From Candidatus Zixiibacteriota bacterium (GTDB taxonomy: Bacteria; Zixibacteria; MSB-5A5; GN15; FEB-12): a stretch of DNA of 35,489 nucleotides. The stretch lies in NCBI GenBank assembly GCA_040752815.1, contig JBFMGC010000002.1, positions 1 through 35,489 on the forward strand. Reading direction: 5' to 3'. Position 1 is the first letter of the stretch, and each line of letters begins with the position of its first letter. The translations under genes and the position numbers were made by a program. Shown one piece after another: positions 1 through 35,489 of the stretch. A model generated the notes under the pieces. The model did not search any database. It saw nothing but the letters and a program-made list of their open reading frames with translations, and was not told where the DNA came from.

Positions 1-15
1 CTGATACTTTGCCAT
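1..15 (-). CDS. Start of an unidentified gene running off the left edge
   Basis: Reading leftward on the minus strand, an ATG occupies 13-15 and is followed by four sense codons (M-A-K-Y-Q) before the window ends. A purine-rich AAAGGA lies about seven bases upstream of the ATG, a normal ribosome-binding distance, which is why this is taken as a real start. It follows a GC-rich stem-loop at 34-54. Nothing can be said about the product. Confidence 0.35.
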
Positions 16-33
16 CAGCGTATCCTTTCGTTT

Positions 34-54
34 GGCCCCGCCTCCAGCGGGACC
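34..54. repeat. GC-rich stem-loop between two genes
   Basis: The arms GGCCCCGC (34-41) and GCGGGACC (47-54) pair over eight positions with one G-T wobble around a five-base loop. No T-run follows on either strand, so it is not a classical terminator. It could be a member of a short intergenic repeat family, or it could weakly terminate the small ORF at 120-260. Confidence 0.35.
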
Positions 55-119
55 GGTTTCGGTTAAAAACTCACCGAAAGGCTACGCTACTTTTTTGCCA
101 ATTTCCACACCTTTTGAAA

Positions 120-260
120 TTAACTCATGTTAGGATCTGCGAAGGACGCTAATATATGATAAGGGTCAAAATATGCTAGCTTTACAAACTCATCAGCCAA
201 TGCTGTAATCCCAAAGCAAGTGACACCGACGAACGCAAAGAGTGAGAAGAGAATCCGCAC
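120..260 (-). CDS. Small secreted peptide, 46 residues, GTG start
   Basis: This minus-strand frame starts with GTG at 258-260 and stops with TAA at 120-122. A near-perfect Shine-Dalgarno AAGGAGGG (265-272) stands four bases before the GTG, much better than that of the larger gene upstream. The N-terminus reads as a Sec signal peptide: a basic residue at position 2, then a hydrophobic run (I-L-F-S-L-F-A-F-V-G-V) and a plausible signal-peptidase site near T-A-L-A. Only about 25 mature residues follow. It lies 24 bases downstream of the FG-GAP gene and could be cotranscribed with it. It may be a genuine micropeptide, or the decayed start of a longer secreted protein. No family is recognised. Confidence 0.5.
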   Translation of the reverse strand: MRILFSLFAFVGVTCFGITALADEFVKLAYFDPYHILASFADPNMS

Positions 261-284
261 AAATCCCTCCTTGGCAAAAGTTAG

Positions 285-1889
285 CTATTTGAGAAGCAAC
301 ATCTTAATCGAATATGTCTTCATTCCATCTGAAAGGACACAGACGTAAATACCGCTGGATACCTCCTTTCCCTTCGCGTCTCGTCCATTCCACGTAACAG
401 TGTGATCCCCCGCTTGGATAGTTCGGTCAAGAAGCGTAGCAACTTCCTCTCCCAGCGAATTGTATATGTGGACAGAAACGTGCAGCCGAATTGGCACAGT
501 GAATCTAATCGTGGTAGCTAGGTTGAACGGATTCGGATAATTCTGGCGCAAGACGAATTTGGCAGGAAGTGCTAAAGGCTCTTGTTCAATCACCGGTACT
601 ACTATCTGAGGACCACCAGCCAGAACGTAAACGGAACCAAACTCCCAATCGCAACATTCGTTGTTCTCGTTCGCAACAAGAAGATCATCATATCCGTCAT
701 TATTGAAGTCCCCAGCAGACGCAACCACTTTGCCGACAGCTCCTATAGAGTGGTCGGGGTACGGAGCAAAATCACTTTCATAAACGGTGTAATCCGAAAC
801 CGAATCGGCCCGGACACCCCCTAAGAACAAATCAAGAGCACCAAACCAAGTGCGTGTAAAACCGCACAGAAAATCGTTCCATCCATCGCCATTGACGTCG
901 CCTGCCGAAGAAAATGCCCAGCTAGGAACCTCGGAAACTAGGTCAAAAACAGTATCATATGTTGGACCTCCATAGTACAGTACAGACGTGGCCTTGTACA
1001 GGACTGCTAGGTCCTCCCATCCATCACCATTGAAGTCACCAATATTCAAGGCACGACGGGCAAAACTACTTCTACCATCTGGATAACCAAGAGTGTCCAG
1101 CTCCACAGGAGCACCAATAACCATGTCTGGCACACCAGAGAAACTCGGGCCTTTGAAAACGTAAACGGCACTGACGGAATCGAGATCTGCCAGACGAGAG
1201 AGTACTATGTCCTGAAAACCATCTCCATCGAAGTCTATGAAATCGACGTTACCTAGAACATGCGAAAGATTCTGGTTCGTGAAAGACCAGTCAGGTTCCT
1301 TGTCGGCGGTGAAAGGATTTTCGTAATAATAAGCCCTCCCACCACCAGGATATAAATAGTCGATCAATACTAAATCACCTACAGCATCATTGGAGACAAG
1401 TCCGGTTCTAACTGAATAGCCATAGCGGTAAGCTATGGGAGGCTGGATCGAATCCGAAGGCACACTTTCAATAGAATCGCCTAAGCCGCGATATAGAAGA
1501 ACTCGATCTTCAGGCGACTGAATTGCAATGTCGGGTATACCATCACCTGTCATATCAACCCCCGCCGCCATGTTCCCAACACCCCGCAAGAAATAGGCTG
1601 GGGCAGTGTCTGCCTGGTTTCCACCAAAGTAGACGTAAGTGCCAAGTGGCTGGTATGAGGAAAAGGCCACGTCGTCGAAACCGTCTCCGTTGATATCACC
1701 CAAGCCACAGAGGTTCTTCCCAAGCATGGATAACGTGTCCGTACCCTCGCGAAACAGCAGCGTCTGCAGGGGCTCCGCCAGAGTGGTTGTCAGAAGAAAA
1801 CAGCCAGCAAGGAGAGTAAGACCAACAAAACCCGTTCGAGCCCAGAAGTGGAGTATGGTGGCTTTGTAACCAGAACTGTGATGGCTCAC
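285..1889 (-). CDS. Secreted FG-GAP/VCBS repeat protein with C-terminal type IX-like sorting domain
   Basis: The protein has 534 residues. The N-terminus carries a hydrophobic export signal (about residues 20-38). Cleavage could be after T-L-A38, or at the lipobox-like L-A-G-C30, so soluble and lipoprotein forms are both possible. The body contains about six FG-GAP/VCBS units, each with a D-x-N/D-x-D-G-x-x-D calcium-loop pattern (for example GDINGDGFDD, GDFNGDGWED, GDVNGDGWND), which should fold as a beta-propeller. The last ~85 residues start at a NYPNPFN motif and form a FlgD-like Ig domain (HTVTWNGRD, then SSGIYVCVL). In FCB bacteria this arrangement is a secretion/sorting tail for surface proteins. 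The GTG start at 1887-1889 is weakly supported, with GGAGG eleven bases upstream. Base composition is visibly more AT-rich than in the flagellar genes, which may mean separate acquisition. Ligand and role are unknown. Confidence 0.85.
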   Translation of the reverse strand: MSHHSSGYKATILHFWARTGFVGLTLLAGCFLLTTTLAEPLQTLLFREGTDTLSMLGKNLCGLGDINGDGFDDVAFSSYQPLGTYVYFGGNQADTAPAYFLRGVGNMAAGVDMTGDGIPDIAIQSPEDRVLLYRGLGDSIESVPSDSIQPPIAYRYGYSVRTGLVSNDAVGDLVLIDYLYPGGGRAYYYENPFTADKEPDWSFTNQNLSHVLGNVDFIDFDGDGFQDIVLSRLADLDSVSAVYVFKGPSFSGVPDMVIGAPVELDTLGYPDGRSSFARRALNIGDFNGDGWEDLAVLYKATSVLYYGGPTYDTVFDLVSEVPSWAFSSAGDVNGDGWNDFLCGFTRTWFGALDLFLGGVRADSVSDYTVYESDFAPYPDHSIGAVGKVVASAGDFNNDGYDDLLVANENNECCDWEFGSVYVLAGGPQIVVPVIEQEPLALPAKFVLRQNYPNPFNLATTIRFTVPIRLHVSVHIYNSLGEEVATLLDRTIQAGDHTVTWNGRDAKGKEVSSGIYVCVLSDGMKTYSIKMLLLK

Positions 1890-1985
1890 CCCGAAATCGG
1901 CCTCCGACTCAGCGTCATAATGTAATACACCCTATATCGCCTGCGAGTCCCCATAGGCAGACTCCAATTAAGTTCCTTACATCTC

Positions 1986-2012
1986 CATATAATCAAAAGC
2001 GATACTTGTCAA
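1986..2012 (-). promoter_or_regulatory. Candidate vegetative promoter for the FG-GAP gene
   Basis: On the minus strand a perfect -35 hexamer TTGACA (2007-2012) is followed 15 bases later by TATATG (1986-1991). The spacer is shorter than the usual 17. The predicted transcript would have an 85-100 base leader before the GTG at 1889. The hexamer is convincing, the spacing is not. Confidence 0.3.
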
Positions 2013-2230
2013 GAGAAAAGTTGTTAGATGTGGACACGTTGACAAACAGTGGTGTTAGCATGGGTGCACTAGAGTCGACCTCAGCGCCTCGAGTGGTAGA
2101 AACCGTATGTGACTTCGCTTTCCATTTCCGATTCCTGTGCCTATCACCTCTCTCCTTCCAACCCAATCCATTACATAATAACCACTTAACCCCATATTCC
2201 GTTACCCCATCAGGAAACCTTTGGTTTTCC

Positions 2231-2310
2231 CCCGCGCGCAGCGCGGGAAATATCAATCCACGTCCGAAGGACGCATTCATCCTTATTATCCAAACTCCAG
2301 CCGAAGGCTG
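2231..2310. repeat. Cluster of three mini-hairpins with C-GNA-G loops
   Basis: Three perfect inverted repeats lie within 80 bp, each with a three-base GNA loop closed by a C-G pair. They are CCCGCGC-GCA-GCGCGGG (2231-2247), CGTCC-GAA-GGACG (2261-2273) and CAGCC-GAA-GGCTG (2298-2310). The stems differ in sequence but the architecture is the same. DNA hairpins with GNA triloops closed by C-G are known to be unusually stable. None is followed by a T-run, so they do not look like terminators. Confidence 0.6.
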
Positions 2311-2467
2311 ACGAACATTCTAGTGTCCTGTATCTAACGCTTCTTTACATTTGGATATTTTCTTCATGATGGCCTCGACCGAGGCGGTCCACCCGGTAGC
2401 CCACAGCTCTGGCGTGGGTCCTCGCGGTCTCCGAAACGCCCTTCATGTTCCGTATGTCACCCCATTC

Positions 2468-2560
2468 TGGCGGAGAGGCAGGGATTCGAACCCTGGATAG
2501 AGCTTTACACCCTATAACGGATTAGCAATCCGCCGCCTTCAGCCTCTCGGCCACCTCTCC
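2468..2560 (-). tRNA. tRNA-Ser(GCT), serves AGC/AGU codons
   Basis: The minus strand gives a complete type II tRNA. The acceptor arms are GGAGAGG (2554-2560) and CCTCTCC, with G as discriminator base (2471) and an encoded CCA (complement of 2468-2470). The D-arm contains TGGCCGAGAGGC. The anticodon loop TTGCTAA carries GCT (complement of 2524-2526). A long variable arm follows, as expected for serine, then the T-arm with GGTTCGAATCC. Length including CCA is 93 bases. It stands alone between the end of the flagellar accessory arm and the spacer. Confidence 0.95.
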
Positions 2561-2586
2561 GCGTCAAGAGACCGGTTCGACACCCC

Positions 2587-2614
2587 AAAATAGCGCTCGC
2601 CGCACCACGGGCAA
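2587..2614 (-). promoter_or_regulatory. Candidate promoter of tRNA-Ser
   Basis: On the minus strand, TTGCCC (2609-2614) and TATTTT (2587-2592) are separated by 16 bases. Each matches four of six consensus positions. The tRNA 5' end is 26 bases downstream of the -10 element, a normal distance for a short 5' leader. Confidence 0.35.
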
Positions 2615-2683
2615 GCCTTTTCTCCCCTCTGGCTTAACAGGTGGCGCTCGCCTGACGTAGGTGGCCGCCGGTCACTGAGATTG

Positions 2684-2698
2684 CCGCGCGGGCCGCGG
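2684..2698. other. GC-rich hairpin in the spacer after the fapA-like gene
   Basis: The arms CCGCG (2684-2688) and CGCGG (2694-2698) enclose a five-base loop, downstream of the last gene of the flagellar accessory arm. There is no T-run, so if transcription ends here it is not by a textbook intrinsic terminator. A nine-base GCGCTCGCC motif occurs twice nearby (2594-2602 and 2644-2652). Confidence 0.25.
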
Positions 2699-2731
2699 TG
2701 GATTGGGATTGCCGTGTTGGAATCCTGCCGA

Positions 2732-4138
2732 TTAGGCGCCCCGAAAATCTGATATCAGCACCTTGCCGGCCTCGAGATTGAGCTTGCAGCGGCCGTTTTC
2801 CTCAAGCATCTCCCGGTAGACAATGCCGAACGCGGCCTTCACTCCGGGATAGAGTTTTTCCTCGCAGATGATAACAGCGTCGTGGTGCTTGCGGAGTTCT
2901 TCCTCGATCTCGGCCATGCGCTTTTTGAGTGCTTCGAGGTTTTCTGGCGCTTCCTTCTGGAATTGCTCGAGCTTGACAAGCGCGGCCTTCTTATCAGGCG
3001 ACAACTTGTTCTCCATCTGCAGGCGATACAGCACATAGAGGGCGTCCTTGATCCGGGCCTGGTCGCCCTGGATGCGCTGCGACTCTCTTGTAGCCTCGTA
3101 GTACTGCCGGATCAATTCGGGATCGTAGGCCACCTGCAATTCGGTGTGCGTGCCGGCCTCTGATCCCAACACTGCCGCCCTGATCTCGCACCGCGCTCTT
3201 ACGGTGCCACCTATGATCTTTCCACGACGACCTTTGACCACCACGCGCTCACCCGCTTCGACCCGACAATTGACAATCTCGCCGCCCACTTGAATTTCGT
3301 TCCCTGCGACAAGACGCTGCCCTTCGGCATATTTCACCGTGATATCGCCGCCGGCCTCCATGATGCCACCGCCCTCACCGAAGAAGCCCCCCTTGACCAT
3401 GATATTGCCCTTGGCGTGGATCTCGGCGTCTTCAATATTCCCGCCGACTTCAAGATCGCCGTCGACAGTGATCTTGAATCCGGCCTTGATACTGCCGCTC
3501 ACCCGGAGCGAGCCCCGGCAATCGACATTGCCGACAGTGTGGTCGACATCACCCTTGATGGTGATTATGTCCATTACCGACACCTTGCCGTACTGGAACT
3601 GGATCGCTCCGGAGGCGGTGGCGCTCAGCGAGAGTCCGTCGCTGGAGACTTCGGTGTTTACGCCGTTGTTGAACGGCACGTCGCGCCCATCGGGGCCTTT
3701 AATCTCCTTCCCCCTCACATTCACGCCCGGTCGTCCGGCTGTGGCGGGCACCCGGGTAGCAAGTACCGCGCCTTTTTCGACGTTTTGGATGAAGTCAATG
3801 TCTTTGTAATCGATGTGGCCGTCGGGGCCCTCTTTGGGCACGTGCTGGGCGCTGGTATCGAAGTTATAAACGAAAGTCGAGTTGGCGCCGCGTTCGGGCA
3901 TCCGGCCCGACGCCACTTTCAGCGGCGTGTTGAACGTCGAGTTTGCGACAGCTTCACGAATAGCGTCCTGGTCGATTCCAAAGGCGACGTTATTCGCCTT
4001 TAGCTCCTCCATCACTTCTTCGAAAGTAATCGGGCCGTCGCCGTCCTGCGGGGCGCGGAGCAAGATCGACGCGGTCATGCTGTCTTTGCTGATCGTGACC
4101 GCGACTCTGGTTCGCTTGCTGGTAGCCGTGTCCGCCAC
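2732..4138 (-). CDS. FapA/DUF342 family protein
   Basis: The 468-residue protein has the FapA (flagellar assembly protein A, DUF342) layout. An N-terminal alpha/beta region spans about residues 1-95, including an F-E-E-V-M-E-E-L helix. It is followed by a right-handed beta-helix-like core, about residues 110-330, rich in short G-x-I/V turns (DVDHTVGNVDCRGSLRVSG, KAGFKITVDGDLEVGGNIE). The C-terminal third is a charged coiled coil, about residues 350-440. In other bacteria FapA proteins sit in flagellar/chemotaxis clusters and affect flagellum localisation; the biochemistry is unsettled. The GTG start (4136-4138) has GAGGG eight bases upstream. It is the last gene of the accessory arm, 10 bases after a stand-alone receiver gene. 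Confidence 0.85.
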   Translation of the reverse strand: MADTATSKRTRVAVTISKDSMTASILLRAPQDGDGPITFEEVMEELKANNVAFGIDQDAIREAVANSTFNTPLKVASGRMPERGANSTFVYNFDTSAQHVPKEGPDGHIDYKDIDFIQNVEKGAVLATRVPATAGRPGVNVRGKEIKGPDGRDVPFNNGVNTEVSSDGLSLSATASGAIQFQYGKVSVMDIITIKGDVDHTVGNVDCRGSLRVSGSIKAGFKITVDGDLEVGGNIEDAEIHAKGNIMVKGGFFGEGGGIMEAGGDITVKYAEGQRLVAGNEIQVGGEIVNCRVEAGERVVVKGRRGKIIGGTVRARCEIRAAVLGSEAGTHTELQVAYDPELIRQYYEATRESQRIQGDQARIKDALYVLYRLQMENKLSPDKKAALVKLEQFQKEAPENLEALKKRMAEIEEELRKHHDAVIICEEKLYPGVKAAFGIVYREMLEENGRCKLNLEAGKVLISDFRGA

Positions 4139-4148
4139 TGTGAAACCC

Positions 4149-4556
4149 TCAATCCGTTTCGGTGGCCAGTCTGTTTTCCTTGGCCAGCAGGCGCCAGTAG
4201 GCGCGCTCTACGACCATGGAAATCTCGAAGCTCTTAAACGGCTTGGTTATATACTCATCGGCGCCCAGTAGGAGCGCGTCCTTGACCGAGTAGGTGTCGC
4301 CGTAGGCGGTCATCATGATGATGCCAAGGTGGGGATAGTCTTTCTTCAAGGCCTTGAGCAAATCCATTCCGCTCATGCTGGGCATTTGGAGATCCGAAAT
4401 CACGATCGAAACATCGGTGGTGGACATCGTACGGAGCGCCTCAGCGCCGTCGTTGGCGACCAGGACACGGTAACCGTCGCGGGTCAGGATCTTCTCCAGG
4501 AGCGTCTGCATCATCGGCTCGTCGTCGACAACAAGTATGACAATTTCTCTTTTCAC
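4149..4556 (-). CDS. Stand-alone response-regulator receiver protein (CheY-like)
   Basis: The protein has 135 residues and is a single receiver domain with no output domain. The conserved site is complete: acidic pair D11-D12, phospho-acceptor D55 (in I-S-D-L-Q-M-P), switch T83 and K105 (in T-K-P-F). It should be phosphorylated on D55 and act through protein-protein contact. About 15 residues beyond the receiver form a charged helix. The GTG start at 4554-4556 is the only reasonable choice. It lies 70 bases downstream of a second receiver gene and directly before the FapA-like gene. Candidate partners are the DHp protein at 5583-6464, the switch protein FliM, or the FapA-like protein; none is proven by sequence. 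Confidence 0.9.
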   Translation of the reverse strand: MKREIVILVVDDEPMMQTLLEKILTRDGYRVLVANDGAEALRTMSTTDVSIVISDLQMPSMSGMDLLKALKKDYPHLGIIMMTAYGDTYSVKDALLLGADEYITKPFKSFEISMVVERAYWRLLAKENRLATETD

Positions 4557-4626
4557 AGGGTGCCTATCTCATGAGTTTGGGCTGTGGTCGGCTAAATGCG
4601 GGGATCGTTGGCGGCCGATCGTATTC

Positions 4627-5043
4627 TCAGCGCGAAAGCGCCGACGCCACCTCCGCGATGAATTCTTCCAACTGAATCGGTTTATACATGACCCGGCAGG
4701 CTCCCAGCACTCCAGCCTGATTGACCAGGCGATCGGTGGCGTTGCCGGTTATTACCATGATAGGCACGCGCGGCGATGCTTTCTTGATCTGGTCCAGAGC
4801 CTCGAGTCCCGACATTTCCGGCATGATTAAGTCGAGTGTCACCAGATCATACTCGGCCTGCTTGACCTTGGCGACCGCTTCAACGCCCCCGGAGGCCATT
4901 TCCACCTCGAAGGCATCAGACAGGCCGCAGAAATCGCGGAAGACGTCGCGAATCCACTGCTCATCGTCAACAATGAGAATGCGGAACGGCTGGCCCCGCT
5001 TTCGGGCTTTCTCAGTCAGTTCGACAAGGCTGGTCTGTGTCAT
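4627..5043 (-). CDS. Response-regulator receiver protein with short N-terminal extension
   Basis: Starting at the ATG 5041-5043 the protein has 138 residues. About 20 residues precede the receiver domain. The active site is complete: D26-D27, phospho-acceptor D71 (in T-L-D-L-I-M-P-E-M-S-G), T99 and K121 (in M-Y-K-P). There is no output domain. An upstream GTG at 5086-5088 would add 15 residues that look like translated spacer (G-L-P-G-A-G), so the ATG is preferred. The gene is separated from the next gene upstream by a 145-bp gap that contains a sigma-28-like motif. The two receivers are clearly different in sequence, so this is not a recent duplication. Confidence 0.88.
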   Translation of the reverse strand: MTQTSLVELTEKARKRGQPFRILIVDDEQWIRDVFRDFCGLSDAFEVEMASGGVEAVAKVKQAEYDLVTLDLIMPEMSGLEALDQIKKASPRVPIMVITGNATDRLVNQAGVLGACRVMYKPIQLEEFIAEVASALSR

Positions 5044-5124
5044 ATAGCCACTCTCAGACAAAAGGATACCGGCGCCCGGAAGCCCCACTGGGATTCGACG
5101 CGGATATTCCCGACTCTACACTGT

Positions 5125-5152
5125 TTATCGACTTTCGCTTCCTCTTTCTTCA
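5125..5152 (-). promoter_or_regulatory. Candidate sigma-28 (FliA) promoter upstream of the receiver genes
   Basis: On the minus strand, GTCGATAA (5125-5132) matches the flagellar sigma-28 -10 box GCCGATAA at seven of eight positions. TGAA (5149-5152) lies 16 bases upstream, against the consensus TAAA at about 15. The motif sits in the only sizeable gap (145 bp) of the accessory arm, and fliA itself is encoded further upstream. If real, it would put the two receivers and the FapA-like gene under FliA control. Confidence 0.35.
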
Positions 5153-5188
5153 GCCGCAGCCCGGCCCGGGCGGCCTTCGGGCACGAGA

Positions 5189-5572
5189 TCATCCCAGCAA
5201 GTCTCTGTTCTGGTGCAACGATTCCAGTATTTGGCTGCATTGCAGGGCGATCGCCTCCAGGCGCGAGAGAAGCCGATCGGCACTAGGGTCGGACGACGGA
5301 GGCTCGAAAACCATCTTTTCCTGGTGGCGGGCCGCTTTCAAAATGACCGTCAACTCCTGCACCACTTTGACCGTGCCGTTGACCAGCCGGATGAACTCCG
5401 GCTCCATCCGGCGCAGTTTCTCCGACGACTTGCGGGCCTTGACCTTTGCCAGATAGAGAGCCAGGTTCAGCGCCAGGTCCTTGGTCTGTTCGCCAAGGGC
5501 ATCGACGGTTTCGAGCAGGGCGAGGGCGTCGCTGCGAATTCCCTGTTCGGCGCGTGGTAAACTGTTTTCCAT
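5189..5572 (-). CDS. Small helical protein of unknown function
   Basis: The 127-residue protein is predicted almost wholly alpha-helical. A first helix spans about 10-50, a basic stretch (K-A-R-K-S-S-E-K-L-R-R) about 44-58, then a long helix 60-85 and a final helix after a proline-rich break (P-P-S-S-D-P-S) near 92-98. There is no signal peptide, membrane segment, cysteine cluster or histidine motif resembling an HPt site. The ATG at 5570-5572 is preceded by a strong GAGGGGG six bases upstream. It starts 10 bases after the GAF-DHp gene stop, so the two are almost surely cotranscribed. A partner or adaptor for that protein or for the receivers downstream is a guess from position only. Confidence 0.75.
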   Translation of the reverse strand: MENSLPRAEQGIRSDALALLETVDALGEQTKDLALNLALYLAKVKARKSSEKLRRMEPEFIRLVNGTVKVVQELTVILKAARHQEKMVFEPPSSDPSADRLLSRLEAIALQCSQILESLHQNRDLLG

Positions 5573-5582
5573 GGCTGCCCCC

Positions 5583-6464
5583 TCACCCCTCGATCCCCGA
5601 TGGGGAACCGCTGACTGCGCCCGGCGACATCACTCTCGCGGCGTCTGTCACTATGGTTTGGATATTAAGCAAGCGGCGGTTGACCTCGGCAATCTTCATC
5701 GCCGCGCTCATCACCCGCTTCAAGCGTTCCCTGGATTTGTCGCTGAGCCGGGGCTCTTCCAGCGTAAGGCAGTCGATGTTACCCACGACAACGGAAAGCG
5801 GATTATTGATCTGGTGGTTGATTGACGCCGCCAGTTCGGCAACCGCGGCCAGTTTCTCATCGGCGATTCGCTTCTCGTGCATGATCTGCAGTTGCTGCTG
5901 GGCGCGCATGAGAGCCTGGTTCTGGGCCTCGATCCGGGCGATATGCTCGAATCTCTCTATCGATACGGCCAACTGGTCGGCGACTACCGCCATCAATTTG
6001 ATCTGCCGAGTGACCAGGATGCCGGGTGAGTACGAACCCAGACACAACAGGCCGATGGTTTTGTCCTCAAGTATCAGCGGGAGCAACATGATCGCGGCAA
6101 ACTCGGTTTCAGGCTGCGGGGCCTCGCCATCGCCCGACGACCACACTACCGGCTGCTGAAGGTGAGGTTTCCAGCGGTCGGGCAAGGCCTCGTCTCGCAG
6201 GACAAGAGCCGGAGGCGGCGCCACTTCGTCCAGCAGGATCGCTTTTACCAAAAAGCGCCCCGAGTCGGAATCGCGGAGATACAGGGTTGCTGCGTCGAAC
6301 GGCACAACGGTCTGGATAAGGCGGAGCACATCGACAAAGTGCGGCGTCTCCGGACTCAGACTGCGACAGGCGGCTGAGATCTCGGCAATCAGCTCTATCT
6401 TCTCCCACGCTCTCGTGACGGGGCTGTCGCCGGATTCCCCATAGGCGCCGACCGGCTGGGCCAT
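5583..6464 (-). CDS. GAF-domain protein with histidine-kinase DHp domain but no ATPase domain
   Basis: The protein has 293 residues. A GAF domain covers about residues 25-175 (F-D-A-A-T-L-Y-L-R-D near 56-65, then M-L-L-P-L-I-L-E-D-K-T-I-G-L-L at 126-140). A coiled linker spans about 178-205. It is followed by a HisKA-type dimerisation and phosphotransfer segment with H217 in the H-box (A-A-S-I-N-H-Q-I-N-N-P-L). The protein ends about 75 residues later with a low-complexity tail (S-P-G-A-V-S-G-S-P-S-G). There is no room for an N/G1/F/G2-box HATPase domain, and the following gene does not supply one. It therefore cannot autophosphorylate as a normal kinase. It could be a phosphotransfer hub for the two receivers, a partner of a kinase encoded elsewhere, or a redox/ligand sensor acting by binding. 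The start overlaps the previous stop (TGATG). Confidence 0.85.
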   Translation of the reverse strand: MAQPVGAYGESGDSPVTRAWEKIELIAEISAACRSLSPETPHFVDVLRLIQTVVPFDAATLYLRDSDSGRFLVKAILLDEVAPPPALVLRDEALPDRWKPHLQQPVVWSSGDGEAPQPETEFAAIMLLPLILEDKTIGLLCLGSYSPGILVTRQIKLMAVVADQLAVSIERFEHIARIEAQNQALMRAQQQLQIMHEKRIADEKLAAVAELAASINHQINNPLSVVVGNIDCLTLEEPRLSDKSRERLKRVMSAAMKIAEVNRRLLNIQTIVTDAARVMSPGAVSGSPSGIEG

Positions 6465-7075
6465 CAGCGACCCCTCGTGTGACGCGCTACTTTTCGGGAC
6501 AACTGATCGACCAGCCGGCTCTCCAGCGCGTCGAACAGCTCGGTCTTTTCTCCGGCGCTGACATGCAGTGCGGGATCGTGGCTGTTGTCCTCCGATGAGC
6601 TCTGGAATTGGCGCGACGCAGTGAGTTTCTCATGGAACGGCTCGGCCAGCACCAAACGGCGCTTCTGCAGATCAATCAGGCGCATCTCTCCGGTAATAAC
6701 TGCCAGTGTTTCCCACCGGTGAAAGAGCACCGGTACGCTGAAGGTCTTGCGGCACTCGAGGCCTTCGCGGTCGACCTGTATCAACAGCAAGTAGCGGCCG
6801 CCAACCCCTGTTCCCCAGTCCAGAAGCGAGTCCAGATTATGGAGTTCTGGCGGGAAGGGTCGGAAGCTGTCAACTTGGTGATCCGCGACGACGACTCTGA
6901 TTTCCGGATCACGAGTGAGCGCCGTGGTCAGTTTGGCCACGAGTCGGCTGTCGCCCCAGGCCAGGTCGGCCTGGTCTATCCTGAGCACGAGGGCTCGCGG
7001 CAGGGCGAAGCCGGCCTCGCAGGCCAACAACCCAAGCGCCGCAATAAGTACCAGCCGCTGCAACGTCATACTCAC
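6464..7075 (-). CDS. Exported protein of unknown function
   Basis: The protein has 203 residues with a clear Sec signal peptide: a basic start, the hydrophobic run L-V-L-I-A-A-L-G-L-L-A, and probable cleavage after G-F-A near residue 24. The mature part alternates short strands and helices. A helix precedes D-P-E-I-R-V-V-V-A-D, then R-Y-L-L-L-I-Q-V-D, and G-E-M-R-L-I-D-L-Q-K-R-R-L-V. This pattern resembles proteins of the CsgG/TolB-N/FlgT-like fold, but the resemblance is loose and I do not name a family. The start overlaps the PilZ gene stop (ATGA) and the end overlaps the GAF-DHp start, so it is embedded in a translationally coupled operon. A periplasmic role linked to the flagellar base or envelope is inference from context. 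Confidence 0.75.
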   Translation of the reverse strand: MSMTLQRLVLIAALGLLACEAGFALPRALVLRIDQADLAWGDSRLVAKLTTALTRDPEIRVVVADHQVDSFRPFPPELHNLDSLLDWGTGVGGRYLLLIQVDREGLECRKTFSVPVLFHRWETLAVITGEMRLIDLQKRRLVLAEPFHEKLTASRQFQSSSEDNSHDPALHVSAGEKTELFDALESRLVDQLSRKVARHTRGR

Positions 7076-7593
7076 ACTCCCGTCGAGGTGGTTTCGTGAT
7101 AAACGTAGCGATCCAGAACCCGGCGGATGGAGTAGTCGAAGTTGGTGTATTCTTTACCGAGCAGCTCCAGCTCAGCCTGCGAAAGATAATCGACCAGGAA
7201 TTCCCGCGAGATGAACTCGATACCGGCCAGACAGCCCTCGGAGTCGATATCGACCCGCTTAACCAGTCCAAGCACGTTGTCGAGTCCTTCGACGCCCTGA
7301 AGCGTGAAGTGCATCGAAACCACGTCGCCTTCTTCGATAACCTGATCGAGGTCCACCAGCACGCCGCCGGCCGAGATGTTCAGGATGGAGCCGTAAATCG
7401 TCTGCCAGTCGCCGTGGGTCCAATACTGGCCGTCACGATCCTTGATCTTGTGCAGCGACATCGGCGTGGAAATCTCCAGCCTGATGAAGCGCCGTTTCTC
7501 TTCCTGGGAAACCTTGAATGGCCGGCGCGCGCGGATTACCGCCTTTTCGGCAGCGACGTCCCTGATGTGCCTCGTTTTCCTGTCAGTTTTCAT
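7072..7593 (-). CDS. Single-domain PilZ protein, predicted c-di-GMP binding
   Basis: Starting from ATG 7591-7593 the protein has 173 residues. CAGGAG seven bases upstream decides this start over an earlier one at 7641. The PilZ signature is complete: R34-x-x-x-R38 (in K-R-R-F-I-R-L) and N72-x-S74-x-x-G77 (in L-N-I-S-A-G-G-V-L-V). The strand pattern after it (V-S-M-H-F-T-L-Q-G, V-K-R-V-D, C-L-A-G-I-E-F-I) completes the PilZ barrel. There is no YcgR-type N-terminal domain, only about 30 basic residues. It is the last of three consecutive PilZ genes and overlaps its upstream neighbour by 11 bases. Binding of cyclic di-GMP is expected from the motif; the target is unknown. Confidence 0.9.
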   Translation of the reverse strand: MKTDRKTRHIRDVAAEKAVIRARRPFKVSQEEKRRFIRLEISTPMSLHKIKDRDGQYWTHGDWQTIYGSILNISAGGVLVDLDQVIEEGDVVSMHFTLQGVEGLDNVLGLVKRVDIDSEGCLAGIEFISREFLVDYLSQAELELLGKEYTNFDYSIRRVLDRYVYHETTSTGV

Positions 7594-8347
7594 TATTGGC
7601 TCCTGTATTGGCAGTGCTCGAAAGTAATCTGTCCCACTCATATATGCTGTGGTTGAGCGTCTCGCGATTATTCGCGGTATAGCTGAAGAGTACCGGCGGC
7701 ATCTCGGCCATTTGATACGGCGAGAGCATGCGCTGGGCGTTTTCCTTCGTGACGAACTCTATTCCCGCGCGGCAATTGATATCATCATACTGATAGCTGT
7801 GGCGCACTCCGGCCATGATCAAAGTCGGAAACCGAAAGTTTTCCGGCTGGATATTAACCAGCAAGCGGACGGTGTCCGGCAGGATGGTCGGTACCGAGAG
7901 GAGCGCCCCGCCGGCAGAAAAATTCACCAGATTGGTCTCCATCCAGCGCAGGCGGTCGAGTTTGCGCGTGAGAACGCCTGCCGCGGCAAATGACGCCATG
8001 TTGACTTTGAAAGTGAGGCTCACACGATGGAATCGGCGCTGTGAGAGCGGCGTAGCCTTTTCATCCAGATCGAAAGCACACTGACCGCCGCCCGACTTCT
8101 GCAGTCTGGCCTTCACGGAGATGGTCTCCCCGCGATAAGGGAACTGCAGCACGACGGTTTGGTTGTTAACGAGATTATCTATGACGTCATTGCGCTGGCC
8201 GCCTTCGGCAACTAACTTCTGCCCCACAGCGGCGACAATGCGCGCGTACAGCTCCCGGCCGGGGAACTGCTTGGTAAACAGCCTTACGTGGAATCCGACC
8301 AGTTGCGAAAGGTCGAGGCTCCCCACCTGGAAGTCATACTTGGACAT
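7583..8347 (-). CDS. YcgR-like two-domain PilZ protein
   Basis: The protein has 254 residues counted from ATG 8345-8347; an in-frame ATG at 8372-8374 would add nine residues and overlap the upstream gene. The N-terminal ~100 residues are beta-rich and resemble the PilZ-N half of flagellar brake proteins. The C-terminal PilZ domain has R104-x-x-x-R108 (in Q-R-R-F-H-R-V) and N142-x-S144-x-x-G147 (in V-N-F-S-A-G-G-A-L-L), all intact. YcgR family proteins, when loaded with c-di-GMP, contact the flagellar switch/stator and slow or bias the motor. It is the middle gene of the PilZ triplet. Its sequence is well diverged from both neighbours. Confidence 0.88.
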   Translation of the reverse strand: MSKYDFQVGSLDLSQLVGFHVRLFTKQFPGRELYARIVAAVGQKLVAEGGQRNDVIDNLVNNQTVVLQFPYRGETISVKARLQKSGGGQCAFDLDEKATPLSQRRFHRVSLTFKVNMASFAAAGVLTRKLDRLRWMETNLVNFSAGGALLSVPTILPDTVRLLVNIQPENFRFPTLIMAGVRHSYQYDDINCRAGIEFVTKENAQRMLSPYQMAEMPPVLFSYTANNRETLNHSIYEWDRLLSSTANTGANNEN

Positions 8348-8360
8348 TGTCGTTATCCGG

Positions 8361-9125
8361 TTAGCCTTCGACATCTCCGGTTTGCCCCTTGTGTCTGAAC
8401 TCGATCTGCTTATGAAAGAGGTAGGCTACGAGTCGGTCCTGGGCCGTACGATCGAAACAGCGATACTTCCTGGGAATACGTCCCAGGTCACGGCGGGAAA
8501 AGTATCGGTGCAGATCGTCCCTGAGTATGAACTCAAAACCGGCGAGGAAGCAGCTGTCCTGCTCGATCGTCCGACGGCAGACCGCAATAACGTCAGTTGG
8601 AAAGTCGGTTGGGCCGGCGATATCGAAGCGGGCGGCAATCAGGTCTTCTACCTTCCCGCGGTGGCGCGCTCGCAGGAGCACACCCGAGGCGGAGACGTTC
8701 ACGGTCTCGGTTTCAATCCAGACCGCCTCCCTCTGCCATAGCTCCCACCTTCCGTCAACCGGCAGGATCGCATAAGCAATCCGCACCGCGAGATCAATCC
8801 GGGCGAACATGCGCCGCTGTACGCGCTGGAATCCGCTCGGCGGAGTGAGGATGATCCTCCGGGCCCGGTTGTCGCCGTGCACATGAATGCGTGATCGAAA
8901 CTGATAGGCGGCGTCATCACGCGTGAATTGCACGATCACGGGAAGGTTGTTCCTAAGTAGAGTGTGGCCGGAGATCAACTCCGGATTGGTGATGATTATA
9001 CCACCGTTTATGATATCCTCTACGCGGGCCTCGTACACGCCGGTCTCGTGGCCGTAACCTACAAGAATAGAGACGCGATCCCAGATCTGGAGCTCGACGA
9101 TGGTCTGGTTCTTTACGGCGTGCAC
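8361..9125 (-). CDS. YcgR-like flagellar brake protein (PilZN + PilZ)
   Basis: The protein has 254 residues. The N-terminal domain (about 10-98) follows the PilZN/YcgR_2 pattern: I-W-D-R-V-S-I-L, then Y-E-A-R-V-E-D-I, G-G-I-I-I-T-N-P and a Y-Q-F-R-S-R-I strand. The PilZ domain follows, with R105-x-x-x-R109 (in R-R-M-F-A-R-I) and N143-x-S145-x-x-G148 (in V-N-V-S-A-S-G-V-L-L). The C-terminal tail is strongly charged (R-R-D-L-G-R-I-P-R-K-Y-R). The start is GTG (9123-9125), 21 bases after the DUF2225-like gene. It is the first of the three PilZ genes and the closest match to the classical brake architecture, so motor control by c-di-GMP is a reasonable inference. Confidence 0.9.
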   Translation of the reverse strand: MHAVKNQTIVELQIWDRVSILVGYGHETGVYEARVEDIINGGIIITNPELISGHTLLRNNLPVIVQFTRDDAAYQFRSRIHVHGDNRARRIILTPPSGFQRVQRRMFARIDLAVRIAYAILPVDGRWELWQREAVWIETETVNVSASGVLLRARHRGKVEDLIAARFDIAGPTDFPTDVIAVCRRTIEQDSCFLAGFEFILRDDLHRYFSRRDLGRIPRKYRCFDRTAQDRLVAYLFHKQIEFRHKGQTGDVEG

Positions 9126-9146
9126 GGTGACTTGATTCCTATCCGG

Positions 9147-10331
9147 CTAGTCCGCCTTTGTCGCTTGCAGGTTGACCCTTCCCTGCTCGATAGCCAGCTC
9201 GAGGATCTTGCGGGCCAGTTGCGTGCGCGACGGGTCCTGGCGGTTCTGATAGATGAATTCCTGCCCGGCCTTGATGGTGCTGGTGAAATAGCGGCGGGCC
9301 CCGTCGAAGTCGCCGATCCGTCGCGACAACTCGGCGATAAGGTAGGCCGCCTGAATTTGCTGGTTACCGGCGGCAATGTCGCGGGCGCCTTCAAAAGCCT
9401 CTTTGTAATGGTGAATTGCCTGCTCCAGCGCCTCGCGCTCGTTGACCACGATACCGTTCCATCCCTGTTGCAGCTTCAGGAGGAAGTCGGCCAGCGATGT
9501 GTATTCGCGATAGGCCGGCTGGCCCTGGGCGGTGGTTCCGCCGAGGAGCGCTTCGCGGTACTCGCTCATAAGCGATTTGAAGCCACCCTGCTTTGCGCGC
9601 AGTTGATTTATCAGATCGTTCATTTCAGCCAGACGGCTGTCATACCGGTCGCGATAACTGAACATCTTCGACTGCAGGTCCGCGGAGAGATTATCCACGA
9701 CAAACTGAGCTTTGACGGCCGCGTTGAGTGAATCGAGCGACTGCTGGGACTCTCCAACAACGCCTTCCAGGCGCGCGGCTTTACTCTCGATATCGCGGAC
9801 AAGACCGGTCAGCGCAGCCAGGGTGGGATCGCTCCCCTGATTCATGGTTCGGAACACCCAGGCGATACGGAGATACAGCCGGCCGATATCCAGATAGCTC
9901 GGGCGGTCGGCAATCAGGCCGTCGAAAACCGCCAGATGCAGCTTGAGGATGGCCGACTCATTGGGATAACGCGGAATGTCGATCGCCTCGCCCAGTCGGC
10001 GGACAATCGAATCGGCTACCGACAACTGCTCGAGATGTTTGGCCTTGATACTCTTTAGCTGGAATGTGCGGAAGGCGTTGTCGGTCTTCCATTCGCGATA
10101 CTTATTCGTGAATTCGCGGGTGTAGTAGCAGTTGCTGCACGTGGCCGTAAAGAACACGAGCGGGTTATAAGCTTGATACTTCGGAAACCGCCACTGGATG
10201 TCCTGCGGGCAGAAATCGGTATCGCGCCCGCCCTCGACATAGGCACCGACCTTGATCTGCTCGAATTCATTGATCGTTTTACAGACCGGACACTCAATCT
10301 TGAAAATCAAAAAGGGGCTTTCGCTCGCCAT
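9147..10331 (-). CDS. DUF2225-like zinc-ribbon protein with long helical tail
   Basis: Starting from ATG 10329-10331, which has GGAG seven bases upstream, the protein has 394 residues. The N-terminal part carries C14-x-x-C17, C41 (in D-F-C-P-Q-D) and C65-x-x-C68 (in A-T-C-S-N-C-Y-Y), the layout of DUF2225 proteins, and probably binds a metal ion. The remaining ~270 residues are helical. They include a region with R-L-Y-L-R-I-A-W-V-F-R, a coiled coil around residues 185-250, and TPR-like helices near the C-terminus (A-A-Y-L-I-A-E-L-S-R-R-I-G-D-F-D-G-A-R-R-Y-F). No export signal is seen. DUF2225 proteins are widespread and poorly characterised. Its place between fliA and the PilZ genes suggests a motility or signalling role, but this is only context. 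Confidence 0.8.
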   Translation of the reverse strand: MASESPFLIFKIECPVCKTINEFEQIKVGAYVEGGRDTDFCPQDIQWRFPKYQAYNPLVFFTATCSNCYYTREFTNKYREWKTDNAFRTFQLKSIKAKHLEQLSVADSIVRRLGEAIDIPRYPNESAILKLHLAVFDGLIADRPSYLDIGRLYLRIAWVFRTMNQGSDPTLAALTGLVRDIESKAARLEGVVGESQQSLDSLNAAVKAQFVVDNLSADLQSKMFSYRDRYDSRLAEMNDLINQLRAKQGGFKSLMSEYREALLGGTTAQGQPAYREYTSLADFLLKLQQGWNGIVVNEREALEQAIHHYKEAFEGARDIAAGNQQIQAAYLIAELSRRIGDFDGARRYFTSTIKAGQEFIYQNRQDPSRTQLARKILELAIEQGRVNLQATKAD

Positions 10332-10348
10332 GGTTGGTCTCCGCATTA

Positions 10349-10759
10349 TCAGTTGGGGTTCGTGCTCTGGAGCAGGGCCAGCTCCATTTCAGAAATGGGC
10401 AGCGCACGGCGCACTGTCTCGACCGGCGTGCCCGCCTTGAGCATCTGGCGAGCCAGGCGAACGATTTCCACTCGGTCGCGCCGCCCCTCGGAAGTGACCG
10501 TTGCTGTTGCACTGGATTTGCTCCTACCTGCGCCCGTTGTATCCGCGGAGAGCCGTCGCAAATCGACAAACTGGACCTGGGGCGCGGCATTCGCATTCGT
10601 CACCGGTGCGCCATCGCCGCCGACCTCACCAATCGAGACAGCGGCTCGTCGGGCGCGACCCGCTATCGCCGAGTGTATCACCATACCCAGGCCCGCCGCT
10701 GCCAGGAACCCGATCACGGTCAATCCGATGTCAACGTATTGCTCGTTCCAAACGTCCAT
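10349..10759 (-). CDS. Membrane-anchored protein with DUF2802/DUF6115-like C-terminal tail
   Basis: The protein has 136 residues. One N-terminal membrane segment spans about residues 10-33 (I-G-L-T-V-I-G-F-L-A-A-A-G-L-G-M-V-I). A low-complexity linker follows, then a C-terminal ~40-residue helical motif (I-V-R-L-A-R-Q-M-L-K-A-G-T-P-V-E-T-V-R-R, then P-I-S-E-M-E-L-A-L-L) that resembles a degenerate helix-turn-helix. Small proteins with this plan occur next to fliA and chemotaxis genes in Proteobacteria (DUF2802) and near flagellar genes in Firmicutes (DUF6115). Function is unknown in those groups as well. The ATG at 10757-10759 is well placed after the preceding stop at 10779. Confidence 0.75.
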   Translation of the reverse strand: MDVWNEQYVDIGLTVIGFLAAAGLGMVIHSAIAGRARRAAVSIGEVGGDGAPVTNANAAPQVQFVDLRRLSADTTGAGRSKSSATATVTSEGRRDRVEIVRLARQMLKAGTPVETVRRALPISEMELALLQSTNPN

Positions 10760-10778
10760 GTCATGCCTGCCGTTTCTT

Positions 10779-11072
10779 CTATGCTTTCACGTCAATGTGT
10801 TTAGGCTCTTCCACTGTCTGTTCATCACTGCCGGTCGACTGCTCCTCATTGAGGTCGCTATCGGCGCCCTCGGCAGGACCGCCCGTGCCGCTGTCGGATT
10901 CGAGTTTGACCTGGTCATGCGGTTGTTTTTTGCGCCGTCGCTCCAATTCTTCTTCCTCTTCTTCGAGCGCCCGCGAGAACTTCTGCCGCTTGTCCGGATC
11001 AGCGTGCTGCGTCTGAATGATCTTGTCATGCGGCAGAGGTTGTATCCGATCGACTCCATCCGGTCCCAGCAT
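10779..11072 (-). CDS. Small highly charged protein next to fliA
   Basis: I start this gene at ATG 11070-11072 because a strong GGAGGAAG lies only four bases upstream. An earlier ATG at 11100-11102 overlaps the fliA stop (ATGA) and would add ten residues. The 97-residue product has a short N-terminal part (V-D-R-I-Q-P-L-P), a mixed-charge helix around residues 30-50 with a run of glutamates followed by R-R-R-K-K, and an acidic, disordered C-terminal half. There is no signal peptide or membrane segment. Small charged proteins of this kind occur between fliA and downstream genes in many flagellar clusters without assigned roles. Confidence 0.65.
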   Translation of the reverse strand: MLGPDGVDRIQPLPHDKIIQTQHADPDKRQKFSRALEEEEEELERRRKKQPHDQVKLESDSGTGGPAEGADSDLNEEQSTGSDEQTVEEPKHIDVKA

Positions 11073-11098
11073 GGCTCTTCCTCCGGGAAGAGTGGCTA

Positions 11099-11986
11099 TC
11101 ATCCGGCCATGGCGAATCGCTCTTTGACCATACCCCGCAGTTTCTTTACCGCCCGGGTGTGGATTTGCGAAACGCGTGACTCGGATATCACCATCACTTC
11201 TCCGATCTCTTTCAGGGTCAACTCCTCGAAATAGTACAAACTGATGACCAGCTTCTCCTGCTGCGTGAGGTTATCGATTGCCGTCACCAGGAATGAATGC
11301 AATTCGCCTCGTTCGATAATCCCAAGCACGCTCAGGCTGCCGCTGTCTTGCACGGTCTCGATCCTCGGAACCTGGCGGTTGTCGTCTTCGGGATAGACAA
11401 TCTCGTCAAGCGACAAGATGTTCGTGCCGGAGACATCGTCCAGCGCGTGATACAGTTCCGCTTCGCTGATGTCGAGATGTTTGGCCAATTCCGACTTTTC
11501 CGGCACCCGCCCCAGTACGTTTTCCAGCTCGGTCAGGGCCTTGTCGATTTCCCGCGACCTGGCCCGCGTAGAGCGCGGCACCCAGTCGAGCGCACGAAGC
11601 TCGTCGAGAATGGCGCCCCGGATTCGCGGCACCGCGTAGGTTTCGAACTTGACGCCGCGCCGCGGGTCAAAGTTGCCGAACGCCTCGATCAAGCCGATCA
11701 CGCCGGTGTTTACCAGATCAGTTAACTCCACCGACCGCGGGAAGCCCATTGCCATGCGCGTTGCCACATTCCGCACGAGGGGGACATATTTCGATAATAG
11801 ACGCTGGCGCATTTCGTCGGTGGGATTCTGCTGATACCGGCGCCAGTCGCGCATGGTTACTTCCCACCGACGGCCACGGCTGTTCGTGCGTGTGGCGGCG
11901 GCCGAGGCTTCCAAAGTGGTCACCGCCTGGCGGGTCACTTTGGTTTTGCGGGTCATCTTGCGAGTCGTTTTTGCAGTTTTAACCAT
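11099..11986 (-). CDS. fliA: RNA polymerase sigma factor FliA (sigma-28, flagellar/late genes)
   Basis: The 295-residue protein has sigma regions 2 to 4 in order. Region 2 holds L-L-S-K-Y-V-P-L-V-R-N-V-A and F-E-T-Y-A-V-P-R-I-R-G-A-I-L-D-E-L-R, typical of FliA/WhiG. Region 3 follows with a V-P-E-K-S-E-L-A segment. Region 4 has the helix-turn-helix L-T-L-K-E-I-G-E-V-M-V-I-S-E-S-R-V-S-Q-I. It should direct RNA polymerase to late flagellar promoters. The first 44 residues are a basic, threonine-rich extension not usual in the family. An internal ATG at 11852-11854 has GGGAAG five bases upstream and would give a normal 251-residue FliA, so the true start is uncertain. It follows flhG by seven bases. 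I see no anti-sigma flgM nearby. Confidence 0.95.
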   Translation of the reverse strand: MVKTAKTTRKMTRKTKVTRQAVTTLEASAAATRTNSRGRRWEVTMRDWRRYQQNPTDEMRQRLLSKYVPLVRNVATRMAMGFPRSVELTDLVNTGVIGLIEAFGNFDPRRGVKFETYAVPRIRGAILDELRALDWVPRSTRARSREIDKALTELENVLGRVPEKSELAKHLDISEAELYHALDDVSGTNILSLDEIVYPEDDNRQVPRIETVQDSGSLSVLGIIERGELHSFLVTAIDNLTQQEKLVISLYYFEELTLKEIGEVMVISESRVSQIHTRAVKKLRGMVKERFAMAG

Positions 11987-11993
11987 ATGAACG

Positions 11994-12854
11994 CTATTCC
12001 CTTGTATCGGCTGTTGCCGTTAGAATATTTATTTCTTCGGATTGGTGGTTCGCAGGTGTGTCGACCTCTGTTGCGACCAGCCCGCGGACGAGTCTTTCCA
12101 GTGAATTCAGTACCGGTGAATCGGGTCTGACTACGGACACCGGCTTCTGAGCAGCCACGGCCTGACGGAAGACCTGGTCCTCGGTTAGCACCCCGGCCAG
12201 TTGCGGGGTTCGGCCCAGAAACTGTTCGACCATGGCCGCAAGACGGGACCACAGGTACGTGGCCTCGTGATCAGTTTCGATTCGATTGAACAGGAAGCGA
12301 CACTGAGTCGAATGGTTGGTCTGATAGAGGTATTTGTACAGGCCGTAGCAGTCGGCTATCGACGTCAACTCCGGCACGAGAACCAGCAGGTTGAGATCGG
12401 ACGCGCTCGCGATAATGGCGGCGGCCAATGTGATTCCGGAACTGTGGTCGATTATTATCAGATCATACTCGGCGCCCTCGCGGCGAAGCCGTGCGGCGAA
12501 CCGGGCTATCTGCGATACGCTCTCCATGGCGTCGATCCGAGCAATGTGGCAGCCGGCGAGCATCGACAATCCGGGACTAACCGCCTTGGCGCACTGGGAG
12601 AGCGAACTCTCGTCGGACAGAAATCTTTCCAGACCATAGCACGCATCGATATTGCCCAGGACATGCAGGTTGCCGCAGGCGAAGTCGGCGTCGACCAGTA
12701 AGACCTTTTGTCCAATGGCTACGGCCCGCTCCGCCAGGTTGAACGCAATAACCGACTTACCCACGCCTCCCTTGCCCGAAAGGATGGATATGACGATCGG
12801 GCGATTGAACGCCGGGGTCACCTCGGCGCGACCGGGCGAGTCGAACCTATTCAC
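11994..12854 (-). CDS. flhG: FlhG/FleN/YlxH MinD-type ATPase, flagellar number and placement
   Basis: Starting from GTG 12852-12854 the protein has 286 residues. AGGAGG six bases upstream fixes this start inside the end of flhF; a further upstream ATG at 12908 would overlap flhF by 62 bases. The deviant Walker A motif S-G-K28-G-G-V-G-K33-S sits near the N-terminus. V-D-A-D-F-A-C-G-N-L-H-V-L-G follows, and the Walker B strand D-L-I-I-I-D with H-S-S-G in place of the usual T-P/A-A-G. FlhG homologues cycle between ATP-bound membrane dimers and monomers and restrain flagellar number with FlhF. The short N-terminal extension has no DQAxxLR motif, the element that stimulates FlhF GTPase in Bacillus-type FlhG. 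Confidence 0.93.
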   Translation of the reverse strand: MNRFDSPGRAEVTPAFNRPIVISILSGKGGVGKSVIAFNLAERAVAIGQKVLLVDADFACGNLHVLGNIDACYGLERFLSDESSLSQCAKAVSPGLSMLAGCHIARIDAMESVSQIARFAARLRREGAEYDLIIIDHSSGITLAAAIIASASDLNLLVLVPELTSIADCYGLYKYLYQTNHSTQCRFLFNRIETDHEATYLWSRLAAMVEQFLGRTPQLAGVLTEDQVFRQAVAAQKPVSVVRPDSPVLNSLERLVRGLVATEVDTPANHQSEEINILTATADTRE

Positions 12855-13989
12855 GGCCCGCCTCCTGGCCGAGAATGATATCGGCGATCGATTCGGCGTC
12901 GGGTGCATCCGATGAGCCGGCCGCGTTAGCCGAGTTCGTGATCATGGTAATTTTGAGCCCGGTGGAAGCGGTAGCGGACAAGAGCGAACCCAGTCTGCGG
13001 GTGAGATCCGTCATGGTGAAAACGAGGTGGGTCGGTTTCAGCCAGGCGAGCTCACGGGCATAGGTATCGACATCGGAAGTCCGCATGAGGGCCGAGAAGA
13101 CCGCCAGGCGATACGTCGTATGGATCGGCTGGATCTTCTGACGAAGTTCGGCGAGTTTCTTGGGATCTCGCGGCAGCGCGGCAGTATCGATGAGCGTAAC
13201 TTTGTCGCCGTCCGCTTCGGACTGCGCCTTGTCGCCGGCGTGAGCGGCAACATCCTTCACCCCGAGCACGTCGCCGTAGCTCGCGATTTCGTCCATGGCG
13301 CCGACTTTGTGGCTGTCGAGTGATATCAGTTTCACCGGCAGGTGTCGCTCGCCGATCACGCCCGCCGCGATCCGGCCGATGATTGACGTTTTCCCCGCGC
13401 CGGCCGGACCGGCCACTAAGACGCGGTCACCCCGTTTCAACTCAATCTTCTTATCGATAATCGACTCAAGATGTGCTATCAGGCGACGACGAATGGTCTT
13501 GTCGTCGATAGATTGGGCCGGCAGATCGTGTCTCAATGACTTGAAGAATTCAGTTATGAAACTGTGGGGCACGTCAGCGGCCTGCATCGCCTCAGCGGCG
13601 CGGACACTCGGCGACGGTTCCTCGGGCAAGTGGACCGGATCGAGTTTCGCGGCCTGCACCAGCAAGCTCAGCAGGTTTTCAATCGCGCTCAGGCGCTTTT
13701 CGATATCGGACGACTCAACAACCGGAGCGATGGGCCCCGACGAAATGTCGAAACGGGCGGCCCTTGGCGACTCAGTCTTTGCCGACTCACCGCTCTTTTC
13801 GTTCGCGAGCACGACATTTGCCTGCTGCACTGTCGGTTTATCCAGGCAGGCCGTCACTTCGTACTGCCGGGCGCCGTTGGCGGCGTCGACTATCCGGGTC
13901 TTGAGTACCACCGCCTCGCCGCCCATTTCCGAACGCACTTGCTTGAGAGCGGCGGCAACTGATTCAGCCGTGTAGGATCTAATTACCAT
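12847..13989 (-). CDS. flhF: Flagellar placement GTPase FlhF (SRP-type), with degenerate G motifs
   Basis: The 380-residue protein has the FlhF layout: an N-terminal B-like region starting M-V-I-R-S-Y-T-A-E-S and a basic/acidic linker (about 50-135). A helical N domain follows, then the G domain with P-loop G194-P-A-G-A-G-K200-T and the S-L-D-S-H-K-V-G-A strand. FlhF normally marks the site of flagellar assembly. Two GTPase motifs depart from the family. The D-T-A-G-R (G3) element reads D268-T-A-A-L-P. The T-K-x-D guanine-specificity element (G4) reads T325-M-T-D328. Nucleotide binding may still occur through the P-loop, but specificity or hydrolysis could be altered. It overlaps flhA by 11 bases and flhG by eight. 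Confidence 0.93.
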   Translation of the reverse strand: MVIRSYTAESVAAALKQVRSEMGGEAVVLKTRIVDAANGARQYEVTACLDKPTVQQANVVLANEKSGESAKTESPRAARFDISSGPIAPVVESSDIEKRLSAIENLLSLLVQAAKLDPVHLPEEPSPSVRAAEAMQAADVPHSFITEFFKSLRHDLPAQSIDDKTIRRRLIAHLESIIDKKIELKRGDRVLVAGPAGAGKTSIIGRIAAGVIGERHLPVKLISLDSHKVGAMDEIASYGDVLGVKDVAAHAGDKAQSEADGDKVTLIDTAALPRDPKKLAELRQKIQPIHTTYRLAVFSALMRTSDVDTYARELAWLKPTHLVFTMTDLTRRLGSLLSATASTGLKITMITNSANAAGSSDAPDAESIADIILGQEAGRE

Positions 13990-16057
13990 CCTGCAACCTC
14001 ACCATTCCGGTAGAGACAATTTCCACGTTGGACAAAATTTCGTTGTAGGAGACAATCACCAGGCTGGGGTAGCTCGTCTCGACCAGGCGCCGCAGCGCAA
14101 GCCGCACGTTGGGCGAGCAGATGCAAACCGGTGTCAAACCGGTCGTCTGCATCTTGTCCGCCTCGCGGCCGATCCGTTCGAGCAGCTTCTCGGTCAATTG
14201 CGGATCGAGTACCAGCATGAGACCCTGCTTGGTGTTCTGGACTGACTCGGCAAGCTGCTGTTCCAGGGCGGGATCAATCGTGAAGACATTGACCTTGCCG
14301 GTGTTGTCTTTAGTCATCTCCGTGATCTGGCGTTTCAACGACATGCGCACGTACTCGGCGAGCACATCGGCTTCCTTGGTAGCGCCGGCATAGTCGGACG
14401 CGGTTTCGACAATCGTGGCCAGATCGCGAATCGGAACCCGCTCGGAGAGGAGCGCCTGTAGAATCTTCTGGAGCATGCCGAGGCTGAGCATCTCGGGTAT
14501 GACCGAGGTAACCAGCGCGGGATAATCTTCCTTGAGCGTGTCGACCAGGTGCTGCACATCCTGACGCGTGAGAATCTCCGGCGCGGCGGAGCGAATCAAC
14601 TCGGTAATGTGGGTGGCCAGTACGGCGGCCGGCTCTACTACGGTGTAGCCACGCGCCTCGGCGACTTCCTTCAAAGCGGGGATAATCCAGCGGGCGTCGA
14701 GACCAAACGCCGGATCCTTGACGGCGAAGCCCTCTATCTCGTTATCCACGAATCCGGGGTTGATGGCCAGCAACTGGTCGAGCATCAGCTCGGCGCCGGC
14801 GACTCTGATCCCCTTGATCTTGACCTGGTACTCATTCGGACGGAGGCGCACGTTGTCACGGATGCGCACCGACGGCACGATTATACCCAGCTCAGAGGCC
14901 AGCTGCTTACGCACATTGGCGATCCGATCGAGCAGATCGCCTCCCTGATTGACATCGACCAACGGAATGAGGCCGTAGCCGATCTCAAGCCCGATTGTGT
15001 CGATTTTGAGCAGATCCTCAGTTCTTTCCTTCGGCGCCGCAGCTTTGGCCTTTTCACCGCGAGCTACTTCCTCTTCGGCAATCACCTGCTTGCGGCGTGA
15101 CTCCCGCGCCAGGTAGCCAATTCCGCCGACCGCCATACCGAGCACGACAAACGTGAGTGTCGGCATCCCCGGCACCAGACCGAAAAGCATCAGGGCTACT
15201 GATGACACGAGTATGGCGCGCGGCTGCCGCGTGAACTGTTGAGCAAGGTCCACCCCCATGTTGGAGGTCGAGGCGGCGCGTGTTACTATCACGCCTGACG
15301 CAGTGGATACCAGCAGCGCCGGTATCTGTGTGACCAACCCGTCGCCGATCGAGAGAAGCGTGTAAGTGCGCAGGGCGTCGGACAGATCCATACCGTTTTG
15401 GGCAACGCCGATGACAAATCCGCCGATGATATTGATGATCGTGATGAGAATTCCGGCGATAGCATCGCCGCGCACAAACTTGGAAGCGCCGTCCATCGCC
15501 CCGTAGAAGTCCGCTTCGCGGGCAATTTCTTCGCGGCGCGCGCGGGCGTCTTTGTCGGAAATGATGCCGGCATTAAGATCGGCGTCGATCGCCATCTGTT
15601 TGCCGGGCATGGCGTCGAGGGTGAACCGGGCGGCCACTTCAGAGATGCGGCCGGCGCCCTTCGTGATCACCACAAACTGGATAACTACCAGGATGACGAA
15701 CACGATGAAGCCGACCACGTAGTTCCCCTGTACCACGAAATTGCCGAACGAGTTGATGACCTCGCCGGCATACCCCTGACCTAAGATCAACCGAGTGGAC
15801 GCAACGTTGAGCGACAACCGCAGCAGCGTGATTATGAGCAGCATCCCGGGGAATACAGATAGATCCAGCGGCCGCCGGATGTAGAGAGTCGTCAGCAGCA
15901 CCACCAGCGAGAAGGTGATGTTGAAGGCGAGGGCGAAATCGAGCAGGCGCGGCGGGAGCGGTATCACCAGCACCGTGACGATGGCGATAACACCGGCGGC
16001 GAGCACGATATCCGACCGCCGGGCCAGGCTCTGAAGGACTCCCTGTTGTTCAGCCAT
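13979..16057 (-). CDS. flhA: Flagellar export gate protein FlhA
   Basis: The 692-residue length is normal for FlhA. The N-terminal half (about 20-320) has around eight membrane segments and the FHIPEP-family hallmark around residues 140-260 (D-A-M-P-G-K-Q-M-A-I-D-A-D-L-N-A-G, then G-D-A-I-A-G-I-L-I-T). The C-terminal cytosolic domain (about 350-690) contains the D-I-G-L-E-I-G-Y-G-L-like segment I-G-L-E-I-G-Y-G-L-I-P-L-V, and R-D-L-A-T-I-V-E-T near 550. FlhA forms the nonameric ring that docks substrates and chaperones and couples proton flow to export. It sits between flhB (4-base gap) and flhF (overlap), the usual order. All expected regions are intact. Confidence 0.98.
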   Translation of the reverse strand: MAEQQGVLQSLARRSDIVLAAGVIAIVTVLVIPLPPRLLDFALAFNITFSLVVLLTTLYIRRPLDLSVFPGMLLIITLLRLSLNVASTRLILGQGYAGEVINSFGNFVVQGNYVVGFIVFVILVVIQFVVITKGAGRISEVAARFTLDAMPGKQMAIDADLNAGIISDKDARARREEIAREADFYGAMDGASKFVRGDAIAGILITIINIIGGFVIGVAQNGMDLSDALRTYTLLSIGDGLVTQIPALLVSTASGVIVTRAASTSNMGVDLAQQFTRQPRAILVSSVALMLFGLVPGMPTLTFVVLGMAVGGIGYLARESRRKQVIAEEEVARGEKAKAAAPKERTEDLLKIDTIGLEIGYGLIPLVDVNQGGDLLDRIANVRKQLASELGIIVPSVRIRDNVRLRPNEYQVKIKGIRVAGAELMLDQLLAINPGFVDNEIEGFAVKDPAFGLDARWIIPALKEVAEARGYTVVEPAAVLATHITELIRSAAPEILTRQDVQHLVDTLKEDYPALVTSVIPEMLSLGMLQKILQALLSERVPIRDLATIVETASDYAGATKEADVLAEYVRMSLKRQITEMTKDNTGKVNVFTIDPALEQQLAESVQNTKQGLMLVLDPQLTEKLLERIGREADKMQTTGLTPVCICSPNVRLALRRLVETSYPSLVIVSYNEILSNVEIVSTGMVRLQDGN

Positions 16058-16060
16058 GCC

Positions 16061-17131
16061 TTACCGCACCGCCTTTCCCTTGAGGCGATAGATATGCGCC
16101 AGAATTTCGGCCACCGCGCGATACAGCTTGGCCGGGATGACGTCACCCACCTCGCACATCTTGTAAAGAGCGCGGGCGAGCGGTTTGTCTTCGATGATCG
16201 GGATGCCGTGATCCCGCGCTATCTGCTTTATCTTTTCCGCCAGCAGGCGCTGACCCTTGGCCAGCACGGTGGGCGCATCCATGGCGGACGGATCGTACTT
16301 GAGCGCAATCGCCAGGTGTACCGGGTTGGTAACCACCACGTCGGCCTCCGGCACCGCCGCCATCATGCGCTGGCGCGCCCTGTGTCTCTGGATTTGACGA
16401 GTGCGCGCCTTGATCTCCGGATTGCCCTCGGTCTCCTTCATCTCGTCCTTGACTTCCTGGAGCGACATCTTGATCGACTTCTCATGCTCCCAACGCTGGT
16501 AAACGAAATCGAGCACGCCGATGACCAGAATGGCGACGCCGATCTTAAGACCGATAAAGAGCGCCAGCCGCGCCAGGGTGGCGCCGAGTTGTAGGACGCT
16601 CAGGTCGGCCAGAAGGAGGAAGCTGTCAAATTCGCTTCGAATCGCCAGATAGGCGACTAGTCCGACCACCGCCAGTTTGAGCGGGTCACGCACCAACTGG
16701 ACCGCGGAACGAAGCGAGAACAGACGCTTGAGGCCGGCGGCGACATTCAGGCGGTCCAGCTTCAGCTCCATCGCTTTCGGCGAAACTTTGAAACCGACCT
16801 GCAGCACATTGATGCCCACGCCGATTGCTGTTAGCGCCACAAACAGCGGCCCCATGGCGGCGAAGAAATCGTACACGCTGTTCACCATCGTGGTCTGGAA
16901 TCCGGGATCGGAGAGCGCAATCGACGGCGCATTGCCCATGGTGTAGCGCAACGCATTCTGCAGGCGGCTGATCATACCGGGGCCGACCAAAAACAATGCC
17001 GTAAAGCCAAGACAGATGACGCCCGCCGCGGTCAAATCGACCGAGCGCGCCACCGATCCCCGCTCGCGCGCCTTCTGGCGACGCCTCGGGGTGGCTTGTT
17101 CCGTTCTTTCCTGGAAGCTCTCGTCGGCCAT
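16061..17131 (-). CDS. flhB: Flagellar export switch protein FlhB, with NPVH cleavage site
   Basis: The 356-residue protein starts with the family's E-R-T-E-Q-A-T-P-R-R-R-Q-K-A-R-E-R-G segment. Four membrane helices follow (about 33-52, 85-112, 145-165, 185-212), and then a cytosolic C domain from about 215. FlhB switches the export gate from rod/hook to filament substrates through self-cleavage between N and P of an NPTH motif. Here the motif is N269-P270-V271-H272, followed by the standard L-A-I-A-L-K-Y-D. Asn and Pro are conserved but Thr is replaced by Val. The gene lies between fliR and flhA in the canonical order. Confidence 0.97.
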   Translation of the reverse strand: MADESFQERTEQATPRRRQKARERGSVARSVDLTAAGVICLGFTALFLVGPGMISRLQNALRYTMGNAPSIALSDPGFQTTMVNSVYDFFAAMGPLFVALTAIGVGINVLQVGFKVSPKAMELKLDRLNVAAGLKRLFSLRSAVQLVRDPLKLAVVGLVAYLAIRSEFDSFLLLADLSVLQLGATLARLALFIGLKIGVAILVIGVLDFVYQRWEHEKSIKMSLQEVKDEMKETEGNPEIKARTRQIQRHRARQRMMAAVPEADVVVTNPVHLAIALKYDPSAMDAPTVLAKGQRLLAEKIKQIARDHGIPIIEDKPLARALYKMCEVGDVIPAKLYRAVAEILAHIYRLKGKAVR

Positions 17132-17137
17132 CAGCGG

Positions 17138-17941
17138 CTACACCTTTCCCATCGAGGCCAGGAGTTCATGGACGGCGTTATCGAAATAGCCGGTAGACTT
17201 TTCAAGGACATAGGCGAGAATCGGGAGGGACATGGCCACGACCAGCAGGCCGAAGCCGATCTTGAGGGGGAAACCGACGATAAAGATGTTCATGGTCGGC
17301 ATCACCCGGGAGACCGTGCCCAGCGCGACATCCATGAGCACGAGCGTCACCAGAACCGGCGCGGCGATTTTGATCGCCAGCACCAGCACGTATGCGGTGT
17401 GGCGCATGAGCAGATCGGCGGTGGTGTCTACCACCTGCATCTGTCCCGGCGGGATGACCCGGTAGCTGTCGTTGAACGCTCGTATTACCAGATGGTGGCC
17501 GTTGATGGTCAGGAAGACCAGCGTGGCTACGAGGATCCAGTAGCGGCCGAAGGCGCCGACCTCTTCGCCGACATTCGGATCGAACGCCGATGAGATCGCC
17601 AGCCCGACCTGGTAGCCGGCCAGTGAACCGGCCAGCTCCGCCGCCTGAAATAGTAGGCGAAAGGCAAACCCGATCAGCAGCCCGACCATCAATTCCCGCA
17701 GCACCAGTGTAGCCAGCTCGGCCAGTGACTGGGCCGGTTCAACCTGCAGAGCAGCGACCGCCGGCATAGTCACCACCGCGAGAAGCACGACCAGTCCTAC
17801 TTTCAATTGAACCGGGACGGCGCGATGGCTGAACACCGGCGCGGCGAGGAACAAGCCTGATGCGCGGATGATCAGCAGCAGGAAAACCTGCAGTTGCGCA
17901 GCGCCGTAATGGATGAAATCGAACAAGGGGTAGCCTTCCAC
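17138..17941 (-). CDS. fliR: Flagellar export gate protein FliR
   Basis: The 267-residue protein has about six hydrophobic helices (for example Q-V-F-L-L-L-I-I-R-A-S-G-L-F near the start and L-M-V-G-L-L-I-G-F-A-F-R-L-L-F near 85-100). It carries the FliR pattern G-Y-Q-V-G-L-A-I-S, and F-I-V-G-F-P-L-K-I-G-F-G near 220. FliR forms the core of the export gate with FliP and FliQ. The GTG start at 17939-17941 has only a weak upstream site. An in-frame TTG five codons later has GGAAGG seven bases before it and could be the actual start. It is separated from fliQ by 207 bp, the largest gap inside the operon, with a -24-like element at 17974-17989. Confidence 0.96.
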   Translation of the reverse strand: MEGYPLFDFIHYGAAQLQVFLLLIIRASGLFLAAPVFSHRAVPVQLKVGLVVLLAVVTMPAVAALQVEPAQSLAELATLVLRELMVGLLIGFAFRLLFQAAELAGSLAGYQVGLAISSAFDPNVGEEVGAFGRYWILVATLVFLTINGHHLVIRAFNDSYRVIPPGQMQVVDTTADLLMRHTAYVLVLAIKIAAPVLVTLVLMDVALGTVSRVMPTMNIFIVGFPLKIGFGLLVVAMSLPILAYVLEKSTGYFDNAVHELLASMGKV

Positions 17942-17973
17942 TTACACGTATGGCTTATCGTCCCCCGCCCTAA

Positions 17974-17989
17974 TTCAAGCCTTGTGCCA
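17974..17989 (-). promoter_or_regulatory. Partial -24/-12 (sigma-54-type) motif upstream of fliR
   Basis: On the minus strand the sequence TGGCAC-AAGGC-TTGAA matches the sigma-54 consensus TGGCAC-N5-TTGCW with correct spacing, except that the -12 GC dinucleotide reads GA. The element sits about 33 bases before the fliR start, inside a 207-bp gap between fliQ and fliR. That gap otherwise shows no gene. The loss of the conserved -12 C makes function doubtful. Confidence 0.3.
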
Positions 17990-18148
17990 AAGTGAAACGG
18001 ACGGCCCGGCTATATTAACTTGTTCAGGAACAGCGAGTTAAGATTCGAAAACGGGGAGCGTTGACCGGTCTTTTCGGTTGGTGGGGAAAATCCTGCCTTG
18101 ATTGCCGGAAAATAGTTCACGGCTGTCCAACAGTTGCGCTGGACGCCA

Positions 18149-18418
18149 CTATCCGACCAGACCGGGAATGAGATCGAACATGTGGCGGGCGAAGTCGGTC
18201 ATGACGTTGATCATCCACGGCAGGAAGATCAGCAGCGCGGCAGCGACGGCGAGAATTTTTGGTACGAATGTCAGGGTCATTTCATTGATCTGAGTGACCG
18301 CCTGGAAGATCGATATGATCAGCCCCACAACCAAACCCAGGCCCAGCATCGGCGCCGCCACGAGCAGCGTCACAGTCAGCGCCTCACGCCCGATTTCCAC
18401 CACCATTTGCGGTGTCAT
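18149..18418 (-). CDS. fliQ: Flagellar export gate protein FliQ
   Basis: The protein has 89 residues, the usual size. Two long membrane helices (about 14-40 and 50-75) are joined by the conserved A-V-T-Q-I-N-E-M-T-L-T-F-V-P-K segment, which identifies FliQ. It packs around FliP/FliR in the export gate. The ATG at 18416-18418 has GAGG about seven bases upstream. It begins 12 bases after fliP. Confidence 0.96.
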   Translation of the reverse strand: MTPQMVVEIGREALTVTLLVAAPMLGLGLVVGLIISIFQAVTQINEMTLTFVPKILAVAAALLIFLPWMINVMTDFARHMFDLIPGLVG

Positions 18419-18430
18419 ACATCATCCTCG

Positions 18431-19183
18431 TCACACATGAAACGACTCGACCAGTGATTTCACGAGCAGATACCAGCCATCAACCAGTACGAAGAGCAGT
18501 ATCTTAAACGGCAGCGAGACAATCACCGGCGGCAGCATCAGCATACCCATCGACATCAGCACTGAGGCGACCACCATATCGATGACCAGGAAGGGAATGA
18601 AGATCACGAAAGCGATTTGAAAGGCGGTGCGCAGTTCGGAGATGACAAAGGCCGGAACCAGCACGTGTATCGGAATATCATCCGAATTGTTGGGCGCACT
18701 CAGCCCGGCTATATCGACAAACAGCGCCAAGTCCTGCTCGCGGGTTTGCGCCAGCATGAACTCGCGAAACGGCGCGAGGGTTTTGACGTAAGCTTCCTCG
18801 CCGGAGATCTGTTTCTCGGTGTACGGTTTGATTCCTTCGGTGTACGCGCGGTTGGCCGCGGGCGCCATGATGAAAAACGTCAGAATGAGCGACAACCCAA
18901 TCAACAGTTGGTTGGGCGGCATCTGGTTCGCACCCATGGCATGGCGCAAAAACGACAGCACCACGGTTATGCGCGTGAACGATGTCACCATGATGAGCAG
19001 CGACGGCGCCAGGGCCAGGACGGTCATCAGGATGACGATCTTAAGCGTAGTGGAGAGGTCGCCGGGATCGGTAGACTCCCCCACTTGGACTGAGACCTTG
19101 GGCAAGGTCTGGGCCGTGGCGATATTCGCCGCCATCAGAAGGGCAGCGAGACCAGTTAGAATGATCCGCAGCTTCTTGTTCAT
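18431..19183 (-). CDS. fliP: Flagellar export gate protein FliP
   Basis: The 250-residue protein has a cleavable signal peptide (I-I-L-T-G-L-A-A-L-L-M-A-A-N-I-A-T-A), as in other FliP. Four membrane helices follow. The family signature is complete: F-T-R-I-T-V-V-L-S-F-L-R-H-A-M-G, then Q-M-P-P-N-Q-L-L-I-G-L-S-L-I-L-T-F-F, and the C-terminal M-G-M-L-M-L-P-P-V-I-V-S-L-P-F-K-I-L-L-F. FliP forms the pentamer at the heart of the export gate. The start codon is ATG 19181-19183, with an AGGA very close to it, so initiation may be modest. Confidence 0.97.
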   Translation of the reverse strand: MNKKLRIILTGLAALLMAANIATAQTLPKVSVQVGESTDPGDLSTTLKIVILMTVLALAPSLLIMVTSFTRITVVLSFLRHAMGANQMPPNQLLIGLSLILTFFIMAPAANRAYTEGIKPYTEKQISGEEAYVKTLAPFREFMLAQTREQDLALFVDIAGLSAPNNSDDIPIHVLVPAFVISELRTAFQIAFVIFIPFLVIDMVVASVLMSMGMLMLPPVIVSLPFKILLFVLVDGWYLLVKSLVESFHV

Positions 19184-19210
19184 GTCCTATATGCTTTACC
19201 GGCGACAGCG

Positions 19211-19253
19211 GCAACTTCCTTGTTGCGCGCAGGCATTTGATCCCGCAGGATCA
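19211..19253. other. Two small hairpins in the fliO-fliP gap
   Basis: The 89-bp gap between fliO and fliP holds GCAAC-TTCCTT-GTTGC (19211-19226) and TGATCC-CGCA-GGATCA (19238-19253). Neither is followed by a T-run. They could act as RNA-processing or stability elements inside the long transcript, but they may be chance palindromes. Confidence 0.3.
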
Positions 19254-19272
19254 GAAGGTCGTCGGTCTTGTT

Positions 19273-19881
19273 TTACGTTTCCAACGCGGCCTGCTTCTTC
19301 TTCAGGCGGAGCATTTTCAGCTTTTCTGCGGCACTGGTGAACACTCGGGAGAAGCTCTCGTTTGTGTTGGCCGGCGCGCTTTCGCCGAGGATTTCGTCCG
19401 TTTCCTCAGCATCAAGTTCAGTAAGCGTCGAGATCTGATTGTCAGTCACACCAACCAGCACCGAGCGCTTGCCGACTTTCACCAGCGAAATTGCCTTGTG
19501 CTGGCCCACGTACGTAGTCTGGAGTACCTCCAGGGTGTTTATCCCGTGCGCTCCGCCATAGCGGCGGCCCATCATTCTGCGCAGGAGATACAGGCCGCCA
19601 TAGACAGCGACAATCACGAGCGCCAAAGCGCTTATCATCTTGGTCACGGCGGCGGCAACACTTGGTTTTGGCGACAAATCCTCGCCGTCCTTTGGGGTGA
19701 CACCTGACCCGTCTGCCGACGCTCCCTCCGGCTTACTTTGTGAGGCTAATGCGTCGACGTCCAGCACACGATCGGCCCGTGCGGGATCAACTTCGATCAT
19801 GGTCACTCCGGCCAGAGCCAGAATGGCGATGATAATCACGGCGATAAAGACACGCCGATTGCTTGCGCTATTCTTCGGCAA
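19273..19881 (-). CDS. fliO: Flagellar biosynthesis protein FliO
   Basis: The protein has 202 residues. An N-terminal hydrophobic helix (about 11-28) is followed by a periplasmic low-complexity region (about 30-75) and a second membrane helix (about 79-100). The cytosolic FliO domain then contains [21 protein letters not shown] and S-V-L-V-G-V-T-D. FliO assists assembly of the FliP ring. The start codon is TTG (19879-19881), overlapping the end of fliN by 14 bases, with AGGAAAGG about ten bases upstream. Position between fliN and fliP confirms the call. Confidence 0.92.
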
Positions 19882-20455
19882 GGGCGCGCAGCCTTTCCTC
19901 GGGGGTCATCAACTGGGTGATGCGCAGCCCGAAATTCTCGTCAACCACGACCACTTCGCCGCGTGCGACCACTTTCTGATTGACCAGCAGATCGACCGGC
20001 TCGCCCGCCAGCTTGTTCAACTCTACCACCGAGCCGGGTCCGAGCGCCAGGATGTCGGCAATCGAGAGTTTGGTGCGGCCGAGCTCGATTGAAATAGGCA
20101 GGTCCACGTCCATGAGCAGCTCGATATTGCGCGACTCAGGCGGCGTAACCGGCTGCTGCAACTGCTGGAACTCGGCTTTGGAGGCCGAGGTCGAGCTGAA
20201 GTTGATCTCATCAGCCTTCGGGCGCGAATTCTCCTGAGGCAAATCCTCGAGCATCTCGAGCATGGCTGCCTCGGCGTCCGCCTCGGAAGCATCGCCGTCA
20301 TTAGTGACCGGCCGCGATTCTTCGGAACTTGGCGAGACCGCGACACCCACATCGGATCCACCCGCTCTCTCGGCGTTTGCCGGATAATCCGGGCTGCCTG
20401 AATCGTTCGGATTGTCAGACTGGGCAGCGAAATCCTTTTCCTGTTCGTCAGTCAT
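19868..20455 (-). CDS. fliN: Flagellar motor switch protein FliN with long acidic N-terminus
   Basis: The protein has 195 residues, longer than the ~137 of enteric FliN. The first ~110 residues are acidic and low complexity (runs of D, E, S and P). The last ~80 residues are the SpoA/FliN domain: [16 protein letters not shown], then [17 protein letters not shown] and [12 protein letters not shown]. FliN forms the lower C-ring with FliM and takes part in export and switching. No CheC-type phosphatase domain is present, so it is FliN rather than FliY. It overlaps fliM by eight bases. Confidence 0.95.
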
Positions 20456-21455
20456 TTCTCATCTCCTCGGCGATATTGTCGCGCACCGCGATGACCTGGA
20501 AAGCGCGCTTTTTCCCGGCCAGACCGGGTCGGGCTATAAACTTGCGTCGCTGGTTCACGGTGATTTCGATGGCTTCGTCAATTTTCTTCTCTGAGGGCAC
20601 GATGTCACCCAGTTCAAGCTGCAGGAAGTCGCGCATCTTGAGTTTCGATCTCAGAAGCACGGCACTTACCTGCGCCGGGACTTTCTTGACATTGTGCACG
20701 TTGGTGCTTCGATCCTGCTCCAGATTCTTCTTCTTCGTGGCGTCGATCCAGTTCTGGGCCGACAAACGCGTGATAATCGGTTCGAGTGAAACATACGGAT
20801 AGCAGATCGTGAGCAGGCCGGTCGCCTGGAACAGCTTGATCTGGAATGAAATCACCACTACCGTCTCACCGGGCGGAACGATCTGGATGAACTGAGGGTT
20901 GGTTTCAAAGCTCTTCTGATCAATCTCGATAGGAACCAAATTGACCCAGGACTTGCGCAGTTCGAGATACATCCTCTGCACTAAGTTGGCCATGACCGAA
21001 CGCTCAATCGAAGTCAGCTCTCGCTCCGTCTCCATTATTTTGCCATGGCCGCCGAAAATGCGATCGATCACCGAGAACGTCAGGGTGGGATTAAAGTCCA
21101 CCAGACATACACCGTCGAGGGGCGGCGCCGCAAAAGTGTACGTGCACGAGGGCGTCACTAAGGACATGATGAACTCGGAATATGTGATCTGGTCGACAGA
21201 CACCAGATCGACATCGACAATCGTACGCAGGATGCTGGAGAGCGCCGAGCCGAAATGCCCGGCAAAGTTGTCGTGCATGTTTTCAAGCGTCCGAATCTGG
21301 TCTTTGGAGACCCGGTTGGGGTGCTTGAAGTCGTAGGCGACAATCGAACGAAGTTTTTCATCCTGGAACTGACCCGCCTCGGGGCCGTGGCTCTCCCCGG
21401 CCGAGACCGTCGTCAATAGCGCGTCTATTTCATCCTGTGATAGAATCTTAGCCAC
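20448..21455 (-). CDS. fliM: Flagellar motor switch protein FliM
   Basis: The protein has 335 residues. The extreme N-terminus carries the CheY-binding motif [10 protein letters not shown] (residues 5-14). The middle CheC-like domain spans about 40-225 and contains the G-G-H-G motif equivalent. The C-terminal SpoA-like domain (about 245-325) reads [24 protein letters not shown]. Phosphorylated CheY binding to the N-terminal helix reverses the motor, so a CheY must exist; the receivers at 4149-5043 are candidates. The start is GTG 21453-21455, with AGGA upstream, just after fliL. Confidence 0.96.
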
Positions 21456-21466
21456 AGCATCGGTTC

Positions 21467-22063
21467 CTATTGCAGTACGAAATCGGTGTAATACACGCCG
21501 GCAATGTCAGTAGTGGTCATCAACTGCTCGAGGCGCTTTTTGATCTGCAGGCGCGCGATTTCCTTTTCTTTGGCATCGGTGAGCTGGGCGACAGTCTTGG
21601 ACGACAGTATGGTGATCAGCGCATCACGGACCACCGCTTCGCGCTCCTCGAATTCCGAGCGCAGCTCGGGCGAGCCAAGCTCAAAACCGAATGACACTGA
21701 TAGAAACCGGGTGCCGCCAGTACCAGCCGGATTCACCACGATATCCTTGATGGCATAGACGAGGGATCGGCCCTCTTCGCCATGCTCCCCGCTCCTGCGC
21801 GGTTTCTTCTTCTGTTCGGGTTTCGCCGCCTGCTCACCCGATGCGGCAGACTTGCCATCCACTTGGGTGGTCTTGTCAGCGTTATCACCAGATCCGGCCA
21901 GCATCGGCTTGAGTACAAACAGCGCCAGCGCGACCCCGACAACGACAATTCCGAGACCGATTCCAGCGAACAAGAACAGCTTGCCCTTGCCTTTCTTGGG
22001 CGCCGTTTCTTTGGACGCGCCCTCCTTGCCGGCAATTGTAGTCTTCTCGTCTTCAGGAGGCAT
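21467..22063 (-). CDS. fliL: Flagellar basal body-associated protein FliL
   Basis: The protein has 198 residues. The N-terminal cytosolic tail is charged. One membrane helix spans about 29-51, and a linker rich in K, G and A (about 55-95) follows. The periplasmic FliL domain (about 100-198) has the pattern Y-A-I-K-D-I-V-V-N-P-A-G-T-G-G-T-R-F-L-S-V, and R-D-A-L-I-T-I-L-S-S-K-T near 145. FliL surrounds the stator units and supports torque. The ATG 22061-22063 has AGGAG six bases upstream, overlapping the flbD stop. Confidence 0.93.
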   Translation of the reverse strand: MPPEDEKTTIAGKEGASKETAPKKGKGKLFLFAGIGLGIVVVGVALALFVLKPMLAGSGDNADKTTQVDGKSAASGEQAAKPEQKKKPRRSGEHGEEGRSLVYAIKDIVVNPAGTGGTRFLSVSFGFELGSPELRSEFEEREAVVRDALITILSSKTVAQLTDAKEKEIARLQIKKRLEQLMTTTDIAGVYYTDFVLQ

Positions 22064-22065
22064 AA

Positions 22066-22290
22066 TTATCTCCTATCGGCTACTCCGGCGTCGCCCGGGC
22101 TGTGCACCCGGGCTGTCGCCATCCGCTTGAACTCCGCCACCCGCTGGATGATTTCATCCACCGACTCCCGCACCATGATCTTCTTGCCCGTCGTGAGCGT
22201 GATCATGGTCTCGGGAATCGCCTCGACAAACTCAATCAAGTCGGCATTGATTACCAACTCGGCGTCGCTTATGCGGGTAACACGTATCAT
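22066..22290 (-). CDS. flbD: FlbD family flagellar protein
   Basis: The small protein has 74 residues. The first ~58 match the FlbD family: M-I-R-V-T-R, then N-A-D-L-I-E-F-V-E-A-I-P-E-T-M-I-T-L-T-T-G-K and V-R-E-S-V-D-E-I. The remaining residues are a basic tail. This short FlbD is not the Caulobacter NtrC-type regulator of the same name; its biochemical role is not established. It lies between flgE and fliL, where many clusters have flbD-motA-motB-fliL. Here motA and motB are absent. Confidence 0.9.
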   Translation of the reverse strand: MIRVTRISDAELVINADLIEFVEAIPETMITLTTGKKIMVRESVDEIIQRVAEFKRMATARVHSPGDAGVADRR

Positions 22291-22297
22291 CTAATCA

Positions 22298-24298
22298 CTA
22301 TCTCTTCAGGTTTACCAGCTCGTCGAGCATCTGGTCCGACGTGGTGATAATTCGGGCGTTGGCCTGGAAACCACGCTGGGCCGTGATCATGCCCGTAAAC
22401 TCCTGGGCGATATCCACGGCCGATGATTCCAGCGCGCCGGAGGTAATGCGGCCTGAGATGGTCGCACCGGCAACACCTTCAATGGCATCGCCCGAGTTCG
22501 GCGATTCCTGGAACAAGGACCGCCCGGCCTTCACCAGACCGGCCTGGTTGTTGAAATCGGCCAGCATGATCTGCGCCAGGATTCTGGTCACACCATTAGT
22601 GAAGATGCCGGAGATATTGCCGGACTCGTCGATCGCGATCTTGTCGAGCAGTCCCAGCCCGTAACCGTCCTGGTTGATGATCGAAGCAGTGTGATTGCCC
22701 GAGAACCCGGTCAGTCCGTCAAAACTTGAAATCGAACCGGCGTCGACTCGAATGTCCATCTGTTCGGCGCCGTTGCGCGGATCAATCGTAATCGAATCAG
22801 CGCCGCCGAAATACTCGAACGCATTCAGGGAGCCGTCGCGATTGAACGACACGTAACCGTACTGGCCGGCGGTAACTTCCTCAACACCCAGCGTGCTGGC
22901 TGACCATTCCCAGCGATTGGGGATGATCGACTTGAAAAACTCGATCGTGAGCGTATGCTTGCCGCCCTGCGAATCGAACACATTGATCGATGCCGCGTGT
23001 AGAGTATCCTCGGTATCGATAATCAGGCTATTTCCGCTGGTGGCCCTCAGGCCCGAGGAATCGGTTTTTATTTCCACACCGCCGCCGCCAAGGCCGGACA
23101 GCCCAATCACCAGACCGGTTCTTTCATCAAAGACCAAGTCGAGGAGGCTCGTGACCGGACCGGTGGCGGCACCAAAGCCGCGCGACGGTGTGAACGTGTC
23201 GGTCGCCTGGAATGTGGTTGCCGCGCCGCCCGCGGACTGGAACGTGGTGCCGTTCAGGCCGAACAGGACGCCCGCGATATTGCCCGCGATAGCGCCGCCG
23301 TTGGCGTGAAGCGTTACCTGGCCGGCGGTCATATTCTGGAAGTAGTACTGCAGGTTGTCACCAGCCTTGTCGCGCGTGATCCGTATCTGGCCGCCGACTA
23401 TTTCGGCGGTCAGGCCCGAGATCTGGTTGATACCATTTAACAGGTCTTGCACCGTGGATGACGCCGTTAGACCCGAAACTCTCTGCTCGCTGCCGCCGTC
23501 GACCGCAATACCGAAGTCATCAAATATCGTCACACCCAGGGAGCCGAGCGTCATGTTCGGCCCCAGCGCCGCCACCTGCGTGTTCGAGCCATCGCCGGCA
23601 TTGCCGAGCGTGGAACCGGTAAACGACGCATTGACCGCCTGAGTGCCGGTGATCTCTATCACATGCTGCCCGCCGACACCATCGAGGGCATACCCACTTA
23701 CTTCTGCCACACCCGATGATCCCGCCGAGTACAGCGAGGCGAGCGAATCGCTCGCGGTGACGTCAATGTTATTGGCCATCCGAATGACCTCGGTCGGCTT
23801 GGCCGGATCCTGCTGGCCAAACGGAAGCATGATGCTGCCCGTGGTAGCCAGCGACGGGATGTTTCCCGATGAGTCGGCCATCTTACCCTGCACAAACAAG
23901 CCGGTCGCAGGGTCAACCAGGTTGGAACCCGCATCGAAACCGAACGATCCCGCGCGGGTGTAGAACGTATTGTTATTGCCGTCCGAGAGGATGAAGAAAC
24001 CGGCCCCCTGGATCGCCATATCGGTTATCTGTCCGGTCGTCTCCAGGCCTCCCTGGAGGAACATGTTGTCAATCGTGCCGACCTGCATCCCGAGGCCGAG
24101 CTGCTGCGGGTTGGTGCCGCCCATGATTGAGCTTGGGCGGCCCGCCCCTTTGGTGGTCTGAACGAGCGCTTCCTGAAAATTCACGCGACCAGGCTTGAAA
24201 CCGATGGTGTTAACGTTGGCAATGTTGTTGCCGATTACGTTCATCTTCACCTGGTGGTTCTTAAGCCCGGAAACACCAGCAAACAATGATGCCATCAT
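22298..24298 (-). CDS. flgE: Flagellar hook protein FlgE
   Basis: The protein has 666 residues. The N-terminal rod-like segment (S-L-F-A-G-V-S-G-L, then M-N-V-I-G-N-N-I-A-N-V-N-T-I-G-F-K) and the C-terminal segment (Q-E-F-T-G-M-I-T-A-Q-R-G-F-Q-A-N-A-R-I-I-T-T-S) are the conserved D0 helices of hook proteins. The middle holds FlgE beta domains (for example F-D-S-Q-G-G-K-H-T-L-T-I-E-F-F-K). It is larger than the ~400-residue enteric hook protein because of extra surface domains rich in G, S, T and A. It is exported through the FlhA/FlhB gate and polymerises under the FlgD cap. Two ATG codons occur in tandem at the start, after AAGGAGGT. Confidence 0.96.
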   Translation of the reverse strand: MMASLFAGVSGLKNHQVKMNVIGNNIANVNTIGFKPGRVNFQEALVQTTKGAGRPSSIMGGTNPQQLGLGMQVGTIDNMFLQGGLETTGQITDMAIQGAGFFILSDGNNNTFYTRAGSFGFDAGSNLVDPATGLFVQGKMADSSGNIPSLATTGSIMLPFGQQDPAKPTEVIRMANNIDVTASDSLASLYSAGSSGVAEVSGYALDGVGGQHVIEITGTQAVNASFTGSTLGNAGDGSNTQVAALGPNMTLGSLGVTIFDDFGIAVDGGSEQRVSGLTASSTVQDLLNGINQISGLTAEIVGGQIRITRDKAGDNLQYYFQNMTAGQVTLHANGGAIAGNIAGVLFGLNGTTFQSAGGAATTFQATDTFTPSRGFGAATGPVTSLLDLVFDERTGLVIGLSGLGGGGVEIKTDSSGLRATSGNSLIIDTEDTLHAASINVFDSQGGKHTLTIEFFKSIIPNRWEWSASTLGVEEVTAGQYGYVSFNRDGSLNAFEYFGGADSITIDPRNGAEQMDIRVDAGSISSFDGLTGFSGNHTASIINQDGYGLGLLDKIAIDESGNISGIFTNGVTRILAQIMLADFNNQAGLVKAGRSLFQESPNSGDAIEGVAGATISGRITSGALESSAVDIAQEFTGMITAQRGFQANARIITTSDQMLDELVNLKR

Positions 24299-24308
24299 AG
24301 TGCATCAA

Positions 24309-24349
24309 CCTCCTTGCGTACTCGCAAGACCTCCCCATCTGTAATGGGG
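24309..24349 (-). promoter_or_regulatory. Paired hairpins over the flgE ribosome-binding site
   Basis: In the flgE transcript the hairpin CCCCAT-(5)-ATGGGG (24333-24349) is followed by CTTGCG-AGTA-CGCAAG (24313-24328). The 3' arm of the second hairpin ends in the AAG of the ribosome-binding site AAGGAGG (24309-24315). Folding would partly cover the site of a very strong Shine-Dalgarno, so translational control of hook protein is plausible. Neither hairpin has a T-run. Confidence 0.5.
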
Positions 24350-24398
24350 TCCAGTCCTGAACCGAGTTGGTTATGTGTATCTCTATATCTCATTGTTT

Positions 24399-24794
24399 TC
24401 AAATAATCACCGCGGAATCGATCGAGGTCACCACACCCTCGCGCAGGTGTTCGCGATCGAACGCTGTTATTACCGTTCGATTGGCCACCGAAACCACCAG
24501 CGCGGCATCATCGGTGAGTATCAGCGTCTCGCGCGAACCCTTGGCGGAGGCCTTGTCGACTGCTTCAGATATGCGGCTCAACTGCTCCGCCGTAAGCTCG
24601 ATTCCCCTTGAGTGCAGACGCTGACTGGCATGTTTGGAGAAGACTACTTCCCGCCCGGAGGCCAGTTCCAGAGAGAACATTTCCTTGAATGATACCGAAC
24701 CGCTCTTCTGGGCCCGGCTCGCCTTGTCGCGCTGGGCGATCTCGAGCAGGTCCACCGGCCTGGTGTAGTTATTTATTTTGACCGCGTTTGCCAT
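24399..24794 (-). CDS. TIGR02530-type flagellar operon protein
   Basis: Starting from ATG 24792-24794 the product has 131 residues. An earlier start at 24833 would overlap flgD. The conserved core reads S-F-K-E-M-F-S-L-E-L, then V-V-F-S-K-H-A-S-Q-R-L-H-S-R-G-I-E-L and V-V-S-V-A-N-R-T-V-I-T-A-F-D. These match the small 'flagellar operon protein' family (TIGR02530) regularly found between flgD and flgE. No biochemical role is established for the family. A role in hook building is inferred from the constant gene neighbourhood. Confidence 0.88.
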   Translation of the reverse strand: MANAVKINNYTRPVDLLEIAQRDKASRAQKSGSVSFKEMFSLELASGREVVFSKHASQRLHSRGIELTAEQLSRISEAVDKASAKGSRETLILTDDAALVVSVANRTVITAFDREHLREGVVTSIDSAVII

Positions 24795-24810
24795 AGCCAA
24801 AGGTCTCTGA

Positions 24811-25494
24811 TTAGTCGTTATCAGGTTGCCCAACCGAACGGATATCGCCTAGTGAGATTTCAGTGCCGTTTATCATCACATAGGCGGCACCGTCGCGATA
24901 GGTAATTGTCGTCACCACACCGATTACTTGCAGGGTCGGCGTGAAGGCCGAATCGTCGGAACCGGTGGCGGCCGCTTTTATCGTGTAGTACCCTTCGGGC
25001 GCTCTGTTACCGAGATTATCCTTGCCGTCCCAGCGCACCGTGTGCGCGCCCGGCCCGATGTTCTTTTCGGTAATGGTGGCGACAAGGTTCCCCTGGCTGT
25101 CGGTAACTTCGAATTCGATCTCGGCCGCGTGACTGGACAGCGTATACGAAATCTTCGGCTGGTTGCTGCTGTCAAGATAGACGCCGCTGAAATCGGCGGT
25201 GACCTCGCGGCCGATAAGTCCCGAGGCCATGACATTATTGAGCGACTGCATCTGCAGGAAATCCCACTGGTTGGACGATTCGATTCCCTCGGCGATATTA
25301 TTCATCTGTTCCAGCGATGAAAACTGCGCCAGCTGCGCGATAAAGTCCTCGTCCTCCATCGGCTTCAGCGGATCCTGGTACTGCAGCTTGGTCACCAGCA
25401 GTTGAAGGAAATCGTCCTTGCCCAGCATCTGCTGGCTGCCGGTTTTGCGCTCGACACCGGAGGCGTCGACTCTGACTGGTGATACAAACGACAT
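24811..25494 (-). CDS. flgD: Flagellar hook assembly protein FlgD (hook cap)
   Basis: The protein has 227 residues. The N-terminal region has the FlgD hallmark D-D-F-L-Q-L-L-V-T-K-L-Q-Y-Q-D-P-L-K-P (about residues 27-45) and F-I-A-Q-L-A-Q-F-S-S-L-E-Q-M. The C-terminal half has the beta-rich Ig-like domain (A-H-T-V-R-W-D-G-K-D-N-L-G-N, then P-E-G-Y-Y-T-I-K-A). FlgD caps the growing hook and is removed on completion. The ATG 25492-25494 has AGGAGG eight bases upstream. It sits between fliK and the TIGR02530-type gene. Confidence 0.96.
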   Translation of the reverse strand: MSFVSPVRVDASGVERKTGSQQMLGKDDFLQLLVTKLQYQDPLKPMEDEDFIAQLAQFSSLEQMNNIAEGIESSNQWDFLQMQSLNNVMASGLIGREVTADFSGVYLDSSNQPKISYTLSSHAAEIEFEVTDSQGNLVATITEKNIGPGAHTVRWDGKDNLGNRAPEGYYTIKAAATGSDDSAFTPTLQVIGVVTTITYRDGAAYVMINGTEISLGDIRSVGQPDND

Positions 25495-25506
25495 CTTCCA
25501 TTCCTC

Positions 25507-27072
25507 CTAAGCCAGCACATTTACACCGTCGTGTTCGACATACTGCCTCACGGCCATCATGGACTGTGACGGCGACACGACACTGCTTGCATCAAACTGA
25601 TCGGCCTCGCGGCGGTCCTGCAATTTGTGGCCGTGTGACCAGAGCGGCCGCCTGTCGAAGAACTGATCGCGGGAGCCGTGATCACTCAGCATCACATCTA
25701 TCCTATCAACATCGAACCCCGCGCGGGACAACTGTTCGGTGAGCTGATCGAGCGACCGCTCCACCGCCGCTTTCGCCAGGGGCGTATCGACCGTGACACG
25801 CGCGGTTACCATGTGATCCCGCACCGAGAGATTAAGCCGCGCCGGGCCAAGGTGCTCGGGCTCGATTTTGATCATTATGGTCTGACCGGTCGAGAAAAGC
25901 GGTCTGTGGATCGCCTCCGGAAGGGTTAGCTTGACAGTCGGAGACAGCGTCTGACGCGGTGTGGCATGCACATTGTTGGCGCCAGTGTCATTCGCGGACG
26001 GAGCAGTCTGGAAGGTGCTCGACGGACTCTCCCACTTGAGTGAGGTCATGAGGCGTTCGGACAGATTGAACTTCTGTTCGGCAACGACCTTGTTCTGTGG
26101 CATCACCACTTCGGCTTCCAGTTGAGTGGCGGGCACCTGCGAGTCAGGATGATCCGCAGGAAATGTGATATCGGAAGGCTCGAGCGACGAAATCGAATCA
26201 AGCGGCGATCTGACTGCGATCGCCTGAGTGGTGTTCCGACCGGCGCTCCTGGGAAACAGGGTTAGACGCGTGCCGCTGTTTTCGGTGATCAACGATATAC
26301 CGACGCCTGCGGGATCTGATTTCGCCGGCGGCAGATCGGCTGCATTACTGATCTCAAGTGTCCTGAGGTTCAGGTTCCTCAGCAGCGTATCGAGTGGGTT
26401 GACCGCCAGCTTCTCAGCGCTTGAGACCGGTACCGCACTCCATGGATCACCGGCAGCCCAATCGACTCTTTGAGTTCTCTCGGTCAGAGCCTGCTGGACC
26501 ATCTGTACCGGGACAGAGATACGCACCGGCTCAGCGGCGGAATCGGGCACAGTCGCTATTAACACGATCTGCCCGCCGTCAACGCGAGCGTCTAAAATGT
26601 TATAGACTCCGGCCGGGAGCTCTGCTCCAGTGATTGTCTGAGGCATAGCAGGCAATTCAAACTGCGCCGGAGATATCTCCGCCCTCAGGGCCGCCGGAAG
26701 AATCGGCGCTCGAGGCAAATCCGCGTTCGACGATAATTCGATACTCGTCACCGAGTGAAGGTCGAGAGGGAGCAGTGGCAACGGGGTAGGGTTTGTTTCT
26801 ATTAATGTGTCCGAATACACCGTCAGACCAGCCGGAGCCCCATCCTGTGCAGCCGGCTGGTCAATTGACGGGAACAGACTATTGATGATCTTATTATTGT
26901 GCGGAGTGGCTTCCGGTGCGGCGTTCGCAAACAATTGCGCCATCAGTTCACCGAACAACAGCCCGCCGGGCGCCGCCTTATCGGAAGCACCGGTCAATCC
27001 TGCAGAGGCGAGCGGATTGGTTTCAAAACCGCCGAGCAGTTGGTCGAGTATGTTAGTGGTCACCGGCAACAT
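25507..27072 (-). CDS. fliK: Flagellar hook-length control protein FliK
   Basis: The protein has 521 residues. The N-terminal ~370 residues are low complexity and mostly disordered (P, A, S, T rich), as expected for the ruler part. The C-terminal Flg_hook domain (about 390-490) reads I-M-I-K-I-E-P-E-H-L-G-P-A-R-L-N-L-S-V-R, then A-A-V-E-R-S-L-D-Q-L and V-D-R-I-D-V-M-L. FliK measures the hook and signals FlhB to switch specificity. The start overlaps the motE stop (TGATG). The identification rests on the C-terminal domain and on position. Confidence 0.94.
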   Translation of the reverse strand: MLPVTTNILDQLLGGFETNPLASAGLTGASDKAAPGGLLFGELMAQLFANAAPEATPHNNKIINSLFPSIDQPAAQDGAPAGLTVYSDTLIETNPTPLPLLPLDLHSVTSIELSSNADLPRAPILPAALRAEISPAQFELPAMPQTITGAELPAGVYNILDARVDGGQIVLIATVPDSAAEPVRISVPVQMVQQALTERTQRVDWAAGDPWSAVPVSSAEKLAVNPLDTLLRNLNLRTLEISNAADLPPAKSDPAGVGISLITENSGTRLTLFPRSAGRNTTQAIAVRSPLDSISSLEPSDITFPADHPDSQVPATQLEAEVVMPQNKVVAEQKFNLSERLMTSLKWESPSSTFQTAPSANDTGANNVHATPRQTLSPTVKLTLPEAIHRPLFSTGQTIMIKIEPEHLGPARLNLSVRDHMVTARVTVDTPLAKAAVERSLDQLTEQLSRAGFDVDRIDVMLSDHGSRDQFFDRRPLWSHGHKLQDRREADQFDASSVVSPSQSMMAVRQYVEHDGVNVLA

Positions 27073-27863
27073 CAGTCATCCGCAATAGATACCATTTCTT
27101 TGGACAGCTTCGCGGCACGGGCCGGCGGCATGAGCGCCAGCACGGCCGAGGCGTTTTTCGGCTTCATGCGCGGCACAATGGCCACCACCGTTTCGTCATC
27201 GAGATTGGCCAGCAACTTGGCGACCGCGCTCGCTTCCATGTTGTCATAAAGCCCGGCCAGCTTGGTGATACGCGATGATTCAGCCTGCTCTATGCGCGCG
27301 ATCCCCTGCTGAATTTTGGTTTCTCTGACGTTGAGCTGTTTTTCACGCGCGTCGAGTTCGCCCGCGCGGGCGGCGAGGCGCGCTTCTTCCTGCTTCACCC
27401 AGTCAGTTTTCTTCGCCAGATCATCGGAGGTAATCAGCGCAGCGTCGTCCGATGGCATGGTCTCGGCGGGGGCGTGATCGAGTGCTTCGAGGTTCGAGAC
27501 AATCGACTCAAAAGCCGCCTGTCCCTGTTCGAGAAACGACAGGCTGGTGTCGTTCGCGATCAGCGCCGCAAGACTGTCGAGATTCATCGATGTGTCGGCT
27601 GCTGCAGGCGGTATGTGGCTGTCTGAAGGCTGCGGCTTATCGACCGCGGTCTGACCTTCGGCGCTCTCTTGACCGGTACTCGCAGACTCGGAAACACCGC
27701 CGGCCAGCATCAGCGTGCCAAACGCGATAGCCGCGACCGCCACCAGCCCGCCGATACCAAGAAGCAGGTATTTGAGCCAGGGCTTACCGGCGCTCGCGGA
27801 TTTGGCCTGTGCGGCCTCGTCGGCTTTCGGGGTCTCTTTGGACTTGTCAGTATCGGCTACCAT
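27072..27863 (-). CDS. MotE-like protein (MgtE N-domain, membrane anchored)
   Basis: The protein has 263 residues. One membrane helix spans about residues 30-56. It is followed by a periplasmic low-complexity part and a coiled coil around 155-200 (K-K-T-D-W-V-K-Q-E-E-A-R-L-A-A-R-A-G-E-L). The C-terminal ~60 residues form a domain like the magnesium-transporter MgtE N-domain (A-K-L-L-A-N-L-D-D-E-T-V-V-A-I-V-P-R-M-K-P-K-N-A). Such MotE proteins follow fliJ and precede fliK in many flagellar operons. In Clostridioides/Bacillus-like systems they are linked to motor or basal-body function. Here it is the first gene of the operon, directly behind a sigma-54-type promoter motif. Confidence 0.88.
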   Translation of the reverse strand: MVADTDKSKETPKADEAAQAKSASAGKPWLKYLLLGIGGLVAVAAIAFGTLMLAGGVSESASTGQESAEGQTAVDKPQPSDSHIPPAAADTSMNLDSLAALIANDTSLSFLEQGQAAFESIVSNLEALDHAPAETMPSDDAALITSDDLAKKTDWVKQEEARLAARAGELDAREKQLNVRETKIQQGIARIEQAESSRITKLAGLYDNMEASAVAKLLANLDDETVVAIVPRMKPKNASAVLALMPPARAAKLSKEMVSIADD

Positions 27864-27903
27864 TAATGCACTCTACAAAACAGCATTTTCCCACGGGCCT
27901 AAT

Positions 27904-27919
27904 TGCACGCCGCGTGCCG
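27904..27919 (-). promoter_or_regulatory. Probable -24/-12 (sigma-54) promoter of the flagellar operon
   Basis: On the minus strand the sequence CGGCACG-CGGC-GTGCA matches the sigma-54 consensus TGGCACG-N4-TTGCW. It keeps the invariant GG (27917-27918) and GC (27905-27906) ten bases apart, with two mismatches at less strict positions. The -12 element lies about 42 bases before the motE ATG, in a 130-bp spacer that contains no gene. Sigma-54 would need an activator such as a FleQ/FlrC-type protein, which is not encoded in the window. Confidence 0.6.
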
Positions 27920-27993
27920 AGAGCGAGGCGCGCGGAGGATGTTGTTGTGATTAAAGACGTTAGGGCCGACCGCTTGAGTGCGACCGACCATTG

Positions 27994-29370
27994 TCAGGAT
28001 GTGTGGACGGAAAGAATTTCCAAAGGAACCGGAACGATTGGGATACCTGTCGAGTGTGGCGAAACCACCTCCCCCTCCGCATACCCATCTGTCGCGGAAG
28101 TGATCTTCACTTGCTGAATCTCCCGCCTGCCCGCGAAGTCGGTCGGCAGCTTCACGTTGATATAGTTATCGGCGATACCGTAACGGGCGGTGCGGTTTAG
28201 CCTTCCGCGCTCAGCGATCACCCCCAGAGTCTCCCCCACCTGCCGCACATGGGCGTTTGCCCAAAGGCGATCGGAAAGCGCGACAAGCAGGTCTCGTCGC
28301 TCGCTGACAATCTTCGGCCGAACCTTGTCCTGCATCGCCGAGGCCGCCGTGCCGGGGCGATCCGAGTAGCTGAACACGTGCAGATAGTCAAGCAGGCCGG
28401 AATCGACCAATGCGAGAGTTTCCGCAAAGTCACGGTCGGTCTCGCCGGGAAAGCCGACAATGATATCCGCACCGATAGTCGTATTGGGACGGGTCGCGCG
28501 GGCCTCATCCACGCGATTCAGATACGTTTGTTGGTCGTAGGGCCGATGCATCAGCCGAAGCAGCCGCGATGACCCCGATTGCAGAGGGATATGGAAGTGC
28601 CGGCAGATTCGACCTCCCGATTCGGCGCATAGAGTAAGCAGCTCGTCGCGTATCGCCTGCGGCTCGACCGACGACAGTCGCAAGCGCGGCAGGTCGGTTT
28701 CATCCAAAATCAACCGGCACAACTGCGCGAGTGAACGCGCCTCAGGCTCATCCGCGCCTGTGCGATGCCGGTAATGTCCAATATTAACGCCGGTCAATAC
28801 CACTTCTTCAAATCCAAGCTGCCGCAACCGGCGAACTTCGTCGACTATCTCCAGCGGCGGACGGTTCTTCAGTGGACCTCTCACTCTTGGCAGAATGCAG
28901 AACGCACACCGCTGGTCGCACCCGTCGGAGATCTTCAACAACGCGCGATTGAGCCGCGCGAATAGATCAAGCGGCTCGCCTATGTTGCAACGCGGCTCGA
29001 CTTCAAACAGGTCGGACAACTCCCGAGACAGGATTTCGGCAAGCTGAGACTTCTCGCGGTTGACCACGGTGAGATCAACATGCTGAATATCGCCGACACA
29101 CTTGGCGTTGGCATCGACATAGCATCCGGCCAGAACGATTTTAGCACCGGGGTTCTCCCGCGCCGCCTTCTGCACGAGCCGGAGATTGGCTGTATCGGCG
29201 CGGCGGGTCACCGTGCAGGTGTTGATAATACATAGGTCGGCTCGTTCGTGGCGCGTAGTTCGGCGAAAGCCATAAGAGTACAGCGCCGCGGCCATTTGCT
29301 CAGTTTCATACTGATTGAGCCGGCACCCTACGGTGTGGAAGGAGACTTTTTTCTGCGTCGCGCCGCTCAT
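27994..29370 (-). CDS. mtaB: tRNA methylthiotransferase MtaB (t6A37 to ms2t6A37)
   Basis: The protein has 458 residues. The N-terminal UPF0004 domain has Cys16 (T-V-G-C-R-L-N), Cys52 (N-T-C-T-V-T) and Cys83 (A-G-C-Y), which bind the auxiliary iron-sulfur cluster. The radical SAM motif is C151-x-x-x-C155-x-x-C158 (C-D-Q-R-C-A-F-C). A TRAM-like C-terminal domain follows. The T-V-G-C-R-L-N-Q-Y-E-T-E start is typical of MtaB rather than MiaB. It adds the methylthio group to t6A37 of tRNAs reading ANN codons. It precedes motE, so it separates the flagellar operon from the housekeeping genes. It is preceded by GGCAGAC-type repeats. Confidence 0.93.
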   Translation of the reverse strand: MSGATQKKVSFHTVGCRLNQYETEQMAAALYSYGFRRTTRHERADLCIINTCTVTRRADTANLRLVQKAARENPGAKIVLAGCYVDANAKCVGDIQHVDLTVVNREKSQLAEILSRELSDLFEVEPRCNIGEPLDLFARLNRALLKISDGCDQRCAFCILPRVRGPLKNRPPLEIVDEVRRLRQLGFEEVVLTGVNIGHYRHRTGADEPEARSLAQLCRLILDETDLPRLRLSSVEPQAIRDELLTLCAESGGRICRHFHIPLQSGSSRLLRLMHRPYDQQTYLNRVDEARATRPNTTIGADIIVGFPGETDRDFAETLALVDSGLLDYLHVFSYSDRPGTAASAMQDKVRPKIVSERRDLLVALSDRLWANAHVRQVGETLGVIAERGRLNRTARYGIADNYINVKLPTDFAGRREIQQVKITSATDGYAEGEVVSPHSTGIPIVPVPLEILSVHTS

Positions 29371-29380
29371 ACTTGTGGGC

Positions 29381-29444
29381 GGCAGACATCCTCGTCTGCC
29401 CCTCCTGGCAAAAAGCTAAGACCGGGCAGACCAGGAGGTCTGCC
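29381..29444. repeat. Two GGCAGAC/GTCTGCC palindromes in inverted orientation
   Basis: In the 81-bp gap between dusB and mtaB, GGCAGAC-(6)-GTCTGCC (29381-29400) is followed by GGCAGACC-(4)-GGTCTGCC (29425-29444). The two units are themselves inverted relative to each other, so a longer structure pairing their ~24-bp arms is also possible. The same arms recur at 30789-30808 and in part at 30535-30543. I take them as a dispersed REP-like family in this genome. Confidence 0.6.
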
Positions 29445-29451
29445 GCGCACG

Positions 29452-30462
29452 TCACAGGTCACCTTGAGTCTGTCGAAGGGCGACTCCTTCCGCTCGCCGA
29501 CGAAACGCTTCCACCGCCGCGATAACATCCGCTGTCGAGAACACTTTCTCCAGCGACATGCGCAGGTCTTTTGCCCCGGGGAAGCCGGACGCGTACGCCA
29601 TCAGGTGCTTGCGCATGACCAGAAACTTCTTGTCATCGTTAAACACCTCGTCATAGAGACGACAATGCACCAGCATGGTCTTGAGCAGTTCATCCAGAGA
29701 GATACTCGCCAGCCTGCGGCTGCGGTTGAAGAGCCAGGGATTACCGAAAATCGCCCGGCCAATCATGACCCCGTCGCAACCGGTCTCGTCAGTCACGCGT
29801 GTGGCCTGCTCGATTGATTTAATATCGCCGTTGCCGAGAATGAGCACTCCGCTCCCTCTGGCCTGAGCAACGATAGCGGGCATTTCTTCCCAGTGAGCCG
29901 GTACCTGCGACAGCTCTTTCCTGGTGCGCAAATGGAAGGTGATCGCGGCCGGTCGCGCCTCAATCAGCTGTGCGGCCCACTCCTGAGCCTGAATCTTGCC
30001 GAACCCGATACGGGTCTTGACCGACACCGGTAGGCCGCGCGCCCCGTCGATTGACGCCTGGATTATCTCCTGAGCCAGCTTCGGCTCATTGATAAGCGAT
30101 GATCCCGCCCCGGTGTTGCACACCGCCTTAACCGGGCAGCCCATGTTGATATCGACCCCGTCGAAGCCAAGGTCCCTGACAAGTTCCGCGCTCCGACGGA
30201 ACAGCTCCGGATCGCTGCCAAATAGCTGCGCGACAATCGGCCGTTCACACGGATCATAACGAAGGTCTTTGAGCAGATGCTCTCGCCCCTCGCTGCACAA
30301 ACCGTCGACCGAAACGAATTCTGTGATCATGACGTCCGGCTTGCCCAGGCGGGCAATCAAAAGCCGGAAGGCGGCGTCAGTGACGTCGTCCATCGGCGAG
30401 AGCGCCAGGATCGGCCGTTTCAGTTCGGCCCAGAAACCTGTGGGACTGGTGAGCATGGTCAT
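29452..30462 (-). CDS. dusB: tRNA-dihydrouridine synthase DusB
   Basis: Starting from ATG 30460-30462 the product has 336 residues, normal for DusB. The frame is open further upstream but reads through repeat DNA with no sign of protein sequence. Typical features are the start of the TIM barrel (P-I-L-A-L-S-P-M-D-D-V-T-D-A-A-F-R), G-V-D-I-N-M-G-C-P-V-K-A-V with the catalytic Cys, V-S-V-K-T-R-I-G-F and G-N-G-D-I-K-S. It reduces uridine in tRNA with FMN/NADPH. The last ten residues (V-A-L-R-Q-T-Q-G-D-L) and the stop come from a dispersed repeat (29462-29479), so the native C-terminus may have been replaced. Confidence 0.93.
   Translation of the reverse strand: MTMLTSPTGFWAELKRPILALSPMDDVTDAAFRLLIARLGKPDVMITEFVSVDGLCSEGREHLLKDLRYDPCERPIVAQLFGSDPELFRRSAELVRDLGFDGVDINMGCPVKAVCNTGAGSSLINEPKLAQEIIQASIDGARGLPVSVKTRIGFGKIQAQEWAAQLIEARPAAITFHLRTRKELSQVPAHWEEMPAIVAQARGSGVLILGNGDIKSIEQATRVTDETGCDGVMIGRAIFGNPWLFNRSRRLASISLDELLKTMLVHCRLYDEVFNDDKKFLVMRKHLMAYASGFPGAKDLRMSLEKVFSTADVIAAVEAFRRRAEGVALRQTQGDL
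29462..29479. repeat. Dispersed CCTTGAGTCTGTCGAAGG repeat over the dusB stop
   Basis: The 18-bp imperfect palindrome belongs to the widespread bacterial intergenic motif whose other strand reads CTTCGACAGACTCAAGG followed by TGACC. It overlaps the last codons of dusB and supplies its final residues; the TGA lies at 29452-29454. Recognition rests on memory of the motif in many unrelated genomes; within this window I see one clear copy. Confidence 0.45.
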
Positions 30463-30579
30463 AGTATCACGTTTCGGACTAAGCAATGGTACATATCCGC
30501 AACGGCCTGGGCAAGCGCCTATAGGTACGGTGGGCGGCAGACCTCTTGAGGCTGTCCCAAAAGTCATGGTTTGAGTTGT

Positions 30580-30636
30580 GTCAGGTCCGTAGCCTATCAC
30601 TCCCGGAGACCGGGAGTGATAGGGCGGTGACCTGAC
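30580..30636. repeat. Long perfect palindrome, 14-bp core plus 8-bp outer stem
   Basis: The core CCTATCACTCCCGG (30593-30606) pairs perfectly with 30610-30623 around a three-base AGA loop. An outer stem GTCAGGTC (30580-30587) / GACCTGAC (30629-30636) continues after a symmetric five-base internal loop. In total 22 base pairs lie in 57 bases. It is inside the MITE-like element and is not a terminator (no T-run). Confidence 0.75.
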
Positions 30637-30660
30637 GCCATTGACGCTGAGAGGACTGCA

Positions 30661-30716
30661 GCGGCAGGACTCCGTTCGCGTCCGTCTTTCGACGAACGCT
30701 ACAAAGGACCTGCCGC
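30661..30716. repeat. Second internal palindrome of the MITE-like element
   Basis: Outer arms GCGGCAGG (30661-30668) and CCTGCCGC (30709-30716) are extended by TCC/GGA after a two-base bulge. They enclose an inner stem CGTTCG (30673-30678) / CGAACG (30693-30698). Together with the palindrome at 30580-30636 it fills most of the element, which would fold as two adjacent hairpins. Confidence 0.55.
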
Positions 30717-30788
30717 AACTTTTCCAACTTATGAGACAGCCTCTCCTGGTCCGCCCTTGGAATGAAGCGCGCCGAAGCGACAGCATGC

Positions 30789-30808
30789 GGCAGACGAGGC
30801 CGTCTGCC
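30789..30808. repeat. GGCAGACG/CGTCTGCC palindrome
   Basis: An eight-base-pair perfect stem (30789-30796 with 30801-30808) closes an AGGC loop. Its arms match the palindromes at 29381-29444, so it is a further copy of the same dispersed family. Confidence 0.55.
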
Positions 30809-30866
30809 GGCCACGCAAGCCTCCGGCGGACCGGCCATGCAGTGCAAATGCCGGGGACTGCCGAGC

Positions 30867-30903
30867 AAAAAACGACGGCGGTCCAATTTCTGCGGCCGCC
30901 GTC
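30867..30903 (-). terminator. Rho-independent terminator of rpsA
   Basis: In the rpsA transcript GACGGCGG (30896-30903) pairs with CCGCCGTC (30874-30881) across a 14-base loop. The stem is followed by G and six T (30867-30872). It begins 25 bases after the rpsA stop. This is a textbook intrinsic terminator, so rpsA and dusB are probably separate transcription units. Confidence 0.88.
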
Positions 30904-30927
30904 TGCTTTGTGAGTATGGTCAGATCC

Positions 30928-33006
30928 CTATGCTTCTTCCGCCTCGATCTGGCCGTCCGTCTGATCCATCGACGGGGCAGGCATCACCGGCATTTCCGGC
31001 TCGGAGGCCGCAGGGGCGGACTCGGCTGCCGCCTTTATGGCCTGCGGCATGACATCGCCGACAGAGGCCATAGCCGGACGGTGCTGCGCCAGGTACTGCT
31101 CGAATTCCTCGCGCTCCCGTTTCTTGTAATAGGCGAGAACCGAGAGGACCACTTTGTGCTGATGCTGGTCGAACTCGATTACGTGAAGCGGAATCTGCTC
31201 GCCCTCTTTGAAGATGCCGGTGGGATCGGTCAGGTCACGGCCCGCCAGTTGGCTGGTCGGCACGAACCCCTCGACATCATCGCCGAGGTCCACAACCACG
31301 CCGCGGTCGAACACCTTGTTGATCGTGCCGAGGCACTCGGCGCCGACCTTGAACCGCTCGGCCAGCATCGGCCACGGATCTTCGACAAGCTGCTTGAAGC
31401 CCAGCGATATGCGACGGTTGTCGTGATCGATCCTGATCACCTTGACCTGTACCACGTCGCCTTTCTTCATCACCTCGGAGGGGTGCTGAATGCGCTTGGT
31501 CCAGGACATATCCGAAATATGCACCAGGCCGTCGATACCTTCCTCAAGCTCCACGAAAGCACCGAAAGCGGTCAGGTTCCGCACCTTGCCGGTGAGAATC
31601 TTGCCGATCGGGTATTTGCCCTCGATAGTGAGCCACGGATCCGGCTCCATCTGCTTGATGCCGAGCGAAATCTTTTCGTTGTCCTTATCTACGGACAAAA
31701 CCACCGCGTCGACCTCGTCGCCGACGTTCATGATCTTCGATGGGTGCTTGATGTGCTGGGTCCAAGACATCTCGGAGATGTGAATCAGCCCCTCGATCCC
31801 TTTCTCCAGCTCGATAAACGCACCGTAATCGGTGATCGAAACCACCTTGCCGGTGACTTTCTTACCGAGCGGGTATTTCTCCTCGATGTTTTCCCACGGG
31901 TACGGAGTCATCTGTTTCAACCCGAGGGAAATGCGCGTGGTGTTCTGGTCGAAATCCAGAATCTTGACATCTATAGTGTCGCCCAGGTTTACCATCTCTG
32001 AAGGATGGCGCACCCGGCCCCAGGACATGTCGGTGATATGCAGAAGGCCGTCGACACCGCCCATATCGATAAAGACACCGAAATCGGTGATGTTCTTGAC
32101 CACACCCTGGCGAATCTGACCGACCTCGATCTCCTTGAGCAGCTCGTCACGCATCTTCTCGCGCTCTTTCTCAAGCACGACCCGGCGCGAGACAACTATG
32201 TTGCGGCGGTTCTTATTGATCTTGATGATCTTCAAATCCATCATCTGGTTGATGAGGGCGTCGAAATCAGGCACCTGGCGGAGCGAAATCTGCGAGCCGG
32301 GCAGAAAAGCATCGACTCCCATGATATCGACTATGACCCCGCCCTTGATCCGGCGCACCACCCGGCCCTGAACCGTCTCGCCGGCATCGTGCAGATCGCG
32401 AATCCGGTCCCAGACCAGCATGAAATCGGCCTTCTGCTTGGACAGCAGCAACTGGCCGTGGTTGTCCTCGATCTGTTCGAGGAACACGTCGACCTTGTCG
32501 CCCACTTTGATATTGAGCGGCTGGGGGAATTCCTCGATCGGGATTCGGCCCTCGGATTTGAAGCCGACATCGACAATGACATCTTCGGGGTTGACCCCCA
32601 TTACTGTGCCGTGGATAATCTCGCCCTCGCGGATATCCTTGATTGTGGCGTCGTACATGTCGACCATGGCGTCGTACTGCGCCTTGTCGTAGACGACTCC
32701 TGAGACATCGGTGATACGCACCGCTTCGACCGTCTCCTCCGGCTCGACCACCACGACCTCTTCGGCTTTCGCCTTCGCCTTCACCAGTACGCGCTGGCGG
32801 CGGGCGGTCATGAGTCGTTCTTCGGCGGTTTCCTCAGCCTGAAGGGCCATCAGATCCGGCTCTTCGGTCTGGACTCCCGTCTTCGTGATTTTGGTTTTGA
32901 CCTTGGTGGTCTTCTTGCCACTGGTCGCTTTGCGTTTCGAGGTGCGCGCGGCCTTGGTGGGCTTGGTTGATTTTGTGGTTCGCGTAGTTCTTTTGGCTTC
33001 AGCCAT
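30928..33006 (-). CDS. rpsA: Ribosomal protein S1, six S1 domains, long basic N-terminal tail
   Basis: The protein has 692 residues. Six S1 RNA-binding domains follow one another from about residue 130 to 635, for example I-I-H-G-T-V-M-G-V-N (domain 1), V-V-R-R-I-K-G-G-V-I-V-D (2), N-I-T-D-F-G-V-F-I-D (3), S-I-T-D-Y-G-A-F-I-E (4), N-L-T-A-F-G-A-F-V-E (5) and K-V-F-D-R-G-V-V-V-D (6). It binds mRNA on the 30S subunit. The first ~110 residues are an unusual K/T/R-rich then acidic tail. The last ~60 residues are disordered. AAGGAGG lies eleven bases before the ATG at 33004-33006. The gene follows plsC and cmk, a common bacterial order; ispH is missing here. Confidence 0.96.
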   Translation of the reverse strand: MAEAKRTTRTTKSTKPTKAARTSKRKATSGKKTTKVKTKITKTGVQTEEPDLMALQAEETAEERLMTARRQRVLVKAKAKAEEVVVVEPEETVEAVRITDVSGVVYDKAQYDAMVDMYDATIKDIREGEIIHGTVMGVNPEDVIVDVGFKSEGRIPIEEFPQPLNIKVGDKVDVFLEQIEDNHGQLLLSKQKADFMLVWDRIRDLHDAGETVQGRVVRRIKGGVIVDIMGVDAFLPGSQISLRQVPDFDALINQMMDLKIIKINKNRRNIVVSRRVVLEKEREKMRDELLKEIEVGQIRQGVVKNITDFGVFIDMGGVDGLLHITDMSWGRVRHPSEMVNLGDTIDVKILDFDQNTTRISLGLKQMTPYPWENIEEKYPLGKKVTGKVVSITDYGAFIELEKGIEGLIHISEMSWTQHIKHPSKIMNVGDEVDAVVLSVDKDNEKISLGIKQMEPDPWLTIEGKYPIGKILTGKVRNLTAFGAFVELEEGIDGLVHISDMSWTKRIQHPSEVMKKGDVVQVKVIRIDHDNRRISLGFKQLVEDPWPMLAERFKVGAECLGTINKVFDRGVVVDLGDDVEGFVPTSQLAGRDLTDPTGIFKEGEQIPLHVIEFDQHQHKVVLSVLAYYKKREREEFEQYLAQHRPAMASVGDVMPQAIKAAAESAPAASEPEMPVMPAPSMDQTDGQIEAEEA

Positions 33007-33035
33007 CTGTCTAAAAAAACCTCCTTACAGGGTAT

Positions 33036-33120
33036 CCGGCGGTCTTGGATTTTTTCTCGCCCCCGGGGGACGTGAAAAGACCGACGAACAACTGCCTCCG
33101 CCGGTCTCCCGGCCCAAGAC
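33036..33120 (-). promoter_or_regulatory. rpsA leader with mutually exclusive pairings
   Basis: In RNA order, segment A GTCTTGG (33114-33120) can pair with CCAAGAC in segment D (33042-33048). Segment B CCGGCGG (33098-33104) can pair with CCGCCGG in D (33036-33042). B can also form a local GCCGG-GAGA-CCGGC hairpin (33100-33113), or pair AGACCG (33102-33107) with CGGTCT (33078-33083), which is followed by a short T-run. These options exclude one another, as in attenuators. S1 is known to autoregulate its own mRNA in enterics; a similar role here is inference. Confidence 0.4.
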
Positions 33121-33128
33121 AGCCATGC

Positions 33129-33156
33129 TATATAAGCAATCGCCCGGAAATTCCAA
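33129..33156 (-). promoter_or_regulatory. Candidate vegetative promoter of rpsA
   Basis: On the minus strand TTGGAA (33151-33156) and TATATA (33129-33134) are 16 bases apart, each with four of six matches to the -35 and -10 consensus. Transcription would begin near 33122 and give a leader of about 115 bases that contains the alternative hairpins described at 33036-33120. Confidence 0.4.
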
Positions 33157-33180
33157 ACGGATTTTTGGGGCCGGCAGCCT

Positions 33181-33834
33181 TCAATTCTGGTCGGAGACGG
33201 ACGAGCGTTTCTGAAGGGACTTCACCTGCTCGCGAAGTATCGTGATCTGCTGCATCACCGCTTCAGACAACGCCTTGTAGCCGGCCTTATCCTGTGAAAA
33301 CGACTTGACCCACTCCGCCGAGAGCGGTGCCCCGTAGGCAATCGCCATTCTGGTCCGTCGCCGCAGACAATCCATAAGCCTATTAGTGCCATGGAGATAC
33401 GCCGGGACGATGGGACAGACCGCGGCGTGCGCCACAATTCCCAGACCAGCCTTAACGGGCAGAAACTCGTTCGTGCGGGAACGGGTACCCTCGGGAAAAA
33501 ACGTGAGGCCGAAGCCTCGATGGACAGCGTCCACCGCCCGCTCCATCGCCTGACGGTCTATTGTCCCCCGCTTAACCGGAAGCGCATTGCAAGCCCGGAG
33601 CACTGCCCCGAATAGTGGGTTTTTGAAAAGCTCTTTCTTGGCGAAGAAATACAGTCTTCGCGGCTGCCAACTGCCCACGACCGGTGGGTCATAGTATGAA
33701 ATATGATTGGAGGCCAGAATGAAGCCGCCTTTTCGCGGCACGTTTTCGGCGCCGATAATCATCGGCCGAAAAAGCAGCCAGCTCAGTATCCGGGTAAGCC
33801 AGTACCCGGCGAAATAAACCGGTCGGATGTTCAC
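33181..33834 (-). CDS. plsC: 1-acyl-sn-glycerol-3-phosphate acyltransferase (PlsC family)
   Basis: The protein has 217 residues. An N-terminal hydrophobic helix (about 7-27) anchors it in the membrane. The catalytic motif N-H44-I-S-Y-Y-D49 (H-x4-D) and the substrate-binding motif F-F-P-E115-G-T-R (about 112-118) are both intact, as is the L-P-V-K-R-G segment at 85-90. It transfers an acyl group to lysophosphatidic acid to make phosphatidic acid. It overlaps the cmk stop by four bases. The cmk-plsC-rpsA order is common in bacteria. Confidence 0.92.
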   Translation of the reverse strand: MNIRPVYFAGYWLTRILSWLLFRPMIIGAENVPRKGGFILASNHISYYDPPVVGSWQPRRLYFFAKKELFKNPLFGAVLRACNALPVKRGTIDRQAMERAVDAVHRGFGLTFFPEGTRSRTNEFLPVKAGLGIVAHAAVCPIVPAYLHGTNRLMDCLRRRTRMAIAYGAPLSAEWVKSFSQDKAGYKALSEAVMQQITILREQVKSLQKRSSVSDQN

Positions 33835-34532
33835 TTCAGTACGGTTTTGAGAAGAGCCAGAACCCGCTCCACCTGCTCTTCGATTGTGGTGTTGGTGGTA
33901 TCCACCAGATAGGAGTCGCGCGAGCGTGTCAAGGGCGAGTGCTTTCTCTCGGAGTCCAGCTTGTCGCGACGCTGTATCTCTTCGATCTGCTCCTCGAGCG
34001 TGGTCGATACCCCCAACCGAGCCATGTCGATAAGCCGCCGTTGCGCCCGCGTGGCGACATCGCAGTCAAGGTACACTTTGACATCGGCGTCGGCAAAAAC
34101 GACAGTAGTGGTATCGCGCCCCTCGGCGACAATCTCGCCCCGCACCCCCATCTCGCGCTGCTTGTCCACCATCGCCTCGCGGACACCCTTGTGCGCCGAC
34201 ACCTCCGAAACCAGTTGCGTGACCATCGGGCTGCGAATTTCATCCGTCACCTCCCGGCCGTTGATGAAGACACGGTTGACGTCTTCGTGGGTTTCGAATT
34301 TGATCTCCACAGAGCGCGCCAACACGCTAAGGCGGGCACCGTCCGACGGCGCCACCCCGTTCTGGATGGCGAACCAGGTGAGCGCGCGATACATGGCCCC
34401 GGTATCGAGATACTGGTAGCCGAGCCGGGCCGCCAGAATCTTGGCGGTGGTCGACTTGCCGGAACCGGCCGGCCCGTCGATAGCGATCACCCGGCCTTTG
34501 AATTTGGAGAGGCGGTAGGGTCGCGATGTCAT
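33831..34532 (-). CDS. cmk: Cytidylate kinase
   Basis: Starting from ATG 34530-34532 the product has 233 residues; a GTG six codons upstream (34548-34550) is a possible alternative. The P-loop reads D-G-P-A-G-S-G-K-S-T-T-A-K near the N-terminus. Y-L-D-T-G-A-M-Y-R-A follows, and the family's G-R-D-T-T-T-V-V-F-A-D-A near the middle and A-R-R-x-x-like R-A-Q-R-R-L after it. It phosphorylates CMP and dCMP with ATP. No clear Shine-Dalgarno precedes either start. Confidence 0.95.
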   Translation of the reverse strand: MTSRPYRLSKFKGRVIAIDGPAGSGKSTTAKILAARLGYQYLDTGAMYRALTWFAIQNGVAPSDGARLSVLARSVEIKFETHEDVNRVFINGREVTDEIRSPMVTQLVSEVSAHKGVREAMVDKQREMGVRGEIVAEGRDTTTVVFADADVKVYLDCDVATRAQRRLIDMARLGVSTTLEEQIEEIQRRDKLDSERKHSPLTRSRDSYLVDTTNTTIEEQVERVLALLKTVLK

Positions 34533-34604
34533 GGCGGAAAATTTACGCACTGGTCACCGTGGTGGCAACCGCAAATGCTCGTTCCGAAGCGGCGCACGAG
34601 CTGA

Positions 34605-35231
34605 TCAGGGGCGATTCCAGGAAGCCGTGACCGAGTCCGGCGCCGCGACATTAAGAGGCGGATACCCAAACCATTTGACGTGCAGCCGTTCGTAGACGTA
34701 TCCGCCCATAAGCGCGGCCAGAGCGTCATTTAGTCGGGCCAGGCGATGCGTATCCGATGAGCGCATGGCCAGACAATAGTATTCCGGGCTTAACACGGTA
34801 TCGACTATTCGCCGGCCTGCCGTACGTTCAACTGCTGCCTTAGTGGCCGAGTCGACAACCTGCACATTCGACCCCAAACCGGTGAGATAATAGGGATGAG
34901 ATAACACAAGGTCCTGTGCATAAACAGTCTCTCCCTCGGCGACTCGCATGGCCACATCAATCTCACCACGCTTCAGGGCGACTGCCAGGCTTTCGGCCGG
35001 AACAGGAACTATATCACACGACCAACGACACGAGCGGCACAGTAACGTAGCGAGTTCAATGTCGAATCCTACCGGGGCGCTGGTTGCGGAATCCCAATAC
35101 GCAAACGGCGGCCGCCAAGTTTCGAGCCCGAAAACCAGGTGATCAGGCGGCCGTCGCGGCGGCTCAGGTTGCGACGAGCATCCCAGCACAATGAGAGCGG
35201 CGAGGAGGGGTGTTATCATCTTCGTGATCAT
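34605..35231 (-). CDS. Solute-binding lipoprotein (SBP_bac_3 type)
   Basis: The 208-residue protein has a lipoprotein signal peptide ending in the lipobox L-I-V-L-G-C18, followed by a proline-rich linker. The mature part reads L-V-F-G-L-E-T-W-R-P-P-F-A-Y-W, then V-G-F-D-I-E-L-A-T-L-L and L-K-R-G-E-I-D-V-A-M. This is the bilobed amino-acid-type solute-binding fold. It is shorter than the usual ~240-260 residues. No ABC permease or ATPase gene is nearby, so it may serve a distant transporter or act as a sensor. Two ATGs (35229-35231, 35217-35219) are both compatible. Confidence 0.85.
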   Translation of the reverse strand: MITKMITPLLAALIVLGCSSQPEPPRRPPDHLVFGLETWRPPFAYWDSATSAPVGFDIELATLLCRSCRWSCDIVPVPAESLAVALKRGEIDVAMRVAEGETVYAQDLVLSHPYYLTGLGSNVQVVDSATKAAVERTAGRRIVDTVLSPEYYCLAMRSSDTHRLARLNDALAALMGGYVYERLHVKWFGYPPLNVAAPDSVTASWNRP

Positions 35232-35299
35232 AAGTCGTTCACACCCCGCGTATAGTGGGGTGCGACACCCGTGGAATCAACCAGTATCTCGCCCAAAGA

Positions 35300-35333
35300 A
35301 AAACGGTTTCCGGATATACCCGGAAACCGTTTT
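35300..35333. terminator. Strong bidirectional intrinsic terminator
   Basis: AAAACGGTTTCCGG (35300-35313) pairs perfectly with CCGGAAACCGTTTT (35320-35333) around a six-base loop. On the minus strand the stem ends in a T-run (TTTT-T-C-TTT). It stands 30 bases after the stop of the gene at the right edge and insulates it from the lipoprotein gene. Confidence 0.88.
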
Positions 35334-35362
35334 CCACGGGGAGGAAGAGACCTTTGGTTTTC

Positions 35363-35489
35363 TCAGTAGAAATCGAGCGAAAGAGACCGGAAACGGTCGT
35401 CCAGCTCGATCTGGATACGTACCGCCGATGTATCGAAACCGTCGCTCACGTAGCTCCCCTCGCGCATCACCAGCCCGATCTGTTCGAGG
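35363..35489 (-). CDS. C-terminal end of an unidentified gene (5' end outside the window)
   Basis: The minus-strand frame is open from the window edge to TGA at 35363-35365, giving the last 41 residues (L-E-Q-I-G-L-V-M-R-E-G near the edge, D-D-R-F-R-S-L-S-L-D-F-Y at the end). Codon use and GC at third positions look like the neighbouring genes, and a strong terminator follows the stop. No family is recognised from this fragment. Confidence 0.7.
   Translation of the reverse strand, partial: LEQIGLVMREGSYVSDGFDTSAVRIQIELDDRFRSLSLDFY

Follow-up and report, generated by a model that had tools for sequence, protein, structure and literature searches.

A flagellar sub-module that groups sigma-28, a TM+HTH protein, and FapA has already been described together with FlgV (PMC11607428). 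A role in motility is likewise published for DUF2225, a family of unknown function: the DUF2225 gene LEPBIa0550 of Leptospira biflexa is needed for full motility, and its mutant is defective (PMC12236494, preprint). A repurposed kinase of the DivL-like scaffold sort has also been described (PMC4211667). Here, we analyzed a window of 35,489 nt from Candidatus Zixiibacteriota bacterium (GenBank assembly GCA_040752815.1, contig JBFMGC010000002.1, positions 1 to 35,489), in which the genes from fliA to fapA form a run that can be compared with these systems.

Organization of the locus

The run comprises 13 genes (window positions 11986-2732), all on the minus strand (Table 1). An earlier reading of the window, hereafter the original prediction, had counted ten genes and overlooked orfA, the TM protein, and the helical gene at 5189-5572. 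It had also described a single strand with short gaps or overlaps from fliA to 2732, which is what we observe: intergenic gaps range from -14 to +21 nt, with the exceptions of +145 nt before RECa and +70 nt before RECb, so that the two larger gaps flank RECa on both sides. Started from the better ATG at 7593, PilZ3 overlaps PilZ2 by 11 nt. A tRNA-Ser gene lies downstream of fapA at 2468-2560. A search of the window for the sigma-28 promoter consensus returned one match with two mismatches, against a chance mean of 1.3, and sigma-70 promoters and intrinsic terminators in the window were not above shuffles.

The gene identities of the original prediction were confirmed by Pfam. These are three consecutive PilZ genes with RxxxR and NxSxxG motifs, a GAF-DHp protein without a kinase domain, two stand-alone receivers, a FapA/DUF342 protein (FapA_N 2.6e-46, FapA beta-solenoid 1.8e-64), and a DUF2225 zinc-ribbon protein whose four invariant Cys (C19/C22 and C70/C73) are seen when relatives are aligned. 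Judged by reading, tmB is similar to the TM+HTH protein in the published sub-module; it has no HMM match.

Table 1. Genes of the fliA-to-fapA run (window coordinates)
Feature	Position	Strand	Evidence and remarks
fliA (sigma-28)	11099..11986	-	Pfam Sigma70_r2/r3/r4 and synteny; heads the run, after flhA-flhF-flhG
orfA, 107 aa	10779..11102	-	No family match; in loci with flagella only (57/63 vs 0/10)
tmB	10349..10759	-	One N-terminal TM helix and a C-terminal HTH-like stretch
DUF2225 zinc-ribbon protein	9147..10346	-	Pfam 8.6e-20; C-terminal TPR-like part
PilZ1	8361..9125	-	PilZNR + PilZ; candidate YcgR-like flagellar brake
PilZ2	7583..8374	-	Unclassified N-domain + PilZ
PilZ3	7072..7641	-	Short PilZ protein; likely start at ATG 7593
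exp	6464..7075	-	Exported protein; predicted FlgT/TolB-N/LptE-type fold
GAF-DHp protein	5583..6464	-	GAF_3 + HisKA, without CA domain; His217 in HQINNPL
hlx	5189..5572	-	Stand-alone relative of the MCP signaling hairpin tip
RECa, stand-alone receiver	4627..5043	-	Pfam 8.6e-26; ATG 5043, longest frame from 5088
RECb, stand-alone CheY-like receiver	4149..4556	-	Pfam 2e-30; Thr87/Tyr106/Lys109 equivalents
fapA	2732..4138	-	FapA_N + FapA; last gene of the run

Conservation across Zixiibacteriota

The run is a phylum-wide module of Candidatus Zixiibacteriota. The original prediction had proposed a survey of related gene neighborhoods, which we performed on 132 genomes, yielding 73 complete loci (63 flagellated and 10 non-flagellated). 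The genes are not scattered; across the phylum they cluster directly behind flhA-flhF-flhG-fliA, and all recognized genes are co-directional in 72/73 complete neighborhoods. DUF2225 is present in 114/132 genomes, typically ~5 kb behind flhA, and a scan of genome contigs for DUF2225 gave Zixiibacteriota or loosely labeled MAGs as the best 80 relatives. Three PilZ genes occur in 32/73 loci, all from families f1, f2, and f4 (the window's order). Therefore, the PilZ triplet is a local expansion.

Several members are tied to the flagellum. The exp gene is found in 61/63 flagellated and 0/10 non-flagellated loci (p 1e-10), and the association also holds for orfA (1e-8), the TM protein (1e-4), PilZ1 (2e-4), and FapA (1e-3), all p values being drawn from related genomes that are not independent. 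It is close to an even call, and we put it forward tentatively, that the run serves as an accessory signaling and assembly sub-module of the Zixiibacteriota flagellar superoperon, co-expressed with fliA; the two larger gaps around RECa count against it. A somewhat unlikely alternative is co-expression without any joint circuit, in which the genes would carry out separate flagellar jobs (brake, ring part, placement, export) and share an operon for fliA-stage timing. Flagellar superoperons commonly gather unrelated accessory genes, and the genomic context marks exp, orfA, the TM protein, and FapA as genes for structure or assembly. Furthermore, the signaling members drop out singly, as the small DHp protein and a larger HK-like protein are each present in 39/63 flagellated loci and FapA in 34/63. 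However, FliA, DUF2225, PilZ, HK, REC, and hlx still adjoin in four genomes where the flagellar genes are gone (G103, G104, G108, and G109), which argues against mere shared timing.

PilZ proteins and the exported protein

Pfam recognizes the PilZ domain in PilZ1 (6.9e-9), PilZ3 (2.3e-6), and, slightly below the cut-off, PilZ2 (2.3e-4; 21.9 bits against 22.5). The YcgR N-domain PilZNR is detected in PilZ1 only (25.9 bits against a cut-off of 23) and is not found in PilZ2 or PilZ3. RxxxR followed by [DN]xSxxG is conserved among relatives in 49/49 PilZ1, 36/41 PilZ2, and 55/57 PilZ3 sequences; the PilZ3 type is the one most often retained without flagella. GGDEF proteins were present in all 17 genomes tested (17/17), with three matches in the window's own genome.

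In structural comparison, the predicted structure of exp (pLDDT 92) scored Z 13.1 against FlgT (rmsd 5.1 over 175) and Z 12.8 against the LPHT-ring chain. The fold alone is not proof of a ring protein, since the FlgT match ties with other periplasmic folds, namely XCC0632 (Z 13.0) and CT253 (12.3).

A stand-alone relative of the chemoreceptor tip

The most unusual part of the run is hlx. On profile evidence, it is derived from the MCP signaling tip: hhalign gave 98.2% and an E of 6e-14, where ten controls gave ≤2%, and MCPs are the top matches of a PDB profile search (3e-11). The members of G104 and G111 exceed the Pfam cut-off; window hlx alone does not. Foldseek with the hlx model returned generic helical bundles only (best E 0.16), so the link to MCPs is profile-based rather than fold-based. 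The conserved tip Glu of LALNAAIEAAR (IEAAR) is present in only 2/69 members and lost in 67/69, with Tyr40 in the window, and we therefore call hlx MCP-tip-derived rather than an MCP. A histidine phosphotransfer protein was considered for hlx and ruled out, as there is zero conserved His among 69 members. Six flagellated genomes of 95-100% completeness (G020, G025, G027, G050, G052, and G055) carry hlx without CheW and without an MCP match. A literature search for stand-alone receptor tips produced no relevant match among the papers covered.

Kinase-less DHp proteins and their receivers

The window GAF-DHp protein matches GAF_3 (4e-11) and HisKA (4e-7), has zero Pfam matches to HATPase, and stops ~25 residues past the DHp domain. 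We rejected filing it as a ChpT, as the CA-like domain of ChpT is absent. A gene truncated by error was ruled out, as a ~290-aa class without the CA domain recurs across families; judged from these sequences, the kinase-less state is therefore old. Relatives pair this small protein with a larger PAS-GAF-HisKA protein of 570-600 aa, which keeps His in 44/45 and all three ATP motifs in just 4/45. Among the genomes tested, Pfam HATPase is found in the larger partner only where flagella are absent, and an intact kinase is limited to the four genomes G103, G104, G108, and G109. When the larger partner was sought elsewhere in the window's own genome, the best match was partial, at 28% identity, and represents other kinases. 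A phospho-His DHp domain without a working ATP site, as in ChpT and Spo0B, is thus seen in the window protein and, mostly, in the larger partner.

The receivers are almost invariant, with Asp in 136/138 and Lys in 138/138 overall. The RECa set has Asp 52/52 and Lys 52/52, and the RECb set has Asp 41/41, Thr 41/41, Tyr 38/41, and Lys 41/41. Since the ATP site is mostly lost and the receiver Asp is nearly always kept, receiver phosphate probably comes from elsewhere, following the logic of ChpT and Spo0B.

It is unlikely that the DHp proteins are pseudokinase scaffolds of the DivL kind, binding receivers through the DHp bundle and reading their state with no phosphate passed. The small protein keeps His in 30/41; the other 11/41 have K, Q, N, R, or Y instead, so not every member could take part in phosphotransfer. 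Its DHp core is mostly preserved, with Asn at H+4, a phosphatase-type position, in 35/41. Additionally, the window protein has Gln at H+1, where autokinases use an acidic residue, and the repurposed kinase of PMC4211667 offers a precedent. Against a pure scaffold, the larger partner retains His despite loss of its ATP site, which suggests that this His is in use. The small protein also keeps His in 10/11 cases where the partner is absent (G077 excluded, its partner being cut by a contig end), but with a Fisher p of 0.23.

Retention in genomes without flagella

In 10 of ~21 genomes without FlhA and FliF, DUF2225 still has a FliA-type sigma factor and PilZ as neighbors. In these ten genomes FliA, DUF2225, PilZ, and usually hlx remain, which means that the core does not depend on a single motor and that motor control is not its whole role. 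The ten non-flagellated loci were mostly picked for holding DUF2225, and therefore retention counts of 9/10 and 10/10 in them are not rates; the unbiased DUF2225 count is ~10/21. The original prediction that the operon may join second-messenger and phosphorelay inputs on one motor or on flagellar placement is thus upheld in part, by the phylum-wide cluster and its flagellum-linked genes, and weakened by a core kept without FlhA and FliF. Motor control by the module is no more than plausible.

A sigma-28 module of wider use, in which FliA, DUF2225, PilZ, and hlx would run a surface or developmental programme with the flagellum as one output, is quite unlikely. It draws on retention in G010, G090, G103, G104, G108, G109, G125, G126, and G127, on the presence of an intact kinase in just four of them, and on the precedent of Streptomyces WhiG, a sigma-28-type factor without flagella. 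Against it, DUF2225 is gone from about half of the FlhA/FliF-less genomes and kept in 103/111 others. Moreover, G103, G108, and G109 carry flagellar remnants at the locus (e.g., FlgN, CsrA, FliW; in L078 and L080 these have Pfam confirmation), so the retained genes may simply be left over from a recent loss.

Proposed mechanism

Returning to the accessory sub-module that we favor, PilZ1, and perhaps PilZ2 and PilZ3, would bind c-di-GMP and, like YcgR, slow the motor or change its timing. The GAF-DHp protein, being unable to make its own phosphate, may serve RECa and RECb as a phosphotransferase or phosphatase gated by its sensor, and the phosphate on these receivers would be supplied by a kinase encoded elsewhere. 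With its CheY-like surface, RECb could relay the signal either to the switch or to neighboring placement factors (FlhF/FlhG, FapA). The exp product may be a periplasmic FlgT-like basal-body accessory, and hlx might be a helical scaffold for signaling partners outside any CheA/CheW array. The full version, in which array-free, tip-derived hlx would scaffold the kinase-less phosphorelay and the c-di-GMP receptors at the flagellum, is quite unlikely.

If the circuit is real, c-di-GMP and phosphate signaling meet at one flagellar locus, and its proteins lost kinase activity across most of the phylum while the histidine and the receiver aspartates stayed. The locus would also show a chemoreceptor tip put to use outside a chemotaxis array, in genomes that are flagellated but have neither CheW nor receptors; if hlx is indeed a scaffold, flagellated bacteria lacking chemotaxis would gain a further means of steering or gating the motor. 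DUF2225, with its Leptospira motility phenotype, gains a defined genetic context.

Comparison with known systems

Like the cytoplasmic tip of MCPs, hlx gives a profile match that spans the hairpin tip, with the turn correctly placed. Unlike MCPs, it is ~120 aa long, has no sensor, TM, HAMP, or adaptation helices, lacks the conserved tip Glu, and is retained in genomes without CheW or MCPs. PilZ1 shares with YcgR-type brakes the PilZNR + PilZ architecture, intact c-di-GMP motifs, and a flagellar link; here, however, up to three PilZ genes stand in tandem, and the PilZ3 type lacks the YcgR N-domain and persists without flagella. The exp model aligns with the Vibrio H/T-ring protein FlgT, and the gene goes strictly with flagella, but exp has 203 aa where FlgT is larger and multi-domain, and its fold is common to TolB-N, LptE, PelC, and others.

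As in ChpT and Spo0B (PMC3433190), the DHp domain carries His, has no working ATP site, and is predicted to serve separate receivers, and the larger partner in relatives retains a CA-like remnant, as ChpT does. Unlike either, the proteins here have an N-terminal GAF or PAS-GAF sensor, and His is not universal in the small protein. The likeness of the window protein to LEPBIa0550 (PMC12236494) is at the level of the shared Pfam family DUF2225, and the latter has a spirochaete context. Finally, in the FlgV-associated sub-module (PMC11607428), as here, a single flagellar superoperon holds FlhF/FlhG followed by sigma-28, a TM+HTH protein, and FapA, but neither FlgV nor YjfB is recognized here. The original prediction did not recognize the combination as a described system. 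Part of it is published, namely the sigma28-FapA-TM+HTH grouping and the DUF2225 motility role; in the present run, DUF2225, the PilZ set, exp, the DHp protein, the receivers, and hlx sit between the TM gene and fapA.

Gene order and conservation of the fliA-fapA operon

The host genome, from Candidatus Zixiibacteriota, is 3.19 Mb at 100% completeness. Among named genomes, the 80 top-ranking relatives of its DUF2225 protein belong to MAGs that are either assigned to Zixiibacteriota/GN15 or loosely labelled. The minus-strand order is flgE-fliL-M-N-O-P-fliR-flhB-flhA-flhF-flhG-fliA, then orfA (a 107-aa protein), a TM protein, DUF2225, three PilZ genes, exp (an exported protein), a GAF-DHp protein, hlx (a small helical gene), two receivers and fapA, with tRNA-Ser beyond. 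Profile and gene-order checks of the window bore out all domain calls of the original prediction.

DUF2225 was found in 114/132 phylum genomes, and the flagellum markers FlhA and FliF in 105/132 and 101/132. The locus survey covered 80 fetched stretches, using profiles built from the window proteins and then gene maps. The clustering recurs, with every recognised gene co-directional in 72/73 complete loci. The set of three PilZ genes occurs in 32 loci, all in the window order; other loci have one or two. In locus families f15-f19 the cluster is followed by genes whose type and size fit flgF/flgG, two of them confirmed by Pfam. Stretches L074 and L075 have frames of 909 and 1452 aa between orfA and DUF2225, at the usual TM protein position. 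Evidence for the operon and for its conservation is solid; the proposed joint circuit and its target are inferred.

Coordinates of features in the window and at other loci
Feature	Location	Strand	Remarks
fliA to fapA	window 11986-2732	-	13 genes
TM protein	window 10349-10759	-	
exp	window 6464-7075	-	
DHp protein	window 5583-6464	-	
hlx	window 5189-5572	-	
FG-GAP repeat protein	window 285-1889	-	Just past tRNA-Ser; C-terminal secretion/sorting-type tail (Por_Secre_tail, FlgD_ig)
Weak MgtE_N match	window 27072-27863	-	Adjoins fliK and flgD; possible MotE/FliJ-type gene
Second PilZ locus, own genome (L104)	G000:C1:100994-101686		264-aa frame, two tandem PilZ domains; apart from flagellar cluster
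FlgN, CsrA, FliW	L080 10629-12104		After hlx; no FlhA or FliF match in genome
FlgN, CsrA, FliW	L078 7783-11159		After hlx; no FlhA or FliF match in genome

Linkage to the flagellum

We compared 63 loci of flagellated genomes with ten, mostly picked via DUF2225, of genomes without FlhA and FliF. The latter had none of exp (61/63 versus 0/10), orfA (57/63 versus 0/10), the TM protein (40/63 versus 0/10) or FapA (34/63 versus 0/10), and PilZ1, the PilZNR + PilZ gene, fell from 47/63 to 1/10. FliA (61/63 versus 10/10), any PilZ (62/63 versus 10/10) and hlx (60/63 versus 8/10) persisted. With that selection set aside, DUF2225 is kept in about 10/21 genomes that lack both markers versus 103/111 others. 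From these counts, the module is strongly tied to the flagellum, and its core can outlive it. FlgN, CsrA and FliW, remnants of flagellar export and translation control, are still present in L078 (G103) and L080 (G109), where the flagellum is gone, so the module retained there is possibly a relic.

The exp model (pLDDT 92) matches FlgT (Z 13.1), XCC0632 (Z 13.0, tied with FlgT) and the LPHT-ring chain (12.8), then TolB, PelC and LptE. Since exp strictly accompanies flagella, it is most likely a basal-body accessory, but such folds are common.

The chemoreceptor-tip-like protein hlx

LALNLA and a second helix carrying L-V-N are common to the 69 hlx relatives, 67 of which are missing the tip Glu. 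Pfam MCPsignal matches 14/28 members (best 1.4e-7), and two exceeded its cut-off in genome searches. Profile-profile comparison with phylum receptors gave 98.2% (E 6e-14, 109 columns); ten other locus families reached no more than 2%. Against solved structures, receptors came top at 3e-11, exceeding the coiled-coil background, and the model (pLDDT 76) is a helical hairpin turning after the ALN motif. The window's own genome has two receptors plus CheW-domain proteins. Six flagellated genomes (G020, G025, G027, G050, G052, G055; completeness 95-100%) retain hlx, and genome searches found no CheW or receptor matches in them; these apparently have flagella without chemotaxis.

DHp proteins and receivers

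The window DHp protein has GAF and HisKA domains (His217) and terminates without a CA domain. Orthologs of equal length class occur across families, so the CA-less form is an old state. Among relatives, 30/41 retain His and 35/41 have Asn at H+4, a pattern compatible with a role in phosphotransfer, as a phosphatase or as a scaffold.

Directly beside it, relatives often have a 570-600 aa PAS-GAF-HisKA protein plus a receiver. This neighbour retains His in 44/45; its N-box, DxGxG and GxGL are all intact in four genomes only, each without FlhA and FliF. It is degenerate in G090 and G117, which also have no flagellar markers, so an intact kinase does not strictly go with loss of the flagellum. It is absent at the window locus, and an own-genome search gave more distant kinases only. 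Phospho-Asp is retained by 136/138 receivers and Lys by 138/138; intact receivers and no local kinase point to phosphate coming from elsewhere.

Comparison with known systems

A search of the available literature found no account of the fliA-fapA operon, of hlx or of the phylum-wide ATP-site loss, which is an absence of finds and not proof of novelty. YcgR-type brakes are known. Phosphotransferases of the ChpT type are also known (PMC3433190). In Leptospira, a DUF2225 gene has an effect on motility (PMC12236494, a preprint), and the sigma28-FapA-TM+HTH grouping is already published (PMC11607428).
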